A stretch of 64,000 nt of DNA from Candidatus Gastranaerophilales bacterium (GTDB lineage Bacteria; Cyanobacteriota; Vampirovibrionia; Gastranaerophilales; Gastranaerophilaceae), in assembly GCA_944322855.1 (NCBI GenBank), contig CALUQG010000005.1, forward strand, positions 62,001-126,000, written 5' to 3'. The translations under genes were made by a program, and so were the position numbers. Shown one piece after another: positions 1 to 64,000 of this stretch (the first letter of the stretch is position 1; each line of letters starts with the position of its first letter). The notes under the pieces were generated by a model. It was not told the DNA's origin. It searched no databases and was given only the letters and a program-made list of their open reading frames with translations.

Positions 1-1197
1 AAAAGGCTTTCTCAGCTGCCTGATGTCGTCCTGTTTGATACTAATTTTGCTTTGTTAAAAGTCATAAAAACCAAAGATGGTAAATCTACAGTAGCCCAGC
101 CTAAAGATATTCCACTTGTTGTTAAAACAGGTTTATTTCCCCAAGATATGTTAGTTCCTCCGGGGCTTTATATTCCAGAGGAATTAAAAATTATAATGGG
201 AGATTTGAAAATTTCAACAACTGCTTCACGGGTTAATGATATTTTTAAAGAAGACAGCTTTATAAAAAAATCTGCTGCAACTACAAAATTTGTCCCTGTT
301 CAGTATATGCTTGGCAAAACCTTGTTAATTACTTCTTTGGATTCAAAAGTTGTTAATGTCGTCCCTACCGACTCAACCACTCCTAAATTTACACTTACTT
401 TAGAAAATTTACCCAAATTTATTTTGCCTGTGTGCAATGATGATTATATTTTAGTTGCGGCAGCAGGAAAAACTTATATAGATGTTGCAGATGTTAAGAA
501 TGAAGTTTTGGCAAAAAAGCTTGATCTTTCATATCAGCCTTCTGAAATAATTTTAAATAGAGATAAAACAAGAGCATATGTTTCAGTGTGTGATGATCAG
601 TCTATCTTTGTTATTGATTTAAAATCAATGTCTTTATTAGAAAAAATTAAAATAAAAGGTTATCCCAAAAACATATCTATTTCTCAAGATGACAAGATGA
701 TTGTTTATCAGGACAAGAATACAGGGGATATTTATACCTTGTCTTTAGACGAATCTTATTTGAATAAGTATGTTTATAATGCTTCTAATGTTTCTAAGTT
801 AGTCATAAAAGATAAAAATATATACATTTTATCAAGAACTTTAAGTGAGCTTCATGTTGTTGATACGGAAATTAAGGATTTGATATATAAACAGAAAGTT
901 GCTCAAAAACCTGTTGATATGATTTTAAGGGATAACATTCTTTATATATTAGGTTCATCAAATGAATTAGATACATTTAACCTTGATGATTTCTCCTATA
1001 ACAATAAGATAAAATTCGGTAATACAGGTTTTGCAAAGAATATTGTTCCTGTTGAAAATACAAATTTATTTTTGATAACAAATGTTTCTGACAAAAAGTA
1101 TTTTGTATATGACTACAAAAATAATCAGGTGCTGCAGTCAGTTTCTCTGCCTGTAATGATTAATGATTTACAGATTATTAATAAAAAACTTAATTGA
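1..1197 (+). CDS. Beta-propeller (YVTN/WD40-like) protein, 5' truncated
   Basis: The reading frame is open from the first base of the window, so the true start lies upstream; a TTG at 52 is only the first possible internal start. About 398 residues are visible. The middle and C-terminal parts show repeated four-strand units of the type '...ILNRDKTRAYVSVCDDQSIFVIDL' cut into blades ending in V/I-x-D, typical of YVTN or WD40-like beta-propellers. These proteins usually act as binding scaffolds, often extracytoplasmic. I see no catalytic motif. It ends with TGA at 1195-1197, 14 bp ahead of the methyltransferase start, so the two are probably co-transcribed. The function is unknown; the fold assignment is inferred from repeat pattern only. 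Confidence 0.6.
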   Translation, partial: KRLSQLPDVVLFDTNFALLKVIKTKDGKSTVAQPKDIPLVVKTGLFPQDMLVPPGLYIPEELKIIMGDLKISTTASRVNDIFKEDSFIKKSAATTKFVPVQYMLGKTLLITSLDSKVVNVVPTDSTTPKFTLTLENLPKFILPVCNDDYILVAAAGKTYIDVADVKNEVLAKKLDLSYQPSEIILNRDKTRAYVSVCDDQSIFVIDLKSMSLLEKIKIKGYPKNISISQDDKMIVYQDKNTGDIYTLSLDESYLNKYVYNASNVSKLVIKDKNIYILSRTLSELHVVDTEIKDLIYKQKVAQKPVDMILRDNILYILGSSNELDTFNLDDFSYNNKIKFGNTGFAKNIVPVENTNLFLITNVSDKKYFVYDYKNNQVLQSVSLPVMINDLQIINKKLN

Positions 1198-1211
1198 GAT
1201 TGATTTTTTTT

Positions 1212-1769
1212 ATGAATTTAATTGCACAAAATATATCTAACGAACTTGAAAAAACACAGCATGAATTTTGGAATATATCTCACCAAACTGCTGAATTTAT
1301 AAGTATGCTGATAAAAATTTCCAAAGTAAGAAATGTTCTTGAGATAGGAACATCAAACGGGTATTCAACACTCTGGATTGCTGATGCGTTAAAAGATTCG
1401 GGGCTAAACGGACATTTGACAACCATTGAATATTATGAGAAACGCCAGTGTATTGCCAGAGAAAATATTGAAAGATGTAATCTATCTGGGTTTGTTACAT
1501 TCAAACAGGGCAAAGCTCTGGAGATAATAAGCGCTCTTGATTTTATACCTGATATGGTTTTTATTGATGCTAACAAATCTGAATATATTCAATACTTTGA
1601 TATTTTAAAAGATAAGCTGCCGGTTGGTGCAATTATTCTTGCAGATAATGTAGTTTCACATGCTGCAAAAGTTGCGGATTTTCTTGAAGAAATTAAAAAT
1701 GATAATCGATTTCAGTCTCAGGTTCTGGACTTGCCTGCAGGCCTTTTAATGGCTTTAAAACTGTCCTAG
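1212..1769 (+). CDS. SAM-dependent O-methyltransferase (class I, family 3-like)
   Basis: A 185-residue Rossmann-type methyltransferase. The SAM motif I is VLEIGTSNGYST, followed by an acidic motif (TTIEYYEK) and the family-3 signature DMVFIDANKSEY with the metal-binding Asp, then IILADNVVSH. This pattern matches catechol/caffeoyl-CoA-type O-methyltransferases, which need a divalent cation; the substrate cannot be read from sequence. I chose ATG 1212; a longer reading from TTG 1194 adds six residues, overlaps the upstream stop and has no Shine-Dalgarno. It is followed by a terminator-like hairpin and faces fabF tail to tail. Confidence 0.8.
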   Translation: MNLIAQNISNELEKTQHEFWNISHQTAEFISMLIKISKVRNVLEIGTSNGYSTLWIADALKDSGLNGHLTTIEYYEKRQCIARENIERCNLSGFVTFKQGKALEIISALDFIPDMVFIDANKSEYIQYFDILKDKLPVGAIILADNVVSHAAKVADFLEEIKNDNRFQSQVLDLPAGLLMALKLS

Positions 1770-1793
1770 TTTGTTATAGTTTTATTTCATGTA

Positions 1794-1827
1794 ACAAAAA
1801 AGACCCGTATAGTCGGATTTTTTTTGT
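1794..1827. terminator. Bidirectional terminator between the O-methyltransferase and fabF
   Basis: An imperfect hairpin: ACAAAAAA, internal mismatch, CCG, loop TATAGT, CGG, then a run of eight T ending in GT that pairs with the 5' A-run. It has a T-tract on both strands and sits in the 81-bp gap between two convergent genes. The GC core is only three pairs, so strength is uncertain. Confidence 0.45.
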
Positions 1828-1850
1828 TAAATTCAAATTGATTGTTTTTA

Positions 1851-3107
1851 TTAAGCTTCGTATTTTTTAAACAGAATAGAAGCATTGTGGCCGCCAAAGC
1901 CAAACGAATTTGTCAATGCATATTTTACATTAGCTTTTTGAGCTTTATGCGGAACATAATTCAAGTCAGCAACAGCTTCATCTTGATTATCAAGGTTTAT
2001 GGTTGGCGGAATTATTCCTGTATTTATTGCTTCTATACAAACGATGGATTCAGCAGCACCGGTTGCACCAAGCATGTGTCCATGCATTGATTTTGTTGAG
2101 CTTACTTTGAGATTAGGATTTGTTTTCAAATCACCAAAAACTCTTGCAATTGCTTGAGACTCAGCTATATCGCCAAGGCCTGTGCTTGTACCGTGAGCGT
2201 TAACATAATCAACTTCTTTCGGGCTAATTCCTGCATCTTTAACGGCAAGTGTCATTGCCATAGCTGCACCGGAACCGTCTGCCGCTGGAGCAACAATATC
2301 ATACGCATCAGCAGTTTGTCCGTATCCGACAATTTCTGCATAAATTTTTGCACCACGTTTTTTAGCGTGTTCCAGCTCTTCCAAAATCAGAATAGCTGCA
2401 CCTTCTGCCATGATAAATCCGTCTCTGTCTTTGTCATATGGACGTGAAGCTTTTTGAGGCTCGTCATTATGCTTTGAAAGCGTTCTTGCGCTTGTAAATG
2501 CACCTATACCGAGTTTTGTAATAACAGCTTCTGCGCCGCCTGCAACAATAACATCTGCGTCATCCCATTGAATAGAACGGAAAGCATCACCAACAGAGTG
2601 AGCTGAAGTTGCACATGCTGTTACGACAGCTTTATTAACACCTTTTGCACCGTGTTTAATAGAAATTCTGCCGGCACCCATATCAGCAATAATCATTGGC
2701 ACAGTAAACGGAGAGCATTTTGTCGGTCCTTTGGCAGTAATTATGTCGTGCTGCTTTTCAAAAGTATCAAAACCGCCAGCTGCAGAACCAACAATTACAC
2801 CGTATCTGTAAGGATCAACATTTTCTCCTGCAACAATCCCTGAATCGGCAATTGCTTCATCAGCAGCAACCATTGCAAATTGAGTATATCTGTCCATACG
2901 TCTTGCATCTTTGGGGTCAAGATATTCTTCAGGTTTGAAGTTTTTTACTTCTCCGGCAATATGAACAGTATGACCTTCAAGAGATATATTCTCTATAGTA
3001 GAAATACCGCTTTTACCTTCGATAAGACTGTTCCAAAAATTTTCAACACCTACACCAAATGGAGAAACAATCCCTATACCTGTAACAACAACTCTTCTTT
3101 TACTCAT
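1851..3107 (-). CDS. fabF: Beta-ketoacyl-ACP synthase II (FabF)
   Basis: 418 residues, the usual length of the family. FabF condenses malonyl-ACP with acyl-ACP in the elongation step of type II fatty acid synthesis in the cytosol. The catalytic triad is visible: Cys165 in TACATSA, His305 in NAHGTST, and His344 in KSMHGHMLGATG, with the Lys339 of the K-S motif. The N-terminal VVVTGIGIVSPFG and the C-terminal NSFGFGGHNASI are family hallmarks. The start ATG has AAAGGT about 10 bp upstream. It lies directly downstream of acpP, the usual arrangement, separated by 142 bp that hold a terminator-like hairpin and a second perfect inverted repeat, which may set the ratio of the two products. Confidence 0.97.
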   Translation of the reverse strand: MSKRRVVVTGIGIVSPFGVGVENFWNSLIEGKSGISTIENISLEGHTVHIAGEVKNFKPEEYLDPKDARRMDRYTQFAMVAADEAIADSGIVAGENVDPYRYGVIVGSAAGGFDTFEKQHDIITAKGPTKCSPFTVPMIIADMGAGRISIKHGAKGVNKAVVTACATSAHSVGDAFRSIQWDDADVIVAGGAEAVITKLGIGAFTSARTLSKHNDEPQKASRPYDKDRDGFIMAEGAAILILEELEHAKKRGAKIYAEIVGYGQTADAYDIVAPAADGSGAAMAMTLAVKDAGISPKEVDYVNAHGTSTGLGDIAESQAIARVFGDLKTNPNLKVSSTKSMHGHMLGATGAAESIVCIEAINTGIIPPTINLDNQDEAVADLNYVPHKAQKANVKYALTNSFGFGGHNASILFKKYEA

Positions 3108-3160
3108 TATAATGTAAACCTTTTTCTTAAACTCGGATTTTAGAAGTTATAAACACACAT

Positions 3161-3183
3161 ATTTCTCTGATTATCAGAGAAAT
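3161..3183. repeat. Perfect 10-bp inverted repeat in the acpP-fabF gap
   Basis: ATTTCTCTGA at 3161-3170 is the exact reverse complement of TCAGAGAAAT at 3174-3183, with a 3-nt loop. No T-run follows on either strand, so it is not a standard terminator. It could be an mRNA processing or stabilising hairpin or an operator in front of fabF. Confidence 0.55.
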
Positions 3184-3199
3184 ATCGTACTTTATTTTG

Positions 3200-3231
3200 A
3201 AAAATTAGGGGAGTATTGTTCATGCTCCCCT
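3200..3231 (-). terminator. Rho-independent terminator downstream of acpP
   Basis: On the minus strand AGGGGAG, an 11-nt loop and CTCCCCT form a 7-bp GC-rich stem (3207-3213 with 3225-3231) followed by AATTTTT. It lies 19 bp past the acpP stop codon and before fabF, so it probably gives an abundant short acpP message with partial read-through into fabF. Confidence 0.75.
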
Positions 3232-3249
3232 GATTTTATAAAACACAAA

Positions 3250-3483
3250 TTATGAATGTGATTCGATGTAATTAACTGCATCCTGAACAGTAGCAATTTT
3301 TTCAGCATCTTCATCAGGGATTTCGCAGCCGAATTCTTCTTCAAAAGCCATTACCAATTCAACTGTATCTAATGAATCTGCACCCAAATCAGCTGTAAAA
3401 CTAGCATTTGGAGTAACGAGATTTTCGTCAACACTCAATTGCTCAACTACAACTTTTTTTACTCTCTCAAGAACTGTACTCAT
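3250..3483 (-). CDS. acpP: Acyl carrier protein
   Basis: A 77-residue acidic four-helix protein. The phosphopantetheine attachment Ser37 sits in [13 protein letters not shown], followed by the conserved [14 protein letters not shown] helix III region. It carries growing acyl chains for fatty acid synthesis and donates hydroxyacyl chains to the lipid A pathway, whose later genes lpxI and lpxB lie at 11.7-13.7 kb. AGAGGTAG lies 8 bp before the ATG, and a good sigma-70-like promoter lies upstream at 3530-3557. Confidence 0.98.
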
Positions 3484-3529
3484 GTTTTTTCTACCTCTTT
3501 TTAATTAACTACGTATTTATTTCACTTAT

Positions 3530-3557
3530 ATTATACTATTTCAATATAAATATGCAA
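3530..3557 (-). promoter_or_regulatory. Sigma-70-type promoter of acpP
   Basis: Read on the minus strand, TTGCAT (3557-3552), a 16-bp spacer and a consensus TATAAT (3535-3530) lie about 45 bp before the acpP start. No competing motif as good was found in this gap. Confidence 0.6.
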
Positions 3558-3582
3558 TTTTGTAAAGCGTTAACTGATACAT

Positions 3583-4491
3583 TTAATGATTTTTAACAAA
3601 TTTGATATTTGTTTGACTATCTGAGCAATTCAAAATGGCATTGACACCTATCGGAAAAGTCAAGAAATCTCTTTCATGTCCAAATTTCAAACCTTTTACA
3701 ACCGGTATTTCGTATTTATTTGCAATTTCCTTGAACAATTTATCAAGAATTTCATTGTTGTCTATGTTTGAAAAATATCCAAGAACAATGGCTTTGCAAT
3801 TTGTTTTAAATTTAGAAATGTTAAACAATTGTGCAAACATTTTATCTATCTTGTATACAGGTTCATTGATATCTTCTGCAATAAAAATAAAATCATCATC
3901 CGGTATAAAGTCTATTCCGCACAATGACTGAATTGTTGACAGATTACCGCCCCATAAAACACCTGAAGCGTTTTCTGATTTATAGACACGGGAATTTTCT
4001 AATCGTAACTCTGTTAATCCATTTTCAATAACATCAAAAAAAGATTTTTCGGTATAGTCAGATATTTGATTTCCAAAATCAGAATAAGCCATAGGAGAAT
4101 TGTATGTAACCAATCCTGTGTTTTTATAAATCATTAATGATAAAGCCGTTATGTCTGAATACCCTCCAAAAAATTTTGGATTATCTTTTATTGTTTTGTA
4201 GTCTATCTTGTCAATAATTCTGATGGAACCATATCCGCCTCTTGCCGCTATTATTGCTTTTATTGTTTTGTCAGCAAAAAATCTGTTCAATTCTGATGCT
4301 CTAGTTTCATCATCTGCACACAGATAACCGTTTTGCTTCTCAGGAAGATATGAAATTTTGACATTGTACCCTTTAGACTCTATAAATTCTTTTGCTCTGT
4401 TTAATTTAGAATAATCGTCAATTTTTCCGCTTACACATAAAATACCGATAGTGTCGCCTTTTTTAAGATGTTCTGGGTAAATTAAATCCAT
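3583..4491 (-). CDS. ldcA: LD-carboxypeptidase (peptidase family S66, LdcA type)
   Basis: 302 residues, normal for S66. These cytoplasmic serine peptidases remove the terminal D-Ala from murein tetrapeptides during cell-wall recycling. The expected Ser-Glu-His triad is visible: Ser89 in RGGYGSIR, Glu206 in FIAEDINE, and His272 in KFGHERDF. The GGYSDITAL and WGGNLSTI motifs are also present; the family's usual HGPM motif reads NSPM here. AAGGAT lies about 8 bp before the ATG. It is a single gene diverging from dnaX, and its stop is 99 bp beyond the acpP start. An M14 amidopeptidase at 8.6-9.3 kb may act in the same recycling route. Confidence 0.88.
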   Translation of the reverse strand: MDLIYPEHLKKGDTIGILCVSGKIDDYSKLNRAKEFIESKGYNVKISYLPEKQNGYLCADDETRASELNRFFADKTIKAIIAARGGYGSIRIIDKIDYKTIKDNPKFFGGYSDITALSLMIYKNTGLVTYNSPMAYSDFGNQISDYTEKSFFDVIENGLTELRLENSRVYKSENASGVLWGGNLSTIQSLCGIDFIPDDDFIFIAEDINEPVYKIDKMFAQLFNISKFKTNCKAIVLGYFSNIDNNEILDKLFKEIANKYEIPVVKGLKFGHERDFLTFPIGVNAILNCSDSQTNIKFVKNH

Positions 4492-4553
4492 GATATCCTT
4501 TTCTTTTCATTTACCGTATAATTATATTATACGATTTGGATTGGAGTAAAGTT

Positions 4554-6461
4554 TTGGCTGAAAGATACTTACCACTATATAGAAAATATCGTCCTCAGAC
4601 ATTTAAAGATTTAATTGGACAGGAAAATATTGTAAAGGCACTTTCAAATGCAATAAATTTGAACAAAATATCGCATGCATATTTGCTTTGCGGTCCGAGA
4701 GGTACAGGTAAAACAACAACTGCCAGAATTATTGCAAAATCGTTAAATTGTGCTCAAGGCCCGACTCTTGAACCTTGCGGTAAATGCCCGAGCTGTCTTG
4801 ATATTGCAAATTCGACTCCGATTGATGTTATAGAGATTGATGCTGCATCTAACAGAAAAGTTGAAGACGCAAGAAATATACTTGAAAAAATTCAGTTTGT
4901 TCCTGTTAACGGCAGGTTTAAAATATATATAATAGACGAAGTTCATATGCTCACCACCGAGGCTTTTAATACGTTATTAAAAACACTTGAAGAACCCCCT
5001 GAGAATGTAATATTTATACTTGCTACAACAGAACCCCATAAGGTGCTGGATACTATCATTTCAAGATGCCAAAGGTTTGACTTCAGGCGTATTACGACTG
5101 ATGATATTGTCTCCAGACTCAAATATATATGTGAGCAAGAAAAAATTAAAATTACAGAAGATGCTCTATTTACAATAGCACGAAGCTCCCAAGGCGGTAT
5201 GAGAGATTCTCTTGCTCTGCTCGACCAAATTAGTGTTCTTGACGCTGACAAGGAGATTACATCTGACGATGTAAATGAGATGCTTGGCAGATTGTCTTTT
5301 GATGTATTATTTGAACTAACTAATAATATTCTTGCTTCAAATACTCAAGAAGCTTTGAATATTCTTGATAAAGTTTATAACAAAGGTAATGAACCTTTTC
5401 AAATTGTATCGAATTTGATTCAGTATTTTAGAAATCTTCTTATAGTAAAAAACTGTTCAGATAGAAAAATTGCTGCAGAACTCACACAGCTCGCCGAGTC
5501 TCATATTTTGAACTTAAAAGAGCAAGGAGAAAATATTCAGCCTGAGCAAATGCTTTATGTAATTGAGAGGTTGTCTTTTTATTCAAAAGAAATAAAAGAA
5601 ACTACAAATAGATATCTATGGCTCGAATTATGTATAATTGAACTTTCTTCTAATGTAAAATACAGTTCGTATTCTGCTTTATTAGAAAGAATAGAAAAGC
5701 TTGAAGCTCAAGTTTCTTCAGATAGCTATTCAGTTAGCGCTGATAGACCCCTTACTGTTTTTAAAATTCCTGAATTGAAAAAGGAAAATATACCTCCAAA
5801 ACAAGATTCTGAGCCGTCCATAGCAAAACAAGAACCTCAGGTTAATACAAATCTAATAGAAAATAATAATAAAGAACAATTAAATAATAATTCAGAAAAT
5901 GTAGAAAATGTAGAAATTGATAATTCTTCAATGAATGCCTTGTCAAATTCAATCTCATCTTCTCAGTCTGATAATAATTCTGATACTGATATTATGTCTG
6001 CATGGCAGGGAATTTTGCAAAACATTGACAGTATTCCTTCAAGAATGTTTTTCTATAATTTGTCACGGCCGGTTTCTCTAACTAAAGATGGTATTGAAAT
6101 TGCCTTTTTGAAGGATATTTTTGTTAAGCAGGCTAAAGAAGAATCCAAAAATGCACCGCTAAAAAAAGCCGCATTAAAGTACTTTGGCGTTGATGATATA
6201 AATATTCACATTAAGCTGGTAAATACAAATGAAATAAGCAGTACAAAACCCTCTTTGGATAAGCTTGAAAAAAAGGCTCCGGTGCAAAATAGTGCACCGC
6301 AATCTACAGAAATTGAGGATGAGAATGCGATACTTCTCGAAAATGAGCTGCATCCAATTTCTGATACTGCTAAAAAAAATGAAGCTAATGTAAATATAGA
6401 TAATTTATCTGACCAATCCAAAATGGTCATGGAACTTTTTAACGGAAAATATATAGAATAA
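4554..6461 (+). CDS. dnaX: DNA polymerase III subunits gamma/tau (DnaX)
   Basis: The clamp-loader ATPase. The N-terminal AAA+ domain has YRPQTFKDLIGQ, Walker A GPRGTGKTTTAR, four zinc-binding Cys (C...PCGKCPSC), Walker B with DEVHML, sensor ATTEPHKV and SQGGMRDSLALLDQ. Domain III follows, then a long Asn/Ser-rich linker (about residues 400-480) and a C-terminal tau-like region. I choose TTG 4554: GGAG lies 7 bp upstream, while the TTG at 4536 has no ribosome site and falls just after -10-like TATAAT/TATTAT boxes at 4517-4530. No programmed frameshift site is evident near the domain III boundary. It ends inside a perfect bidirectional terminator. Confidence 0.96.
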   Translation: MAERYLPLYRKYRPQTFKDLIGQENIVKALSNAINLNKISHAYLLCGPRGTGKTTTARIIAKSLNCAQGPTLEPCGKCPSCLDIANSTPIDVIEIDAASNRKVEDARNILEKIQFVPVNGRFKIYIIDEVHMLTTEAFNTLLKTLEEPPENVIFILATTEPHKVLDTIISRCQRFDFRRITTDDIVSRLKYICEQEKIKITEDALFTIARSSQGGMRDSLALLDQISVLDADKEITSDDVNEMLGRLSFDVLFELTNNILASNTQEALNILDKVYNKGNEPFQIVSNLIQYFRNLLIVKNCSDRKIAAELTQLAESHILNLKEQGENIQPEQMLYVIERLSFYSKEIKETTNRYLWLELCIIELSSNVKYSSYSALLERIEKLEAQVSSDSYSVSADRPLTVFKIPELKKENIPPKQDSEPSIAKQEPQVNTNLIENNNKEQLNNNSENVENVEIDNSSMNALSNSISSSQSDNNSDTDIMSAWQGILQNIDSIPSRMFFYNLSRPVSLTKDGIEIAFLKDIFVKQAKEESKNAPLKKAALKYFGVDDINIHIKLVNTNEISSTKPSLDKLEKKAPVQNSAPQSTEIEDENAILLENELHPISDTAKKNEANVNIDNLSDQSKMVMELFNGKYIE

Positions 6462-6496
6462 AAAAAGTCCTGTATATAAAATACAGGACTTTTTTT
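6460..6496. terminator. Perfect bidirectional terminator between dnaX and hpf
   Basis: A7-GTCCTGTAT (6460-6475), loop ATAAA, ATACAGGAC-T7 (6481-6496): a 16-bp perfect stem with an A-run on one side and a T-run on the other. It serves both dnaX (plus) and hpf (minus); the dnaX stop codon TAA overlaps its first base. Confidence 0.95.
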
Positions 6497-6507
6497 ATTA
6501 TCCTTTA

Positions 6508-6876
6508 TTATTCAGAAACTGTTTCAGATTCAGCTTCTTCCGGAATGGAAGCTGTTCTAATCGAATCAGATTTTGATTTTCCGAGATTTTTATCTTTAAA
6601 TTTTTTCACCTGTCTGGCCAATTTGTCAGCGACAAGATCAATACTTGCATACATTGATTCAGCTGTTTCAGCTACGTGAACAGCACCTGTTGTCAATTTG
6701 CATGTAACTTCAGCTGTATGGTTTTCGGCAACACTTGGATTTTTAATTACAGTAAGCATTACATCTATACCTTCAATTTGGTCATAGTGATTAGCTACTT
6801 TACCGATTTTTTCTTTTGCGTAAGCTTTGATGGCATCGGTAATTTCAATGTTTTTGCCGTTTACATAAATGTGCAT
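6508..6876 (-). CDS. hpf: Ribosome hibernation promoting factor (HPF/RaiA family, short form)
   Basis: 122 residues. The N-terminal hundred residues match the S30AE/HPF fold: MHIYVNGKNIEITDAIKAY, KIGKVANHY, then E-V-T-x-K and ESMYASIDLVADKLARQVKKFKDK. These proteins bind the decoding region of the 30S subunit and inactivate ribosomes in stationary phase. The long-form dimerisation domain is absent; the C-terminus is a short acidic tail. GGAGG lies 7 bp before the ATG. A near-consensus promoter lies upstream and shares its -35 hexamer with the divergent GH13 gene. Confidence 0.92.
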   Translation of the reverse strand: MHIYVNGKNIEITDAIKAYAKEKIGKVANHYDQIEGIDVMLTVIKNPSVAENHTAEVTCKLTTGAVHVAETAESMYASIDLVADKLARQVKKFKDKNLGKSKSDSIRTASIPEEAESETVSE

Positions 6877-6907
6877 GAATAGCCTCCAATAATAATGATA
6901 CTTTCTT

Positions 6908-6936
6908 AGTATACCTCATCTTTTGTCGAGTTGCAA
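6908..6936 (-). promoter_or_regulatory. hpf promoter with palindromic -35 element
   Basis: On the minus strand: TTGCAA (6936-6931), a 17-bp spacer, TATACT (6913-6908), about 32 bp before hpf. The hexamer TTGCAA is its own reverse complement and is also the -35 of the promoter running the other way. Confidence 0.75.
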
Positions 6937-6959
6937 TGACTATGTGAGTTTTGTATAAT
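6931..6959 (+). promoter_or_regulatory. GH13 gene promoter using the same -35 hexamer
   Basis: On the plus strand: TTGCAA (6931-6936), a 17-bp spacer, consensus TATAAT (6954-6959), about 29 bp before the ATG at 6988. Both divergent promoters are thus centred on one six-base palindrome, so RNA polymerase could occupy only one at a time. Confidence 0.75.
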
Positions 6960-6987
6960 TTGTTTATTAATACTGGAGGAGTTAAAA

Positions 6988-8637
6988 ATGAAAAAATTTA
7001 GTATAAAACTTTTAATTACTGCAATATTTATGTCAATATCTATGCCCTGTTTTGCTGCATATAACAATGGAGTGTGGGTGAATGATGCAAAAAGCCTTTT
7101 CTTAAGAAATAAAGCAATAATTTTGGGCATAAATATAAGAAGCTTTAATGCTGTTGATAAGAATAACAATGATATCATTGAAATAGAAAAGGGCGAAACA
7201 CCCGGATATTTTACAAACGCTGTAGACAGACTTGATGAGCTTGCTGCTCTCGGTATTAATACAATTCATGTTCTTCCTGTGACTCCGGCCGGTAAAGTAA
7301 AAGCACTTGGCACAGCCGGTTCATTGTATGCAATGTCTGATTTTTCTAAGCTCAATTCTCAGCTTGATGATCCTGATAACGACATTGATGTTTTTCAAGA
7401 AGCTAAAATTTTTGTAAAAGAATGTCATAAAAGAAACATCAGAGTAATTTTCGATATGCCAAGCTGTGGTTCTTATGATATGTATCTGGCTAATCCTGAT
7501 TTATTTTTAACTGATGCTTCCGGGCAGCCGATTGTGCCTTCTGATTGGACAGATGTCAGAGTCTTTAAAACGCAAAATGCAGATGGTACTTTAAATGATG
7601 CTGTTTTTAATTTGTATAAAAAGTATATTGATATGGTTCAAAAACTTGGTGTTGATGGTATTAGAGCAGATGTTGCAACGTCAAAACCTTATGACTTCTG
7701 GAAGAATTTGATTTCCTATGCTCAAAGAAATGACAAAGAATTCCTTTTTATTGCTGAAGCCTCGGAAAGCTGGAATACTCCTATTGCAAAAGATGTTGTT
7801 TTTACACCTTATTACAAATTGCTTGAAGCAGGTTTTGACGGTTGGTATGGCAGCTTTTTCAACTTTAAAGATTGGGATACTTCTGAAAAAATGTCTAAAG
7901 AGTTATCCTTGATTAAATCTGTCAGATCTGAATTTGCTTTGAAAAAGCAGCCAAAAGCTGTTCTTGGCAGTTTTGCAACTCACGATGTGGAATCCCCTGT
8001 GAATACAGGCGGCATGCCATACACAAATATGCTCATCTGGTTACAGGCGACATTGCCTTTAAACACATATTTTGTTGACGGAATTCAAACAGGTGATGCG
8101 TATCAGTATAAATATGCTAACCAGAAGGCTGAAAAATCATACACAGATGATGATTACTATTTTGTTCACAAAGGCAAAATCGATATATTTAATTTTTCTA
8201 GAAAACCAGGCGGCCCTAACAAAAATCTAGAATCTGATTTTCAAATGGCAAATAAACTCAAAACTATGTCTAATGAGATTTTAAACAAAGGTGAATTACA
8301 GTTTTTAAATACAAGTAACCCTAATATATTTGCTTATCAGATTAAACTAAAATACTCTTCGATTCTGGTTATTTTTAACAAAGATTTAGTTTATCAAAGT
8401 GAAGGAAAAATCAATCTCAAAGACCATACTGAGGCAGACATGATGTTCCCTCTAAAAAGTACAACACAGCCAACATTCAAAAAGAAAGATTTAATTCTTG
8501 ATATGGCGCCCGGTGAAATAATTGTCTTTCTTATTAGTAAACCTGATCCGTCTCAAGTTCCAAAAACTGAGAAGAACAGCTGGTTTATAAAAAAAGAAAT
8601 TATTACAACCAATAAAGGACCGGTTAAAAAGAAGTAA
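6988..8637 (+). CDS. Secreted alpha-amylase family (GH13) glycoside hydrolase
   Basis: 549 residues with a signal peptide (KKFSIKLLITAIFMSI, cleavage near CFA-A at residues 23-24). The GH13 catalytic core is present: the nucleophile Asp228 with Arg226 in GVDGIRADVA, the acid/base Glu257 in FLFIAEASES, and the stabilising pair His332-Asp333 in FATHDVESP. Conserved region I is degenerate: VIFDMPSCGS replaces the usual D-x-V-x-N-H. It therefore probably cleaves alpha-glucans or related oligosaccharides outside the inner membrane. GGAGGAG lies 7 bp before the ATG. Its last 14 bases overlap the 3' end of the convergent M14 gene. Substrate and exact subfamily are not determined. Confidence 0.87.
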   Translation: MKKFSIKLLITAIFMSISMPCFAAYNNGVWVNDAKSLFLRNKAIILGINIRSFNAVDKNNNDIIEIEKGETPGYFTNAVDRLDELAALGINTIHVLPVTPAGKVKALGTAGSLYAMSDFSKLNSQLDDPDNDIDVFQEAKIFVKECHKRNIRVIFDMPSCGSYDMYLANPDLFLTDASGQPIVPSDWTDVRVFKTQNADGTLNDAVFNLYKKYIDMVQKLGVDGIRADVATSKPYDFWKNLISYAQRNDKEFLFIAEASESWNTPIAKDVVFTPYYKLLEAGFDGWYGSFFNFKDWDTSEKMSKELSLIKSVRSEFALKKQPKAVLGSFATHDVESPVNTGGMPYTNMLIWLQATLPLNTYFVDGIQTGDAYQYKYANQKAEKSYTDDDYYFVHKGKIDIFNFSRKPGGPNKNLESDFQMANKLKTMSNEILNKGELQFLNTSNPNIFAYQIKLKYSSILVIFNKDLVYQSEGKINLKDHTEADMMFPLKSTTQPTFKKKDLILDMAPGEIIVFLISKPDPSQVPKTEKNSWFIKKEIITTNKGPVKKK

Positions 8638-9271
8638 TATAGTTAAAGATATCTTTTGTCGATTCCCACAGTTTATCTTTTGTTTCATTATCAGGAAGCT
8701 CCAGTGTAATTGTGGGAATATTTCTTTCAACTCCGCAATATGTACCGAAGCTCCCGGGAGTCGGATAACCTATATCTTGTTGAACAGGGTATCCTGTAAT
8801 CTCTGAAAATCTTTCGACTATCTCTTTTGCAGGCCCATCATAATTTACAACTTTGTATGGCTCATGAAATGTAACAATTAAATCAGGTTTGTATCTGTCG
8901 ATTGTGTATATTAGCATTCTTGTTTCTGTTTCACTGGCAGGAGTTTCTCCTCCGTAAAAGTTATCATTCTTATCAGTTATTTCCCAATTTTTTGTTGGAA
9001 AATTTCTGTTTAAGTCAACCGAATTTGAGTTTCCTCTCGTACCGAGAGTCAATCCGTCTGGATTTAAGCAAGGAATAAACAGCAGCCTGTTTTTTGTTTC
9101 ATTTCTCTCTTGAAGATATCTGTTAATTAAATATTCACCTGACGGCTCATCTCCGTGCATTACTCCGACTACAAGTATTGTTTTCAAAAAATCTTCAGGA
9201 CTTCTTTTTAACAATAATATTTCTTTTCCGAGATTGCTATTGATTTTAAGTTCTAAGTCTGCAAATATCAT
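8624..9271 (-). CDS. M14-family zinc carboxypeptidase / murein peptide amidase-like
   Basis: About 215 residues. Zinc ligands appear as GVMHGDEPSG (His, Glu) and VTFHEPYK (His); the substrate-binding DLNRNFPTKNW and catalytic Glu in TITLELPD complete the M14 pattern. It most resembles compact MpaA-type enzymes that cut the gamma-D-Glu-diaminopimelate bond of murein peptides; that specificity is inference. No signal peptide is seen, so it is likely cytoplasmic. I take ATG 9269-9271, which overlaps the upstream stop in an ATGA arrangement with GGAAG upstream; a longer start at 9295 would overlap the upstream gene by 28 bp. Last gene of the lpxI-to-M14 chain. Confidence 0.82.
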   Translation of the reverse strand: MIFADLELKINSNLGKEILLLKRSPEDFLKTILVVGVMHGDEPSGEYLINRYLQERNETKNRLLFIPCLNPDGLTLGTRGNSNSVDLNRNFPTKNWEITDKNDNFYGGETPASETETRMLIYTIDRYKPDLIVTFHEPYKVVNYDGPAKEIVERFSEITGYPVQQDIGYPTPGSFGTYCGVERNIPTITLELPDNETKDKLWESTKDIFNYITSF

Positions 9272-10530
9272 TTGGTTTCTTCCAGTTGTTTCCATTGTAT
9301 TTTGGTTTTTTCGAGCTGCTTTTGTGCAGTTTCTTTTCCCAGCATAATCTGTTGTATTGACGTATTCAGAAGGGTTATAATCTCTTTTTTGTTATGCTCC
9401 AGTTTTACAGGTGTTATTAAATTATTCAACTGTTTTGCGCTTAAGCACCTAGCCTTAGATATAGTATCATCGTTTTGGTAAGTGTTAAAATAGCTGTCTT
9501 TTAGTGCTTCTGAATTGACAGGCAGTATTGTTGTAAGTTTTGCCAGATTTATCTGATTTTGTTTGTTTGTAAGAAATATTGCAAATTTTAATGCTGCTTC
9601 CTTATTTTTTGCTCTGACCGGGATTATCAAATTCATTACTGATACGTCATATTTGCCGTTAGATCCAACGGGCTGGTAGGATACACCTGTTGTTTTATAA
9701 ATCTGTGGGGCATTTTCTTTTACAATATTTAAAAAGTTTGCTCCTGATTGAATAAAGGCCAATTGTCCTGACATATATTTTTCAAGTGCCTCTTGATGAT
9801 TTTGTGTTATTGATTCTTTTGGGATTAAATCATTCTGATATAGTCTTTTGTATTCATTTAAGATGTCAACACTGGCTTTTGATGTAATTTTTTCCGGTGA
9901 ATTAATATCATATTTATTTAAAATTTTAAGGAAAGTATCATTTTCTGTGAGTGTAGGCATTGTTACAAATGCATTAGTTTTGTTCTTAATTTTATCGGCA
10001 ATCGAATTCATTTCAGTGTACGTTACAGGAATGCTATTAATACCTGACTTTTTAAGAATATCTTTGTTATAAAACGTGATTGAAGAAGTGGCATAAAACG
10101 GGACAGCATAGCATTTTCCGTTGTGTTTTAACATCTCAATGATTTGCGGATTATAATGACTAAGCTTAGAACAATCTATAAACATGAGTGCCTGTTTTTG
10201 CGCAAGAATACTTGAAAAGTCCGGAGTGAGGTTGACAAGATCAGGCGGTGCAGTGCTCAATATTGAAGCAAGAGTCCTTTTTTCTCCTTCGGAATAAGGT
10301 ACATCAATCCATTTAATTTTTATATCGGGATTTTGGTTTTCAAATTCCGCAATTAAAGGGAGCATATAATTTTGAAATGTTCCCATCTGCAGAGACCAAA
10401 AAACAACCTCATGTTTTTCGGTATTAATATCTTTATTAGTTTTTGTCTTTGGCGTAAAAATTTCATATATAGCGCTTACACAAATCAGTGTGATTATTAG
10501 TATTACCAAAATTTTTTTTAAATTTTTCAT
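9268..10530 (-). CDS. Extracellular solute-binding protein, family 1 (sugar type)
   Basis: 420 residues with an N-terminal hydrophobic segment (LKKILVILIITLICVSAIY), then a periplasmic-binding fold of the sugar-binding SBP_1 class: FENQNPDIKIKWIDVPYSEG, AFVTMPTLTEND, QLAFIQSGANFL, AALKFAIFLTNKQNQ. It would deliver a carbohydrate to an ABC importer. The N-terminus lacks a clear lipobox, so it may be a signal-anchored or ordinary exported protein. No ABC permease or ATPase gene lies beside it. Its ATG overlaps the stop of the upstream chromate-transporter gene by 4 bp. Confidence 0.85.
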   Translation of the reverse strand: MKNLKKILVILIITLICVSAIYEIFTPKTKTNKDINTEKHEVVFWSLQMGTFQNYMLPLIAEFENQNPDIKIKWIDVPYSEGEKRTLASILSTAPPDLVNLTPDFSSILAQKQALMFIDCSKLSHYNPQIIEMLKHNGKCYAVPFYATSSITFYNKDILKKSGINSIPVTYTEMNSIADKIKNKTNAFVTMPTLTENDTFLKILNKYDINSPEKITSKASVDILNEYKRLYQNDLIPKESITQNHQEALEKYMSGQLAFIQSGANFLNIVKENAPQIYKTTGVSYQPVGSNGKYDVSVMNLIIPVRAKNKEAALKFAIFLTNKQNQINLAKLTTILPVNSEALKDSYFNTYQNDDTISKARCLSAKQLNNLITPVKLEHNKKEIITLLNTSIQQIMLGKETAQKQLEKTKIQWKQLEETK

Positions 10531-11093
10531 AACCTTATCACCAGTCCTGTCACTATTGCGATTGCAATCAATATCATTGGATTCTTTTTCAATTTTAGTC
10601 CAATTAAAGCAAATATCGCAAGTATTATAAATGCCTTCAAAGACATTAAATCAAGAGGATTATATGTTGCTTGGAATTTCGTTATATTTATGCATGTGGC
10701 ATTTAATATTTTCAACCCTGCTACTGCTATTAATGCAACTGCAGCAGGTCTAAGTCCGTATAAAATATTTTTTATATATTGGTTTTCTTTATTTTTTTTA
10801 AGAAATTTAGCAAGAGTACATACGATAATAAAAGAAGGCACCATAAATGCAATAGAAGTAAATATAGAGCCCAGATATCCTCCGACTTTTAAACCTACAA
10901 ATGTCGCCATATTTATGCCAATCGGCCCGGGTGTGAGGTTTGATATCGCAATCATTTGAGTTATTTCTGAAACATTAAACCAACCGTATTTTTCTACCAG
11001 ATAATATAAAAACGGTATTACTGTATATCCGCCGCCTATTGCAACAGCTCCTATTTTAAAATATTCAAAAGCAAGAAGCAGAATATTATGCAT
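10527..11093 (-). CDS. Short-chain chromate transporter (ChrA family), second half
   Basis: 188 residues, five to six membrane segments. The N-terminal FEYFKIGAVAIGGGYTVIPF and NLTPGPIGINMATFVG motifs are those of the chromate ion transporter (CHR) family. Short-chain members occur as adjacent gene pairs, each giving one half of the transporter, and that is the case here. The ATG at 11093 is preferred because AGAAGG lies 8 bp upstream; GTG 11102 would add three residues. The ion carried is uncertain, since many CHR proteins are not tested for chromate. Confidence 0.85.
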   Translation of the reverse strand: MHNILLLAFEYFKIGAVAIGGGYTVIPFLYYLVEKYGWFNVSEITQMIAISNLTPGPIGINMATFVGLKVGGYLGSIFTSIAFMVPSFIIVCTLAKFLKKNKENQYIKNILYGLRPAAVALIAVAGLKILNATCINITKFQATYNPLDLMSLKAFIILAIFALIGLKLKKNPMILIAIAIVTGLVIRL

Positions 11094-11676
11094 CTTTTTC
11101 ACCTTCTTCCTGCTTTTTCTTTGATGATTTTATATCTTTTGGAAAGAGTACAAATCTTAAAAGTCCGAGTATCCCGGCCGAAATCACAATTATAAAAGGT
11201 GAAATATTAAATTTTGCGCTTAGGATAACTGCTGTAATAAAAATAAATGTTGTAAATTTATCAAAAACAGAATGTTCCCATAATTCCATTATTGTTAAAT
11301 AAATAAGTACACATACTGCAAGGTCAAGTATTTCGAATATATTTTGAACCAGAGGATATTTCACAATAACAGAAATAAAAGAGAAAACCGCAACAATTGA
11401 AATAAAAGCAGGCGAACATACACCAACTACTGCAGCCAGCGCCCCTAAAATACCCCTTGCTTTGTACCCAACAAACATGCAGACATTACCGGCCACCAAC
11501 CCGGGGAAGCACTGACTGAGTGCATAAAAGTCTGTGACTTCTTCCATGGAACATATTTGAGCTTTTTCAACTATTTCTGATCTCAAAAAAGGCAGAATTG
11601 CATATCCGCCACCAAAAAGTACTGCGCCAATTTTGAAGAATATAAAAAACAATTTAGTTAAGCTTATTTTTTTCAT
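11086..11676 (-). CDS. Short-chain chromate transporter (ChrA family), first half
   Basis: 196 residues with the CHR signatures FFKIGAVLFGGGYAILPFL and ALSQCFPGLVAGNVCMFVGY, five to six predicted membrane spans and a short Lys/Glu-rich tail. It forms the likely heterodimer partner of the next gene, with which it overlaps by a few bases. The ATG follows the lpxB stop directly. Presence between lipid A genes and a solute-binding protein is unusual and tells little about the cargo. Confidence 0.85.
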   Translation of the reverse strand: MKKISLTKLFFIFFKIGAVLFGGGYAILPFLRSEIVEKAQICSMEEVTDFYALSQCFPGLVAGNVCMFVGYKARGILGALAAVVGVCSPAFISIVAVFSFISVIVKYPLVQNIFEILDLAVCVLIYLTIMELWEHSVFDKFTTFIFITAVILSAKFNISPFIIVISAGILGLLRFVLFPKDIKSSKKKQEEGEKDA

Positions 11677-12810
11677 TTATAATTCTGCACTAATTATATT
11701 AGCAACTTCTTTTGCGGCTTCGTGTTTTGATAGCATTTCTTTTACCAAAGAAAGATTGTCTATCATATTTTGTCTGTACTCGTCGTTTTCAAGAATTTTA
11801 ATAAGTTCCTGACAAATTGTTTTGGGATTTGAATCTGCCATTAAGAGTTCCGGTACAACATCTTTATTTAATATAATATTTGGCAGACAAACTCTGTCTA
11901 TACATCTTACCAGCCTGTAAACCAAATATGCAAACCATGGGCCTTTGTAGCTGATAATCATAGGTGTGTTGTACAAAGCAGCCTCAAGAGCAACTGTTCC
12001 TGAGGCCAGCATCAATGCATCTGATACAGACAGCAGTTCATAGTTTGCATTTTTTATTACTTTTATTTTGCAATTATTACCTAAAAATTTATAGAAAATT
12101 TTATCAGAAAGGCTGTCAGCCTGAGCAATTACAAATTGAACATCCGGTTCTTTTTCCGAAATCAACTTTGCTGCCTCTAAAAATGTTTTCATAAGGTAAT
12201 GAAGCTCAAATGTTCTGCTGCCTGGAAAGATAGAAATTAATTTTTTGTCACAATCAAGACCGTATTTTTCGAAGACTTTTTTTCTTTCGGCTTTAGGAGG
12301 AATTTGAGTAATAAGCGGATGACCGACAAATTGTGCATCAATTCCTTCTTTTTCATATATATCTTTTTCAAAAGGGAAAATGGTCATGACTTTTGATATG
12401 TTCTTTTTAACGGTTTTTATTCTCCACTTTCTTGATGCCCATATCTGAGGCGGAATATAATAAAAAATTTTTATTCCGGCCTTTTTTAAAAATTTTGATA
12501 TGTTTAAATTGAATCCGCCGTAATCTATCAATAGAACTAAATCCGGTTTATATTCATTTTTTAAATAACTAACAAGTCTTTTTCCAAGAGTTAAATGATC
12601 CAAGAGTATTTTGGGAGTGAGTCCCATTGCAGACATATGTCCTTTTTCATGGTCAACAAAAAGTTTAACACCAAGCTCTTTGAGGTTTCTTCCTCCGATA
12701 GCTTCAATTTCAATGTCATTACGATTTTGCAATAAGTTTTTAACAACCAGAGAAGCATGCTTGTCTCCTGACAATTCTCCAGTGACTATAAAAAGTTTCT
12801 TTTTTTTCAT
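11677..12810 (-). CDS. lpxB: Lipid-A-disaccharide synthase
   Basis: 377 residues, the usual size for this family-19 glycosyltransferase. It joins UDP-2,3-diacylglucosamine and lipid X into lipid A disaccharide at the inner membrane. Typical blocks are seen: IVTGELSGDKHASLV, EAIGGRNLKELG, IDYGGFNLNISKF, YYIPPQIWASRKWR, FVGHPLI, SIFPGSRTFEL and ALMLASGTVALEA. GAGG lies 7 bp before the ATG. It follows lpxI by a short gap, so two consecutive lipid A steps are made together; this is strong evidence for an outer membrane with LPS or a related lipid A. Confidence 0.96.
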   Translation of the reverse strand: MKKKKLFIVTGELSGDKHASLVVKNLLQNRNDIEIEAIGGRNLKELGVKLFVDHEKGHMSAMGLTPKILLDHLTLGKRLVSYLKNEYKPDLVLLIDYGGFNLNISKFLKKAGIKIFYYIPPQIWASRKWRIKTVKKNISKVMTIFPFEKDIYEKEGIDAQFVGHPLITQIPPKAERKKVFEKYGLDCDKKLISIFPGSRTFELHYLMKTFLEAAKLISEKEPDVQFVIAQADSLSDKIFYKFLGNNCKIKVIKNANYELLSVSDALMLASGTVALEAALYNTPMIISYKGPWFAYLVYRLVRCIDRVCLPNIILNKDVVPELLMADSNPKTICQELIKILENDEYRQNMIDNLSLVKEMLSKHEAAKEVANIISAEL

Positions 12811-12848
12811 AGAAAATCCTCGAAGAGTATCAGCAAGTTATTATAAAA

Positions 12849-13664
12849 CTATATTGCCATAACAATGATGCCATGTCTGTCAGCAAAATCAATTACTTTT
12901 TTCTGGTCGACTATAATTGTTTCATTTGCTTCAATAGCAAGTATTTTTGCGCCAAATCTGTTCATTGTCTTTAGTGTGTTTAAACCAATAGCCGGTATAT
13001 CAAAACGTTTGTCTTGTGTGGGTTTGCTTACTTTTACAACAGTAATTCCTTTTCCTCCAAGTTTACAGCCTCTTTCGATGCATTTGTCTGTACCTTCGAT
13101 AGCTTCAACAGCCATAATCATTTTATTTTTAATGACAACTGATTGACCTACATCAAGTTTACCCATTTCTTTTGCAAGCCAGTAGCCGTATTCCACATCA
13201 AGTGATTGTTCTTCATCCGGTTCGTGTATACCCAGAACACCTGGAGGAGCCATTAGATTTTTTATGAATATCGTTTGATCTAGAACTCTGATACCCATTT
13301 GTTCTAACTGATCAACAATAATCAACATCACTGCATCATCATTAAGCCTTTGGGCTTCTTTCATGAGACGTATTGCTTCCATATCAAGTTTGGGTCTTCT
13401 TAATAACAGACCTTTATGAACTTTACCGATAAAAGTAACCTGTGTGATTTTTTCATCAACTAGCGTCTGTTTAATTTTCAGAACTTCGCCTGGTCCAAAG
13501 TTATATACTTTAGTGCAATATTTTTTTAATCTGTTTCTATTATCAGAGGATAAGGAAATTGCTACAACATCAAATCCGTTTTTTTGCGCAGATGCAGCCA
13601 TTTCAACAGGCAGTTCTCCATCACCTGCAATCAAACATTGTTTTTTATCCAACACGATAGACAA
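12849..13664 (-). CDS. lpxI: UDP-2,3-diacylglucosamine pyrophosphatase LpxI
   Basis: 271 residues from the start I prefer. LpxI (DUF1009) hydrolyses UDP-2,3-diacylglucosamine to lipid X, replacing LpxH in many bacteria. Visible motifs are the N-terminal LIAGDGELPVEMA, FIGKVHKGLLLRRPKLD, GYWLAKEMGKLDVGQSV, and the catalytic Asp region QDKRFDIPAIGLNTL. An ATG at 13682 is in frame, but a strong AGGAGAGG lies between it and TTG 13664 at ideal distance, so TTG is the more likely start. It is the first gene of a six-gene minus-strand chain. Confidence 0.93.
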   Translation of the reverse strand: MSIVLDKKQCLIAGDGELPVEMAASAQKNGFDVVAISLSSDNRNRLKKYCTKVYNFGPGEVLKIKQTLVDEKITQVTFIGKVHKGLLLRRPKLDMEAIRLMKEAQRLNDDAVMLIIVDQLEQMGIRVLDQTIFIKNLMAPPGVLGIHEPDEEQSLDVEYGYWLAKEMGKLDVGQSVVIKNKMIMAVEAIEGTDKCIERGCKLGGKGITVVKVSKPTQDKRFDIPAIGLNTLKTMNRFGAKILAIEANETIIVDQKKVIDFADRHGIIVMAI

Positions 13665-13763
13665 TTTTCCTCTCCTATTCATATTTCTCTATAATGATAC
13701 AATATCAAATTTATTTTTCAAATATTTAATAAAGCTTTAACTTTATGTTGTATAATTTATAGT

Positions 13764-14678
13764 ATGGGATTGAGTGTTATTACAAAAAGTTATTTAAAAA
13801 ATTTTTTAATATATCTAGAGGTAGAGAAAAATTTTTCTAAACATACAGTTAGAGCTTATAATTCTGACATTTTAAGCTTTTTGATCTGGCTTGATAATGT
13901 TTCTATCGAAGAAACAAATCATGAAAAACTGAAAGATTATTTAGTTTTTATTCAAAAATTCAATTATTCAAAAACTACTTTATCCAGAAAAATTGCTGCA
14001 ATTCGAACATTCTACAGATATTTATATCGGGAAAGAATTATCGAATCAAATCCGGCAAACAGCGTACATGCGCCCAAAAAAAACAAAAACTTACCCAAAT
14101 TTTTATCTTCTAATGAAATAGAACAAATTTTGAATAATATAAAGATAGATACGCCTGCCGGGTACAGAAACCGGACAATTTTAGAACTTCTGTATGCTAC
14201 AGGAATGCGTGTTTCTGAATTGAGCAATTTGAATTTTGGAAACCTTAATCTTGACGAAAATGAAATTACCGTGCTTGGTAAAGGCGCTAAAGAGCGTATT
14301 GTCCTAGTTTCTTCAAGAGCAAAAGATTTTTTGGAAAAATATATCAAAACTGTCCGTGATATGATACCGGAAGAAAAATGTAATTTAACAGAAAATGAAA
14401 ATGATCCGGTATTTATTAATAAAACAGGTTATAGACTTCAAACACAGTCGATAAGAACTGCTATCAATGACATTGTAAAAAAGATTGAATTGCCCAAAAA
14501 AGTCACCCCTCACATTTTTCGCCACAGTTTTGCGACAAAGCTTCTTGAAAACGGTGCAGATTTAAGAGTTGTGCAGGAGCTACTCGGGCACGCATCAATT
14601 TCCAATACACAAATTTATACTCACGTCTCGACAGAGCGTTTGAAAGCGGTGTATGATAATACACATCCACGTGCATGA
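13764..14678 (+). CDS. xerC: Xer-type tyrosine recombinase
   Basis: 304 residues. The N-terminal SAM-like core-binding domain (NFLIYLEVEKNFSKHTVRAY) precedes the catalytic domain with the Arg of ATGMRVSEL, the HIFRHSFATKLL box, LLGHASISNTQIY and the Tyr nucleophile in QIYTHVS. It resolves chromosome dimers at dif; whether it is XerC or XerD cannot be fixed, and the symbol is provisional. A consensus TATAAT ends only 7 bp before the ATG and there is no Shine-Dalgarno, so the message may be leaderless. No phage or transposon genes lie nearby, arguing for a housekeeping role. Confidence 0.88.
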   Translation: MGLSVITKSYLKNFLIYLEVEKNFSKHTVRAYNSDILSFLIWLDNVSIEETNHEKLKDYLVFIQKFNYSKTTLSRKIAAIRTFYRYLYRERIIESNPANSVHAPKKNKNLPKFLSSNEIEQILNNIKIDTPAGYRNRTILELLYATGMRVSELSNLNFGNLNLDENEITVLGKGAKERIVLVSSRAKDFLEKYIKTVRDMIPEEKCNLTENENDPVFINKTGYRLQTQSIRTAINDIVKKIELPKKVTPHIFRHSFATKLLENGADLRVVQELLGHASISNTQIYTHVSTERLKAVYDNTHPRA

Positions 14679-14707
14679 ATATTAATAGCTAATACAGGAG
14701 AGAGATT

Positions 14708-15751
14708 ATGTATGATGTAATAACAATCGGTAGTGCTACAATAGATGCATTTGTTGAAAGTGATGCTGCAGATATAGTTTCAGTTAGTACAAAACATGCC
14801 AGCACCGAATTTATGTCTTTTCCATACGGAGCAAAAGTTGAAATCGATAGTTTTCGAACTGCAGTAGGCGGAGGCGGTCTCAATGCTGCTGCAAATTTCT
14901 CTCATCTTGGATTAAATACATCGGCAATTTTTAAAATCGGCGACGATTTTCTCGGGAAAAATATAAAACATAAAGTTAAATTATCCGGTGTTGATATTTC
15001 AAATTTAATTGAATCTGAATCAGAAACAACAGGTTTTTCAATAATATTGCTGAGTTTTGAAGGCAACAGAACTGTTCTTGCTCACCGTGGTACAAATGGT
15101 ACTGTAAAAGAAGAAGAAATAAATTTTGATGCCATCAAAAATTCAAAATGGCTTTATATTGCTCCTTTGAATGGTGATTCAGGAGTGGTGCTCGATAAAC
15201 TTGCTCAATTTGCTGAGGATAATAATACCAATGTTGCGATTAATCCCGGCAGTTCAAGTTTAAAAAAAGGGTTGAAATATTTTGAAAAAATTCTTTCAAC
15301 TGCAGAAGTTGTTGTGATGAACAAAGAAGAAGCTTCTCTTGTAACTAAGATAGAAGTTCGTCCTGATACAAAAACAGAAAGTTTTTCAACTGAAACTATT
15401 CACCCTGATATAAAAGCTATGCTTGATAAATTAAAATCAACCAATGCCAAAGTAGTTATTATTACTGACGGTAAACATGGTGTATACGCTTTTGACGGAC
15501 AAAAGTATTACAGATGTCCTGAATTCCCTGCAAAAGTTGTAAGCACACTTGGCGCTGGTGATGCTTTGTCCTCGACTTTTACTGCTGCACTTGAGTACAC
15601 AAACTGGAATATTGAAAAATCCCTGATGCTGGCTTCAGTCAATGCGGCATCTGTCGTTTCTCATTTCGGTGCACAGGAAGGATTTCTTACATTTGAAGAA
15701 ATGGAAAAAAGACTAAAGGAAACTCCTGCATTTAGAGTTGAAATAATATAA
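14708..15751 (+). CDS. PfkB/ribokinase-family carbohydrate kinase
   Basis: 347 residues. The family signatures are GSATIDAFV near the N-terminus, AVGGGGLNAAANFSHLG (substrate and first PfkB signature) and STLGAGDALSSTF, where the catalytic base Asp sits in GAGD; the usual DTxGAGD begins with Ser-Thr here. It phosphorylates a sugar or nucleoside with ATP in the cytosol; the substrate cannot be told. An insertion around residues 215-235 (Lys/Thr-rich) is atypical. CAGGAGAG lies 8 bp before the ATG. It follows the recombinase by 29 bp and may be read with it. Confidence 0.85.
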   Translation: MYDVITIGSATIDAFVESDAADIVSVSTKHASTEFMSFPYGAKVEIDSFRTAVGGGGLNAAANFSHLGLNTSAIFKIGDDFLGKNIKHKVKLSGVDISNLIESESETTGFSIILLSFEGNRTVLAHRGTNGTVKEEEINFDAIKNSKWLYIAPLNGDSGVVLDKLAQFAEDNNTNVAINPGSSSLKKGLKYFEKILSTAEVVVMNKEEASLVTKIEVRPDTKTESFSTETIHPDIKAMLDKLKSTNAKVVIITDGKHGVYAFDGQKYYRCPEFPAKVVSTLGAGDALSSTFTAALEYTNWNIEKSLMLASVNAASVVSHFGAQEGFLTFEEMEKRLKETPAFRVEII

Positions 15752-15762
15752 AGCTGCGTATT

Positions 15763-16104
15763 TTATGCAGATTGTGACTGATTTTGGTTTATATCAAGAA
15801 TATCTGAAATATTATCTATATTATTCTCAATTCTGTCCATATTATATCTGTGAGGACGATTAATATAGTTTGTAAACCATTCTTCAACAGATGCATACCA
15901 TTGTTTTAACATGGAAGCTTTTGGCGCTTTAACTGCACCGATCCTCGCTGTAAGATATTTCGGTTCGCTTTGATTCTGATTATCTGCAGTTTGAGCCTGT
16001 TGGTATTGTCCTCGTTGAATATTTTCTGAATAATTCCCCTGTGTTTGAGAAAGATTTTGTTGATAAAGAGGATAACCAGCTTTATATGATGATATAGATG
16101 TCAT
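15763..16104 (-). CDS. Small Gln/Asn/Tyr-rich protein of unknown function
   Basis: 113 residues, no signal peptide or membrane span. Residues 1-50 are low-complexity and rich in Gln, Asn, Ser and Tyr (PLYQQNLSQTQ, QYQQAQTADNQNQ). Residues 50-100 look folded: YLTARIGAVKAPKAS, then KQWYASVEEWFTNYIN and a helix NMDRIENNIDNIS. I recognise no family. The N-terminus M-T-S-I-S-S-Y resembles the starts of three other small proteins in this window (39.6, 39.9 and 54.0 kb). AGGTAG-like pairing precedes the ATG (AAGGTAGAATT). Coding status is supported by start site and composition only. Confidence 0.6.
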   Translation of the reverse strand: MTSISSYKAGYPLYQQNLSQTQGNYSENIQRGQYQQAQTADNQNQSEPKYLTARIGAVKAPKASMLKQWYASVEEWFTNYINRPHRYNMDRIENNIDNISDILDINQNQSQSA

Positions 16105-16179
16105 AATTCTACCTTACTTTACACTACATTTATATAAAGTAATTTTTAGATAAAAAATTGCTGTTTGTAATAAAAAATA

Positions 16180-17157
16180 TTAAAAGCCATGTTTTTTCTT
16201 GTCCTGCTGAATGTTTCTTATTACAGTTTTTACATTTCCTTCAGCAAAGAAATTTTTCGGATTAATAAACATTTTTATTCTATCAGCTTCAATTGTCCTC
16301 ATTTGTTCTGTGATAGTAGAACGGCCAAGAAAGACTATTTCGTTTGGTTTGTTAGTCTTTTTGTCTGGATAAACAGTAGCTTTAGGCCCTTTAGCATCAT
16401 AGTCTTTGTAAATAACATGAACTTTTTCTGATGCTTGTATTATGTTTGATTTTTTATAGTATTCCTGTCTATTAGACCATACATTTATTCTTGTTCCGTC
16501 CATATCAACGTCACTGTGAGCAGAGCCAAGAGCGTATGCAACTTCTTTAACTGCATCATAAATAAATTTATCAGCAGTAATTACGCTTTCTTTTTGCTTG
16601 AGTCTGCCATTGCCTGTAAGAGTGAGTTTTTGTAAATCACCCTTTTGATCAAGGTTAGCTATTGCTGTATTAGAAAAGGTTTCTACATCTTTATAGTAAA
16701 TTATTACGTTTCCTTTTGCAGTCAGTGTCTTAGTATTTGTATCATATTGTTGTTCATCTGCTGTAATTATTACAGTAGGTTTTAGTGAACCATTTTCCGT
16801 AACAGTAGTCTGTGTATTGCCTTCACCTTTAACAGTTTTCTTAAGCAGCGAGAGCTTTAATATATTAGCCTTAATTTCATTTGTTTTGGCCTGCTGAACC
16901 TGCACCACATACGGTTTGTCATACATAATTGCTTCAGATAACTGCTTTGTATTCGGATCAATTAAAACCTCGGCTCTTGGAGATGTTGCTTTGATGTCAT
17001 CCATTTTTACACGGACATTGCCTTCAAACTTTGCCTTATTTTCTTCCATTTTAAAAGTTTGTTTGTCGGATTCAATAGACAAATCTGATGCTACAGCAAA
17101 TGCTATTGTTGAAAAAATAAATGTTGTTAGTAATATAAAAAACTTAAAATTTTTCAT
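16180..17157 (-). CDS. lptA: LptA/OstA-like periplasmic LPS transport protein
   Basis: 325 residues with a signal peptide (FKFFILLTTFIFSTIAFAVA). Three or more OstA repeats are seen, each with the E-A-K/G-N-V core: NKAKFEGNVRVKMDDIKATS, TKTLTAKGNVIIYYKDVETFS, AEGNVKTVIRN. It would bridge LPS from LptC to the outer membrane LptD. It is nearly double the length of Escherichia LptA (185 residues), so it may be an extended LptA or an LptD N-terminal-like protein. GGGG lies 7 bp before ATG 17157. It overlaps lptC by 14 bp and follows it, the canonical order. Confidence 0.82.
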   Translation of the reverse strand: MKNFKFFILLTTFIFSTIAFAVASDLSIESDKQTFKMEENKAKFEGNVRVKMDDIKATSPRAEVLIDPNTKQLSEAIMYDKPYVVQVQQAKTNEIKANILKLSLLKKTVKGEGNTQTTVTENGSLKPTVIITADEQQYDTNTKTLTAKGNVIIYYKDVETFSNTAIANLDQKGDLQKLTLTGNGRLKQKESVITADKFIYDAVKEVAYALGSAHSDVDMDGTRINVWSNRQEYYKKSNIIQASEKVHVIYKDYDAKGPKATVYPDKKTNKPNEIVFLGRSTITEQMRTIEADRIKMFINPKNFFAEGNVKTVIRNIQQDKKKHGF

Positions 17158-17725
17158 CAAAATTCCCCTTATTATAAAGCTCAGTTTTTGATCTTCCTTT
17201 TATTCTGACTGTTTTCATATTATTGCCAAGGTATGCTTCATTGCTAAAAGTACGAATTTCTCCGTTTCTTTTAATTACGACATTGCCCTGTGCTACTATA
17301 TCTTTGTCATTTCCTTGCCATGTAAAACGGTCAGCTTTTACATTAGTACCGTCTTTGTATATTATATAAGTGTTTTCATATAATACTACTCTTTTTGATT
17401 CTTCGTTAAATGTACCTTTAGTTGATTCCATGCTCAAGACTACTTCGTCATTATTATAAAAATTGCCTATTATGTTATATAAAATAACAACTTTATTCTG
17501 ACTATCATAGTAGCCTGAATCAGCATATAATTCCCAATATTTTTTATCTTCTTTTGTCTCTGTAATAAGAAGGTCTTTTATATCCAGCTTTTGTTTTTCG
17601 CCGGCGCTTTTAAGAGCTTCTTTTTTGAAATTTTTTGTAATTATTCCTGCAGAAACAAATGCCCACAGGCATCCGAGAATAATGACAGAGAGTATTATTA
17701 TATAAGCTATTTTTCTTTTAGACAT
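17144..17725 (-). CDS. lptC: LPS export protein LptC
   Basis: 193 residues. A single N-terminal membrane anchor (KIAYIIILSVIILGCLWAFVSAG) is followed by a periplasmic beta-jellyroll: YWELYADSGYYDSQNKVVILYNI, GTFNEESKRVVLYENTYI and DIVAQGNVVIKRNGE, which match the LptC/OstA pattern. LptC receives LPS from the LptBFG extractor and hands it to LptA, encoded next with overlap. lptB, lptF and lptG are not in the window. Confidence 0.85.
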   Translation of the reverse strand: MSKRKIAYIIILSVIILGCLWAFVSAGIITKNFKKEALKSAGEKQKLDIKDLLITETKEDKKYWELYADSGYYDSQNKVVILYNIIGNFYNNDEVVLSMESTKGTFNEESKRVVLYENTYIIYKDGTNVKADRFTWQGNDKDIVAQGNVVIKRNGEIRTFSNEAYLGNNMKTVRIKGRSKTELYNKGNFDEKF

Positions 17726-17876
17726 AAAAGAATTTTAGCATGAAATATAATTCTAGGCTTACACAAATTTACCTTGTAACAAAATATTTCATTATTTCGT
17801 CAAATTATCAAAATGCTGACAATTTTTTTTGTTTATGGCTTTATTAAACATGTAATACATTTTATGGAAGTAAGAA

Positions 17877-19286
17877 GTGAAGATTTTAAATTTTGGAATT
17901 AATTTCGTAAATACAATAAGTAACAAGACTTGTTCTTTCGGTGCAAAAGTTCATAATGACAAACTGGAACGTTCTCCAGAAAATGACAAGTTTGTTAGAA
18001 CATCAGCAAACTCTATTAATTTGAGCAAGAAAAAGCTTTCTCTTGCTGACATGGAAATAGCTGCTTCTAATTTAAAAGATATAAAAGATGAAAAGCTTTT
18101 AAATGATGAATTGCTTTATTTCTTAGAGCCCAAAATTGATGCTAAAGGCAAAGCAACTTTTACACCGAGTCAGGCACTTGTCATTGATGCAGCTCACAGA
18201 AAAATAGAATATTTTAAAAAGTTATCAAAAGAGCTCCATTCAACTGCTAAAAAATACGGTGATGATTGTGCAGATCAAATGAGAGATGTTTTTGGGGGAA
18301 ATAAAGGACTTGGGCAATACATTGTATATAGGGTAAAAGACTCTGAATCAATTTACAACAAACTTATTAAAGAATATAAGGATAACAAAGTTAACGGTGA
18401 AATGCTTGACATTCTATCTCAAAAATTTTGCCGTATGCACGTTGATGATCTGGACAAAGATGACAAAGAAATTTTAAAGATTGCCGTTAAACAAGGTGAA
18501 ATTAAATTTGAACCCAAAGATTACAGAAAAGTAGCAGATATACTCAAAAGCACAAAAAAAGACTATGTCGAATCTGTTAATTACATAAAGGATCTCGTAG
18601 GGACAAGATTGGTATTGCCTGAAGGCAGTGAAAAAGAATTAAAACTTGTTGAAAAATATATTACAAAAGCAATTCAAAATGGAGATTTGCAAATCACTCG
18701 TGTAAGTAATTATCATGCAAATCACATACTTCCTTATATACAGCATGACACAGCAAAATACTGGAAACAGCTGGTTCCAGGATTAAAAGTTGTAGAAACA
18801 AGTGAAGTTAGGAAAAAGAATGGATATACAACAACTCAGATGAATATTGTACATAATATTCCAACTAAAAATGGTGTAAAAGAAATTCTCGGCGAATTTC
18901 AGATTAGAACACAAGAGTTGAACTATATTGGAAATGTTGAGCACATTATATATGATATATTGCAGAATAAAAACATAAGCAAAAATATTCCTGAATTAAA
19001 AGAGTACTACGACAAAATTGGAATTGAAAAAGCTGTTAAAGAAGTCTTTAACGACAAAAAGAAGGAACAAGCATATTTCAATTATGAAAAAGCAATGTAC
19101 TACTGGGTAAGGAATAATGAGACACAAACTGATGCAAACCGCAGATATCCAAAACCGAGACTTTATGAATATGGCTTGGACGATTACTGGAATCTTTTGA
19201 GTTTTGATTCTCTTCAGCGTATTAGTAAGCGTGCATCAGAAATTCAAAAAAAATATGAAAAAACTAATAAATTGGAGAAAAAATGA
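17877..19286 (+). CDS. Divergent RelA/SpoT-type (p)ppGpp synthetase-fold protein
   Basis: 469 residues. Residues about 150-360 carry the RelA/SpoT synthetase signature in order: YRVKDSESIYNKL (151-163), IKDLVGTRLVLP (237-248), NGYTTTQMNIV (315-325, where the usual GY-x-S-x-H has Gln for His), EFQIRTQELNY (340-350) and NVEHIIYDIL (353-362). There is no HD hydrolase, TGS or ACT domain, so it is not the housekeeping Rel. About 150 unknown residues precede and 100 follow the fold. The N-terminus has CSFGAK but no signal peptide. GTG start with GGAAG 6 bp upstream. The next gene overlaps by 4 bp, which suggests a functional pair. Activity is not proven; a toxic small alarmone synthetase, an effector or a stress sensor are all possible. 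Confidence 0.72.
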   Translation: MKILNFGINFVNTISNKTCSFGAKVHNDKLERSPENDKFVRTSANSINLSKKKLSLADMEIAASNLKDIKDEKLLNDELLYFLEPKIDAKGKATFTPSQALVIDAAHRKIEYFKKLSKELHSTAKKYGDDCADQMRDVFGGNKGLGQYIVYRVKDSESIYNKLIKEYKDNKVNGEMLDILSQKFCRMHVDDLDKDDKEILKIAVKQGEIKFEPKDYRKVADILKSTKKDYVESVNYIKDLVGTRLVLPEGSEKELKLVEKYITKAIQNGDLQITRVSNYHANHILPYIQHDTAKYWKQLVPGLKVVETSEVRKKNGYTTTQMNIVHNIPTKNGVKEILGEFQIRTQELNYIGNVEHIIYDILQNKNISKNIPELKEYYDKIGIEKAVKEVFNDKKKEQAYFNYEKAMYYWVRNNETQTDANRRYPKPRLYEYGLDDYWNLLSFDSLQRISKRASEIQKKYEKTNKLEKK

Positions 19287-19702
19287 TGAAAGTTCTTTAT
19301 GACAACACAAAAGGGCCTTCCCGAGTTTCTTGTAAAATGGCATTACCTAAAAAAAATGCAGCGGATAAATTTGATGCTGCTGTTAAAGAAATTTTGTTAA
19401 AGTTTCAAAAAACTAATGAGGTAGGTAGACTTGAAAATCCGATAGTTGTTACAATTTTAAAGCCATTTAAAGATTCTTTGATTTCAGAAGCAAAATTAAA
19501 AATCGAAAGCCCCAAAGTAAAAACTGATTTTCGTTCCAGAGTATTGTCAATGATTGCAGAGTCGGAAGAATTAAGCGGCGGTACGTCTGTTGTCGTTGCA
19601 AACGGAAATAAATTTGCTATTGAATCTACTTTGAAAAATCCAACAATGGCAGAAGTTTTTAGAAAATTTATAAAAGAAGCGGAAAAAGACTTTACTCCGT
19701 AA
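19283..19702 (+). CDS. Unknown small protein coupled to the RelA/SpoT-like gene
   Basis: 139 residues, basic, mixed alpha/beta, no signal peptide or membrane span. I recognise no family. Its ATG overlaps the stop of the synthetase-like gene (ATGA) and GGAG lies 5 bp upstream, so the two are translationally coupled. Conserved-looking stretches are IVVTILKPFKDSLISEAK and VVVANGNKFAIEST. Candidates for its role are antitoxin, immunity protein, chaperone or simple operon partner; nothing in the sequence decides between them. Confidence 0.65.
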   Translation: MMKVLYDNTKGPSRVSCKMALPKKNAADKFDAAVKEILLKFQKTNEVGRLENPIVVTILKPFKDSLISEAKLKIESPKVKTDFRSRVLSMIAESEELSGGTSVVVANGNKFAIESTLKNPTMAEVFRKFIKEAEKDFTP

Positions 19703-19840
19703 TTTCTTATTTCTACATATGTAACAAAGTACTGGACAAATATTTATTTTTATGTAAATATGAGTTGTACCATGTACAATTTTGTAAAAGTAAGGTTGTA
19801 TAAATGAGAATTAGAAAGTATCAAAAACGACAATTTTACA

Positions 19841-19951
19841 CTAACTAGAAGTCTTTGCAAAATTTTGAAAAGATTGCGCCTCTGGCTGCATGAGCATAGC
19901 ACGGAATTTGTGAAGTCTTCTGAAAAATTCGGGAGGCTTTTTTGCACTCAT
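19841..19951 (-). CDS. Possible 36-residue basic peptide
   Basis: A short minus-strand frame beginning M-S-A-K-K-P-P-E-F-F-R-R-L and ending F-A-K-T-S-S. The composition (Lys/Arg-rich start, amphipathic middle) looks more protein-like than the overlapping 65-codon frame at 19750-19947. There is no clear Shine-Dalgarno, and the region could instead hold a small RNA. It lies in the 460-bp gap between two accessory genes, where nothing else is coding. Confidence 0.3.
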   Translation of the reverse strand: MSAKKPPEFFRRLHKFRAMLMQPEAQSFQNFAKTSS

Positions 19952-20051
19952 ATTTTTCAAATTTTGTTAAAAAATATAAAAAAATAATTTTTATTTAGCA
20001 CAACAATCCATTTACCAACATTAAAATAATAAAACTCAAGGAGAAAATTAA

Positions 20052-20132
20052 ATGTATAATAATCGACGATACACACAATCAAGAGCAAATTCTCAAATTG
20101 TATTAGTTATGAACTTGGTTTGGGGTCTATAG
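20052..20132 (+). CDS. Possible 26-residue leader peptide
   Basis: ATG 20052 has a strong AAGGAG 9 bp upstream. The frame starts M-Y-N-N-R-R-Y-T-Q-S-R and ends I-V-L-V-M-N-L-V-W-G-L with TAG at 20130. The basic start and hydrophobic end suggest a leader or membrane-inserting micropeptide. Its stop lies inside a hairpin, and the large membrane protein starts 32 bp later, which is the arrangement expected for a translation- or attenuation-type leader. Confidence 0.45.
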   Translation: MYNNRRYTQSRANSQIVLVMNLVWGL

Positions 20133-20145
20133 TACGCTATACCCC
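20122..20145 (+). promoter_or_regulatory. Hairpin between leader ORF and membrane protein gene
   Basis: GGGGT, a bulged C, TATAG, a short loop, CTATA and CCCC pair into a 9-bp stem with one bulge. No T-run follows, so it is not a plain terminator. It overlaps the last codons of the 26-residue ORF and precedes the AAGGA site of the next gene by 8 bp, and so could mask or expose translation. Confidence 0.45.
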
Positions 20146-20164
20146 GTGTGTAAAGGATTTTTAA

Positions 20165-21625
20165 ATGTTAATTAATAAAATTACTTCAACTTTTGGCGAT
20201 CACTCTAATTTACTTCCCCTATTTACAAAGGATGTAGTTAACAGCACCGGTATGACAGCTTTTTCTTACGATGCCGGTGGTAAAATTGAAGCAAAAGACA
20301 GATTTATTGATGAGTTTGGAACACAGGCTATATGGATGGGCGGTTTGCCATTTTTTAAATGGGCAATTGATAATTCAGTTTACAAATTTGCCAAAATTGA
20401 TCCTGGAGTTGATGTAAGACTATTAAAAGACAAAGAACAGCTTTCTGTTGCAATGGAATATGCCAAAAATATTAAAGACAAAAAGCATATTTTAGAGTCT
20501 TTGGAAAATGCAGCAGTTCATACATCTAAAGCTAAAGGTTTATTTCTTGGCAAGTTTGCTGCAGCAACAGCACTTACACTTGCATCATTTTTTACTTTGG
20601 TTAAAGTTAAGCAGCATCTAACAAGAAAAGAAATTGAAAGACAGTTCTGGGAAAAGAAATCCCAGCAGCAGTTCTATAATGATAATTTAGCTAAAAGTCC
20701 GGCATTTAAAGCATTTTCACTTGAAAATAATGATTTAAAAGCAGAAAAAGTACAGGTGTCAAAACATCCTTCTTTCAAAGGTGTTGCAAGTACTTTGTCT
20801 GCAACAATGTTTGATCCTGTTAAGAACTTATTTGTTGTAGATATTGGTATTTCAGGTGAAAGACTTGCTAACTCCAGAACAAAAACCGAGTTTGCGGAAA
20901 CTGCTATAAAAGAAGGAAGTTTATTATTCTTCCTGTACGTTGCAGGTTCATATATACAAAATGGTATCGAAAAAATAAGTGAGTATTTCGGAAAACCAAT
21001 TGGGCTTCATGCTGAGGTTATTGCTTCTGAAAGATTAAAAAAGGCTATTAATACTAAAAATACTACCAAAGATGGCAATGTGGTAAGTAAGCTTGATGAA
21101 TCTATTAAGAAATTTAATGAAATATATGAAAGTAATAAGCAATTTATTAAAGATAAAAACGGTAAACTTACAGATAAATTTATCATGAAGTCAGGTTTTT
21201 ATGATTATGTTTACAATACATCAGATGATATCGTACTCGATATGGCCAAGAAATCGGGTGTTCTTAAAAACATAATTGAAGGCTCTGCATGGCAGAAATT
21301 TATTGGTAAAGGTAAAAATACAAGACTTCTTGATCCTCATCAATATATAAACCATAAAGACTTAAAGAATTTTGCAGATAATTTAGATAAATTATCAAAA
21401 GCTACAGCAAACAAAAATGTTGAAAAATTCCTCAAACAGTGCAGAAATTTAAAAATAGCATCTGTTGCTGCGAATATGGGTATTTCATGCCTGTTCCTCG
21501 GTTTGATTGTTCCTTATTCTATGATGAAATACAGAGAAAAACATCAAAACGGCAAAAAAGAATTTCATGTTCAATCTGAAATTGAAAAACAGCTCGAAAA
21601 AAGCTTTAAAGGCAGAATAGCATAA
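20165..21625 (+). CDS. Unknown membrane protein with F-K-G motifs
   Basis: 486 residues. Hydrophobic segments at about 125-147 (GLFLGKFAAATALTLASFFTL), 250-268 (SLLFFLYVAGSYI) and 431-455 (ASVAANMGISCLFLGLIV) suggest two or three membrane spans. No signal peptide is evident. The motif PSFKG occurs at 202-206 and again as SFKG at 480-483, six residues from the end after a Lys/Glu-rich tail. I recognise no family. AAGGA lies 8 bp before the ATG. It lies downstream of the leader ORF and the RelA/SpoT-like pair, on the same strand. Confidence 0.6.
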   Translation: MLINKITSTFGDHSNLLPLFTKDVVNSTGMTAFSYDAGGKIEAKDRFIDEFGTQAIWMGGLPFFKWAIDNSVYKFAKIDPGVDVRLLKDKEQLSVAMEYAKNIKDKKHILESLENAAVHTSKAKGLFLGKFAAATALTLASFFTLVKVKQHLTRKEIERQFWEKKSQQQFYNDNLAKSPAFKAFSLENNDLKAEKVQVSKHPSFKGVASTLSATMFDPVKNLFVVDIGISGERLANSRTKTEFAETAIKEGSLLFFLYVAGSYIQNGIEKISEYFGKPIGLHAEVIASERLKKAINTKNTTKDGNVVSKLDESIKKFNEIYESNKQFIKDKNGKLTDKFIMKSGFYDYVYNTSDDIVLDMAKKSGVLKNIIEGSAWQKFIGKGKNTRLLDPHQYINHKDLKNFADNLDKLSKATANKNVEKFLKQCRNLKIASVAANMGISCLFLGLIVPYSMMKYREKHQNGKKEFHVQSEIEKQLEKSFKGRIA

Positions 21626-21658
21626 GATAATTTATATTTTATTTTATTTTAATTTATT

Positions 21659-22639
21659 TTAAGCAATGGGTTTGTATGCCTGAGGATAGTAGTAGTCTTC
21701 TTTGAAACCCAGTCTTCTGTACATTTTTAATGCAGGATAATTATCTGTTTCTGTACTAGCATTTACTTCTGAGAGTGCACCTGCGTATCTTGACATTAGC
21801 TTTTTCATAGTTGTATGCAGAAGCGATAAGCCCAAACCTTTTGAACAGTGTTCTTTTTCCATACCAATAAGCGGAATATTAGCAATTTTACCTGCCGTAA
21901 TATTTGCAAAACAAATTCCAACCGGCTTTTTTTGATATAACAGTACACTTGTCGCATCAGGCAAAAACTTGCCGTATACGCTGGTAGTCAATTTATTTAA
22001 TATATCAATACAGCCTTCCTCAGAAGAAAATCTCGGATCAAACAGAGCATCAGAAGTGTCTTTAAATGATGTATTAATTACTTTAACAATGTCATTGTAA
22101 TATTTTGCATCCCAGCTTACAATTTTATAGCCTTCAGGAAAAGGCAGCGGTTTAAATTTGTTGAATATTTCCTTTGAAATTTCATTGTTGAAATAAAATC
22201 TGTCAACTGAAAGTCCTATTAACTTGAAGCCATAATTTGTTATTTCCGGTGTAAATTCTTCCTGTGAACCCAACATTGGATATGTAACGACTTTATTTTT
22301 AATAATTTCACTATTTATTTCCAAAAATTTTTCTAGAAGCATTTTCCTTTTTGCATTGAGGTTTTCACTACCTATACAATGAATAATATTTAATTCAAGT
22401 GCTTCGCTAATTTCTGTTGTGTAAACCATAAATGCAGTAGGAATAGCTTCTTCAAACAGTATCAGGCAATCAATTAAACCATGATTAATACTGTTCGTAA
22501 AATCATCATATTCTAAAGGTTCAAGCTCAAACTTATATTCTGAAAAAGCTTTTGATTTAAAGTCATTGTATACACCTTTAAAAATATTTTTATGTTCATC
22601 CGTATATTTTTGTACTTGATATTGTAATGTTTGGGTCAT
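21659..22639 (-). CDS. GNAT-family N-acetyltransferase (tandem domain)
   Basis: 326 residues. The C-terminal half is a standard GNAT fold with the acetyl-CoA loop IGMEKEHCSKGLGLSLLHTTM and the ending EVNASTETDNYPALKMYRRLGF. The N-terminal half (MVYTTEISEALELNIIHCIG) looks like a degenerate second GNAT unit. The substrate is unknown. Its ATG overlaps the ribBA stop by one base (TAATG) with AGGA upstream, so it is translationally coupled to riboflavin synthesis genes, yet no step of that pathway needs an acetyltransferase. Confidence 0.85.
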   Translation of the reverse strand: MTQTLQYQVQKYTDEHKNIFKGVYNDFKSKAFSEYKFELEPLEYDDFTNSINHGLIDCLILFEEAIPTAFMVYTTEISEALELNIIHCIGSENLNAKRKMLLEKFLEINSEIIKNKVVTYPMLGSQEEFTPEITNYGFKLIGLSVDRFYFNNEISKEIFNKFKPLPFPEGYKIVSWDAKYYNDIVKVINTSFKDTSDALFDPRFSSEEGCIDILNKLTTSVYGKFLPDATSVLLYQKKPVGICFANITAGKIANIPLIGMEKEHCSKGLGLSLLHTTMKKLMSRYAGALSEVNASTETDNYPALKMYRRLGFKEDYYYPQAYKPIA

Positions 22640-23931
22640 TATTCCTGCTCCAGTTTTGCTTTGTCAATATCAACATCGAGTAAGTGATGCATTTTATTTG
22701 CTTTTGTACAAAGATATTTATAATTATACTTTGTACATTCCGAGTCAACATGTACTCTTTCCAAAATTTCCAGACCATAGCCTTCAAGCCCGACAATTTT
22801 TTGAGGGTTATTAGTAATTAATTTGAATTTTTTGAATCCTAAATCGAGTAAAATCTGAGCACCGTCACCATAATCTCTTAAATCGGAGTTAAAGCCAAGA
22901 GAAAGATTTGCTTGAATAGTATCTTCACCTTTATCTTGAAGTGCGTATGCCTTAATTTTGTTAACTATACCGATTCCTCGTCCTTCATGGTTCATAAGAT
23001 AGACAACAGCACCTTTACCGTATTCATTTATCATTTTCATTGAGTTTTGAAGCTGGCTGTTGCAATCGCATCTGAGACTGTGAAAAGTGTCACCGGTAAG
23101 ACAGATGCTGTGCATTCTTACAAGAGGAATTTTGTCTGATCCATCATCTTTTAAAAGAGCAACATGTTCTTGTCCGGTTAATGCATGCCTGTATCCGAGC
23201 AGTTTGAATGTACCAAAAGCCGTTGGTAAATTGACTTCAGCTTCTCTTATCATCAACTTTTCGTTTTTTAACCTGTAAGATATAAGCTGAGCTACAGTAA
23301 TAAACTTCATTTTATGTTTGTCGGCAAATTTTCTTAAATCGTCTCTTCTTGCCATTGTTCCGTCGTGGTTAACAATCTCGCAGCAAACAGCAGCATCATT
23401 TAAGCCGGCTAATCTGCATAAATCAACAGAAGCTTCAGTATGTCCGACTCTTTCTAAGACTCCTCCTTCTTTAGCAATGAGAGGGAATATGTGACCCGGC
23501 TGTCTCAAGTCTGACGGAGTAGTTTTGCTGTCAGCTATTAGCTTAAGTGTGATAGATCTGTCAACGGCAGAGACACCTGTAGTTACACCATATTTGGGAT
23601 CTGCATCCACACTTTGTGTAAAAGCAGTGCCTTTTACATCAGTGTTGTTTTTAACCATATAATCAAGCCCAAGCTGTCTTGCTCTTGAAACACTGATAGG
23701 TGCACAGAGAACTCCTTTTGCCTCTGATATCATGAAATTGACATTCTCAGGTGTTGCAAATTCAGCTGCGCATATGAGGTCACCTTCATTTTCTCTGCAT
23801 TCATCATCAGCAACAATCACCATACCGCCGTTTTTGATTGTTTCTATAGCATCTTCGATAGAATCAAAATAGCAAGAGTCAGATTGCGTTTTATCTTTAA
23901 ATGAATTTTTTATGGTTTCCAGTAATGACAT
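22639..23931 (-). CDS. ribBA: Bifunctional DHBP synthase / GTP cyclohydrolase II
   Basis: 430 residues with both enzymes fused. The N-terminal RibB half has DDECRENEGDLICAAEFATPE, GHTEASVDLCRLAGL and the following CEI motif; the C-terminal RibA half has the zinc Cys region TGDTFHSLRCDCNSQLQ, NHEGRGIGIVNKIKAY and RDYGDGAQIL. It makes both precursors of riboflavin, from ribulose 5-phosphate and GTP. It overlaps ribE by one base. ribD and ribH are not in the window and there is no FMN riboswitch upstream, so regulation differs from the Bacillus operon. Confidence 0.96.
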   Translation of the reverse strand: MSLLETIKNSFKDKTQSDSCYFDSIEDAIETIKNGGMVIVADDECRENEGDLICAAEFATPENVNFMISEAKGVLCAPISVSRARQLGLDYMVKNNTDVKGTAFTQSVDADPKYGVTTGVSAVDRSITLKLIADSKTTPSDLRQPGHIFPLIAKEGGVLERVGHTEASVDLCRLAGLNDAAVCCEIVNHDGTMARRDDLRKFADKHKMKFITVAQLISYRLKNEKLMIREAEVNLPTAFGTFKLLGYRHALTGQEHVALLKDDGSDKIPLVRMHSICLTGDTFHSLRCDCNSQLQNSMKMINEYGKGAVVYLMNHEGRGIGIVNKIKAYALQDKGEDTIQANLSLGFNSDLRDYGDGAQILLDLGFKKFKLITNNPQKIVGLEGYGLEILERVHVDSECTKYNYKYLCTKANKMHHLLDVDIDKAKLEQE

Positions 23932-24572
23932 TAAATAAATCCGTTTCTTTCTAATAGCTCTATGTTGATATTGCTATTATTATGGTTCGATGATAAATAT
24001 TTTTCAATATATTTCCCGAGAATATCTGTTTCAATGTTGACATTATCACCAATTTTTAAGAATTTTAAGTTTGTAGATTCAAAAGTGATAGGTATTATCG
24101 CAGTTGAAAATGTATTATTGTCTATATTTGCTATAGTTAAACTTATACCGTTTACCGTAATAGAGCCTTTTTTTACAATTTGGTTTTTGTATTTGCTGTC
24201 TATTTCAAAAGAAAATTCGAATGCATCGCCAATACTTTTTATATTTTTTACTACTGCGGTTGTATCAATATGGCCGCTGACTATATGACCGTCTAAACGG
24301 TCTCCGACTCTGAGCGTACGCTCAAGATTGACTATAGTTCCTGCTTTATAGGTGAGAAAATTCGTTACGTTAAGCGTCTCACGTGAAGCAAAAACAGTAA
24401 AAGAGCTGTTATTTATTTCAATGACTGTTTGGCAGGCTCCATTAATTGCTACACTGTCGCCAATTTTTAAGTTTTCGAGGACTTTATTGGCTTTAACAGT
24501 TAAATACAAGGCTTCTGAGGCCATTTTTATATTAGCGATTTCGCCTGTTTCTTCAATTAATCCGGTAAACAT
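23931..24572 (-). CDS. ribE: Riboflavin synthase alpha chain
   Basis: 213 residues with the internal duplication of the trimeric enzyme: MFTGLIEETGEI and the matching GHIVSGHIDTTA start of the second barrel, with GDSVAINGACQTV and KGSITVNGISLTIA as the paired substrate loops. It dismutates two lumazine molecules to riboflavin. First gene of a three-gene unit. No Shine-Dalgarno precedes the ATG, and the -10-like TATGCT or TAAATT boxes lie within 15 bp of it, so the message may be leaderless or nearly so. Confidence 0.94.
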   Translation of the reverse strand: MFTGLIEETGEIANIKMASEALYLTVKANKVLENLKIGDSVAINGACQTVIEINNSSFTVFASRETLNVTNFLTYKAGTIVNLERTLRVGDRLDGHIVSGHIDTTAVVKNIKSIGDAFEFSFEIDSKYKNQIVKKGSITVNGISLTIANIDNNTFSTAIIPITFESTNLKFLKIGDNVNIETDILGKYIEKYLSSNHNNSNINIELLERNGFI

Positions 24573-24634
24573 ATGTATAATTTAGCATAAAAATACGCTT
24601 TATGGTATTCTAAATAATGCATAGAGGGGTTGGT

Positions 24635-25603
24635 ATGCTAAAAGATATACTTGAAAAGAAAAAGTGTTTTAAACTAGTCTGCGGTGCAGGTAATGAAGAT
24701 GCAGACGAGGTTGAAAAGCTGGTCTATTTATACTCTATGGCCGGCTGTAATTTCTTTGATTTGTGTGCAAAGCCTGAAATAGTTGCTGCAGCAAAAAACG
24801 GATTAAAAAGAGCCGGAATATTCAATGATAGATATCTGTGCGTTAGCGTCGGTATAAAAGGCGATCCACATGTAAGCAAGGCCGATATTAATCCGGATAA
24901 ATGCAAACAATGCTCTTTATGCAATGATATATGTTTACAAAATGCCATATTTCACGACAATAACGGCTATACTGTCAACAGTAAAAGGTGTATAGGCTGC
25001 GCAAGATGTCTCAAAGTATGCAAGAATGACGCTATAGCGATTACCAGTGAATACAAAAATCTAAATGAAGTATTACCGCCAATTGTTGAAATGGGCATTG
25101 ACTGCATTGAATTACACGCTCTTGGTGAAAATGAGCTCGAAGTTGACGAAAAGTGGACTGATATTAATAATTCTTTTGACGGTATTCTTAGTATTTGTAT
25201 TGACCGTTCAAAGCTAGGAAATGAGGCTTTGTTGAAACGTGTGAACAGGATGTTGTCTTGCAGAAAACCGTATTCAACCATAATTCAGGCTGACGGAGCA
25301 CCAATGTCCGGTGCTGACGACGATTTTAAAACCACTCTGCAGACGGTAGCAACTGCCGAGATATTTCAAAATGCAAATTTACCTGTATATATTCTATTGT
25401 CAGGAGGAACAAACTCCAAATCAACCGAATTGGCTAAAATATGCGGTATAAATCCTAATGGTGTTGCAATCGGTTCATATGCCAGAAAAATTGTAAGAAG
25501 TTACATAATGAAAGAAGATTTTTTTGATAACCCAAATAGTATTTCTGCTGCACTAAAATTAGCTCAAGATCTTGTAAACAAGTCACTGGAGCACATGGGA
25601 TAA
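24635..25603 (+). CDS. ldpA: LdpA-like double [4Fe-4S] protein
   Basis: 322 residues from ATG 24635, which has GAGGGG 5 bp upstream; an in-frame ATG at 24617 precedes that site and is unlikely. The N-terminal part (CFKLVCGAGNEDADEV, YSMAGCNFFDLCAKPEIVAA) and the phrase VSVGIKGDPHVSKADINPDKC match cyanobacterial LdpA. Two CxxCxxCxxxC clusters follow (CKQCSLCNDIC and CIGCARCLKVC), then a TIM-barrel-like C-terminal part. In Synechococcus LdpA senses redox state and tunes circadian period; this organism shows no photosynthesis or clock genes here. It is one base from the HAD gene and heads a glycan-type cluster. The homology is from remembered sequence pattern, not a search. Confidence 0.75.
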   Translation: MLKDILEKKKCFKLVCGAGNEDADEVEKLVYLYSMAGCNFFDLCAKPEIVAAAKNGLKRAGIFNDRYLCVSVGIKGDPHVSKADINPDKCKQCSLCNDICLQNAIFHDNNGYTVNSKRCIGCARCLKVCKNDAIAITSEYKNLNEVLPPIVEMGIDCIELHALGENELEVDEKWTDINNSFDGILSICIDRSKLGNEALLKRVNRMLSCRKPYSTIIQADGAPMSGADDDFKTTLQTVATAEIFQNANLPVYILLSGGTNSKSTELAKICGINPNGVAIGSYARKIVRSYIMKEDFFDNPNSISAALKLAQDLVNKSLEHMG

Positions 25604-25604
25604 A

Positions 25605-26360
25605 ATGCTTTCAATTTATTGCGAAAATAATGTTGTTGAAAATATTGATACTGTTCTTTTGGATAAAGACGGTACATTTATTGATGCACACATATATTGG
25701 GGTGAAATTATTAAAAGAAGGGCATCTAAACTGATCGACTTTTACAAAATTAGCAATATACTCTTTGACAAAATATGTCTAGCTATGGGTTATGATGTAA
25801 AAATAAACAAACTTATAGAAAGTGGACCGATTGCACTTTTACCGAGAAATGATGTTATTTTGATATTACAAAATTTCTTTAAAGATATCTCAATTACAAC
25901 TGAATATGAAGATATAAGTGCTATTTTTGATACTGTCAACAAAGAATTTTTGCCATATATAAATGATTATGTTAAATTAATTGATGGCTCTGTTTCTTTA
26001 CTTTCTAATTTAAAAAATGCTGGCGCCAAAATAGCTGTTGTGACTTCTGATAGTTATGACAATACATTAAATATCCTTGAATTTCTTGATATAAAAAAGC
26101 ACTTTGACCTGATAATCGGAAAAGATAGCTGTGCTAACCCTAAAAGAAGTGGTAAACCTGCAATACTGGCAATGAGTAAGTTATGTTCATTACCAGAAAA
26201 TACAATATGTATCGGTGATGCAAAGATGGATGCAGATATGGCTCAAAATGCAAATTTAAAAGCTTCAATTCTGGTTGCCACAGGACAAACTTCTTTTAAT
26301 ACTTTGAGAAAATATTCTGATTTTGCAGTAAAATCATTATTGGAGTTGAAAATCAAATGA
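25605..26360 (+). CDS. HAD-superfamily phosphatase
   Basis: 251 residues. HAD motif I is LLDKDGTFID (Asp20 nucleophile, Asp22 general acid), motif II VVTSDSYDN, the conserved Lys in KRSGKPAIL and motif IV CIGDAKMDADMA. A helical cap lies between residues 30 and 125, as in phosphoglycolate-phosphatase-like enzymes. It starts one base after ldpA and overlaps the aldolase by 4 bp, so a phosphorylated intermediate of the cluster is the probable substrate. Confidence 0.82.
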   Translation: MLSIYCENNVVENIDTVLLDKDGTFIDAHIYWGEIIKRRASKLIDFYKISNILFDKICLAMGYDVKINKLIESGPIALLPRNDVILILQNFFKDISITTEYEDISAIFDTVNKEFLPYINDYVKLIDGSVSLLSNLKNAGAKIAVVTSDSYDNTLNILEFLDIKKHFDLIIGKDSCANPKRSGKPAILAMSKLCSLPENTICIGDAKMDADMAQNANLKASILVATGQTSFNTLRKYSDFAVKSLLELKIK

Positions 26361-28066
26361 CAGTAAAAGTATTAGATTGCACAATCAGAGACGGAGGACA
26401 TCTTAACAGCTGGAATTTTTCACCGGAATTTGTTCGTTCCGCCTATTTTGCTGCCTGCAAAAGCGGTGCAGACTATTTTGAAACAGGATACAGATTTCAT
26501 AATCCAGCAAAATCATTCGGTAAGTTTGCAATTTGCGACGATAGATACTTATCACAAATTTTTGACATAAAAAATGATTGCAAGTTGACTGTTATGATTG
26601 ATACAGGAAAATCAAATACAAAAGATTTTTGCGAGTGTAAGCCTGAATATACCCCAATTCAAACTGTAAGAGTTGCCGCTTATCCTTATGAACTTTTAGA
26701 GGCATTTAAACAGTGTGAAGAGTTGAAAGAAAAAAATTACGAAGTTATTTTGAATTTGATGGCAATTTCTGAATATAATGACGAACATTTTAACAAGCTA
26801 AAAAATTGGAATAATAAAAATATACTCAGCGCAGTAAGCTTTGCTGACAGTTTCGGTTCTTTCGTTCCTGATGATATTGAAGTAGTTGTTGATAAACTTA
26901 AAAATGCAGGATGTAATCATCTCGGTTTTCATTCTCATAATAATTTACAAATGGCTTTTGCCAATGCACTTAAAGCAATGGAGTGTTGTGTTGAAATTAT
27001 TGATGCTTCGGCTTTTGGTATGGGCAGAGGGGCTGGCAATCTTCCTATAGAAATATTAACAGGATATTTAGAGAAAAAAGGTAGCAAGAAATACAATCCG
27101 GTTTCATATTTGGATTTCATTGACAGATATATTTTACCTGAGATATCTAAAACTCCCTGGGGGTATAGTATTCCGACAATGATAAGCGGTATAAAAAATG
27201 TCCATCCGTATTATGTTAAAGATCTTTTTAACAAACACCTTTATACAATAAATGAGGTTTGGAATGCTTCCGGTCTCGTAAAAAAAGAATGTCCTGTATC
27301 TTTTAACAAAGAACACATGGAGACAATTCTTTCAGAAAAATTTGTGAATTATGATGATGTAAAAATTATAAATAAAATTCCGCTTACCCCTGAGCCCGAC
27401 GCATTTTTACAGGGCAAACCTGTATTTTACAATAAACATGCCGGCAGAAATTTTTTAATCATTGCAAACGGTTCTTCAATTTCTAAATACAAAGAGAAAA
27501 TTAATCATTTTATAAAAGAGAAAGACTGTATTGTAATAGGAACAAATTTTTTGGACAACCTATACACTCCGGATTACCATTGTTTTGTAAACAGAAAAAG
27601 ATTTTTAAAATACGGTTCAACAATCAGTAAAAATTCCACCTTATTGCTTCCTTCTTTTGCAGGGATTGCAATTATTGATAAAATTGGAAATTTAAAAAAT
27701 ACAGTTGCATATTTTGATGCAGAAGTCACTGACGATAAAAATTCTCCTGTTTTTAACGGCTTTTGTCACAATTATCTGGGGTTGAATGTTGCTATTAGTG
27801 CAATGTATTGCGCATTACAGATGGGAGCAAAAGAAATTTTTGCTGCAGGCATGGATGGTTTTGGTGAAAATGCCGAACTTATGGAATATTTCTATAAAGA
27901 GGCTGACAGTATTGACGATAAAAAAATGTTAGTAAACGCTTATGAAACTCTTTCTGAAGATTTGCAAAGAATAAACAGATATATGGAAAGCAAATCTATT
28001 CCATTTTCGATTATTACACCGACATCACATACAAATTATTACAAAAATATCATAGGAGTAGATTAA
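26357..28066 (+). CDS. Fused DRE-TIM aldolase and DUF115/GT42-like domain
   Basis: 569 residues with two parts. Residues 1-300 are a DRE-TIM metallolyase resembling 4-hydroxy-2-oxovalerate aldolase: LDCTIRDGGHLN with metal Asp, LGFHSHNNLQMA with the His-x-His ligands, and FGMGRGAGNLP. Residues 365-560 resemble Rossmann-like DUF115/GT42 proteins: FLIIANGSSISKYK, DYHCFVNRKRFL and ALQMGAKEIFAAGMDGFG. The first part should cleave or form a 2-oxo acid C-C bond; the second may bind or transfer a nucleotide sugar. The enzymes on both sides suggest a sugar-acid pathway. Product unknown. Confidence 0.78.
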   Translation: MTVKVLDCTIRDGGHLNSWNFSPEFVRSAYFAACKSGADYFETGYRFHNPAKSFGKFAICDDRYLSQIFDIKNDCKLTVMIDTGKSNTKDFCECKPEYTPIQTVRVAAYPYELLEAFKQCEELKEKNYEVILNLMAISEYNDEHFNKLKNWNNKNILSAVSFADSFGSFVPDDIEVVVDKLKNAGCNHLGFHSHNNLQMAFANALKAMECCVEIIDASAFGMGRGAGNLPIEILTGYLEKKGSKKYNPVSYLDFIDRYILPEISKTPWGYSIPTMISGIKNVHPYYVKDLFNKHLYTINEVWNASGLVKKECPVSFNKEHMETILSEKFVNYDDVKIINKIPLTPEPDAFLQGKPVFYNKHAGRNFLIIANGSSISKYKEKINHFIKEKDCIVIGTNFLDNLYTPDYHCFVNRKRFLKYGSTISKNSTLLLPSFAGIAIIDKIGNLKNTVAYFDAEVTDDKNSPVFNGFCHNYLGLNVAISAMYCALQMGAKEIFAAGMDGFGENAELMEYFYKEADSIDDKKMLVNAYETLSEDLQRINRYMESKSIPFSIITPTSHTNYYKNIIGVD

Positions 28067-28816
28067 ATGACCCTGAAAAATGATTTAAAATCAGGAAAAC
28101 AGATGTTTGGGACCTGGTGCATTATACCTTGTCCCGAAACAGTTAATATATTGTGCAAATCGGGTTTAGATTTTGTATTAATTGATTTTGAGCACAGCCC
28201 TGTAGACTATATATGTGCGCAAAAGATGATAATGGCAGCACATGCAGAAAACAAAAAAGCTGTTATAAGAGTTTCTAAATTAGATGAAGTCGAAATTCTG
28301 CGTTCACTTGATATAGCTTGTGACGGTATTATGGTACCACATGTTGAAACATCAGATGATGTAACTAAAATAGTATCATACTGCAAGTATCCTCCTGAAG
28401 GAATCAGAGGTTATTCACCATATACAAGAGCCGGAGGTTACTGTGTAAAAGAAAATTATACACAAACAGCTAACAACAATGTGTTCGTAAGCGCAATTAT
28501 TGAAAGCGTTAAAGGTGTAAATAATTTAGATAAAATACTTAAAAACCAATCACTTGATATGATATACATAGGTGCATATGATTTATCCGTAGAACTCGGA
28601 CATCCTGGTGATATTAATCATCCTGATGTGCAATCAGTTATTCAAAAATGTATTGATAAGTCACATGAACATTCTGTTTCAGTAGGAGCTATGTATCACA
28701 CAAGAGAGGATTATGAATATTTGAAAAAGAATGAGGTTAATTTTCTTGTCTATAAAGTAGACTCTTTGATTATAAATGAAGGTCTTTTATCCGTAAGAAA
28801 ATTAAAAGCATACTAG
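28067..28816 (+). CDS. HpcH/HpaI-family class II pyruvate aldolase
   Basis: 249 residues of the 2-keto-3-deoxy-acid aldolase family. Family features are QMFGTWCIIPCPETV, FVLIDFEHSPVD, GIMVPHVETSDDV, the PEGIRGYSPYTRAGGY loop with the conserved Arg, and IYIGAYDLSVELGHPG. It condenses pyruvate with an aldehyde (or cleaves the adduct) using a divalent metal. The ATG follows the preceding stop directly (TAAATG). In this cluster it more likely builds or trims a long-chain sugar acid than degrades aromatics. Confidence 0.87.
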   Translation: MTLKNDLKSGKQMFGTWCIIPCPETVNILCKSGLDFVLIDFEHSPVDYICAQKMIMAAHAENKKAVIRVSKLDEVEILRSLDIACDGIMVPHVETSDDVTKIVSYCKYPPEGIRGYSPYTRAGGYCVKENYTQTANNNVFVSAIIESVKGVNNLDKILKNQSLDMIYIGAYDLSVELGHPGDINHPDVQSVIQKCIDKSHEHSVSVGAMYHTREDYEYLKKNEVNFLVYKVDSLIINEGLLSVRKLKAY

Positions 28817-28829
28817 ACAGGCGGTAATT

Positions 28830-30608
28830 ATGAATGTTTCTGAATATATTATGGACAGGCTGGCAAAAGAGGGTGTTGAAAAAATATTCATGGTCTCAGG
28901 CGGCGGTGGTATGTACTTAATTGAGGCTCTCGGTCAAAACCCAAACATTAAGCACGTTTGTAACCACCATGAGCAGGCAAGCGTAATGGCTGCTGAAGGT
29001 TATCAAAGGGCAACTCAAAATCTTGGAGTTGCGCTGGTTACAACCGGCCCTGCCTCTACTAATGCACTGACAGGTGTCTGCTGTGCCTGGAATGACTCAA
29101 TACCTCTTCTTGTTCTTTCAGGGCAGGCAAAAACGGCCACTCTTGTTGGAAATACAGGAATGAGACAAAGAGGTACACATGAAGTAAATATTGTTCCAAT
29201 TGTTAAGCCTGTCACAAAGTATGCTGTAACAGTTATGGATGCAAGAAAAATAAGATATCATCTTGAAAAAGCATTATATCTCGCCAAAAACGGCCGCCCT
29301 GGGCCTGTATGGCTTGATATTCCTCTTGATATTCAACAGGCCCAAATTAACCCTAATGAACTTGAAACTTATGTCCCTGAAAATCAACAGGAATACGACT
29401 ACAAACTGGATGAATTGTTGAGCTTGCTTAATTCATCCAAAAGGCCAATTTTTATTGCAGGATACGGGCTAAAGTTATCAAAGCAGAATAAGTTATTTTT
29501 AAATCTGGCAGATGAATTTAATATACCAATTGTTACCACTAAAAATGGTTTTGATATAGTAGCAAATGATAACAGACTTCTTGCCGGAAGAATAGGAATA
29601 AACGGACAAAGAGCAGCCAATATTGCTGTTCAAAATGCTGATTTAATAATAGCCATCGGCGCCAGACTTCCTCTTGTTACTGTCGGCTACGAGACAAATT
29701 TGTTTGGAAAGAATGCAAAGAAGGTTCTTGTCGATGTTGATGATGCACAGCTTGAATATGCCCATATACCTCTCGATTTAAAAATAAAGGCAGACTTAAA
29801 ATATTTTGTAGAAAAATTCTATGAAAAGCTCATACAGAGTAATTTTTCATATGACTCATCAAAATGGCTTGACAAAATCAATAACTTAAAAAAAAGTTAT
29901 CCAGTTATTACAGATGAAATACTTAAACAGAAAAAATACGTAAATTCTTATTATTTCTTTGATATTCTGTCAGATGTAATGAATGCTGATGATATACTTG
30001 TTACAGATCAAGGAGCAACTTTTTATTCCTTTACACCGGCATTTAAAGTCAAAGAAAATCAGCTTGCTTATACAAACGGCGGATTTTCGCCAATGGGTTA
30101 CGGTTTACCTGCTTCAATAGGTTCTTGCTTTGCGAAAGACGGGAACCGTGTCTTTTCCGTAAACGGTGACGGAGGACTTCAAATGAATATACAGGAACTT
30201 CAGACTGTAATACATAATAAGCTCAATATGAAGATATTTGTTTTTAATAATGACGGATATCTAAGTATAAAACACACTCAAAATACGTTTTTTAACGGAC
30301 ATTTTGTCGGCTCTGACCCTAAAAGCGGAGTGTCATGTCCTGATACTATCAAGATTGCAAAGGCATACGGTTTTAAACACTTTAGAATAAAGAATAATAA
30401 AGATGTAAAGAAAACTCTTTTAAAAATCACTAAAACTAAAGGCCCTGTACTAACAGAGGTTATGATAGATCCGATGCAGGCATTTTTACCGAAAGTTACC
30501 TCAAAACGGCTTGAAGATGGTACAATGATTTCAAGTTCTCTTGAAAATATGGCTCCTTTTTTACCTGAAAAAGAACTTGAAGAGGTTATGAAAAATGAAG
30601 AAGATTAG
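28830..30608 (+). CDS. Thiamine-diphosphate enzyme, acetolactate-synthase-like
   Basis: 592 residues with the three-domain ThDP fold. The catalytic Glu48 lies in HHEQASVMAAEGY, GPASTNALTGVCCAW follows, and the cofactor motif is NGDGGLQMNIQEL with FNNDGY at its end. The body is like the large subunit of acetohydroxyacid synthase, but there is no regulatory subunit gene and no other Ile/Val genes; the glycosyltransferase and aldolases around it suggest a sugar-modifying decarboxylase or carboligase instead. GGCGG lies 8 bp before the ATG. It overlaps the GT2 gene by 14 bp. Confidence 0.87.
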   Translation: MNVSEYIMDRLAKEGVEKIFMVSGGGGMYLIEALGQNPNIKHVCNHHEQASVMAAEGYQRATQNLGVALVTTGPASTNALTGVCCAWNDSIPLLVLSGQAKTATLVGNTGMRQRGTHEVNIVPIVKPVTKYAVTVMDARKIRYHLEKALYLAKNGRPGPVWLDIPLDIQQAQINPNELETYVPENQQEYDYKLDELLSLLNSSKRPIFIAGYGLKLSKQNKLFLNLADEFNIPIVTTKNGFDIVANDNRLLAGRIGINGQRAANIAVQNADLIIAIGARLPLVTVGYETNLFGKNAKKVLVDVDDAQLEYAHIPLDLKIKADLKYFVEKFYEKLIQSNFSYDSSKWLDKINNLKKSYPVITDEILKQKKYVNSYYFFDILSDVMNADDILVTDQGATFYSFTPAFKVKENQLAYTNGGFSPMGYGLPASIGSCFAKDGNRVFSVNGDGGLQMNIQELQTVIHNKLNMKIFVFNNDGYLSIKHTQNTFFNGHFVGSDPKSGVSCPDTIKIAKAYGFKHFRIKNNKDVKKTLLKITKTKGPVLTEVMIDPMQAFLPKVTSKRLEDGTMISSSLENMAPFLPEKELEEVMKNEED

Positions 30609-31536
30609 TATTGTATCAGCGTGCTATAACGAGGAAGACAATATTTTACCGTTTTATAACTCTGTGATAAATGAATTGTCAAAACTTGAACAATATGATT
30701 ACGAATTCATCGTTATAGACAATAAATCAAACGACAAAACCCGTGATATTTTAATAGATTTGGCTTCAAAAAACCATAAATTCAAAGTAATTTTTAATTC
30801 GAAGAATTTTGGTGCGCTAAAATCACCTTTTTATGCAATGCAGCAGGCCTCAGGCGATTGCATGGTATATATTGCATCTGACCTTCAAGACCCGCCGTCT
30901 CTTATACCTGAATTACTCAAGTGCTGGGAAGATGGTTATAAAATAGCGGTAGGGGTAAAGACAAAAAGCAAAGAATCTAAATTAATGTGGATATTACGGC
31001 AGATATTTTACAAATTTATTAATGCTGTTGAAAGTGAAGACTCAAATATCATAGAAAATTACACAGGTTACGGTGTATATGACAGGACTGTAGTCGAGCT
31101 TATGAAGCAAAATGATGACCCAACACCTGACATGAAAAGCATTTTGTCTGACATAGGATTTGACATAAAAACAATTGAATACACGCAACAAGCAAGAAAA
31201 CATGGTAAATCAAAATACAATTTATTACGATTGTATAGTTGTGCTATGAATATTATCACTAAACATTCGTTTTTCCCCATAAGACTTGCAACATTCAGCG
31301 GATTTATTCTGGCTATGATTAGTATGCTGATATCAATAATTTATCTGTTCCTTAAAATCTTTCACTGGGAGAGCTATGAGCTTGGTATGGCATCTTTAAT
31401 AATCGGTCTGTTCTTTTTCTCCTCGGTTCAGCTGTTTTTTATAGGAATTTTAGGAGAATACATCGGTGCTATTTATACAAGGGTAAATAAAAAGCCGCTT
31501 GTAGTTGTTGAAAGAAGATTTAATTTTGATGAATAA
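30595..31536 (+). CDS. Family 2 glycosyltransferase, DPM1/GtrB type
   Basis: 313 residues. The GT-A domain has SIVSACYNEEDNI, VIDNKSNDKTRDI and the nucleotide-binding SDLQDPPSLIPELL, as in dolichol/undecaprenyl-phosphate mannosyl or glucosyl transferases. Two C-terminal membrane helices (FSGFILAMISMLISIIYLFL and SLIIGLFFFSSVQLFF) follow. It likely loads a sugar onto undecaprenyl phosphate at the inner membrane. Last gene of the ldpA-led run, overlapping the ThDP gene. Confidence 0.9.
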   Translation: MKKISIVSACYNEEDNILPFYNSVINELSKLEQYDYEFIVIDNKSNDKTRDILIDLASKNHKFKVIFNSKNFGALKSPFYAMQQASGDCMVYIASDLQDPPSLIPELLKCWEDGYKIAVGVKTKSKESKLMWILRQIFYKFINAVESEDSNIIENYTGYGVYDRTVVELMKQNDDPTPDMKSILSDIGFDIKTIEYTQQARKHGKSKYNLLRLYSCAMNIITKHSFFPIRLATFSGFILAMISMLISIIYLFLKIFHWESYELGMASLIIGLFFFSSVQLFFIGILGEYIGAIYTRVNKKPLVVVERRFNFDE

Positions 31537-31550
31537 CCCTTTTGTATTTA

Positions 31551-32825
31551 TCAAATTTTTCCAAGCAGCTTCGCCACATGTTTCGCAACTGCTTCACCCA
31601 TTGAAAAGCAGGACGTTTGTATTCTAAGGGCAGCTTGTGAACTGAAATCTGATGAGATATTTCTTCCTGCTAAGAATAAATTGTCAAAACCTGATGCCAT
31701 CAAACATTCAAAAGGCAATTCATAGTCTATAACATCTTTTTGCAGACTCGATGCATCTTTTTTATATGAATGTATATCAATAGGATAATCAGAATGAAGC
31801 ACGGGATTTTCATATGTACGACCACTCATAATATCTTCTTTTGTGTATATTTTCTTACCTTCAACCCTGCGAGACTCTCTTATACCAAGCATATCCGCAA
31901 TATTAGAAATATAACAGTTTTCAAACCCAGGAAAATAGCGTTTCATAAAGGAAAAAAGACGCCATATCTGCTTTCTTGCTTTAATTAAAGCTTTCGATAC
32001 AGCAAATTGATCAAGAGGGTCTAGTTCATTGTCTAGCAAGACTCTCGGACAATTTAGAGATATAGTACCAGGCATAGCTGGTATGGTGAAAATCTGGAAA
32101 TATGAGGCATCTTCTTCTGTTATAACTCCTTCGGATATCCCCCTTTCAAATATAGGTCTTAGAGCCCAATGTCTGTCACTGTCCCAGGTACATGCAGTAG
32201 ATAAATGGATTTGATTATCAATCTCATACACTGTAGAAACATTTCTATCACTGTCTGTATCAAGCAGCCACTTAGAAAACTTATTTAAATCTATTCCTGA
32301 AACATGAAAACGAAGAGTCATTGGCTGTCTTGAAAAATTATTTTCTAAAATTTTGTTTTTTAAAATTGCAGAAAAATTTCCATCGCCTGTTGCGTCTACA
32401 AAATAACTCGACTCGATATATAACGATAATGTTTTCGAGATTACGCAAGCAGATTTTACTAAGTTGTTAGCAGAAATTGCACTGATAATTTCTGTATTAT
32501 ATAAAACATCGCATCCTGATTTTTCCATAAGACTATCAAATGCTATTTTTGAAATTTCTGGATTAAACCAGCCGGAATTTCCATCGCCGTATGTAATATT
32601 ACCGTTGAAGTTTTTTAATTCTGATATAAAATCATTATAAAATTCACAATTTATATCCTTCGTATTAGATTTCATTGCAGGCATAACCAGAGCTGAAGTA
32701 ATTGTTCCGCCAAGATGAATATTTTTTTCGATAATAAGTGTCTTTAACCCGTATTTTGCTCCTATATAACCTGCAGCGACTCCAGCTGTTCCGCCGCCGC
32801 AAACTACTAAGTCATATTTATCCAT
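31551..32825 (-). CDS. FAD-dependent oxidoreductase (FAD_oxidored class)
   Basis: 424 residues. The dinucleotide-binding motif is LVVCGGGTAGVAAGYIGAKYG with IIEKNIHLGG, and the C-terminal FAD contact is NLFLAGRNISSDF. YFVDATGDGNFSA is typical of the FAD_oxidored family, which often acts on polysaccharide breakdown products or tRNA. The start overlaps the end of the MnmC-type methyltransferase gene by 8 bp, so they form one unit. The closest functional hypothesis is a separate oxidase partner for the methyltransferase. Confidence 0.82.
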   Translation of the reverse strand: MDKYDLVVCGGGTAGVAAGYIGAKYGLKTLIIEKNIHLGGTITSALVMPAMKSNTKDINCEFYNDFISELKNFNGNITYGDGNSGWFNPEISKIAFDSLMEKSGCDVLYNTEIISAISANNLVKSACVISKTLSLYIESSYFVDATGDGNFSAILKNKILENNFSRQPMTLRFHVSGIDLNKFSKWLLDTDSDRNVSTVYEIDNQIHLSTACTWDSDRHWALRPIFERGISEGVITEEDASYFQIFTIPAMPGTISLNCPRVLLDNELDPLDQFAVSKALIKARKQIWRLFSFMKRYFPGFENCYISNIADMLGIRESRRVEGKKIYTKEDIMSGRTYENPVLHSDYPIDIHSYKKDASSLQKDVIDYELPFECLMASGFDNLFLAGRNISSDFSSQAALRIQTSCFSMGEAVAKHVAKLLGKI

Positions 32826-33933
32826 TATTATTTTTCTCCATAATCTGAAGGTAATCTTTTTTGTATTGTGTTGATGATTTTAAGTTAAGATGCTTCTTTC
32901 TGTTTAAGTGTTCATCAAGAATTTTTTTAGCCGGCTTTTCAAGGTTTTCATCAAGATAATAAATTCCGGCACTTGTTTCTAACAGTCCAATATCATAATC
33001 AGAAAGTTTGTTTTCAATTAATTCAATTCTTTTAGCAGCAACCGTGCCGGAATTTCTGCCTGTATTATCTAAAACTTTTCCTACACAAAAGCCTGCATCT
33101 ATCATTGCATGTCTAACGGCTGCAGAGTTTGAATAAGTGACAAGCATACCATCATCATTTATAAGCCTGTACAATTCTTTGAAAAACTGTAAGCTCCAAA
33201 GAGTAGGAAGTTTTGTGGGGGTAAAAGCATCAAGAAATATGATGTCATATTGAACTTTTAAAGCCTTGACAGTTATTCTTGCATCATCAAAATACGGTTT
33301 AATTTTAATTTTGTTGAATTTAAAGTGCTTAACGGGTATTTTATGACGTTGCGATATACAATGATAATATATATTATGTAAGAAGGCCTTTTGTTTTATC
33401 TTAGGCTTTCTGGTATACGTAACCTGTTTATATTTTTTGTTAAATGACCTGTAAAACGGCGAAATAAATTTTCTTAGACTTCTGTTATTTATGTAATCGT
33501 TTAGCTCAAAATTTTCATCATTTAAACAGGTACAAAGATTGTATAACAAAATATATGATATCTCGGGATACTTATTGAAATATGTATCATTAATAAATGG
33601 CGACAACAAAACGAGTTCTTTATTATACTCCAGAATGTCTATAGAAATTTTGCCTTTGTAATTGGCTTGTATAAGTCTTTTTAACAAAGCTTTTGTGTTA
33701 TAGCCTATACCATAACATATATCCAAAACTCTTATTTTGTCTTTTGATGAAAAATTTTTAGAAAAATTAAGCGGTCTAATAAATTTAGTCTCAGCTTCTT
33801 CTCTTGCACCATATACGGAATGGAATATGTCATCAATTTCTGGATTATACAAACCCACTGAACCATCGTTTGTATAAAATAAATTTATGCCAGATTGTAT
33901 TAACGAATTTTGATTATTAAAATTATGCTTCAT
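32818..33933 (-). CDS. MnmC-type tRNA methyltransferase (DUF752)
   Basis: 371 residues. The N-terminus YTNDGSVGLYNPEIDDIFHS, SAM motif VLDICYGIGYNTKA, and the block IIFLDAFTPTKLPTLWS with RHAMIDAGFCVGKV match the methyltransferase half of MnmC, which finishes mnm5(s2)U at the wobble base of certain tRNAs. A long insert (about residues 125-210, Lys/Tyr-rich) is unusual. In MnmC the methyltransferase precedes a FAD oxidase in one chain; here a flavoprotein gene follows with 8-bp overlap. First gene of its unit. Confidence 0.83.
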   Translation of the reverse strand: MKHNFNNQNSLIQSGINLFYTNDGSVGLYNPEIDDIFHSVYGAREEAETKFIRPLNFSKNFSSKDKIRVLDICYGIGYNTKALLKRLIQANYKGKISIDILEYNKELVLLSPFINDTYFNKYPEISYILLYNLCTCLNDENFELNDYINNRSLRKFISPFYRSFNKKYKQVTYTRKPKIKQKAFLHNIYYHCISQRHKIPVKHFKFNKIKIKPYFDDARITVKALKVQYDIIFLDAFTPTKLPTLWSLQFFKELYRLINDDGMLVTYSNSAAVRHAMIDAGFCVGKVLDNTGRNSGTVAAKRIELIENKLSDYDIGLLETSAGIYYLDENLEKPAKKILDEHLNRKKHLNLKSSTQYKKDYLQIMEKNNNG

Positions 33934-33990
33934 TACAGAATTATAAAATTTATTCTTGTCCTTGTGAAATTATTATAAAAATTTCATAAA

Positions 33991-34010
33991 ATATTATCAT
34001 TATGTATCGA
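33991..34010 (+). repeat. Direct repeat copy 1 of 3
   Basis: ATATTATCATTATGTATCGA. It shares the frame ATATTATCA-NN-AT-R-TATC with copies at 34036 and 34346. Copies 1 and 2 lie 45 bp apart, about four helical turns. Confidence 0.6.
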
Positions 34011-34035
34011 ATAGCTACATCAAGAGGTGCTAATA

Positions 34036-34055
34036 ATATTATCAATATGTATCTA
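34036..34055 (+). repeat. Direct repeat copy 2 of 3
   Basis: ATATTATCAATATGTATCTA. Its right end runs into CTATTCGATA (34053-34062), the exact reverse complement of TATCGAATAG at 34005-34014, which overlaps copy 1. Confidence 0.6.
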
Positions 34056-34061
34056 TTCGAT

Positions 34062-34106
34062 ATTAATGAAATAATCAAAAAATTAATTAAAAATTATTTC
34101 ATTAAT
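34062..34106. repeat. 14-bp perfect inverted repeat (hairpin)
   Basis: ATTAATGAAATAAT at 34062-34075 is the reverse complement of ATTATTTCATTAAT at 34093-34106, with a 17-nt AT-rich loop and T5 after the right arm. It could be a weak terminator or structural RNA element. Confidence 0.55.
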
Positions 34107-34345
34107 TTTTCAATATAAAAAATATTTTTTAATTTCTGATTTTCTAACAAAGAATTAAAATTTATTTCGCGATACTTTCGCTAATAAAAATTTTTGTCAA
34201 ACACACAAATCCATAGTGCTTACTGTTATAAGTATTAGTTTAGCTTGATAATTAAATATGAGATAATGTTCTTTGCCTTCTATTTTGCTATTGCTTTAGG
34301 CCATAACATGCTAATGGCTGCTTGTAGGTATGATACAGGCTGAAA

Positions 34346-34365
34346 ATATTATCATAATATATCGT
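34346..34365 (+). repeat. Direct repeat copy 3 of 3
   Basis: ATATTATCATAATATATCGT, about 130 bp before the response regulator start and 310 bp from copy 2. Confidence 0.5.
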
Positions 34366-34493
34366 GTCGTTATATATGTTCGTTATTTTTATAATCGCAA
34401 GAAATTTTCTAATTTAAAAGAAATCCGGGTGATGTTCTTTAAATAACTTCTTCTTATATTCATAGTATAAATAACACAGTGGGAGATGTAATT

Positions 34494-35156
34494 ATGAAAT
34501 CAACGTCAATACTTATGGTTGAAGATCATAAGCTTCTAAGAGCAGGTTTAAGGTCATTATTCGATGAAACTGATGATATAAGCTTAATAGCAGAAGCTGA
34601 AACGGGAAAGGAAGCAGTAGAAAAGACGAAACTTCTAAAGCCTGATGTTGTATTGATGGATATAGGTCTACCTGATATTTCGGGCATTGAAGCCACAAAG
34701 AGAATTCTTGCTAATGATGTTAATCAAAAAGTTATGATGTTAACTTCACATATAAATGAAAAAGAAGTAATGGACTCTTTGAGTGCCGGTGCTTACGCTT
34801 ATGTATTAAAGGATATTAATACAGAGCTACTTACTATGGTAATAAAATCAATAAAAGACGGTGCTATCTGGCTTGATCCGCAAATTGTACCGCTTATAAG
34901 AGATAAATCTTCATGTTTCATACCCCAAAAACAAAACTCCCGTGCTGCTTTTAGAGCGCAACATGCCAATTTAACCGAAAGGGAATATGAGGTACTGAAA
35001 CTTGTTGTTGACGGACAATCAAATTCAGAAATTGCAAATACATTAACTATAAGCGAACATACGGCTAAGGCGCACGTTTGCAATATTATACAAAAGCTTG
35101 TAGTTGATGACAGAACGCAAGCTGCAGTAAAAGCCATAAAAGAAGGACTTGTCTGA
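34494..35156 (+). CDS. NarL/FixJ-family response regulator
   Basis: 220 residues. The receiver domain has VEDH acidic pair, phospho-acceptor Asp in VVLMDIGLPDISG, the Thr/Ser switch MLTSH and Lys in YVLKD. The C-terminal LuxR-type helix-turn-helix reads LTEREYEVLKLVVDGQSNSEIA and ISEHTAKAHVCNIIQKL. ATG 34494 has GGGAG 8 bp upstream; a GTG at 34479 is in frame but lies before that site. No sensor kinase gene is beside it, so it is an orphan. The repeats upstream are candidate binding sites, possibly autoregulatory. Confidence 0.92.
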   Translation: MKSTSILMVEDHKLLRAGLRSLFDETDDISLIAEAETGKEAVEKTKLLKPDVVLMDIGLPDISGIEATKRILANDVNQKVMMLTSHINEKEVMDSLSAGAYAYVLKDINTELLTMVIKSIKDGAIWLDPQIVPLIRDKSSCFIPQKQNSRAAFRAQHANLTEREYEVLKLVVDGQSNSEIANTLTISEHTAKAHVCNIIQKLVVDDRTQAAVKAIKEGLV

Positions 35157-35158
35157 CT

Positions 35159-36127
35159 TTAACTTAAATTACTAATTAATGATTCCAGAACATTTTGTGC
35201 ATCGGCAACAATAGCAATATCACAAGCCTTCATAATAGGGGCATTTCTATCAGTATTTACAGCAATTATTTTGTCAGAACTGCTAATTCCGACAAGATGC
35301 TGCATAGCGCCTGATATTCCGAATGCTATATATAATTTCGGAGAAACTGACTTTCCTGTTTGTCCTACCTGTATAGAAGCAGGAGCCCAGCCTAGTTCTA
35401 CAGCTGCTCTGCTTGCCGCCGGCTTGGCATTAATCAAGTCAGCTAACTTGTATATACGCTGAAAATTTTCCTTTGTTTTTAGTCCTAAACCACCTGAAAT
35501 AATTATTTCCGCACAACTCCAATCCTCAGAAACAGTTTTTTGAAAACAGTTTAATATCTCAGTCAAACAAGCAATTCCGCTTATATCATACGATTTATAC
35601 TCAATCATTGGATTTCCATTTGGAACATTCATCATTTTAAATGAATGAGGACGGATTGTTGCAAATCCGGGTTTAGTTTTTGATGTAATTGTTGCCATTA
35701 ACTTTCCACCGTAAGTCGGTCTCGTAGCCAAAAGTTTGCCGTCGTTATCTATATCTAAACCTGTACAATCTGCAGTTAAGCCTATTTCTAATTTTGAAGC
35801 GGTTCTTGGTGCCAGTTCCCGTCCGTCAGGAGTTGCCCCCATTAAAAATATATCAGGTTTTACTTCCTTGATTAAGTCATATAATGCTTTAGAATACAGA
35901 CACACTTGAAATTCATCAAAAATATTATCATTTATTATATAAACACAATCCAGCGGTAATTTAGAAAGCTCTTCTTGTACGTTGGAAATGGTATTTTCAT
36001 CAGCAATTACGGCACCGCACAATTTTATATCATTAAAACTACTGCGGATTTTTGAAATTATTTCTTTTGAAACAGTTTCAATTTTGCTGTCATTAATTTC
36101 TATGTAAATCAAAATATTAGATGTCAT
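35159..36127 (-). CDS. etfA: Electron transfer flavoprotein alpha subunit
   Basis: About 322 residues from ATG 36127, which has AGGA 8 bp upstream and overlaps etfB by 11 bp; a frame extension to 36157 is unlikely. The C-terminal FAD-binding part is clear: VELGWAPASIQVGQTGKSVSPKLYIAFGISGAMQHLVG split over the SV-x-P-x-LYIA-x-GISGA motif, and IIAVNTDRNAPIMKACD. It forms a heterodimer with EtfB and passes single electrons between a dehydrogenase and a quinone reductase or other acceptor. No acyl-CoA dehydrogenase gene is nearby. Confidence 0.95.
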   Translation of the reverse strand: MTSNILIYIEINDSKIETVSKEIISKIRSSFNDIKLCGAVIADENTISNVQEELSKLPLDCVYIINDNIFDEFQVCLYSKALYDLIKEVKPDIFLMGATPDGRELAPRTASKLEIGLTADCTGLDIDNDGKLLATRPTYGGKLMATITSKTKPGFATIRPHSFKMMNVPNGNPMIEYKSYDISGIACLTEILNCFQKTVSEDWSCAEIIISGGLGLKTKENFQRIYKLADLINAKPAASRAAVELGWAPASIQVGQTGKSVSPKLYIAFGISGAMQHLVGISSSDKIIAVNTDRNAPIMKACDIAIVADAQNVLESLISNLS

Positions 36128-36932
36128 TTTTATTCCTGCATTTGTTGATTTCGTCAATTATTAATGAAGCTGCTTCAGTAGGAGGCAAATTTTCATAGAG
36201 GGCAACGTTTCTGTCAGATGAATGTCTGAAAGCCTTTTTTACTATAGTAGGCGAACCGGAAAAACCGATACAACTTAAATTGGCATTAATGTCCTGAGCA
36301 TTTAACACCGGAATAATTGCATTTTGAGATCTTATATAATCATTGATACGGGGTGATAAAGGTTCCGGAGTAATTGCTGCAGCAACTAATAGCGGATAAC
36401 CTGATTTTATAGTTTCTTTTTTTACTCCAGTATCTTTTTCCCAAACAGAATATACTTCATTAGCCTCAAAAAGTTCTACTACGTTGGTAATTTGTGCAAT
36501 GGAAAGCTTTTCTGCCATGCTGGATGGAGTTTGAGCTGTATCACCGTCAATTGCCTGCTGTCCGCATAATATTAATTTAAAATCAGGAACATAAATCTTT
36601 ATAAATTGTGAAAGTGTATAAGCAGTTGCAAGTGTATCAGAGCCGGAAAATTTTTTGTCACAAAGCAAATATGCCCGGTCGCAGCCAAAGCTTATAGCTT
36701 TTCTCAATATTTCTTCTGACTGGTTTGGTCCCATTGTAACTGCTGTTATTTCTACGTCAATGTTTCTTTCTGATATTGTTCTTTTGAACTCTTTTGCAAA
36801 ATAAAGTGCGCCAATATCATATGGATTAATAATTGAATCTAATCCTTCTCTTTGTATGGTATTATTTTCAGTCCACTTGATATCATTAGTATCAGGAACC
36901 TGTTTTAAGCATACAACAATTTTAAATGTCAT
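36117..36932 (-). CDS. etfB: Electron transfer flavoprotein beta subunit
   Basis: 271 residues. Family motifs are VCLKQVPDTNDIKW, NPYDIGALYFAKEF, TMGPNQSEEILRKAISFGCD and LILCGQQAIDGDTAQTPSSMAE, the AMP/flavin-binding loop. It pairs with EtfA. The ATG overlaps the nadC stop by one base (TAATG), so EtfB is translationally coupled to NAD synthesis genes. Whether it belongs to an electron-bifurcating type is not decided here. Confidence 0.95.
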   Translation of the reverse strand: MTFKIVVCLKQVPDTNDIKWTENNTIQREGLDSIINPYDIGALYFAKEFKRTISERNIDVEITAVTMGPNQSEEILRKAISFGCDRAYLLCDKKFSGSDTLATAYTLSQFIKIYVPDFKLILCGQQAIDGDTAQTPSSMAEKLSIAQITNVVELFEANEVYSVWEKDTGVKKETIKSGYPLLVAAAITPEPLSPRINDYIRSQNAIIPVLNAQDINANLSCIGFSGSPTIVKKAFRHSSDRNVALYENLPPTEAASLIIDEINKCRNKNDI

Positions 36933-37777
36933 TAAGAAATATCCAATCCTAAATCTATAACAGGAGCCTGTGCAACTATTGCACTTGTAGAAATCACATC
37001 GACACCGGTTGACGCAATTTCATTTATAGTATTTATTTTAACATTTCCGCTTGCTTCCACAATAGCCTTTTTATTAATAAATTTTACACATTTCTTCATG
37101 CTGTCAATTGTCATATTATCTAACATGATTACGTCACATCCGCAATCAACAGCTTCTTGAACCTGTTCAAAAGTGTCACACTCAACTTCTATTTTGTGTG
37201 CATGAGAAATCGTTTGCTTAATTAAATTGACAGCTGCAGTAAGTGACTCGGCATGTTTAATATGATTGTCTTTTATCATCACGCAATCGGACAGATTAAA
37301 TCTATGCAGCCTTGCTCCACCAACCATTACAGCATATTTTTCAAACATACGAAATCCCGGAGTATTTTTTCTTGTATCAGTAACAAAAGCAGAATAAGGC
37401 TTTATCGCATCTTGATACTTTTTTGTTTCACTGGCAATTCCGGACATACGCTGCATATAGTTCAGTGCTGTTCTTTCACCTGTTAATATTGCTCTTGCAG
37501 GGCCTTTTATTTGTGCAATTTTTTGGCCTGCTGATACTGCATCACCATCAGTGTAATAGCTGGTAAACTCTATACTGTTTGATAAAATATCAAAAACTTT
37601 TTTAAAAACATTTAATCCGCAAACAACACAATCCTGTCTGGTGTTGAGCTGAGCTGTAATAAAATCATCTTCATTATATAAAAAATCTGTTGTTATATCG
37701 CCAAAGCCTATATCTTCCTTTAAAGCGTTTTTAATATGCTCTTCTACAAGAAACTCATGCAATAATTTTTGATTCAT
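36932..37777 (-). CDS. nadC: Nicotinate-nucleotide pyrophosphorylase (quinolinate PRTase)
   Basis: 281 residues, standard length. It converts quinolinate and PRPP to nicotinate mononucleotide. Family motifs: ALKEDIGFGDITTD, GERTALNYMQRMSGIA, VTDTRKNTPGFRMFEKYAV, GGARLHRFNLSD and KDNHI, VECDTF, VIMLDNM and ASGNVK. GAGGAAG lies 8 bp before the ATG. It overlaps nadB by 23 bp. nadA, the step between NadB and NadC, is not in the window. Confidence 0.96.
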   Translation of the reverse strand: MNQKLLHEFLVEEHIKNALKEDIGFGDITTDFLYNEDDFITAQLNTRQDCVVCGLNVFKKVFDILSNSIEFTSYYTDGDAVSAGQKIAQIKGPARAILTGERTALNYMQRMSGIASETKKYQDAIKPYSAFVTDTRKNTPGFRMFEKYAVMVGGARLHRFNLSDCVMIKDNHIKHAESLTAAVNLIKQTISHAHKIEVECDTFEQVQEAVDCGCDVIMLDNMTIDSMKKCVKFINKKAIVEASGNVKINTINEIASTGVDVISTSAIVAQAPVIDLGLDIS

Positions 37778-39404
37778 TATTCGCTTCCTCTAAATTCTCT
37801 GCTTGTGGTGACAAATTTTCACAGGGTGAATCTGATCTGTAATGAGCACCAACTGACTCTTTTCTTTGAAGCGCAGAGTTTATAATGCATTTAGCAACGT
37901 AAATCATATTTCGCAATTCATATTCGCTAATTGAATTACAGATGTTAATTTCACTACGTCCGCCTTTAAAACTTTCTTCCAGTTTGTTTATCATAGACAT
38001 TGCGTTCAAAAGAGATTCTTGTGATCTGATAATACCTGCCCCATTCCACATAATATCTTGCAATTTCGATTTATATTCATTTATTTTTTCAGGCAAAAAC
38101 TCTATGTAATCCTCACTGTCTTGCGAATATTTTTTTATAGTCTCCATAATTTTTTCATCAATAATTTTTGAAGAAATAAAGTTTTTGTCATGCAATGTAT
38201 TAACAAGTTCGTAAGCTGACACAACACATTCAAGCAGAGAGTTACTTGCCAGTCGATTTGCACCATGTAAAGATGTACAAGCAACTTCACCAATAGCAAA
38301 TAAGTTTTCTACAGAAGTTTTTCCGTTTATAAATGTTTTTATGCCTCCCATACAATAGTGAGCAGCAGGAGATACAGGAATAAAATCTTTTGTTACGTCT
38401 ATCCCGTTTTCAAGGCATGTTTTATAAATATTCGGAAAACGGGTTTTGAATTTATCTATATCAATCAAAGTTGTATCAAGAAAAACTTTATTGCCGTTCG
38501 AAATTTGAGAGAATATGGCTCTGGCCACAACATCGCGCGGAGCCAAATCTTTTTGAGGATGAGAAGCCATAAAATATTCGCCATTCTGGTTAACCAGCTT
38601 AGCCCCTTCACCTCTGACTGATTCAGAAATCAAAAATCTAGAATCATCGTTTTCAATGGATAAAGCTGTCGGATGGAACTGAATAAACTCCATGTCTTTA
38701 ATTTCAGCATTAGCACGAATAGCTAGTGCGAGCCCGTCACCGGTTGTAACAGTTGGATTTGTTGTGTACTTGTATATTTGCCCGGTTCCGCCCGTAGCAA
38801 GAATTGTAACAGGAGCATAAACTGTTTCATATTCATGCTCAGGTTCATGATATGTAATTAAACCTTTACAACTGTTATTCGCATCAACGAGCAAATCAGC
38901 AGCTATTGTTTCTTCATAGATAGTTATGTTAGAAGATATATTTTTGTCATTTTTTACTTTATTCAACAGCTCTTTTTCAATTCCATATCCGGTAGCATCT
39001 CCTCCTACGTGAAGAATTCTTCTGACACTATGAGCACCTTCCAGAGTAAAATTAAGTTCATTTTTATCGTTTCTATCAAATTTTACACCGTAATGCATTA
39101 AATCTTTTATGGCATGGCAACTATTTTCAGAAACAAATTTAACTACATTAAAGTCACATAAACCGCAGCCTGCTTTGATTGTATCTGCGACATGCAGACT
39201 AATAGAATCCGGTTTATTTTCGGGAAGCACACCAACTATACCGCCTTGAGCATACCTGGAATTGCACTCTGAAAGTTGGGATTTAGTAATCAATAAAATA
39301 CCATCAGGCAAGTTGACTGTTTCAGACAATTTTATTGCTGCATAAAGGCCTGCTATACCGCTGCCCACAATGATTACAGAATATGTTGAATGTTTCATCG
39401 GCAT
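37755..39404 (-). CDS. nadB: L-aspartate oxidase
   Basis: 549 residues. It oxidises L-aspartate to iminoaspartate with FAD, the first step of NAD synthesis. Motifs: IIVGSGIAGLYAAIKL (FAD), NSRYAQGGIVG, FTLEGAHSVRRILH, TGGTGQIYKYTTNP, EFIQFHPTAL, AAHYCMGGIKT and HGANRLASNSLLECV. GAGAGG lies 6 bp before the ATG. It heads nadB-nadC-etfB-etfA. In anaerobes fumarate or another acceptor must replace oxygen, so the linked ETF is notable. Confidence 0.95.
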   Translation of the reverse strand: MPMKHSTYSVIIVGSGIAGLYAAIKLSETVNLPDGILLITKSQLSECNSRYAQGGIVGVLPENKPDSISLHVADTIKAGCGLCDFNVVKFVSENSCHAIKDLMHYGVKFDRNDKNELNFTLEGAHSVRRILHVGGDATGYGIEKELLNKVKNDKNISSNITIYEETIAADLLVDANNSCKGLITYHEPEHEYETVYAPVTILATGGTGQIYKYTTNPTVTTGDGLALAIRANAEIKDMEFIQFHPTALSIENDDSRFLISESVRGEGAKLVNQNGEYFMASHPQKDLAPRDVVARAIFSQISNGNKVFLDTTLIDIDKFKTRFPNIYKTCLENGIDVTKDFIPVSPAAHYCMGGIKTFINGKTSVENLFAIGEVACTSLHGANRLASNSLLECVVSAYELVNTLHDKNFISSKIIDEKIMETIKKYSQDSEDYIEFLPEKINEYKSKLQDIMWNGAGIIRSQESLLNAMSMINKLEESFKGGRSEINICNSISEYELRNMIYVAKCIINSALQRKESVGAHYRSDSPCENLSPQAENLEEANNESKIIA

Positions 39405-39549
39405 AATTTACCTCTCACACAATAATAATATAAAAGTAAAATAAATACTACTATCTATGTAGCGATATTAATAAAACTTTTAAATAAAACAGCTTTTCAC
39501 AAATATTGTTAAATTTTGTTAAATAAAATCCAAAATACTAACAAATATT

Positions 39550-39578
39550 TTTATATTCATTTATTAAGCAAGTATAAT
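39550..39578 (+). promoter_or_regulatory. Promoter of the 58-residue peptide gene
   Basis: A consensus TATAAT (39573-39578) lies about 29 bp before the ATG. The -35 position, TTTATA at 39550-39555 with 17-bp spacing, is weak. Confidence 0.45.
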
Positions 39579-39607
39579 CAAATGACCATCTATTTAACGG
39601 AGGAAAA

Positions 39608-39784
39608 ATGATACAACAACCTACAACTTACATGCCTGCTCCAGCTGCAGAATTCAATGCAATTAAGATAAATATATCAGGCGCAAAAGTTGATGCACCG
39701 TCACAGCAGCCACAGCCTGCTCCTGCACCATTGCCGCAACCGCTACCTGAAAATACAGGTAAAAATATAAATTATAATGCATAA
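39608..39784 (+). CDS. 58-residue Pro/Gln-rich peptide, paralog of the next gene's N-terminus
   Basis: A short gene, well supported by GGAGG 5-6 bp upstream, a TATAAT promoter and its own terminator 4 bp after the stop. The peptide starts MIQQPTTYMPAPAAEFNAIK and continues INISGAKVDAPSQQ, then a Pro/Gln run and an Asn-rich end. The block [EF/EY]-NAIKINI-x3-KV-x-APG/S is shared with the 354-residue protein that follows, so the two arose by duplication. No signal peptide or membrane span. Function unknown. Confidence 0.72.
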   Translation: MIQQPTTYMPAPAAEFNAIKINISGAKVDAPSQQPQPAPAPLPQPLPENTGKNINYNA

Positions 39785-39788
39785 AAGG

Positions 39789-39815
39789 TGCAACCAATAA
39801 TTGGTTGCATTTTTT
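39789..39815 (+). terminator. Terminator of the 58-residue peptide gene
   Basis: TGCAACCAA, loop TAA, TTGGTTGCA and T6-7: a perfect 9-bp stem with a T-run. Confidence 0.92.
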
Positions 39816-39844
39816 CTACAAAATTAGATGTTAAGAATTATTAA

Positions 39845-39873
39845 TTTACTACGATAAAATAGCAATTTATAAT
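39845..39873 (+). promoter_or_regulatory. Promoter of the HEAT-like protein gene
   Basis: TTTACT (39845-39850), 17-bp spacer, consensus TATAAT (39868-39873), about 50 bp before the ATG at 39925. Confidence 0.6.
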
Positions 39874-39924
39874 CTTGAGTTCTATTTAATATGTAGCAAA
39901 GAAAAATTTAATAAGGGGAAAAAA

Positions 39925-40989
39925 ATGATACAATCACCATCAAATTATGGATACGCAGCTCCTGTACAACAGGCATACCCTCAACAGGCACCGGCTGAAT
40001 ACAATGCCATTAAAATAAATATTGTTGACCCCAAGGTTAATGCACCGGGTGCTCAGCAACCATCTGCTTATGCATATCCTCAGTCTCAAATATACAGCTA
40101 TCCGCAGGCACAGGCCCCGGTTTATTACCCACCTGTAAATACACCGGCACCAGCTCCTGTTCAACCTCAGGTACCGGCTCCACAGGTCGTAAACCAGCAA
40201 ACTGTAAATCAAGTTCCCCCATCTGTAGTTACACCTCAAACCCAAGCTCCGGTTCAACAGCCTCAGCCAGCTCCTGCTGCTCCTGAAGCACCTGCCGCAG
40301 CTGAACAACAAGTTAATACAAATGAATTTAATATGCCAGCAACAATTGCTCAAATCAAAGGAAATGATTTGGAACAAGCAGGTAACGCAATAGAAAAAGT
40401 TGCAGATATTGCACAGAACAAACCTGAGTTGGCACCAAAACTTCTTGATACAGAATTAATGGAAGCTCTGTTGGGTGTTATAGGCAAAGATACAACAACA
40501 CTTGAAGGTCCTACAGAACATCAAAAAGACTTAAGACAGCAAGTTCTTGCAGGTAAACAATTATCAGAAGCCGATATGGGAGAAGCAAATAAAATTTCTC
40601 CGTTAGAAATGGCTGAAAGAAATAAACAATATGCATTGTTCACAACAGCAATCCTTCAAAATCTTTTGATCGATGAATTCAAAAAAACAAACAACATGAC
40701 TCCTGATATCAAAGATTTACCGGGTATGGAACAGATTGTTACAACAATCAAAGACAACCCGAACCCGATGCTGAGAGCAAGCGGACTTGCTGCACTTGCA
40801 TATAATGCAAGACCAGAATACAAACCTGTTATGAAAGAAATCTTTGAATTGTCTAAACAGGATGCAGATGAAAATGTACAAAAAGTAGCAGCAGAAGGAC
40901 TTGCAAAACTGGATACAATTATGGACGTTGCACCGGCTGCAAAAACAGCTGAAATGAATCCTCAAACTGCTCCTGCTCAAGCTGCATAG
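39925..40989 (+). CDS. Pro/Gln-rich protein with HEAT-like helical domain
   Basis: 354 residues. Residues 1-30 repeat the motif of the upstream peptide (APAEYNAIKINIVDPKVNAP). Residues 35-125 are Pro, Gln, Ala and Tyr-rich and probably unstructured. Residues 130-335 are helical and look like HEAT or armadillo repeats (LEQAGNAIEKVADIAQNKP, PMLRASGLAALAYNARPEY, ENVQKVAAEGLAKLD), a binding scaffold. No signal peptide. It has its own promoter, an AAGGGG site and a strong terminator, so it may be well expressed. Function unknown; partners cannot be inferred from the neighbours. Confidence 0.75.
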   Translation: MIQSPSNYGYAAPVQQAYPQQAPAEYNAIKINIVDPKVNAPGAQQPSAYAYPQSQIYSYPQAQAPVYYPPVNTPAPAPVQPQVPAPQVVNQQTVNQVPPSVVTPQTQAPVQQPQPAPAAPEAPAAAEQQVNTNEFNMPATIAQIKGNDLEQAGNAIEKVADIAQNKPELAPKLLDTELMEALLGVIGKDTTTLEGPTEHQKDLRQQVLAGKQLSEADMGEANKISPLEMAERNKQYALFTTAILQNLLIDEFKKTNNMTPDIKDLPGMEQIVTTIKDNPNPMLRASGLAALAYNARPEYKPVMKEIFELSKQDADENVQKVAAEGLAKLDTIMDVAPAAKTAEMNPQTAPAQAA

Positions 40990-41013
40990 TTAAATAACAT
41001 GTGTTTATATACC

Positions 41014-41049
41014 AAAAGAGCTAAGAATAATAAGTCTTAGCTCTTTTAT
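41014..41049 (+). terminator. Terminator of the HEAT-like protein gene
   Basis: AAAAGAGCTAAGA, an 8-nt loop, TCTTAGCTCTTTT: a perfect 13-bp stem that ends in a T-run (41014-41047). Confidence 0.93.
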
Positions 41050-41138
41050 TTATAATATTTTCCTATTTGTATTATATGAATGCTCTGCTATATTAACAAA
41101 CTTTTACAATGTAACTACTTTGTAAAAATCTGGACTAC

Positions 41139-41510
41139 ATGATTAAAATCGGATTTAATGAGAATATGTCAGAAGAAATCAGTAAAAAAGTTATAAATAT
41201 ATTTAGTAAGCACATAAAAAATAAACCGGCAGACACAATGGAAAAAGTTAAAACTTTTGCCGGATTTAGCTATGTAAGACTTGATAAAGATGCAAACGGA
41301 TACCCTTTTAAAGAAGAGAATTTACTGGCTTATGCAAAAGATTGCCACTACATTGTAAAAGTTATGAGAGATAAAAATGGTTTTCCCTCTCTCTACAGCT
41401 ACAATGTACCAAATGACAAACTGCTTGATTTTCTTTTAATGTTTAGAAATAATGAGCTTAATGGCACTATCATTGAAATAGACAAATTCTTGCCGAAAAA
41501 TATTATATAA
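41139..41510 (+). CDS. Unknown 123-residue protein
   Basis: A soluble, slightly basic protein of mixed structure with no recognised domain. Notable stretches are KVKTFAGFSYVRLDKDANG and YIVKVMRDKNGFPSLYSYN. It ends 13 bp before the radical SAM gene on the same strand and probably shares its transcript. The upstream ribosome site is weak (CTGGA), so the start is less certain than most. Confidence 0.6.
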   Translation: MIKIGFNENMSEEISKKVINIFSKHIKNKPADTMEKVKTFAGFSYVRLDKDANGYPFKEENLLAYAKDCHYIVKVMRDKNGFPSLYSYNVPNDKLLDFLLMFRNNELNGTIIEIDKFLPKNII

Positions 41511-41523
41511 GATTTATTAAACT

Positions 41524-44028
41524 ATGAGAAAACTGGATAAAGAATCGTTAGACAACCTGCTTTTTAATGTAAATAAACCATATCAATATGCAGGGCATGA
41601 ACTATATTCATATAATAAAGATTTTGAGGAAGCACTAGTTCGATTTGCTATAGCATTTCCGGATAAATACGAAGTCGGTGCTAGCAATCTCGGTCACAGA
41701 CTCATTTATGACATTTTAAATTCAATTGACGGCTGTATGTGTGACAGAGCGTATGCACCTGATATCGATTGTAAAAAAGAAATTGAAAAACAAAAACTAT
41801 TTTTATATGGAGTTGAATCAAAAGTCTGTCTGGGAGATTTTGACTTACTCGGCATATCTTTGCAGTATGAACTCGCTTATCCTACTGCTCTTGCAATGCT
41901 GAAATTGTCCGATATTCCTATCCTGTCCAAAGAAAGAAATGACAGCCATCCAATAGTTTTGTCCGGTGGACCATGTACATTTAATCCTGAGCCAATGAAA
42001 GAATTCATAGACGGTTTTTTAATCGGCGACGGTGAAGATATATTGAAAGAAATTGTTTCTGTTTATAAAGCAGCCAAATCTGAAGGCAAAAATAGAAAAC
42101 AAATAATTGAAGCTTTAGCCCAAATAGAAGGAATGTATGTTCCAGAGTTTCATTCTGGAAACAAAATAAATAAAAGAATATATGATTTTTCGATGGAGTC
42201 AGTTCCACTAAAATATCCTGTGCCTTTTTCAACTTCAATACATGACAGAGCAGTTGTCGAAATAAGAAGAGGCTGCGGCCGCATGTGCAGATTTTGCCAG
42301 CCGGGGCATGTTAATCTGCCTATAAGAGAAAGAAAAGCTGCTGAAATCATTGAAACTACAAAAAAAATTGTTACAAACACAGGGTATGACGAGTTCTCAA
42401 TGTTATCATTGTCATCAAATGATTACACAAACATTGAACCGGTGCTTGAAGAATTGACCTCTTGTTTTAGAGAAAAGAAGGTTTCTGCATCTCTTCCTAG
42501 TCAAAGAATTGACAGGTTTAACATCAGACTTTCCAACCTCGTTAAAGATGTAAGAAAGACAACAATTACACTTGCACCTGAAGCAGGTTCACAAAGACTA
42601 AGAGACGTAATCAACAAAAATATATCAAGAGAACAAATAGTAAATACGACTTTAGACTGTTACAAAAACGGGTATGACAGCATTAAATATTATTTTATAC
42701 TCGGGCTGCCGACAGAAACTTACGATGACATTGATGAAATGATAGAGCTATTGTTGAGCATTAAATACAGAGCAAAACTCATAAAAAAAGAACTTGGTCT
42801 AAAGCATGACTTGAAGCTAAACTGTACACTTTCAATATTTGTACCAAAGCCTTTTACTCCTTTTCAGTGGGCCGGACAAGATTCACTCGAAACAATTAGT
42901 CAAAAAATCAGCTATATCAGAGATAAATCAAAATCATTAAAAGGTGTAAGAATAAAAATTCATGAAAAATATATTTCTGAAATAGAAGCTGTTTTAACAA
43001 GAGGCGACTCGTCTTTATGCAATTATATAAAGGAATTGTATAAAAACGGCTGTTATCTGGATGCATGGGACGAAAATTTTGACAGGAATAAATGGTATGA
43101 AATAGCTGAAAAATGCGGAATATCAGTTTCAGCCCTTGCACAAAAGACATATAAAATAGACGAAGAACTTCCGTGGGATTTTATTAATATCGGAATAAAA
43201 AAAGAATGGTTTATAAATGAATATGAAAAAGCTTTAAATAGTCAATCTAGTGTACCGTGTGAAACAGCTTGTTCAAATTGCGGTATTTGCAGTGAATATA
43301 AAGTATCAAAGTCTCTGGATAAACCCTATACTCCCCAAATCAGCTCTGATATTAGTATAGATAAGTCTCTTATAAAAAAATATAGAGCCAAAATAACCAA
43401 AAAAGGATACTTAAAATTCCTTTCTCATTTAGACTGGCAAAACACTATAGTAAAAGGCCTGTTTCGCTCACAGCTGCCAGTTGTTTTTACAGAGGGGTTT
43501 AACCCTATACCCAAAATATCTTTAGGTGCTGCATTGCCTCTATTTATTGAAAGCGATACTGAATTTGTGGATTTTGAACTTTACGGTAATCACAATACTG
43601 AAAATATAAAAAATATTTTAAATAACGCTATTGACCCGATGGCACAAATAATAAATATTAAGCAAATCGATAAATCAGCCAAATCATTAGATATACTTAC
43701 GCAATGGGCTAAATATGAAATAAGTTTTTTAAATAAGGGTATTTCCAATTTTGATAATTTAATGTATATTAAAGATAAGCTTACTTCAGAAGATGAAATA
43801 TTCTTAAAGAAGAAGACAAAAAAAGGTGTAGATAAATTATTAAACATTAAAAATTCAATACGTGATGTACAAATCAATGATGAGAAACTTATTGTAACGC
43901 TTAAAACCGGTCAAAATCCGGATATTCCGTCTGTTCGTGCTGATGATTTAATGAAAATTTTCTATCCCGAAACAAAGTTTAATATCACCAGAATTGCATT
44001 GTTTGACGAGAATATGCAAATTCTATAA
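41524..44028 (+). CDS. B12-binding radical SAM protein fused to a DUF2344 domain
   Basis: 834 residues. An N-terminal cobalamin-binding-like Rossmann part (FPDKYEVGASNLGHRLIYD, LLGISLQYELAYPTAL, LSGGPCTFNPEP, DGFLIGDGED) precedes the radical SAM core with C-GRM-C-RF-C in RGCGRMCRFCQPGHVNLP. EAGSQRLRDVINKN and YYFILGLPTETYDDI are core strands. A Cys-rich linker (CETACSNCGICSEYK) and a C-terminal DUF2344 domain (KKGYLKFLSHLDWQNTI, FTEGFNPIPKISLGAALPL) follow. The two-domain arrangement corresponds to TIGR03960 plus TIGR03936, usually found next to RNase E/G as here. The substrate is unknown. Confidence 0.9.
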   Translation: MRKLDKESLDNLLFNVNKPYQYAGHELYSYNKDFEEALVRFAIAFPDKYEVGASNLGHRLIYDILNSIDGCMCDRAYAPDIDCKKEIEKQKLFLYGVESKVCLGDFDLLGISLQYELAYPTALAMLKLSDIPILSKERNDSHPIVLSGGPCTFNPEPMKEFIDGFLIGDGEDILKEIVSVYKAAKSEGKNRKQIIEALAQIEGMYVPEFHSGNKINKRIYDFSMESVPLKYPVPFSTSIHDRAVVEIRRGCGRMCRFCQPGHVNLPIRERKAAEIIETTKKIVTNTGYDEFSMLSLSSNDYTNIEPVLEELTSCFREKKVSASLPSQRIDRFNIRLSNLVKDVRKTTITLAPEAGSQRLRDVINKNISREQIVNTTLDCYKNGYDSIKYYFILGLPTETYDDIDEMIELLLSIKYRAKLIKKELGLKHDLKLNCTLSIFVPKPFTPFQWAGQDSLETISQKISYIRDKSKSLKGVRIKIHEKYISEIEAVLTRGDSSLCNYIKELYKNGCYLDAWDENFDRNKWYEIAEKCGISVSALAQKTYKIDEELPWDFINIGIKKEWFINEYEKALNSQSSVPCETACSNCGICSEYKVSKSLDKPYTPQISSDISIDKSLIKKYRAKITKKGYLKFLSHLDWQNTIVKGLFRSQLPVVFTEGFNPIPKISLGAALPLFIESDTEFVDFELYGNHNTENIKNILNNAIDPMAQIINIKQIDKSAKSLDILTQWAKYEISFLNKGISNFDNLMYIKDKLTSEDEIFLKKKTKKGVDKLLNIKNSIRDVQINDEKLIVTLKTGQNPDIPSVRADDLMKIFYPETKFNITRIALFDENMQIL

Positions 44029-44072
44029 TTAGTGAGAAATAAAGGTTTATACAAATTTAAAAGGAAAATTAT

Positions 44073-45932
44073 ATGGCTAAATCAATAGTTATTGCTGAAC
44101 GTGACAACATTGCTGCAGTTTTTGAAGACAATAAAGTTACGGAATTTTTTATACATCGAGGTGAAATTCTTCTCGGCGATGTCTACCTTAGTAAAGTAGA
44201 AAATATTCTGCCGAGTATTGAGGCAGCGTTTGTAGATGTTGGTTCTGACAAAATGGGTTTTTTACATGCAGCAGACGTTATTGGGAAAGGCGGTTTACAA
44301 GATAAGCTCAGCCCAAAACAGAATTTAGTTGTTCAGGTTGTAAAAGAGCCGACTGGTCATAAAGGCCCGAGAGTTACAACGTCAATAAGCTTGCCAGGGC
44401 GGTTTTGTGTGCTTATGCCTCAAGAAACAGGTATTAGCGTAAGTAAAAAGATTATGTCATCAAAAGAAAGAGCAAGACTAAAATCTATTGTCAGCTTGCT
44501 AAAACCTGTAGGACTCGGTGTAATAATCAGAACAGAAGCAGAAGGTCAAACAGAAGCAGAAATACAAGAAGATTTAGAAATCCTTCTTGAAAAATGGAAT
44601 AACATTGTAACTCAAGCAGAACTTGTAGATGCACCCAATCTGCTATATAGAGACCAGGATTTGCTTTACAGAGTTATTCGTGAAGCCTGTACAGAAGACG
44701 TAAAAGAGATTGTTGTTGATACTCCATATGCAATGCACAGAGTACAGCAGCTTATACAAAACTGGAATTTACACAAAGATATAGATATCTCTGTATATAA
44801 AGGAAGTGAACCGCTTCTTGTTGCATCAGGTGTAAAAAAAGAAATTGAGCAGGCTCTTCAAATAAAAGTAAACTTACCATCAGGAGGCTATCTGTTCATC
44901 CAAACTACTGAAGCACTCACAGTAATAGACGTAAACAGCGGTAAGTTTATCAGTTCAGCAACTCAAGATGAAACTATCTTAAAAACCAATAAAGAAGCTG
45001 TTGTTGAAATTGCAAGACAATTAAAGCTCAGAAACATTGGCGGTATGATTATTATCGATTTCATCGACATGCTCAGCCGTGCCGACAAAATTGCAATTCT
45101 TGAAGAACTTGAACTTGCTGTTGAATCTGATAAGGCGAAACCGCAAGTCGGCCAGCTTTCCGACCTTGGGTTGGTTGAAATGACACGTCATAGACAGGGA
45201 CAGAGTCTTGCTGAAATCTTTACAAAAAAATGTCCGCATTGCGGTGGTACAGGTCATCTCATTGAGGATTTCGGATTTGCTTCTTCACTGAGCGACGGTG
45301 AACAGCGTTCCAAAGCTGCAAAACTTAAACTTCCTATGAACAACGGAAAAAATAAACATAATGGTGACAAGCACAATAAAGTCTTTAACCATCAAAATAA
45401 CAATGTTCAACAGAAAAACGATTATGACAGACGTAATCATGCAAAAAATGAGGATATAAAAGAAAATAATAATTTTGCTGCTGATGAAAATATGAATACT
45501 GATACAGATCAAAACAACAGAAAAGATAACAGAAATAAGCGTTTTAATAAAAACAGACGTAATAACAGAAAAGAAGACAGAAAACAGCAGGAAACTCAAA
45601 TTATAACAGAAGTTGATGAATTAGTGTTGGAAAATACGCAGCTTCCTGAACCTCCTGTTGAAATTGTAGAGATTGAAACCGCTGTTGTTGAACCTGATAC
45701 TGAGAATAAGAAAACTAAAACAACAAGAAAAAGAACTCCGAGAAAAACTAAAGCAGCGGAGAAAAAAGCAGAAGCTCAAGTTGAAGCAGCAGCAGTTACT
45801 CAGACTGCAGATGCAATCGATGTCCAGCCTGCAGTTGAAGTTTCTGAGAAACCGAAAAAGGCTACAAAAACTCGAAAAGCATCAAGAACAAGAAAAAAAA
45901 CATCTGATAAAGCTGCAGATGCTGAAAAATAG
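44073..45932 (+). CDS. rng: Ribonuclease E/G
   Basis: 619 residues. The S1 domain starts at residue 35 (GEILLGDVYLSKVENILPSI). The catalytic core has the metal Asp residues in TVIDVNSGKF and IIIDFIDM, and the zinc link CPHCGGTG that joins dimers. Residues 415-619 are a low-complexity tail, first Asn/Lys/Arg-rich, later Lys/Thr/Arg/Ala-rich (KTTRKRTPRKTKAAEKK), as in cyanobacterial RNase E, which uses a basic tail for RNA or partner binding. It starts rRNA processing and mRNA decay. AAGGA lies 9 bp before the ATG; the radical SAM gene is 44 bp upstream. Confidence 0.95.
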   Translation: MAKSIVIAERDNIAAVFEDNKVTEFFIHRGEILLGDVYLSKVENILPSIEAAFVDVGSDKMGFLHAADVIGKGGLQDKLSPKQNLVVQVVKEPTGHKGPRVTTSISLPGRFCVLMPQETGISVSKKIMSSKERARLKSIVSLLKPVGLGVIIRTEAEGQTEAEIQEDLEILLEKWNNIVTQAELVDAPNLLYRDQDLLYRVIREACTEDVKEIVVDTPYAMHRVQQLIQNWNLHKDIDISVYKGSEPLLVASGVKKEIEQALQIKVNLPSGGYLFIQTTEALTVIDVNSGKFISSATQDETILKTNKEAVVEIARQLKLRNIGGMIIIDFIDMLSRADKIAILEELELAVESDKAKPQVGQLSDLGLVEMTRHRQGQSLAEIFTKKCPHCGGTGHLIEDFGFASSLSDGEQRSKAAKLKLPMNNGKNKHNGDKHNKVFNHQNNNVQQKNDYDRRNHAKNEDIKENNNFAADENMNTDTDQNNRKDNRNKRFNKNRRNNRKEDRKQQETQIITEVDELVLENTQLPEPPVEIVEIETAVVEPDTENKKTKTTRKRTPRKTKAAEKKAEAQVEAAAVTQTADAIDVQPAVEVSEKPKKATKTRKASRTRKKTSDKAADAEK

Positions 45933-45948
45933 ACTTCACAGGTGCTAT

Positions 45949-46278
45949 ATGAAAACAAAAATTTTCACATTTTTTATTACAGTAGCGTTGGCATTGTTTA
46001 TATCAATGCCATGCTGTTTTGCTGTTGATAGCAATACCCTTGTTCCTAAAAGTAAAGTAGAAAAAAAGTCTGAAGCGAATAATGTTTTAAGCAAATTCAT
46101 GCATTCTATGCTGCTTGTAGGCGGTTCATGTGTCGTTATATTTCTTTTGCTTCTTGCATACAGACGCTTGAAGAACAATAAAGTCGTTAATCCCAAGGTA
46201 ATAGTAGATATAGAAAAAAATCTTAACACACCTGAAACTGTTGAAGAAGCTACAAGATTTATAATAGAGAAATTTTAG
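45949..46278 (+). CDS. Small exported membrane protein, unknown
   Basis: 109 residues from ATG 45949 with AGGTG 6 bp upstream. A signal peptide (IFTFFITVALALFISMPCCFA) and a second hydrophobic span (MLLVGGSCVVIFLLLLAY) are followed by a basic stretch and a short cytoplasmic tail ending TRFIIEKF. It resembles the layout of the FliO-like protein encoded next but lacks its motif. A longer frame running back to 45673 is an artefact of the repetitive rng tail. It starts 16 bp after rng. Confidence 0.65.
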   Translation: MKTKIFTFFITVALALFISMPCCFAVDSNTLVPKSKVEKKSEANNVLSKFMHSMLLVGGSCVVIFLLLLAYRRLKNNKVVNPKVIVDIEKNLNTPETVEEATRFIIEKF

Positions 46279-46402
46279 TATTTGTTTTTATTTTAAGAAC
46301 TTTATCTTACTTAATAATATTTAAAATTCTATATTTCTGCACACGCATTGTGCTAAGATATTAGAAGACTTTGTATTAGTTTTTAAAGGAACGGTTAAAA
46401 AA

Positions 46403-46921
46403 ATGCATTATTTTAATAAATTGTTTTCTACACTATTAGTTTATTTCATATTTAATAACAGCGCTTTGGCTATCGAAATTCCTGATAGTATGAAATCAGC
46501 TATGGCCGCTGAAACAGCAGGAATGCCGAGCATGCTAAATCTTGTCCTTTCAATGATTATAGTCATTGCACTAATTTATTTTACCGGATGGATATACAGC
46601 AAATTGAATCTTGTAAATAAGAATAAATTAAAAGCAGCTTTAAAAGAAAACGATTATTATAAGTTCAATATATTGCAATCAATGCCGCTCGGCCAGCAGA
46701 GATATTTGTATTCTATTGAAATGAATGACAAAATCTTACTTGTTGCATCTACTAATTCACATATCAATTTAATAAAAGAATTTGAGAAAACAGAATATAC
46801 ATTCAAAAGCAATGATACTGAGAATATAAAAAGCAGCAAAGAAGAAACGCAGCTAAAAGCAGATGAACAAATAAAAAAAGCACTAGATATAGATAATCTT
46901 TATAAAAAATATAAAATATAA
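46403..46921 (+). CDS. FliO-like membrane protein
   Basis: 172 residues: signal peptide (LFSTLLVYFIFNNSALA), one membrane span (LNLVLSMIIVIALIYFTGWIY), then a cytoplasmic domain with ILQSMPLGQQRYLYSIEMN and KILLVASTNSHINLIKEF. The 'PLG-x-x-R-x-L-x-S-I-x-x-N-x-K-x-L-L-V' string is the hallmark of FliO/FlhO, a scaffold of the flagellar export gate. No other flagellar gene lies in the window, so it may be flagellar or a re-used relative. AAGGA lies upstream of the ATG. Confidence 0.6.
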   Translation: MHYFNKLFSTLLVYFIFNNSALAIEIPDSMKSAMAAETAGMPSMLNLVLSMIIVIALIYFTGWIYSKLNLVNKNKLKAALKENDYYKFNILQSMPLGQQRYLYSIEMNDKILLVASTNSHINLIKEFEKTEYTFKSNDTENIKSSKEETQLKADEQIKKALDIDNLYKKYKI

Positions 46922-46960
46922 AATTAATAACAGAATATCAGGTTAGTATGGGAGTTGAAA

Positions 46961-47842
46961 TTGAGAAGAGAAGTAATTGTCGGAAATAAAAAAATTTCAG
47001 ATAACGCACCTTGTTTTATAATTGCTGAAATAGGGATTAATCATAACGGTTCTGTTGATTTAGCAAAAAGAATGATAGATGAAGCTGTGCTGGCAGGCTG
47101 CGACGCTGTTAAATTTCAAAAAAGAACAGTAACAAAAGTCTACACTCCGGAAGAACTTGACGTATACAGACCAAATTATTACGGAAGCACAAACAGAGAT
47201 TTAAAAAACGGTTTGGAATTGACATACGATGATTACAAAGAAATAGACGAATACTGTAAAGCAAAAAAAATAATGTGGTTTGCTTCTTGCTGGGACAAGG
47301 ATTCTGTTGACTTTATTGAACAATTTAATGTTCCGTGCCACAAAATTGCATCTGCTTTATTGACGGATGATGAACTCTTAAAATACATAAAAAATACAGG
47401 AAAACCTGTTTTACTTTCAACAGGGATGAGCACAATGGAAGAAATAAGGCACGCAGTAGATATTCTCGGTGAAGATAACCTTGTCCTGTTCCATTGTACT
47501 TCGACTTATCCGACCGATCATAACCAAATTAATTTACGTGTAATTCAGAAATTAAAGGAAGAATTTTCTTGTCCTGTAGGATATAGCGGCCATGAAAGGG
47601 GGTTATTGCCTTCTATACTTTCTGTTGAAGTTGGTGCAAGCGCTGTAGAAAGACATATTACAGTAGACAGAACTTTATGGGGCTCCGATCAGGCTGCCAG
47701 CCTGGAACCGGAAGGATTAAGAAGAATGGTTCGTGATATAAGAGAAGTAAAAAAAGTTCTGGGAGACGGGATAAAAGTTGTTTATGACTCTGAAATTCCT
47801 GTTCGAAATAAATTAAGAAAAGTTAGTAAGGCTCTTGTATAA
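46961..47842 (+). CDS. NeuB-family sialic/nonulosonic acid synthase
   Basis: About 293 residues. The TIM barrel has FIIAEIGINHNGSVDLAKRM, AVKFQKRTV, KIASALLTDDELL, LLSTGMSTMEEI, LFHCTSTYP, VGYSGHERGLLPS and ERHITVDRTLWGSDQAASL. It condenses phosphoenolpyruvate with an N-acyl-mannosamine-type sugar or aldose. The C-terminal antifreeze-like SAF domain of classical NeuB (about 60 residues) is absent. TTG 46961 has GGGAG 6 bp upstream; the TTG at 46955 is too close to that site. It is joined to a phosphatase gene by a one-base overlap, so a phosphorylated product is likely. Confidence 0.85.
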   Translation: MRREVIVGNKKISDNAPCFIIAEIGINHNGSVDLAKRMIDEAVLAGCDAVKFQKRTVTKVYTPEELDVYRPNYYGSTNRDLKNGLELTYDDYKEIDEYCKAKKIMWFASCWDKDSVDFIEQFNVPCHKIASALLTDDELLKYIKNTGKPVLLSTGMSTMEEIRHAVDILGEDNLVLFHCTSTYPTDHNQINLRVIQKLKEEFSCPVGYSGHERGLLPSILSVEVGASAVERHITVDRTLWGSDQAASLEPEGLRRMVRDIREVKKVLGDGIKVVYDSEIPVRNKLRKVSKALV

Positions 47843-48327
47843 TGTATAAAACTTTAGATTTGTCATCAAAAATCAGGCTTATTGTAAGCGACTTTGATGG
47901 AATATTCACTGACAATTCCGTTTATATTCTAGATGACAATACCCGTCTAAAACGATTAAGCTTCAAGGATTTGATGGGTGTTTCAATCTGCGTAAAAAAC
48001 TCAGTTAATGTTGCTATTATATCCGGCGAAGCCAGTAAAGAGATAGATTATATATCTAAAAAATTCAATCTCAATGATATTCATCAAGGAATCAGAAACA
48101 AATTACCAGTTTTGGAGTCTTTAAAAGAAAAATACAATCTTTCAGACGATGAAATTGTCTACATAGGGGACGATATTAATGATATAGAGTGTTTGAAAAG
48201 TGTAAAATATGCTGTTACTGTTCCTCAGGCAAATTATAAGGTTAAAGAGCTGAAACACATTCAAATTACAGACGCAAATGCCGGTGACGGCGCATTCAGA
48301 GAAGTTGTTGACAATATAATAAAATAA
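47842..48327 (+). CDS. KdsC-type HAD phosphatase
   Basis: 161 residues, no cap domain, as in KDO-8-phosphate phosphatase and related tetrameric class C0 enzymes. Motif I VSDFDGIFTDN (Asp17, Asp19), motif II AIISGEAS, and motif III/IV VYIGDDINDIEC are present. Its ATG overlaps the NeuB-type stop (TAATG). Together they should make a free 3-deoxy-2-ulosonic or nonulosonic acid for LPS or capsule. The exact sugar is not known. Confidence 0.85.
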   Translation: MYKTLDLSSKIRLIVSDFDGIFTDNSVYILDDNTRLKRLSFKDLMGVSICVKNSVNVAIISGEASKEIDYISKKFNLNDIHQGIRNKLPVLESLKEKYNLSDDEIVYIGDDINDIECLKSVKYAVTVPQANYKVKELKHIQITDANAGDGAFREVVDNIIK

Positions 48328-48350
48328 TTACAAATCTTTTATAGCTGGAT

Positions 48351-50084
48351 ATGAAAAATAAACTTATAAATTTAAAAAAAGAAATTAAGAAAAAAATTAA
48401 TAAACTTGATGATTTTATAAAAAACTACAGCAAATCATCTAATTCAGTTGAACAAATGCCTAATATCGCATATATGAACTGGGGGATTCGTCTTGCAGAA
48501 AATGGTAATTTGAACGATGCAATTGAAAAATTTACAACAGCATCTCTTATGCCAAATCAAAATCCGGGTGTGTATGTAAATATGGGTATCGCTTTGATGA
48601 AACAAAAAAACTACGAAGATGCGATAAAAAATTTCAGACATGCCATCAAACTCGATAAATCTAATGCCAAAGCATATTCCATGTGGGCTTCGGCATTGTC
48701 AGAAATAGGTGACATGAAAGGTTCTATAGAAATATATAAGCTTGCACAAAAATATGACCCGAGAGATCCAGATATATTTTTAAATTGGGCTGTTTCTCTT
48801 GCCAGAGCCGGAAGAAATACGGAAGCGGAAGAAAAATTTAAAAAAGCAGTTCTACTTAATCCGCTAAATCCAATTACACCCTTTTTGTGGGGACTGCTGC
48901 TATTTGAAAAGCAGAAATATGATGAAGCAATAAAGAAATTTAAGCACAGTCTTTTATACTCAGAAAATAAATTTGACGCAATGCATTATATGGCATTATC
49001 TTATTTAAAATTGTCTGATTATCAAAATGCAATGAAATGTGCCGAGGATGCTATTTTGTTTGATAAAACACAGACAGAACCCTATATTATACTGGCAGAA
49101 TGTTATATGAATTCAGCAAAATCCGATTTATGTTTGGAAGTTTTTGAAAAGGCAGAAATTTTTGCACAAGCTGATGCAAGATTTTATACAAACTGGGGTA
49201 TGGCATTACAAAAATATAATTATATTGATAAGGCCAGAGAAAAGCTTAATAAAGCATTAAGCATGGATAATGGTAATGCTTTTATCCTTTTTAATCTTGG
49301 TGTAAATTTTATGCTTGCTAAGGAATATACTCAGGCAGAAGAATATTTTCAAAATGTGCTTCAAATTAACCCGTCACATCCGCAAGCTTTATATAATCTG
49401 GCAACAATTAAGTATAACAAATCCGAGTACTCGCCAGCACTTGATTTATACAAAAAGTCATTTGACGCGGATAAAAAAAACTATGGAATGTACTTTCATA
49501 TTGCCAATTGCTACAAAATGCTCAATGATTTTGAGCAGGCAAAATTTTATTTCAAAAAATGTATCGAATATTGTCCCAAATTTGTTCAAGCATACCTGAA
49601 TTATGCGGATTTACTTTTGACAATGAATGAAAATACCGAAGCAAAAAGAAAAGCAAGAACAGCATTTCTTTTAGACAAAAATTCAGCTTATACAAATTTT
49701 GCATACGGTGTGGTACTTTTGAAGCTTGCTGAATTTGAGGAAGCAAAAGAAAAATTTAGCAATGCAATAAAAATTGATGGAAAATATGATCTCGCCTATT
49801 TGGGTATGTGTGAAGTCTCTCTAAACACAAAAGAATACGACAAATCACTTTCATATCTGGAATTTGTGTCACAGGAGGGACGTAATTCAAAAGAATTTGA
49901 GGAACTTGAAACAAGGGTCTTTGGCGCTATTTTACATCCTGAAGAAAATAAAGAAGAAGTTTCACAAAAAATTGTAAATACAGCATTTGAATATTGTAAT
50001 AAAATTTTGGAGCAGTATAATAACGATAAGATAGTTATCTTTAAAAATATGCTCATAGAAAAATATAAAATTGAGGCTGAATAG
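48351..50084 (+). CDS. Tetratricopeptide repeat protein
   Basis: 577 residues almost wholly built of TPRs, about thirteen, with W-G/W-A at the second helix start (MNWGIRLAENGNLNDAIEKF, YVNMGIALMKQKNYEDAIKNF, FILFNLGVNFMLAKEYTQAEEYF). A basic coiled N-terminus (residues 1-30) precedes them. No signal peptide or enzyme domain. It lies between the nonulosonate pair and lysC, both within 25 bp, and may be co-transcribed; partners are unknown. Confidence 0.88.
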   Translation: MKNKLINLKKEIKKKINKLDDFIKNYSKSSNSVEQMPNIAYMNWGIRLAENGNLNDAIEKFTTASLMPNQNPGVYVNMGIALMKQKNYEDAIKNFRHAIKLDKSNAKAYSMWASALSEIGDMKGSIEIYKLAQKYDPRDPDIFLNWAVSLARAGRNTEAEEKFKKAVLLNPLNPITPFLWGLLLFEKQKYDEAIKKFKHSLLYSENKFDAMHYMALSYLKLSDYQNAMKCAEDAILFDKTQTEPYIILAECYMNSAKSDLCLEVFEKAEIFAQADARFYTNWGMALQKYNYIDKAREKLNKALSMDNGNAFILFNLGVNFMLAKEYTQAEEYFQNVLQINPSHPQALYNLATIKYNKSEYSPALDLYKKSFDADKKNYGMYFHIANCYKMLNDFEQAKFYFKKCIEYCPKFVQAYLNYADLLLTMNENTEAKRKARTAFLLDKNSAYTNFAYGVVLLKLAEFEEAKEKFSNAIKIDGKYDLAYLGMCEVSLNTKEYDKSLSYLEFVSQEGRNSKEFEELETRVFGAILHPEENKEEVSQKIVNTAFEYCNKILEQYNNDKIVIFKNMLIEKYKIEAE

Positions 50085-50086
50085 AA

Positions 50087-51346
50087 GTGGGAATAATTGT
50101 TCAAAAGTTTGGCGGCACTTCAGTCGCTGACACAGATAAAATAAAAAATGTCGCATCAGCAGTTATAAAAGAAAAGAATAACGGAAATGATGTAATAGTT
50201 GTAGTTTCAGCAATGGGGCATACTACTGATTATCTGGTAAAAATGGCAAATGAAATATCATCTCACCCAAATTCCAGAGAATTAGACATGCTTCTTGCCA
50301 CCGGTGAACAGGTTTCAATTGCATTGCTGACAATGGCTATTCAGGCTCAAGGATATGCCGCTGTAAGTATGAACGCAATGCAGGTTGGCATTATTACAGA
50401 ATGCGTTCATTCAAAAGCAAGAATTGTTGATATAAAAACTAATAAACTCAAAGAACACTTGAACAAAGGTGAAATAATAGTTGTTGCAGGTTTTCAGGGC
50501 GTTACTCCTGACGGAGAAATTACTACTCTTGGAAGAGGTGGTTCTGATACATCAGCTGTAGCAATTGCAGGAGCACTTCATGCAGACAGATGTGATATTT
50601 ACACTGACGTTGAAGGTGTTTACACGACTGATCCAAGAATTGTTCCCAAAGCTACAAAATTGAAAGAAATATCATATGAAGAAATGCTTGAACTTGCACA
50701 CGTAGGTGCCAATGTTCTGCATCCAAGATCAGTTGAAACAGCAAAACAGTACCAAGTGCCTCTTCGAGTAAGAAGTTCTTTCAAATTAGATGATTTAGGC
50801 ACTTATATTATAGGAGTTGACGATATGGAAATTAATAAACCCGTTGCCGGTGTTGCTTCAGATTTATCACAAATTCGTGTAGTCATTACAGAAGTTCCTG
50901 ACAGACCAGGTAATGCTGCTAAAATCTTTGAAATGCTTTCTAAATCAGATATAAGTGTCGATATGATTATTCAATCATACGGTAGAAGTGATGACACAAA
51001 CGACATTGCCTTTACAGTCAGCGAAGCAGACTACGAAAAAACAATGGATATCGTTAAACAAATTATTAAAGAAATTAATGCCTCAGGTGTACTTGTTGAT
51101 GAAGATATCGCAAAAGTTTCTATAGTAGGTGCAGGCATGGTTGACAGACCAGGTATTGCTGCTTCTATGTTTAAAGCTCTTGCAGAAAGTGGAATTAACA
51201 TTAAAATGATTTCAACCAGTGAAATAAAGATTAGCTGTTTGGTTGAAAAATCTCAATCAAAATCCGCCATACAGGCTTTGCATACAGCCTTCCATCTGGA
51301 TGCATCGGAAGAAGCTGTTGTTATGGGTGATTTACCGAACGTATAG
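50087..51346 (+). CDS. lysC: Aspartate kinase
   Basis: 419 residues. The kinase domain has IVQKFGGTSVADTDKI, LATGEQVSIALLTMAI, TTLGRGGSDTSAVAIAGAL and DRCDIYTDVEGVYTTDPRIV; two ACT domains follow (VVITEVPDRPGNAAKIFEM and VSIVGAGMVDRPGIAASMF). It phosphorylates aspartate, the first step to lysine, threonine, methionine and diaminopimelate, and the ACT pair gives feedback control by an amino acid end product. GTG start with GAGG 10 bp upstream, 2 bp after the TPR gene. Confidence 0.96.
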   Translation: MGIIVQKFGGTSVADTDKIKNVASAVIKEKNNGNDVIVVVSAMGHTTDYLVKMANEISSHPNSRELDMLLATGEQVSIALLTMAIQAQGYAAVSMNAMQVGIITECVHSKARIVDIKTNKLKEHLNKGEIIVVAGFQGVTPDGEITTLGRGGSDTSAVAIAGALHADRCDIYTDVEGVYTTDPRIVPKATKLKEISYEEMLELAHVGANVLHPRSVETAKQYQVPLRVRSSFKLDDLGTYIIGVDDMEINKPVAGVASDLSQIRVVITEVPDRPGNAAKIFEMLSKSDISVDMIIQSYGRSDDTNDIAFTVSEADYEKTMDIVKQIIKEINASGVLVDEDIAKVSIVGAGMVDRPGIAASMFKALAESGINIKMISTSEIKISCLVEKSQSKSAIQALHTAFHLDASEEAVVMGDLPNV

Positions 51347-51363
51347 AATTATCTTTTAAAAAC

Positions 51364-51392
51364 TTTACATTTATTTAACTTCTTTATAAAAT
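51364..51392 (+). promoter_or_regulatory. Promoter of the uridine-kinase-like gene
   Basis: TTTACA (51364-51369), 17-bp spacer, TAAAAT (51387-51392). It lies 35 bp before ATG 51428, and rules out the TTG at 51392 as a start because that base lies in the -10 box. Confidence 0.6.
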
Positions 51393-51427
51393 TGGCAAAT
51401 TTATTTATTCACAAGTATTGGATTTGT

Positions 51428-52285
51428 ATGCAAATGCTTACCGATAAACAAAAGAACTCTAAAGACAAAATAATTAAACCTGATTTTTCAACTAAAACAG
51501 GAAGAGAGTTCCTTGCGTTTTATCTTCAAACTAAATTCAAGCAGATATTGCAATATGACAAAAAAACAGATAGACCGATTTTCAAAGAGATAAATCCTAA
51601 TTTTATTTCTAAATTTTCAAGGAGATTAATAGAAAATCCTTCAAAGAAATTTTTAATCGGAGTGACAGGCGAATCAGCAAGCGGAAAAACTACAATTTGT
51701 AAACAAATTAAAAAGACAAGTAACGAGCTGCAATTCCCACTTGAATTTTTAAGCATTGACAACTATTTTAACGATATCTCTGAGCTAATAAAAAAATACG
51801 GTTCTTTTGATTCTTTGAGAGATAACGGATATGATGTTGATTCTCCAGAGAGTTTTCAATTGGATTTGCTCAAAGAAGACCTGACCAAACTAGCAAACGG
51901 TCAGAATATAAAAGCACCAGAATATTTGATAAACGGCACAGGCGTGAGTGTGCCAAATTCTATTCCTATTTCCTCTGAAAAATTTATTCTTGTTGAAGGA
52001 ATGGCCGCAATGTATAAAGACATCAAAGATTTGTTTGATGTAAAAATTTATATTGATATTGACCCTAAAATTCAAAAAAAATGGTTTATGGAACGTGCGG
52101 CAAAAAGAAATCAAGATTTGGAAAATGCTCAAAAACACTGGGAATACGTAGGTGCTGCTGCTGAAAAATATATAAGACCTTCAAAACATGATGCTGATAT
52201 CATTATCAACGGGGCTTCTTCATTGGAATATTTTTCACAGATAATAGAATTTATTCATACTGCAACTAACTGTTTTATTTCATAA
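51428..52285 (+). CDS. Uridine kinase / phosphoribulokinase-family P-loop kinase
   Basis: 285 residues from ATG 51428 (GGAT 4 bp upstream). The P-loop is GVTGESASGKTTICKQI, followed by the LSIDNYFND strand with the acidic base and PESFQLDLLKEDL, then KFILVEGMAAMY and the lid KWFMERAAKRNQ. This is the PRK/URK fold; it may phosphorylate uridine, cytidine or another small alcohol. An extra N-terminal helical region of about 75 residues is unusual. It has its own promoter. Confidence 0.82.
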   Translation: MQMLTDKQKNSKDKIIKPDFSTKTGREFLAFYLQTKFKQILQYDKKTDRPIFKEINPNFISKFSRRLIENPSKKFLIGVTGESASGKTTICKQIKKTSNELQFPLEFLSIDNYFNDISELIKKYGSFDSLRDNGYDVDSPESFQLDLLKEDLTKLANGQNIKAPEYLINGTGVSVPNSIPISSEKFILVEGMAAMYKDIKDLFDVKIYIDIDPKIQKKWFMERAAKRNQDLENAQKHWEYVGAAAEKYIRPSKHDADIIINGASSLEYFSQIIEFIHTATNCFIS

Positions 52286-52332
52286 GTCTGTAAACTAGAT
52301 TATTATTGGTTTTTCTCTGTAAATATTAAGAT

Positions 52333-52367
52333 TTGTTAACTAAAATATATTTTGTATATACAAAATA
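52333..52367 (+). promoter_or_regulatory. Promoter overlapping a 20-bp perfect palindrome upstream of the RHH gene
   Basis: TATTTTGTAT at 52348-52357 is followed by its exact reverse complement to 52367. A -35 TTGTTA lies at 52333-52338 and the palindrome contains the -10 candidates TATATA (52355) or TATACA (52357). Overlap of a perfect palindrome with the -10 box is typical of an autorepressor operator, and the next gene is a ribbon-helix-helix protein. Confidence 0.6.
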
Positions 52368-52456
52368 GGCAATTTTTATTTAAAAGATTTTTTTATATAA
52401 GTACGAGAGATAATTAAGAGAGAAAAAAGAGAGTAGAAAACCACAGGAGGAAACTT

Positions 52457-52645
52457 ATGTCAAGAGTACTTATTTCAATGCCAGAAAAATTTTTAGATGA
52501 AATTGATCAAGTTGCTGAAAACGAAAATCGTTCGAGAAGCGAGTTGATACGTGAAGCATTGAGAACTTACATTCACAGAAACAGAGTTAGAGAAAACACA
52601 CTGGCAGCTAAAAATGCAACAATCTTAGAGGCATTACTGGACTAA
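52457..52645 (+). CDS. Ribbon-helix-helix (CopG/MetJ/Arc) DNA-binding protein
   Basis: 62 residues, the minimal size of this class. The beta strand RVLISMPEKFLDEID and the helices NENRSRSELIREALRTYIHRN give the full RHH fold; the Arg-Ser-Arg-Ser-Glu-Leu turn is the conserved DNA phosphate contact. It ends with a short helix and Leu-Leu-Asp. AGGAGG lies 7 bp before the ATG, one of the best sites in the window. No toxin gene follows, and there is no ligand domain as in NikR, so it is probably a stand-alone regulator that represses itself. Confidence 0.88.
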   Translation: MSRVLISMPEKFLDEIDQVAENENRSRSELIREALRTYIHRNRVRENTLAAKNATILEALLD

Positions 52646-52770
52646 AAAAAGCTTTGATTTAACGAGGATTAAGAGACTACGAGATTTGGGGAAATTTCGT
52701 AAAACGGATAAAACTAGACTAAAATTTATAGGCAATACTGGACTAATAGGGAATAAGGAATAGGTTTTAT

Positions 52771-52808
52771 AAAAAAAGCGGTTTCGAATATCGGAACCGC
52801 ATTATTTT
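52771..52808. terminator. Bidirectional terminator between RHH gene and glycine-zipper gene
   Basis: A7, GCGGTTTCG (52778-52786), loop AATAT, CGGAACCGC (52792-52800) and ATTATTTTT. The 9-bp stem has one G-U pair. A- and T-rich flanks fit both strands; it sits between convergent genes. Confidence 0.85.
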
Positions 52809-52851
52809 TGGGTTAGTATTATAGTTAAAACATCTTTAAAGTTTTAAAGAA

Positions 52852-54024
52852 TTAAGCTAATTTTTGATTATTATTGTTAAAAGGATTTGCTGTAGTCATA
52901 TTGTTTGTATTGTGGAAAAATGCTTGATACTGGTTCATGTCATAGCCGTAACCGTTAAAGCCGGGTACAGTCGGAATACCGTTAAATGAAACCTGATAGC
53001 TACCGTTGAAAGCAGGCTGCTGCATTGTAGTTTGAGTATCAACCTGTGTTTCTGGCTGAGCTTCTTGAGCTGTTTGATATTGAGCAATTGTATTGTATGC
53101 CGCATTTTTTGCTGCTAAAGCATCTTGATTTTCAGCATCTTGAGCGAGTACAGCTTCTGCTTGCTGGTATGTTTGTTGTGCAAGAGCTAATTTAGAATTA
53201 GGGTCAGCGTCAATTTGCTGAGTAATTTCTGCTATCTGTTTATCTTGTGCTTTTTCTAATTCATTTTTGCCTGTAAGAGCTTTTGAAGCTTTTCCTGCAA
53301 CTGCAGAACCGATAATACCGCCAATGAAGCCGCCAATAAATCCGCCTACTGCTGTACCGACACCCGGGCAAATAGCGGTACCAATTGTGGCACCAATACC
53401 TTTACCGAGAGCATCACCTGCAAGCCATCCTGCTGCACCTGCTGCTACCTTTGTTCCGGATTTTGCAATCTGTTTGAAGCCGGCTTCAGCACCAAGCTGT
53501 TGGAATGTAGGTACAACCTGAGTAAATGTTTCAACTGCACCATCCATAACTGCCATCCAGCCTGCGCCTGATTTACCCATAGCTTGACCGAATCCGGTTG
53601 CTCTTAACTTTGAATATCCAGGCAATTTATCTAAAATTCTACCGATAAATCCTCTTTTAGGATTAACCGGTACACTCTTTTTAAGAATGCTTCCATACTC
53701 TTTTACAATTCTATCCTGTCCAGCCTTTAAAGCTTGGCTTCTTGTATAAGAATTTTCAGCTTTAACTGCATCAATTGTATCTTTAAGACTCCAATTATGA
53801 CCTTTCAATGCAGCACCTGCTTGAATTCCTCCAAAAATAGCCATAAACGGGATAGTACCTTTTACCTGCTCACAAATAGTAGGTTCGGCAGTTGCTGTAA
53901 TAGGCTGACCATTCATAAATTTTACCATATTTTCAACATCATTTTGGTGTTGAATAGCTGTGCCGGCTGCTGCTCTATAAAATGCCGCATTTGAATTACC
54001 ATAACTAGAAACACTGTTTACCAT
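52852..54024 (-). CDS. Glycine-zipper protein with repeated F-N-G motifs
   Basis: 390 residues. Residues 195-245 are a Gly/Ala-rich hydrophobic zone with many GxxxG steps (GWLAGDALGKGIGATIGTAI and GTAVGGFIGGFIGGIIGS), a pattern found in membrane-inserting zippers and some pore-forming or effector proteins. A Gln/Ala coiled region (260-325) follows, then an Asn/Gln/Tyr-rich tail with AFNG (338), SFNG (346) and GFNG (355). No signal peptide; the N-terminus M-V-N-S-V-S-S-Y resembles other small proteins here. I recognise no family. It has a downstream terminator. Confidence 0.65.
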   Translation of the reverse strand: MVNSVSSYGNSNAAFYRAAAGTAIQHQNDVENMVKFMNGQPITATAEPTICEQVKGTIPFMAIFGGIQAGAALKGHNWSLKDTIDAVKAENSYTRSQALKAGQDRIVKEYGSILKKSVPVNPKRGFIGRILDKLPGYSKLRATGFGQAMGKSGAGWMAVMDGAVETFTQVVPTFQQLGAEAGFKQIAKSGTKVAAGAAGWLAGDALGKGIGATIGTAICPGVGTAVGGFIGGFIGGIIGSAVAGKASKALTGKNELEKAQDKQIAEITQQIDADPNSKLALAQQTYQQAEAVLAQDAENQDALAAKNAAYNTIAQYQTAQEAQPETQVDTQTTMQQPAFNGSYQVSFNGIPTVPGFNGYGYDMNQYQAFFHNTNNMTTANPFNNNNQKLA

Positions 54025-54182
54025 AAAATTGATTGCCTATAATATCTAACCTTATATTTATAAAAACAATAAATTATTTATAATTTACTTTATTTATTTT
54101 TTTTGTAAAGAAATTGTAATATTCTGGCAAAAATATTTATTAATATGTTTTTCTTGTAATGTCAGAAGTGGTGGAATTATTT

Positions 54183-55766
54183 ATGTTTGTTAATAATATT
54201 TTTAGTCGATTTAATAACAGCAACGTGAGATTTGGACAATATAATACAAATCAAAATGTGTCAAATCCATCAGCAAAAGATGAATTTAGACAAAAAACAA
54301 TCTACGGAAACGATTTTCATGGTCATTTAAATGCATTTACCAGATTCAAAACTGCAGTTGATGAGTTTCGTTTACAAAACCCTAACGGTGACGTTATTTT
54401 ATCTGGTGATGACTGGGTTGGAGCCAGTGAAGAGAAAAATATTGCAATAGTCAGACTGATGAACCTGATTAAGCCTACTGCCGTTACTATAGGTAACCAT
54501 AATCTAGACAATAAAGGTTCAAAAGGTCTTTCCGAAATGTTAGACTATGCGACTTTTAAAACAGTTGCGCTGAATTTAAAACCCAAAAATCCGGATAATT
54601 TAAAAGCATATGCACTGCAAGACGATATAAATGCCGGAAGACTTGCAGACTCTATCGTTGTAGATGAAAACGGAACAAAAGTCGGTTATATCGGCTTACT
54701 TCCAACAGATTTGTTTGCAAGATTAAGCGCTCAAAGCCAGGCAAATGCAAAAGATATCAAGATACTTAACCTTGAAGAAACCAAAAAGGCAGTACAAGAT
54801 GAAGTAAATAAACTCGAACAGCAAGGTGTTAAAGTCATTAAGCTGGTTTCACATATGGGAGTTGACGCTGATAAAGAAATAGCAAAATCTGTTTCAGGTG
54901 TGGATGTAATCCACGGAGGACACTCTCATGATAACCTTGATGGACTTGAGCAGGGAAAAAATCTCTTTCTTTCACCGAGAGGTGAATGGGTTATATTAAC
55001 ACAGGCAGGCAAAAACGGACACAAATACGGTGAGCTTGATGTTGTATACGATAAAGACGGCAAAATTATCAAAGCACATAACGAATTAAAATCTCTGGAG
55101 ACTCTACCGGAAAGCTTAACTGCAAAAGTAATGACTAACATGATGATGGGAGAACCGCTTCAAATTGGTGTTATTGCTCAGGAAGTAAAATCAAAACCCG
55201 AAACTGTACTTGAAGAAAGCCCATTAAGCTCTTTTTTAAGTGACGCATATTTAAAATATTCGGGTGCTGATTTGGTTTTGAATAATATGGGAGGAATTCG
55301 TGGAAGCCTGCCGGCAGGAGCTGTTACAGACAGAGATATTATCGATTTAATGCCCTATTACAATGATGTTCATGTTTATAAGTTGAGTGAAAAAGATATT
55401 ATGGACGCACTCAACGGAGCTATTCAGGCATTGCGTAAATATCACAGAACAGGTGCTTTGCAGGTTGCAGGAATGAAATACACAATAGGTAAAGATGATA
55501 AGGTCAAAGATGTCATTTTACTCAGAAAAGACGGAACGCAAGAAAAACTTAATTCAGAAAACCCGAGCACAGATAAATTCTTTAATGTAGCATACAATAC
55601 TTTTGTTGCCGGAGGCTCAGAAGGGCTCGGAGTTTTGAATGCACCTGAAAAAATGATTAAAAAATGTGATTTAACCGAAACTGAAATGTTTATTGAATAT
55701 ATAAAATCATTTAACGGCAAACCGATAGTAATAAAAGAAGACGGCAGAATTAAACAGGAAGTCTAA
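54183..55766 (+). CDS. 5'-nucleotidase/UshA-type metallophosphatase
   Basis: 527 residues from ATG 54183 (GGTGG 8 bp upstream); an ATG at 54159 has no site. The N-terminal metallophosphatase domain has IYGNDFHGHL, ILSGDDWVGAS, TIGNHNLDNK, VSHMGVDADKEIA and VIHGGHSHDN; the C-terminal 5'-nucleotidase domain has ESPLSSFLSDAYLKYSGADL and NNMGGIRGSLPAG. Such enzymes are normally exported, but no signal peptide exists here; the start MFVNNIFSRFNNSNVRFGQY carries an F-G motif instead. Substrates are probably nucleotides or sugar nucleotides. Confidence 0.87.
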   Translation: MFVNNIFSRFNNSNVRFGQYNTNQNVSNPSAKDEFRQKTIYGNDFHGHLNAFTRFKTAVDEFRLQNPNGDVILSGDDWVGASEEKNIAIVRLMNLIKPTAVTIGNHNLDNKGSKGLSEMLDYATFKTVALNLKPKNPDNLKAYALQDDINAGRLADSIVVDENGTKVGYIGLLPTDLFARLSAQSQANAKDIKILNLEETKKAVQDEVNKLEQQGVKVIKLVSHMGVDADKEIAKSVSGVDVIHGGHSHDNLDGLEQGKNLFLSPRGEWVILTQAGKNGHKYGELDVVYDKDGKIIKAHNELKSLETLPESLTAKVMTNMMMGEPLQIGVIAQEVKSKPETVLEESPLSSFLSDAYLKYSGADLVLNNMGGIRGSLPAGAVTDRDIIDLMPYYNDVHVYKLSEKDIMDALNGAIQALRKYHRTGALQVAGMKYTIGKDDKVKDVILLRKDGTQEKLNSENPSTDKFFNVAYNTFVAGGSEGLGVLNAPEKMIKKCDLTETEMFIEYIKSFNGKPIVIKEDGRIKQEV

Positions 55767-55771
55767 ATTTA

Positions 55772-58700
55772 TTAATTAAAATCATCCGGTATGTTGTCTA
55801 AAAAGGATGGTGTAGTCTGCTTTACGTTTGGCGAAATATTGACCGGTGTCTGAAGATTTTGTATATTTTCTCCATTATTTATTGGATTGACTTTATTTTC
55901 TTGTTTATCAGGTGAGTTTTGATTTATAGCTTTTTGTGCCATTTCATTTAAAACACTTTGCTTTGTGCCGACAGGGTTAACCCAGGTAAAAGACTTTACA
56001 GACTTTACACTGTTTGCTGCACCATTAATCAACACTCTAAAAGCCTTCGTTTGATATTTCAAATCTGGAGACAAAGCAGGTATTTTGCTAATATCTGCTT
56101 CAGGCAGCTCAATATTGTAATAGTTTAAAACATTTGATTTTACCTGTACTTTTGTATGTTCCTCAAGAAAGTCTTTAATTGTCATTGAGCCTAAAAGTCC
56201 GAGATTACTTGATATTTCAGATGAAATTTTGCCAAGAATTTGTAAATCAGCATAATAGTTTAGTAAATTGAAATTACCAATGATATACAAACTCATTTTG
56301 GGGCCTGATGTCAATATAGGTGAAAAATATGCATATCCGTTATTGAGTTTGACATTGCCTTTTAGATATGTAAAATATCCTGTATCTTGTGGACTAATTG
56401 CCTGCTTTGCACTATTCAAACTGGCATTAATTAATCTTTGTGAGAGAAGATTTTGGGCATATAAAAAATGTTCAAACCTGCCAAATTGCCCCAGATGGCC
56501 GTTATTAACGACGATCTCAGCATTACCTTTTATTGATTTTAATATTTGCTGTGAATAAGTTGTAAACATACTCACATCGGCATCTAAATTAAGCTTTCCA
56601 GTCAGCTGCATATCTTTAGGCATTAAATCGGATGTTGCAGCAAGTGCATTAAGCCCCCTTCCTTGAATTTTAGCTTTGATTATTGAATAAGGAAGATTAT
56701 ATTCTATGTTTCCGGCAATTTTACCTCCATAAGCAGAAGCATACAATTGAGATAAATATAGTATATTATCTTTAATTTCAAGCTTGGATGATATGTTTTG
56801 GGCTTTAATATTGTCAATTTTAAATGATTTTACACTGACAGAACCATCTTCTATCGTATACGGAAAATCAATGCCTGAAGTGTACTGTGATTTGTTAAAC
56901 AATTCCATAAGTTGAGGAATATAATTCATATCCATATAAGGCGATGTGAATTTCAGATATTTTATTTTGTTTGTAATGAGAAAATCCGGCTCTAATACAG
57001 CCTCAAAAGAAATGTTTGAGTTTGCAGCATTTATATTATCAATTTTCAAATTAATTTGATTACCCTGTAAAATAAGTACAGTTTGAGGAATATATATATT
57101 TGATTTCGGAATTTTAAGGTTTGAGACATTTATATTACCTTTAACAGATGGTTTTGAAATATCACCATCTGCTTTGATATTTAGTTTTATATCAGCTGCA
57201 GCATCTTTCAAAACAGGCAGAGAAACATTAATATTGCTCAGAGTATCGGCTTTTAAATTTTCCAATTTTGGATTTTTGGAAAATACATCTCTTATTGTTC
57301 CTGATATTGTAATAGTTTTTTTCAGTTTTAATAAATTCACTGATCTAACAAGACTGTTTACCCCCGGTGCTAGATATACTGAAATATCATTTATCTGCAC
57401 ATCTTTTAAATCAGAGCGCAGTTTTATATGAGTCAATGTATTTGTTGACTTAAAACTGTTTACAATAATAGGAGTAATATAATTTGAGCTGTTTGCCAGA
57501 ATTTTTAAATCACCAAACAAAATATTATTTTGAGCTCTAAAATCGAGAGTAAACGGTAAATAGCCCTTGTTGTACAGTGATAAAGAATTTTTATCACTGA
57601 TTAAATGTTTTAATATATTGGTATCAAGTGTCCCACGCGCCAGTAGTTTAATATCAGGCTTTTCAGAATAATTAGAAATATTTGCCGCAATAATAGCCTT
57701 TGCCTTGCCGGTTGAAAATTTTGAGTCATTTACAATTAAATTATTACTGTCAAATTTGATAGAGACTTTATCAGAATTAACGATATTTAAGTTATCCGGC
57801 AAATCTGGTAACTTAAATTGAAGCTTTTGTAATACAATTGCGCTACTCAAGACTTCTTTTCGCAATACAGCATCAGTTTTTATATTTTTTACTGAAAATT
57901 TGATTTTATGAAGTTTGTCAAAGCCTGATATATCATCAATAATAGCATTTATTTGCGGCTTTGCTTCGAGAAGTTTTCCGTTTAATCTGGCACTAAATGA
58001 CAATTTACCTGAATTAATAACAAAATTATTATTAGTTTTCAACACCGGAAAAGCCTTGAGCAAGTATTTTAAATCAAGATTGTCCGCTGAAATTAAGATA
58101 CTGCCGGTAGCGTCAGGTTTTACGGTTCCTGAGATTTTTACAGGCTGGTTGTTAACAAGAGCGCTTGAACGGTTAATTTTAATATAATTATTTGAAAAAT
58201 CAATAAAAGCGTTAACATTTGTGATATCAAAAGGCACATCTTTATGAATAATTTTTCCGCTTGATATAACAAGTTTTCCATTCGATTTTAATTTTTTCAA
58301 ATCTGAGCTAATGCTAAAATCAGCGCTTATAGTACCGTATGTTTTAAAATCATAGAGATTATTCTTTATTTTAAGCATTTCAAGTAATGCAGCTGCTAGT
58401 TTTTGAAGGTTTTGTAAGTCAGCTTTCGGGCAATTGCATTTCATCACTATTGAATAAGGCCTGGTTAATTTAATATTAGCCTTTATATTAGTAATTTCAT
58501 TTTTATTTGTATAAAACTTTGAAGTTACACCGGCATATCCTTTATCCAGAGTCATATGAAAATAACTCGGTGGCAGGTATTTGTCGCCAATTTTAATGCT
58601 AAAATCATCAATATCTGTTTTTCCGCTAACATAACTGAATTTATTATTTTTAGTGTGAACCTTGATATTAGAATCAATAGCGGCTTTAAATTGCTGATTA

Positions 58701-59404
58701 CCAAGATTGTCAAAATGAATAGTCCTGAAATAATTATTAAAATCTTTCAAAATAACTTTTGGAATAGCAATTTTTAGCTTATATTTTAAAAACTCACTAT
58801 CTATACAATAAAAACTGCCTGCTGTTGAAATATCGATATATCTGGGATCAATATTATGAGAGGCAACAAATTTTTTACCGGTGAATTTCAACTTTTTACC
58901 GGTTTTTTCGTCTTTGATTTTAATAACATAGTCATTTACAAAAATAGAAGGAATATCCTGTGAAAATTTAAATAAATTTTTATTTTTTTTAGTATGGTTT
59001 TCAAGATACTCTTGTAAAGAAGTCTTTCCATTATTTAAAATTTTAGTTGTAAACTGAAAATTATCAGCCTTTACAGCTGAAATTTTTATCTCCTTTTTTA
59101 ATAAATAAAATGTTGATATTTTTATTTCAAATTGATTTATTCCTAGAATTTGTTTTTTGTCAGGATAAAATAGGGCTGTGTTCCCGGTTGTTAAACAAAT
59201 ATCTAATCCTGGAGACATTTTAATTTTGTAGTTGTCCGTTATAAAAATCAGACCCGTTTGTTTTTTTATAATATCAGTGAAAACTCTCGAATAATCATTT
59301 TTATTCAAGAAATAGGGCACACAGTTATAAATGGAAAGATATACAACTGCAAGCAAAATTAATATAACTAAAAATAAAATTTTTATATAACCGGTGTATT
59401 TCAT
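55772..59404 (-). CDS. Very large AsmA/TamB-like inner-membrane-anchored protein
   Basis: 1210 residues from ATG 59404 (GAG 7 bp upstream); a longer frame to 59461 lacks a site. An N-terminal anchor (YIKILFLVILILLAVVYLSI) is followed by over 1000 residues of repeating beta-strand-rich sequence typical of AsmA-like proteins (IKISTFYLLKKEIKISAVKA, KTNNNFVINSGKLSFSARLN), ending with the AsmA C-terminal type block LTGKLNLDADVSMFTTYS and GNAEIVVNNGHLGQFGRFEHF. AsmA-like proteins form bridges that move phospholipids across the periplasm. The last 70 residues are Asn/Gln/Pro-rich. It is convergent with the metallophosphatase gene, 5 bp apart. Confidence 0.8.
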   Translation of the reverse strand: MKYTGYIKILFLVILILLAVVYLSIYNCVPYFLNKNDYSRVFTDIIKKQTGLIFITDNYKIKMSPGLDICLTTGNTALFYPDKKQILGINQFEIKISTFYLLKKEIKISAVKADNFQFTTKILNNGKTSLQEYLENHTKKNKNLFKFSQDIPSIFVNDYVIKIKDEKTGKKLKFTGKKFVASHNIDPRYIDISTAGSFYCIDSEFLKYKLKIAIPKVILKDFNNYFRTIHFDNLGNQQFKAAIDSNIKVHTKNNKFSYVSGKTDIDDFSIKIGDKYLPPSYFHMTLDKGYAGVTSKFYTNKNEITNIKANIKLTRPYSIVMKCNCPKADLQNLQKLAAALLEMLKIKNNLYDFKTYGTISADFSISSDLKKLKSNGKLVISSGKIIHKDVPFDITNVNAFIDFSNNYIKINRSSALVNNQPVKISGTVKPDATGSILISADNLDLKYLLKAFPVLKTNNNFVINSGKLSFSARLNGKLLEAKPQINAIIDDISGFDKLHKIKFSVKNIKTDAVLRKEVLSSAIVLQKLQFKLPDLPDNLNIVNSDKVSIKFDSNNLIVNDSKFSTGKAKAIIAANISNYSEKPDIKLLARGTLDTNILKHLISDKNSLSLYNKGYLPFTLDFRAQNNILFGDLKILANSSNYITPIIVNSFKSTNTLTHIKLRSDLKDVQINDISVYLAPGVNSLVRSVNLLKLKKTITISGTIRDVFSKNPKLENLKADTLSNINVSLPVLKDAAADIKLNIKADGDISKPSVKGNINVSNLKIPKSNIYIPQTVLILQGNQINLKIDNINAANSNISFEAVLEPDFLITNKIKYLKFTSPYMDMNYIPQLMELFNKSQYTSGIDFPYTIEDGSVSVKSFKIDNIKAQNISSKLEIKDNILYLSQLYASAYGGKIAGNIEYNLPYSIIKAKIQGRGLNALAATSDLMPKDMQLTGKLNLDADVSMFTTYSQQILKSIKGNAEIVVNNGHLGQFGRFEHFLYAQNLLSQRLINASLNSAKQAISPQDTGYFTYLKGNVKLNNGYAYFSPILTSGPKMSLYIIGNFNLLNYYADLQILGKISSEISSNLGLLGSMTIKDFLEEHTKVQVKSNVLNYYNIELPEADISKIPALSPDLKYQTKAFRVLINGAANSVKSVKSFTWVNPVGTKQSVLNEMAQKAINQNSPDKQENKVNPINNGENIQNLQTPVNISPNVKQTTPSFLDNIPDDFN

Positions 59405-59507
59405 AGCAAAACTCGTAATAATACCACATTTTATTATATTATAGATTATATGCAGTGTCATTATTGTGATATATTTATAAATATTTGTAAGGAGATTAAA
59501 GAGTAAT

Positions 59508-60413
59508 ATGAATTGCTATTCCAAAAAGTTTGATATTTCATTACAAACTAAACTGAAAAAATTTTTTGAAGATGATGGTGCAGAATTTGTACCACAGCAA
59601 AGTGCAATTTGGAGAGCAAAAAAAGCAGGATATTCCGCTGTTTTTTACAATACTGGCAAGTTCTTAATACAAGGTTCTAATGTTAGTTCTATTACTCAAC
59701 GAGTTGAAGAATATCTCAATATAAATACAAATGTAACAGATAAAAAAGAGGTATCGAACTTATCTATCACTGGAAACGAGCCGGAGCGTCCATTTCCCCG
59801 TATAGGTGTTGATGAGTCAGGGAAGGGAGATTTTTTTGGCCCTCTTGTGATAGCAGGAGTTATGGTAGACAGTACAAATGCTGAAATACTCATAAATGCA
59901 GGTGTAAAAGACTGTAAAAAAGTTGATGATAAAAATATTAATAAACTTGCTGCAATAATTAAGAATAACTGCGTGTTTTCCGTTATCACAATAAATCCTG
60001 CAAAGTACAATGAGCTGTACTCAAAATTAAAAAACCTAAATAGACTACTTGCCTGGGGTCACGCTCGCGCTATTGAGAATATTTTACAAAAAGCACAATG
60101 CTCCTATGCCTTGTCTGATAAATTTGGAGATGAAAAGTTAATTGAAAATGCACTTTTAAAACTCGGAAAATCAATAACACTGGAACAAAGGTGTAAAGCC
60201 GAAAGTGACATAGCAGTTGCAGCCGCTTCAATACTTGCAAGAGCACATTTTCTCGCTGCAATATCTGATATTTCAAAAAAATATGGAATACAGATACCAA
60301 AAGGCGCATCACAAAAAGTTGTTGACACTGCGGCATTCATAAAAAACAATTATTCCAAAGAAGAGCTAAAAAATGCCGTAAAAACACATTTTAAGACATT
60401 TGAACAAATTTAA
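59508..60413 (+). CDS. rnhC: Ribonuclease HIII
   Basis: 301 residues. The N-terminal TBP-like domain (FFEDDGAEFVPQQSAIWRAKK) distinguishes RNase HIII from HII. The catalytic block is IGVDESGKGDFFGPLVIAG (Asp, Glu, Gly-Lys-Gly), then VKDCKKVDDKNI, WGHARAIENIL, and AESDIAVAAASILARA. It removes RNA from RNA/DNA hybrids, including primers. AAGGAG lies 13 bp and AGAG 5 bp before the ATG. It diverges from the AsmA-like gene. Confidence 0.96.
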   Translation: MNCYSKKFDISLQTKLKKFFEDDGAEFVPQQSAIWRAKKAGYSAVFYNTGKFLIQGSNVSSITQRVEEYLNINTNVTDKKEVSNLSITGNEPERPFPRIGVDESGKGDFFGPLVIAGVMVDSTNAEILINAGVKDCKKVDDKNINKLAAIIKNNCVFSVITINPAKYNELYSKLKNLNRLLAWGHARAIENILQKAQCSYALSDKFGDEKLIENALLKLGKSITLEQRCKAESDIAVAAASILARAHFLAAISDISKKYGIQIPKGASQKVVDTAAFIKNNYSKEELKNAVKTHFKTFEQI

Positions 60414-60423
60414 AATATTTTTC

Positions 60424-60452
60424 TTGACACATCTAAAAAAATAATCTAAAAC
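60424..60452 (+). promoter_or_regulatory. Possible promoter of the gcv genes
   Basis: A consensus TTGACA (60424-60429) lies 11 bp after the rnhC stop. At 17-bp spacing the -10 is only TAAAAC (60447-60452), so the match is one-sided. Confidence 0.4.
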
Positions 60453-60494
60453 TATCATATATTGCGTAGTTTAAAATTAAATGAGGTTGCAACA

Positions 60495-61598
60495 TTGCCA
60501 AGGACAGTTTTATTTGATAAACACAAAGAGCTTGGAGCAAGAATGACTGTGTTCGGCGGCTGGGAAATGCCTGTTCAATATACCGGTATCATTGATGAAC
60601 ACAATACTGTCAGAAATTATGCAGGGTTATTTGATGTATCACATATGGGACAAGTATTTGTTTACGGTAAAGACGCACTGCAATTTCTACAAAAAATTGT
60701 TCCTCAAGACATTTCCTTATTAAAAGAAAATAAAGCTGTATATTGCCAATTAACATACGAAAATGGAGGTATTGTCGATGATTTAATTATTTATAATATA
60801 AATAAATCTAAATACCTTGTAATAGTCAATGCAGCAAATATAGAAAAGGATGTAAACTGGCTGTTAGAAAATGCAAAGCCATTTGATGTAATTATTGATA
60901 ACATGTCAAATGAATACTCTATGCTTGCTCTACAAGGACCAAATGCTGTCTCTATATTAGAGAATTGCGGCATCAATATAAAAAATCAGCCATCATTTTT
61001 TACTATTACAGAAACATATATAAACAACGTGCCTGTATATCTTTCAAGAACAGGATATACAGGAGAAGACGGCTTTGAAATAATTACGAAAAATGCAGCA
61101 GCGCCTGCTCTCTGGGATTTAATTTTGTCAAAAGGAAAATCTTTTGGAATTAAACCTGCTGGACTAGGAGCTAGAGATACATTAAGGTTAGAAGCAGCAC
61201 TCCCCCTGTACGGTAATGACATTAACGCTGATACAACACCTGTTGAAGCAGGATTAAAATGGTCTATTCCTCTAAATAAAAATTGTGATTACAATGGAAA
61301 AGACACAATCATTTCTCAGATTCAAACAGGTGTGCAAAAAAAAATTGTCGGATTTAAAATGATTGAAAGAGCTATACCAAGACATGGCTATGAAATTTAT
61401 ATAAACAATAAAAAAGCCGGATATGTTACAAGCGGAGGCTATGCTCCTACTATTAATGAAAATATTGGTATGGGATACATTGATACAAGTTTTGAAACAA
61501 AACTGGACTCAAAGATACAGATTATGGTAAGAAATAAATTATACAATGCCGCTATCGTTAAACGACCTTTTATAAAAAAACGATATAAAATTAGTTAG
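60495..61598 (+). CDS. gcvT: Glycine cleavage system aminomethyltransferase (T protein)
   Basis: 367 residues from TTG 60495, with GAGG 8 bp upstream; an in-frame TTG at 60462 lies before that site. Motifs: FGGWEMPVQYTGI, LFDVSHMGQVFV, QLTYENGGIVDDLIIY, SRTGYTGEDGFEI, GARDTLRLEAALPLYGNDI and PVEAGLKWSIPLNK. It releases ammonia from the lipoyl-bound aminomethyl group and loads the C1 unit onto tetrahydrofolate. It heads gcvT-gcvH-gcvPA. Confidence 0.96.
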   Translation: MPRTVLFDKHKELGARMTVFGGWEMPVQYTGIIDEHNTVRNYAGLFDVSHMGQVFVYGKDALQFLQKIVPQDISLLKENKAVYCQLTYENGGIVDDLIIYNINKSKYLVIVNAANIEKDVNWLLENAKPFDVIIDNMSNEYSMLALQGPNAVSILENCGINIKNQPSFFTITETYINNVPVYLSRTGYTGEDGFEIITKNAAAPALWDLILSKGKSFGIKPAGLGARDTLRLEAALPLYGNDINADTTPVEAGLKWSIPLNKNCDYNGKDTIISQIQTGVQKKIVGFKMIERAIPRHGYEIYINNKKAGYVTSGGYAPTINENIGMGYIDTSFETKLDSKIQIMVRNKLYNAAIVKRPFIKKRYKIS

Positions 61599-61619
61599 AC
61601 ACATTATAGGAGAAAAATT

Positions 61620-62003
61620 ATGATAGTGCCTGAGGGTATTTTATGTTCAAAAAGCCACGAGTACGTTAAAGAAGAAAATGAATCTTTATACACAATAGGA
61701 CTTACGGACTATGCCGTCGAACAACTTGGGGACATAGTATTTATAGAACTTCCGGAAATTGATACAGAATTTTCTAAAGGAGAAGTTTTTGCTACAGTTG
61801 AGTCTGTAAAAGCGGCATCGGAAATCTATATGCCGGTTGGAGGGAAAATAGTTCAAATTAATGAAAAACTAGTTGAAAGTCCTGAAATTTTAAATGAAAG
61901 CCCTTATGACGAAGGCTGGCTAATAAAGATTGAAGCTAACGATTTTCATGCAGATTCTGGCGATTTACTTGAATATTCTGATTATAAAGATGAATTGGAA
62001 TAA
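61620..62003 (+). CDS. gcvH: Glycine cleavage system H protein
   Basis: 127 residues, the family length. The lipoylated Lys64 is in ATVESVKAASEIYMP, and VNEKLVES- and GWLIKIEA-like segments are conserved. It shuttles the aminomethyl intermediate between P, T and L proteins. AGGAGAAA lies 7 bp before the ATG; gcvT ends 21 bp upstream. Confidence 0.96.
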   Translation: MIVPEGILCSKSHEYVKEENESLYTIGLTDYAVEQLGDIVFIELPEIDTEFSKGEVFATVESVKAASEIYMPVGGKIVQINEKLVESPEILNESPYDEGWLIKIEANDFHADSGDLLEYSDYKDELE

Positions 62004-62026
62004 AACAAAATACTTTAGGAAGAAAA

Positions 62027-63283
62027 ATGATGAATAATTATAATGCACATACCAATAATGAACGAAAAAAAATGCTTTCTGAAATTGGTTTGGAAAATAT
62101 TAATGACTTGTACAGCCGTATAAATAGCGACATTAAAATAAATTCTTTTGATTTACCGGCTCCGATGAGTGAAATTGAAGTAACAAAAGAAATAAAACGT
62201 CTTGCTTCAATAAATAATGTTGATTATGCATCATTTTTAGGAGGAGGAGCATCAAAACGATTTATTCCGGCTGCCGTGACTGCTATTACTTCACGTTTTG
62301 AATTCAATACAGCATACACACCCTATCAGGCAGAAATTTCTCAAGGGACATTGCAATCAATTTATGAATACCAGTCTATGATATGCAATATTACAGGAAT
62401 GGATGTTTCAAATGCATCTTTATATGATGCAGCAACAGCATGTGCAGAAGCAGTATTAATGTCTGCAAGAATAACAGGCAGAAACAAAGCATTATATTGC
62501 AAAAGAATGAATCCGCAATATATTCAGGTAATGAAAACATATGCCGAGGCTGCGGATATCGAACTGTCAGATAATCTTGATAATATCAACGACGATATTG
62601 CCTGTGTAATAATGCAAACACCGGACTATTTGGGCTCTATACATGATGTAAATATCCTGAAAGAAAAAATATCAGATACAAAAACTATGTTAATATGCTG
62701 CTGTGATTTGATTTCATTATCAGTGCTTGAACCTCCTGATTGTGATATCATTGTCGGTGACCTCCAGCCAGTAGGCACAAGCCTGTCTTTTGGCGGTCCA
62801 TACGGAGGTTATCTTGCTTGTCTGGATAAATACAAACGGCAAATACCGGGCAGAGTTGTCGGGAGAACAACAGATGCTGACGGAAATCAAGCATTTTGCC
62901 TGACTTTACAAACACGAGAACAACACATAAGAAGAGAAAAAGCAACAAGCAACATATGTTCAAATCAAGCGCTTATAGCCCTGCAGTCAACAATTTATCT
63001 TACCCTGCTAGGAGAAAAAGGTCTCAGGCAAGTAGCAATGCTGAGTGCCCAAAAAGCACATAAACTTGCACAGAAACTTAAAGACAAAGGCTTTGAAATC
63101 GGTAATAAAACATTTTTCAATGAATTTGTTTTAAAAGTAAATAATTCGGATGAATTTCTTGCCAACTTGAAAGAGAACAAAATTATTGGCGGAACCAAAT
63201 TAGATGAGCATAGAGTTCTCGTTTGTGTAACTGAAATGAATACAGACGAAGAAATAAATAACTATGAATACTTTGCTGTTTAG
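62027..63283 (+). CDS. gcvPA: Glycine dehydrogenase (decarboxylating) subunit 1
   Basis: 418 residues, slightly short of the usual 440-450. Family motifs: FLGGGASKRFIPAAVTAI, TPYQAEISQGTLQSIYEYQ, NASLYDAATACAEAVLMSAR, SFGGPYGGYLAC, PGRVVGRTTDADG and FCLTLQTREQHIRREKATS. This is the non-PLP half of the two-gene P protein; the PLP-binding half gcvPB should follow but does not. Its stop overlaps the convergent rpe stop by 4 bp. Confidence 0.95.
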   Translation: MMNNYNAHTNNERKKMLSEIGLENINDLYSRINSDIKINSFDLPAPMSEIEVTKEIKRLASINNVDYASFLGGGASKRFIPAAVTAITSRFEFNTAYTPYQAEISQGTLQSIYEYQSMICNITGMDVSNASLYDAATACAEAVLMSARITGRNKALYCKRMNPQYIQVMKTYAEAADIELSDNLDNINDDIACVIMQTPDYLGSIHDVNILKEKISDTKTMLICCCDLISLSVLEPPDCDIIVGDLQPVGTSLSFGGPYGGYLACLDKYKRQIPGRVVGRTTDADGNQAFCLTLQTREQHIRREKATSNICSNQALIALQSTIYLTLLGEKGLRQVAMLSAQKAHKLAQKLKDKGFEIGNKTFFNEFVLKVNNSDEFLANLKENKIIGGTKLDEHRVLVCVTEMNTDEEINNYEYFAV

Positions 63284-63924
63284 CTTTTTAAAGCCTTAAT
63301 CGCTTCTTTCATGTCTGTAGAATTGTAAATATAAGAACCTGCAACCAGAGAATTTACACCTAAAGACTTACAAATTTTTGCTGTTTGCTCGTTTATACCG
63401 CCATCTACCTGCACAATCAGATTTTCAGGTGCATTTTGTCTGATAACAGGAATCTTTTCAGCACATTCTTCAATAAATGATTGACCGCCAAAACCAGGTT
63501 CCACAGTCATTACAAGAACCATATCAACCATAAGAAGATATTTTAATATATCCTGAGGCATTGTTTTTGGTTTTATTGCCAGTCCAACAAGCACATTATG
63601 TGATTTTATATTCGATATAATATCCTCCGTGAATTCTCCGGTTGCTTCATAATGAACAGTTATTATATCAGAGCCGGCTTTTACAAAATCCTCTATATAA
63701 TTTTGAGGATTTTCTATCATAAGATGCACATCAAGGGGAATATTTGCGTGGGGCTTTATCGCCTTAACAACAGGAGCACCTATTGTCAAATTCGGTACAA
63801 AATGCCCATCCATAACATCTACATGTATCCAATCTGCACCGTTCTTTTCAAGAATTTCTACTTCGCTTTGCAAATTTGCAAAATCAGCAGATAATATAGA
63901 TGGTGAAACAATAATATTATTCAT
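63280..63924 (-). CDS. rpe: Ribulose-phosphate 3-epimerase
   Basis: 214 residues from ATG 63924, with GAGG 6 bp upstream; a frame start at 63936 lies before that site. Motifs: SPSILSADFANLQ, HVDVMDGHFVPNLTIG (metal His/Asp), VHLMIENP, VHYEA, VLVMTVEPGFGGQSFI and QVDGGINEQTA. It interconverts ribulose 5-phosphate and xylulose 5-phosphate in the pentose phosphate pathway, and so supports ribulose 5-phosphate use by RibBA. It overlaps the end of the upstream gene by 8 bp. Confidence 0.97.
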   Translation of the reverse strand: MNNIIVSPSILSADFANLQSEVEILEKNGADWIHVDVMDGHFVPNLTIGAPVVKAIKPHANIPLDVHLMIENPQNYIEDFVKAGSDIITVHYEATGEFTEDIISNIKSHNVLVGLAIKPKTMPQDILKYLLMVDMVLVMTVEPGFGGQSFIEECAEKIPVIRQNAPENLIVQVDGGINEQTAKICKSLGVNSLVAGSYIYNSTDMKEAIKALKS

Positions 63925-64000
63925 TAACTCCCTCATTTATTAAATTTAGTTTTACACAAGCGTTGTATGCAGCAATCTGCTGCGCATGTTTCTTTGTTTT
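63917..64000 (-). CDS. rnc: C-terminus of probable ribonuclease III (partial)
   Basis: The last 27 codons only, entering from the right edge and ending TAA at 63917. The pattern T-K-K-H-A-Q-Q-I-A-A-Y-N-A-C-V-K-L matches the end of a double-stranded RNA-binding domain (S-K-K-x-A-E-Q-x-A-A-x-x-A-L-x-x-L), as in RNase III. It overlaps the rpe start, so both lie in one operon. The call rests on this short motif. Confidence 0.5.
   Translation of the reverse strand, partial: KTKKHAQQIAAYNACVKLNLINEGVNE

Follow-up and report, generated by a model that had tools for sequence, protein, structure and literature searches.

YerE-like ThDP enzymes transfer the acyl unit of a 2-oxo acid to ketones; the acceptor of YerE itself is CDP-4-keto-3,6-dideoxyglucose, and ErwE, another member of the family, prefers 4-hydroxy-2-oxo acids, according to a family review (PMC12247030). 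This review was the only publication that surfaced in a literature search for aldolases in YerE-like clusters. JanthE is also a YerE-like enzyme (PMC12188165). Enzymes of this family are sought for the synthesis of tertiary alcohols, and the natural donor of most of them is unassigned.

Here, we describe a compact gene cassette from a gut bacterium, Candidatus Gastranaerophilales bacterium, and read it, with a probability of about 0.78, as a branched-chain-sugar cassette of the YerE type—one that would make its own donor through aldolases, use CDP-4-keto-3,6-dideoxy-D-glucose as the acceptor and rely on a GT2 glycosyltransferase for lipid loading. This reading draws on protein families, conservation of catalytic residues, the finding that rfbFGH is present and linked, and a recurring gene neighbourhood, all established by sequence or genome comparison. 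An initial interpretation made from the letters of the DNA (hereafter, the sequence-only reading) knew of no described glycan pathway with this exact gene set, which was too strong, as YerE-like branching of CDP-4-keto-3,6-dideoxyglucose has been published, including by enzymes that use 4-hydroxy-2-oxo acids (PMC12247030).

The window, meaning the whole stretch of DNA that was analysed, comprised 64,000 nucleotides (GenBank assembly GCA_944322855.1, contig CALUQG010000005.1, positions 62,001 to 126,000). Family calls for its ORFs came from an HMM check against Pfam and NCBIfam (Table 1). The five packed ORFs claimed by the sequence-only reading at 25605–31536 on the forward strand, from HAD through fusion, HpcH/HpaI and ThDP to GT2, are real, and their coordinates and strand match; consecutive ORFs are spaced by −4, 0, +13 and −14 bases. 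That reading had overlooked the first gene of the cassette, which encodes an LdpA-like protein and ends one base from the start of the HAD gene. The LdpA-like gene occupies the same position upstream of HAD in loci L024, L146, L268 and L141, and the view that it is a mere flank was discarded after analysis of L141, L146 and genome G206.

Table 1 Cassette features in the window, with supporting matches.
Feature	Coordinates	Strand	Family evidence and remarks
LdpA-like protein	24617..25603	+	Two 4Fe-4S motifs, LdpA_C; first cassette gene; PF12617 E 7e-20, Fer4 motifs
HAD phosphatase	25605..26360	+	PF13419 (HAD_2) E 3e-22
DRE-TIM aldolase-MptE/MAF/GT42-fold fusion	26357..28066	+	PF00682 HMGL-like 3e-18, MptE-like 3e-6
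HpcH/HpaI class II pyruvate aldolase	28067..28816	+	PF03328 E 4e-33
YerE-like ThDP carboligase	28830..30608	+	TPP N/M/C domains all above cut-off; best PDB match JanthE 8rph
GT2, DPM1/ArnC/PgfS type	30595..31536	+	PF00535 Glycos_transf_2 E 5e-25; two C-terminal TM helices

A search for the same gene order in other genomes recovered HAD–fusion–HpcH–ThDP in two phyla: a further species of the genus and a further genus of the family carry it, and so does a genome from the Elusimicrobiales. With the LdpA-like gene in front, one and the same order is seen in the window, in G022, in G104 (locus L146, from a Candidatus Gastranaerophilales bacterium) and in the Elusimicrobiales locus L141, with overlaps of no more than 29 bases and gaps of no more than 13. 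Identity to the window drops in step for all cassette proteins (77, 67 and 57% for the ThDP protein and 74, 71 and 56% for the LdpA-like protein in G022, L146/G104 and L141, respectively), and LdpA-like proteins are 56–74% identical among cassette loci of the two phyla. This recurring gene order is more than chance. The aldolase tree places L141 inside the starred group that holds the window, G022, L146 and G035, a placement compatible with transfer between phyla.

In G104 and G206, two genomes from other genera, the cassette lies directly behind rfbFGH, in the order rfbF, rfbG, rfbH, LdpA-like, HAD, fusion, HpcH (in G104 but not G206), ThDP, a gene for a large protein predicted to have numerous TM segments, a reductase/epimerase-type gene, GT2 and GtrA. 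The proposal of a compact sugar pathway was right. Of these loci, just the window and G022 have the GT2 gene next to ThDP; in G104 and G206 it lies farther along the operon, and it was accordingly dropped as a core cassette member. Its product matches PgfS (1e-53) and ArnC (6e-38) in NCBIfam, both under cut-off, and has TM helices predicted at residues 226–258 and 263–288. These helices and the proximity of the same GT2 to GtrA in the two full operons support placement of the sugar on a lipid carrier, as first suggested from the sequence. The window's genome carries a homologue of the reductase on contig C14 (56% identity to that of L146), unlinked to the cassette; neither GtrA nor a homologue of the large membrane protein of G104 was found in this genome.

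The best PDB match of the window ThDP protein is JanthE (8rph, E 2.8e-126), followed by plant acetohydroxyacid synthase (AHAS; 5.5e-70). Its ThDP machinery is retained, with HHEQ at residues 46–49 (including the catalytic Glu) and G446-D447-G448 invariant in A1; JanthE residues Y297, K567, H494 and F564 are kept, with V121, Y268, P293 and S498 changed. At the position of the AHAS acceptor-site Trp the window protein has Thr, a replacement shared by 84 of the 91 YerE-like sequences in the alignment. Val occupies the position of the AHAS active-site Arg, and loss of this Arg was discarded as a YerE marker because 72 of the 91 relatives keep it. That the ThDP protein is an AHAS and the cluster part of primary metabolism is scarcely credible: the score of 370 bits against the NCBIfam acolac_lg model speaks for it but falls under the cut-off of 538, the active-site Trp and Arg are replaced by Thr and Val, and the same genome has ilvB with adjacent ilvN on contig C23, apart from the cassette. 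We ruled out an AHAS role given this separate, complete ilvBN pair; the protein is therefore not the sole AHAS of the genome, a possibility that the sequence-only reading had raised against itself.

Genes for a CDP-4-keto-3,6-dideoxyhexose are associated with the cassette, on another contig of the window's genome and in the same operon in G104 and G206. Contig C22 of the window's genome, unlinked to the cassette, carries rfbF, rfbG and rfbH, encoding glucose-1-phosphate cytidylyltransferase, CDP-glucose 4,6-dehydratase and RfbH; each of the three passes its NCBIfam equivalog cut-off. In a set of 23 genomes from the genus, 16 encode RfbH together with a YerE-like protein, five encode neither and two encode one without the other (Fisher p 0.001, uncorrected for kinship), the exceptions being G001, with a YerE-like protein and no RfbH, and G010, where the reverse holds. 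A YerE-like gene of another type lies in one run with rfbFGH in G005 and G021. More widely, RfbH plus RfbF or RfbG is found at 34 of the 74 intact YerE-like loci among the matches listed, from many phyla. The stretch of the Elusimicrobiales locus that was read holds an epimerase-type SDR gene and no rfbFGH.

Two aldolases could supply the donor. The HpcH/HpaI protein has GarL as its best PDB match (1dxe, E 2e-34), and its residues H43, R68, E146 and D172, which we take to be those of the class II aldolase active site, align with GarL H50, R75, E153 and D179 (four of four checked). The aldolase domain of the fusion, at about residues 1–318, is closest in the PDB to a 'putative aldolase' (3dxi, E 9e-41), with 4-hydroxy-2-oxovalerate aldolases next; it retains R11, D12, H15, H192 and H194 of the RDG-x-H and HxH motifs, presumably its catalytic and metal-binding residues, and failed the NCBIfam equivalog test for 4-hydroxy-2-oxovalerate aldolase (95 against 286 bits).

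Scanning named genomes with the YerE-like alignment gave at least 80 loci, 74 of them with an intact ThDP gene. Among these 74, as listed, 21 carry a DRE-TIM aldolase, 14 carry one of the HpcH type and three carry both. In the 32 loci with either class, every such aldolase gene is no more than three genes away from ThDP; the other 42 have neither nearby. Aldolases so close to the carboligase in 32 of the 74 listed loci agree with the earlier notion of branching by a carboligase that aldolases feed. The main argument for such feeding comes from loci L147, L180 and L183, where the aldolase scores over the 4-hydroxy-2-oxovalerate aldolase equivalog cut-off and an acetaldehyde dehydrogenase gene is adjacent, the two enzymes being a known pair that leads to 4-hydroxy-2-oxopentanoate. 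Each of the two aldolase classes seems capable of supplying the ThDP enzyme, since a genome-wide search of G206 (93% complete) gave no HpcH match and most genomes of the genus carry HpcH2–HAD–ThDP without a DRE-TIM aldolase. Several observations count against the branched-chain-sugar reading: two aldolases exceed the need of one donor, 42 of the 74 listed loci have no such aldolase close by, the Elusimicrobiales stretch holds no rfbFGH, G001 and G010 break the pairing of RfbH with a YerE-like protein, and in the window's genome rfbFGH and the reductase homologue are unlinked to the cassette and GtrA was not found. Dehydroquinate-synthase-like genes, some with an SDR gene, also stand beside YerE-like genes in several phyla (L097 10403–12129; L162, L163, L177 and L182) and perhaps mark an alternative donor or acceptor route.

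The C-terminal domain of the fusion (about residues 340–569) has an MptE-like Pfam score under the Pfam cut-off, and its AlphaFold model (mean pLDDT 81) aligns with the MAf glycosyltransferase 5mu5 at Z 15.3 (196 residues, rmsd 3.5), with archaeal HPPK 8sd5 at Z 12.6 and with the Campylobacter jejuni sialyltransferases CstI and CstII at Z about 11; the MAF match came from a second aligner, Foldseek alone having put HPPK and SteA on top. The label 'DUF115/GT42-like' originally given to this domain agrees with the modelled fold, also allowing for the HPPK match, and GT42-like is right as a description of that predicted fold; glycosyltransferase activity is putative. The fusions fall into two branches, one with RDGGH, as in the window cassette, and one with RDGGY, found in Bacillota, a Treponema and some Gastranaerophilales. 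RDGGY fusions in G022, G024 and G034 adjoin KdsB- or PseF-like cytidylyltransferases (L030 8577–10881, on contig C16 of G022; L032; L033), a possible CMP-ulosonic acid system. Those of the Bacillota sample adjoin YerE-like genes, an adjacency that follows from the search design, as the loci were found via YerE-like genes. At L219 (8755–10412), two transketolase-half-like genes lie by a YerE-like gene and a lone RDGGY aldolase.

Such arrangements bear on an explanation close to the sequence-only suggestion of a long-chain ulosonic acid, in which a 2-oxo-3-deoxy sugar acid produced by the aldolases would be activated with CMP and moved by the GT42-like domain, the ThDP enzyme being a side activity. 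We consider this improbable. The predicted MAF/GT42 fold is consistent with it, and its best support is the set of RDGGY fusions next to cytidylyltransferases, but these form a separate branch from the cassette fusion, and that branch also adjoins YerE-like genes in many Bacillota. Moreover, no cassette locus has a cytidylyltransferase of the KdsB/PseF kind or a CMP-ulosonate synthetase gene, such matches in the window's own genome lying on other contigs, and the linked sugar-nucleotide set is rfbFGH, present in this genome and in the same operon in two relatives; the ulosonic acid proposal is not supported. A different explanation would separate the genes into parallel products, ThDP and HpcH making the branched sugar and the fusion, LdpA-like protein and HAD catalysing another reaction, merely co-transferred. 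LdpA-like matches (E < 0.001) occur in all 192 genomes searched across the order, and of the order's 30 best LdpA loci, 23 have HAD directly 3′ of LdpA, mostly with no fusion behind it; this commonness of the pair favours separation, as do the lone aldolases that follow LdpA in G018, G020 and G089 and the HpcH2–HAD–ThDP sets of most of the genus. G206, however, keeps LdpA–HAD–fusion–ThDP with no HpcH match genome-wide, and fused aldolases adjoin ThDP in many Bacillota and a Treponema, and we regard separate reactions as quite unlikely. We also think it doubtful that the fusion is a two-step enzyme whose GT42-fold nucleotide-binding domain receives or positions the oxo acid made by the aldolase, with the LdpA-like protein adding a further undescribed step and a side chain built by two successive aldol additions, giving an undescribed type of sugar.

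LdpA is a cyanobacterial circadian clock protein. The window's LdpA-like protein reaches 153 bits with the NCBIfam LdpA model, whose cut-off is 450, and the equivalog identity was rejected; its predicted structure gave only generic TIM-barrel matches (three-sequence input, mean pLDDT 65). The lone DRE-TIM aldolases, which have no GT42-like domain, directly follow the LdpA-like gene at L026 and L027 (G020 and G018) and L270 (G089); in G018 and G020 the lone aldolase lies between LdpA and an FAD oxidoreductase/methyltransferase pair, where the window carries the whole cassette.

For the branched-chain-sugar reading, we infer the substrates, step order and final structure, and likewise any role of HAD, of the LdpA-like Fe-S protein and of the GT42-fold domain. 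Pyruvate and an aldehyde would be joined into a 4-hydroxy-2-oxo acid by at least one of the two pyruvate aldolases (the DRE-TIM domain of the fusion and HpcH/HpaI), and HAD would remove phosphate from it if the aldehyde were a phospho-aldehyde. RfbF, RfbG and RfbH would convert glucose-1-phosphate to CDP-4-keto-3,6-dideoxy-D-glucose. The YerE-like enzyme would decarboxylate the 4-hydroxy-2-oxo acid and transfer the acyl unit to C4 of that sugar; the NAD-dependent reductase/epimerase-type protein may then reduce the side-chain ketone. Finally, GT2 would load the sugar onto polyprenyl phosphate, allowing export and extracytoplasmic attachment.

The genes look like a portable cassette, recurring in two phyla, that attaches a short carbon side chain to a rare surface sugar, and they predict that this little-studied gut lineage of Gastranaerophilales, for which we know of no characterised surface glycan, probably bears unusual branched surface sugars. 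The aldolase genes that recur next to YerE-like genes, some of them for true 4-hydroxy-2-oxovalerate aldolases, give a pointer to the class of donor that these enzymes use, and the LdpA-type Fe-S protein gains a possible metabolic setting outside the cyanobacterial clock.

Compared with known systems, the locus stands nearest to the YerE-like family (YerE, ErwE, JanthE and MMAR_2332), with which it shares sequence similarity (JanthE being the top PDB hit), the Trp-to-Thr replacement relative to AHAS and the association with CDP-4-keto-3,6-dideoxyglucose genes. It differs from JanthE in having the canonical GDG where JanthE has CDG, and its aldolase–GT42-fold fusion and LdpA-like Fe-S protein are absent from the available part of the family review (PMC12247030). 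The HpcH/HpaI protein has the fold and the four checked active-site residues of the GarL/HpaI class II aldolases but scores too low for either equivalog model (167 bits with a cut-off of 407 in the case of GarL). The fusion resembles 4-hydroxy-2-oxovalerate aldolase (DmpG/MhpE) in its DRE-TIM barrel and R-D-G-x-H and H-x-H residues, yet it is far under that equivalog cut-off and nearer to 3dxi, and a GT42-fold domain replaces the acetaldehyde dehydrogenase partner. This domain has the predicted fold of MAF flagellin glycosyltransferases, GT42 sialyltransferases and HPPK MptE, at 11–13% identity and, unlike them, fused to an aldolase. Pathways of the erwiniose/caryophyllose type, whose longer side chains derive from hydroxylated 2-oxo acids, likewise couple a YerE-like enzyme to a source of 4-hydroxy-2-oxo acid—a source that neighbouring aldolases suggest here, three loci of the family having a true 4-hydroxy-2-oxovalerate aldolase—whereas the window, from Gastranaerophilales, brings two aldolase classes together in one cassette.
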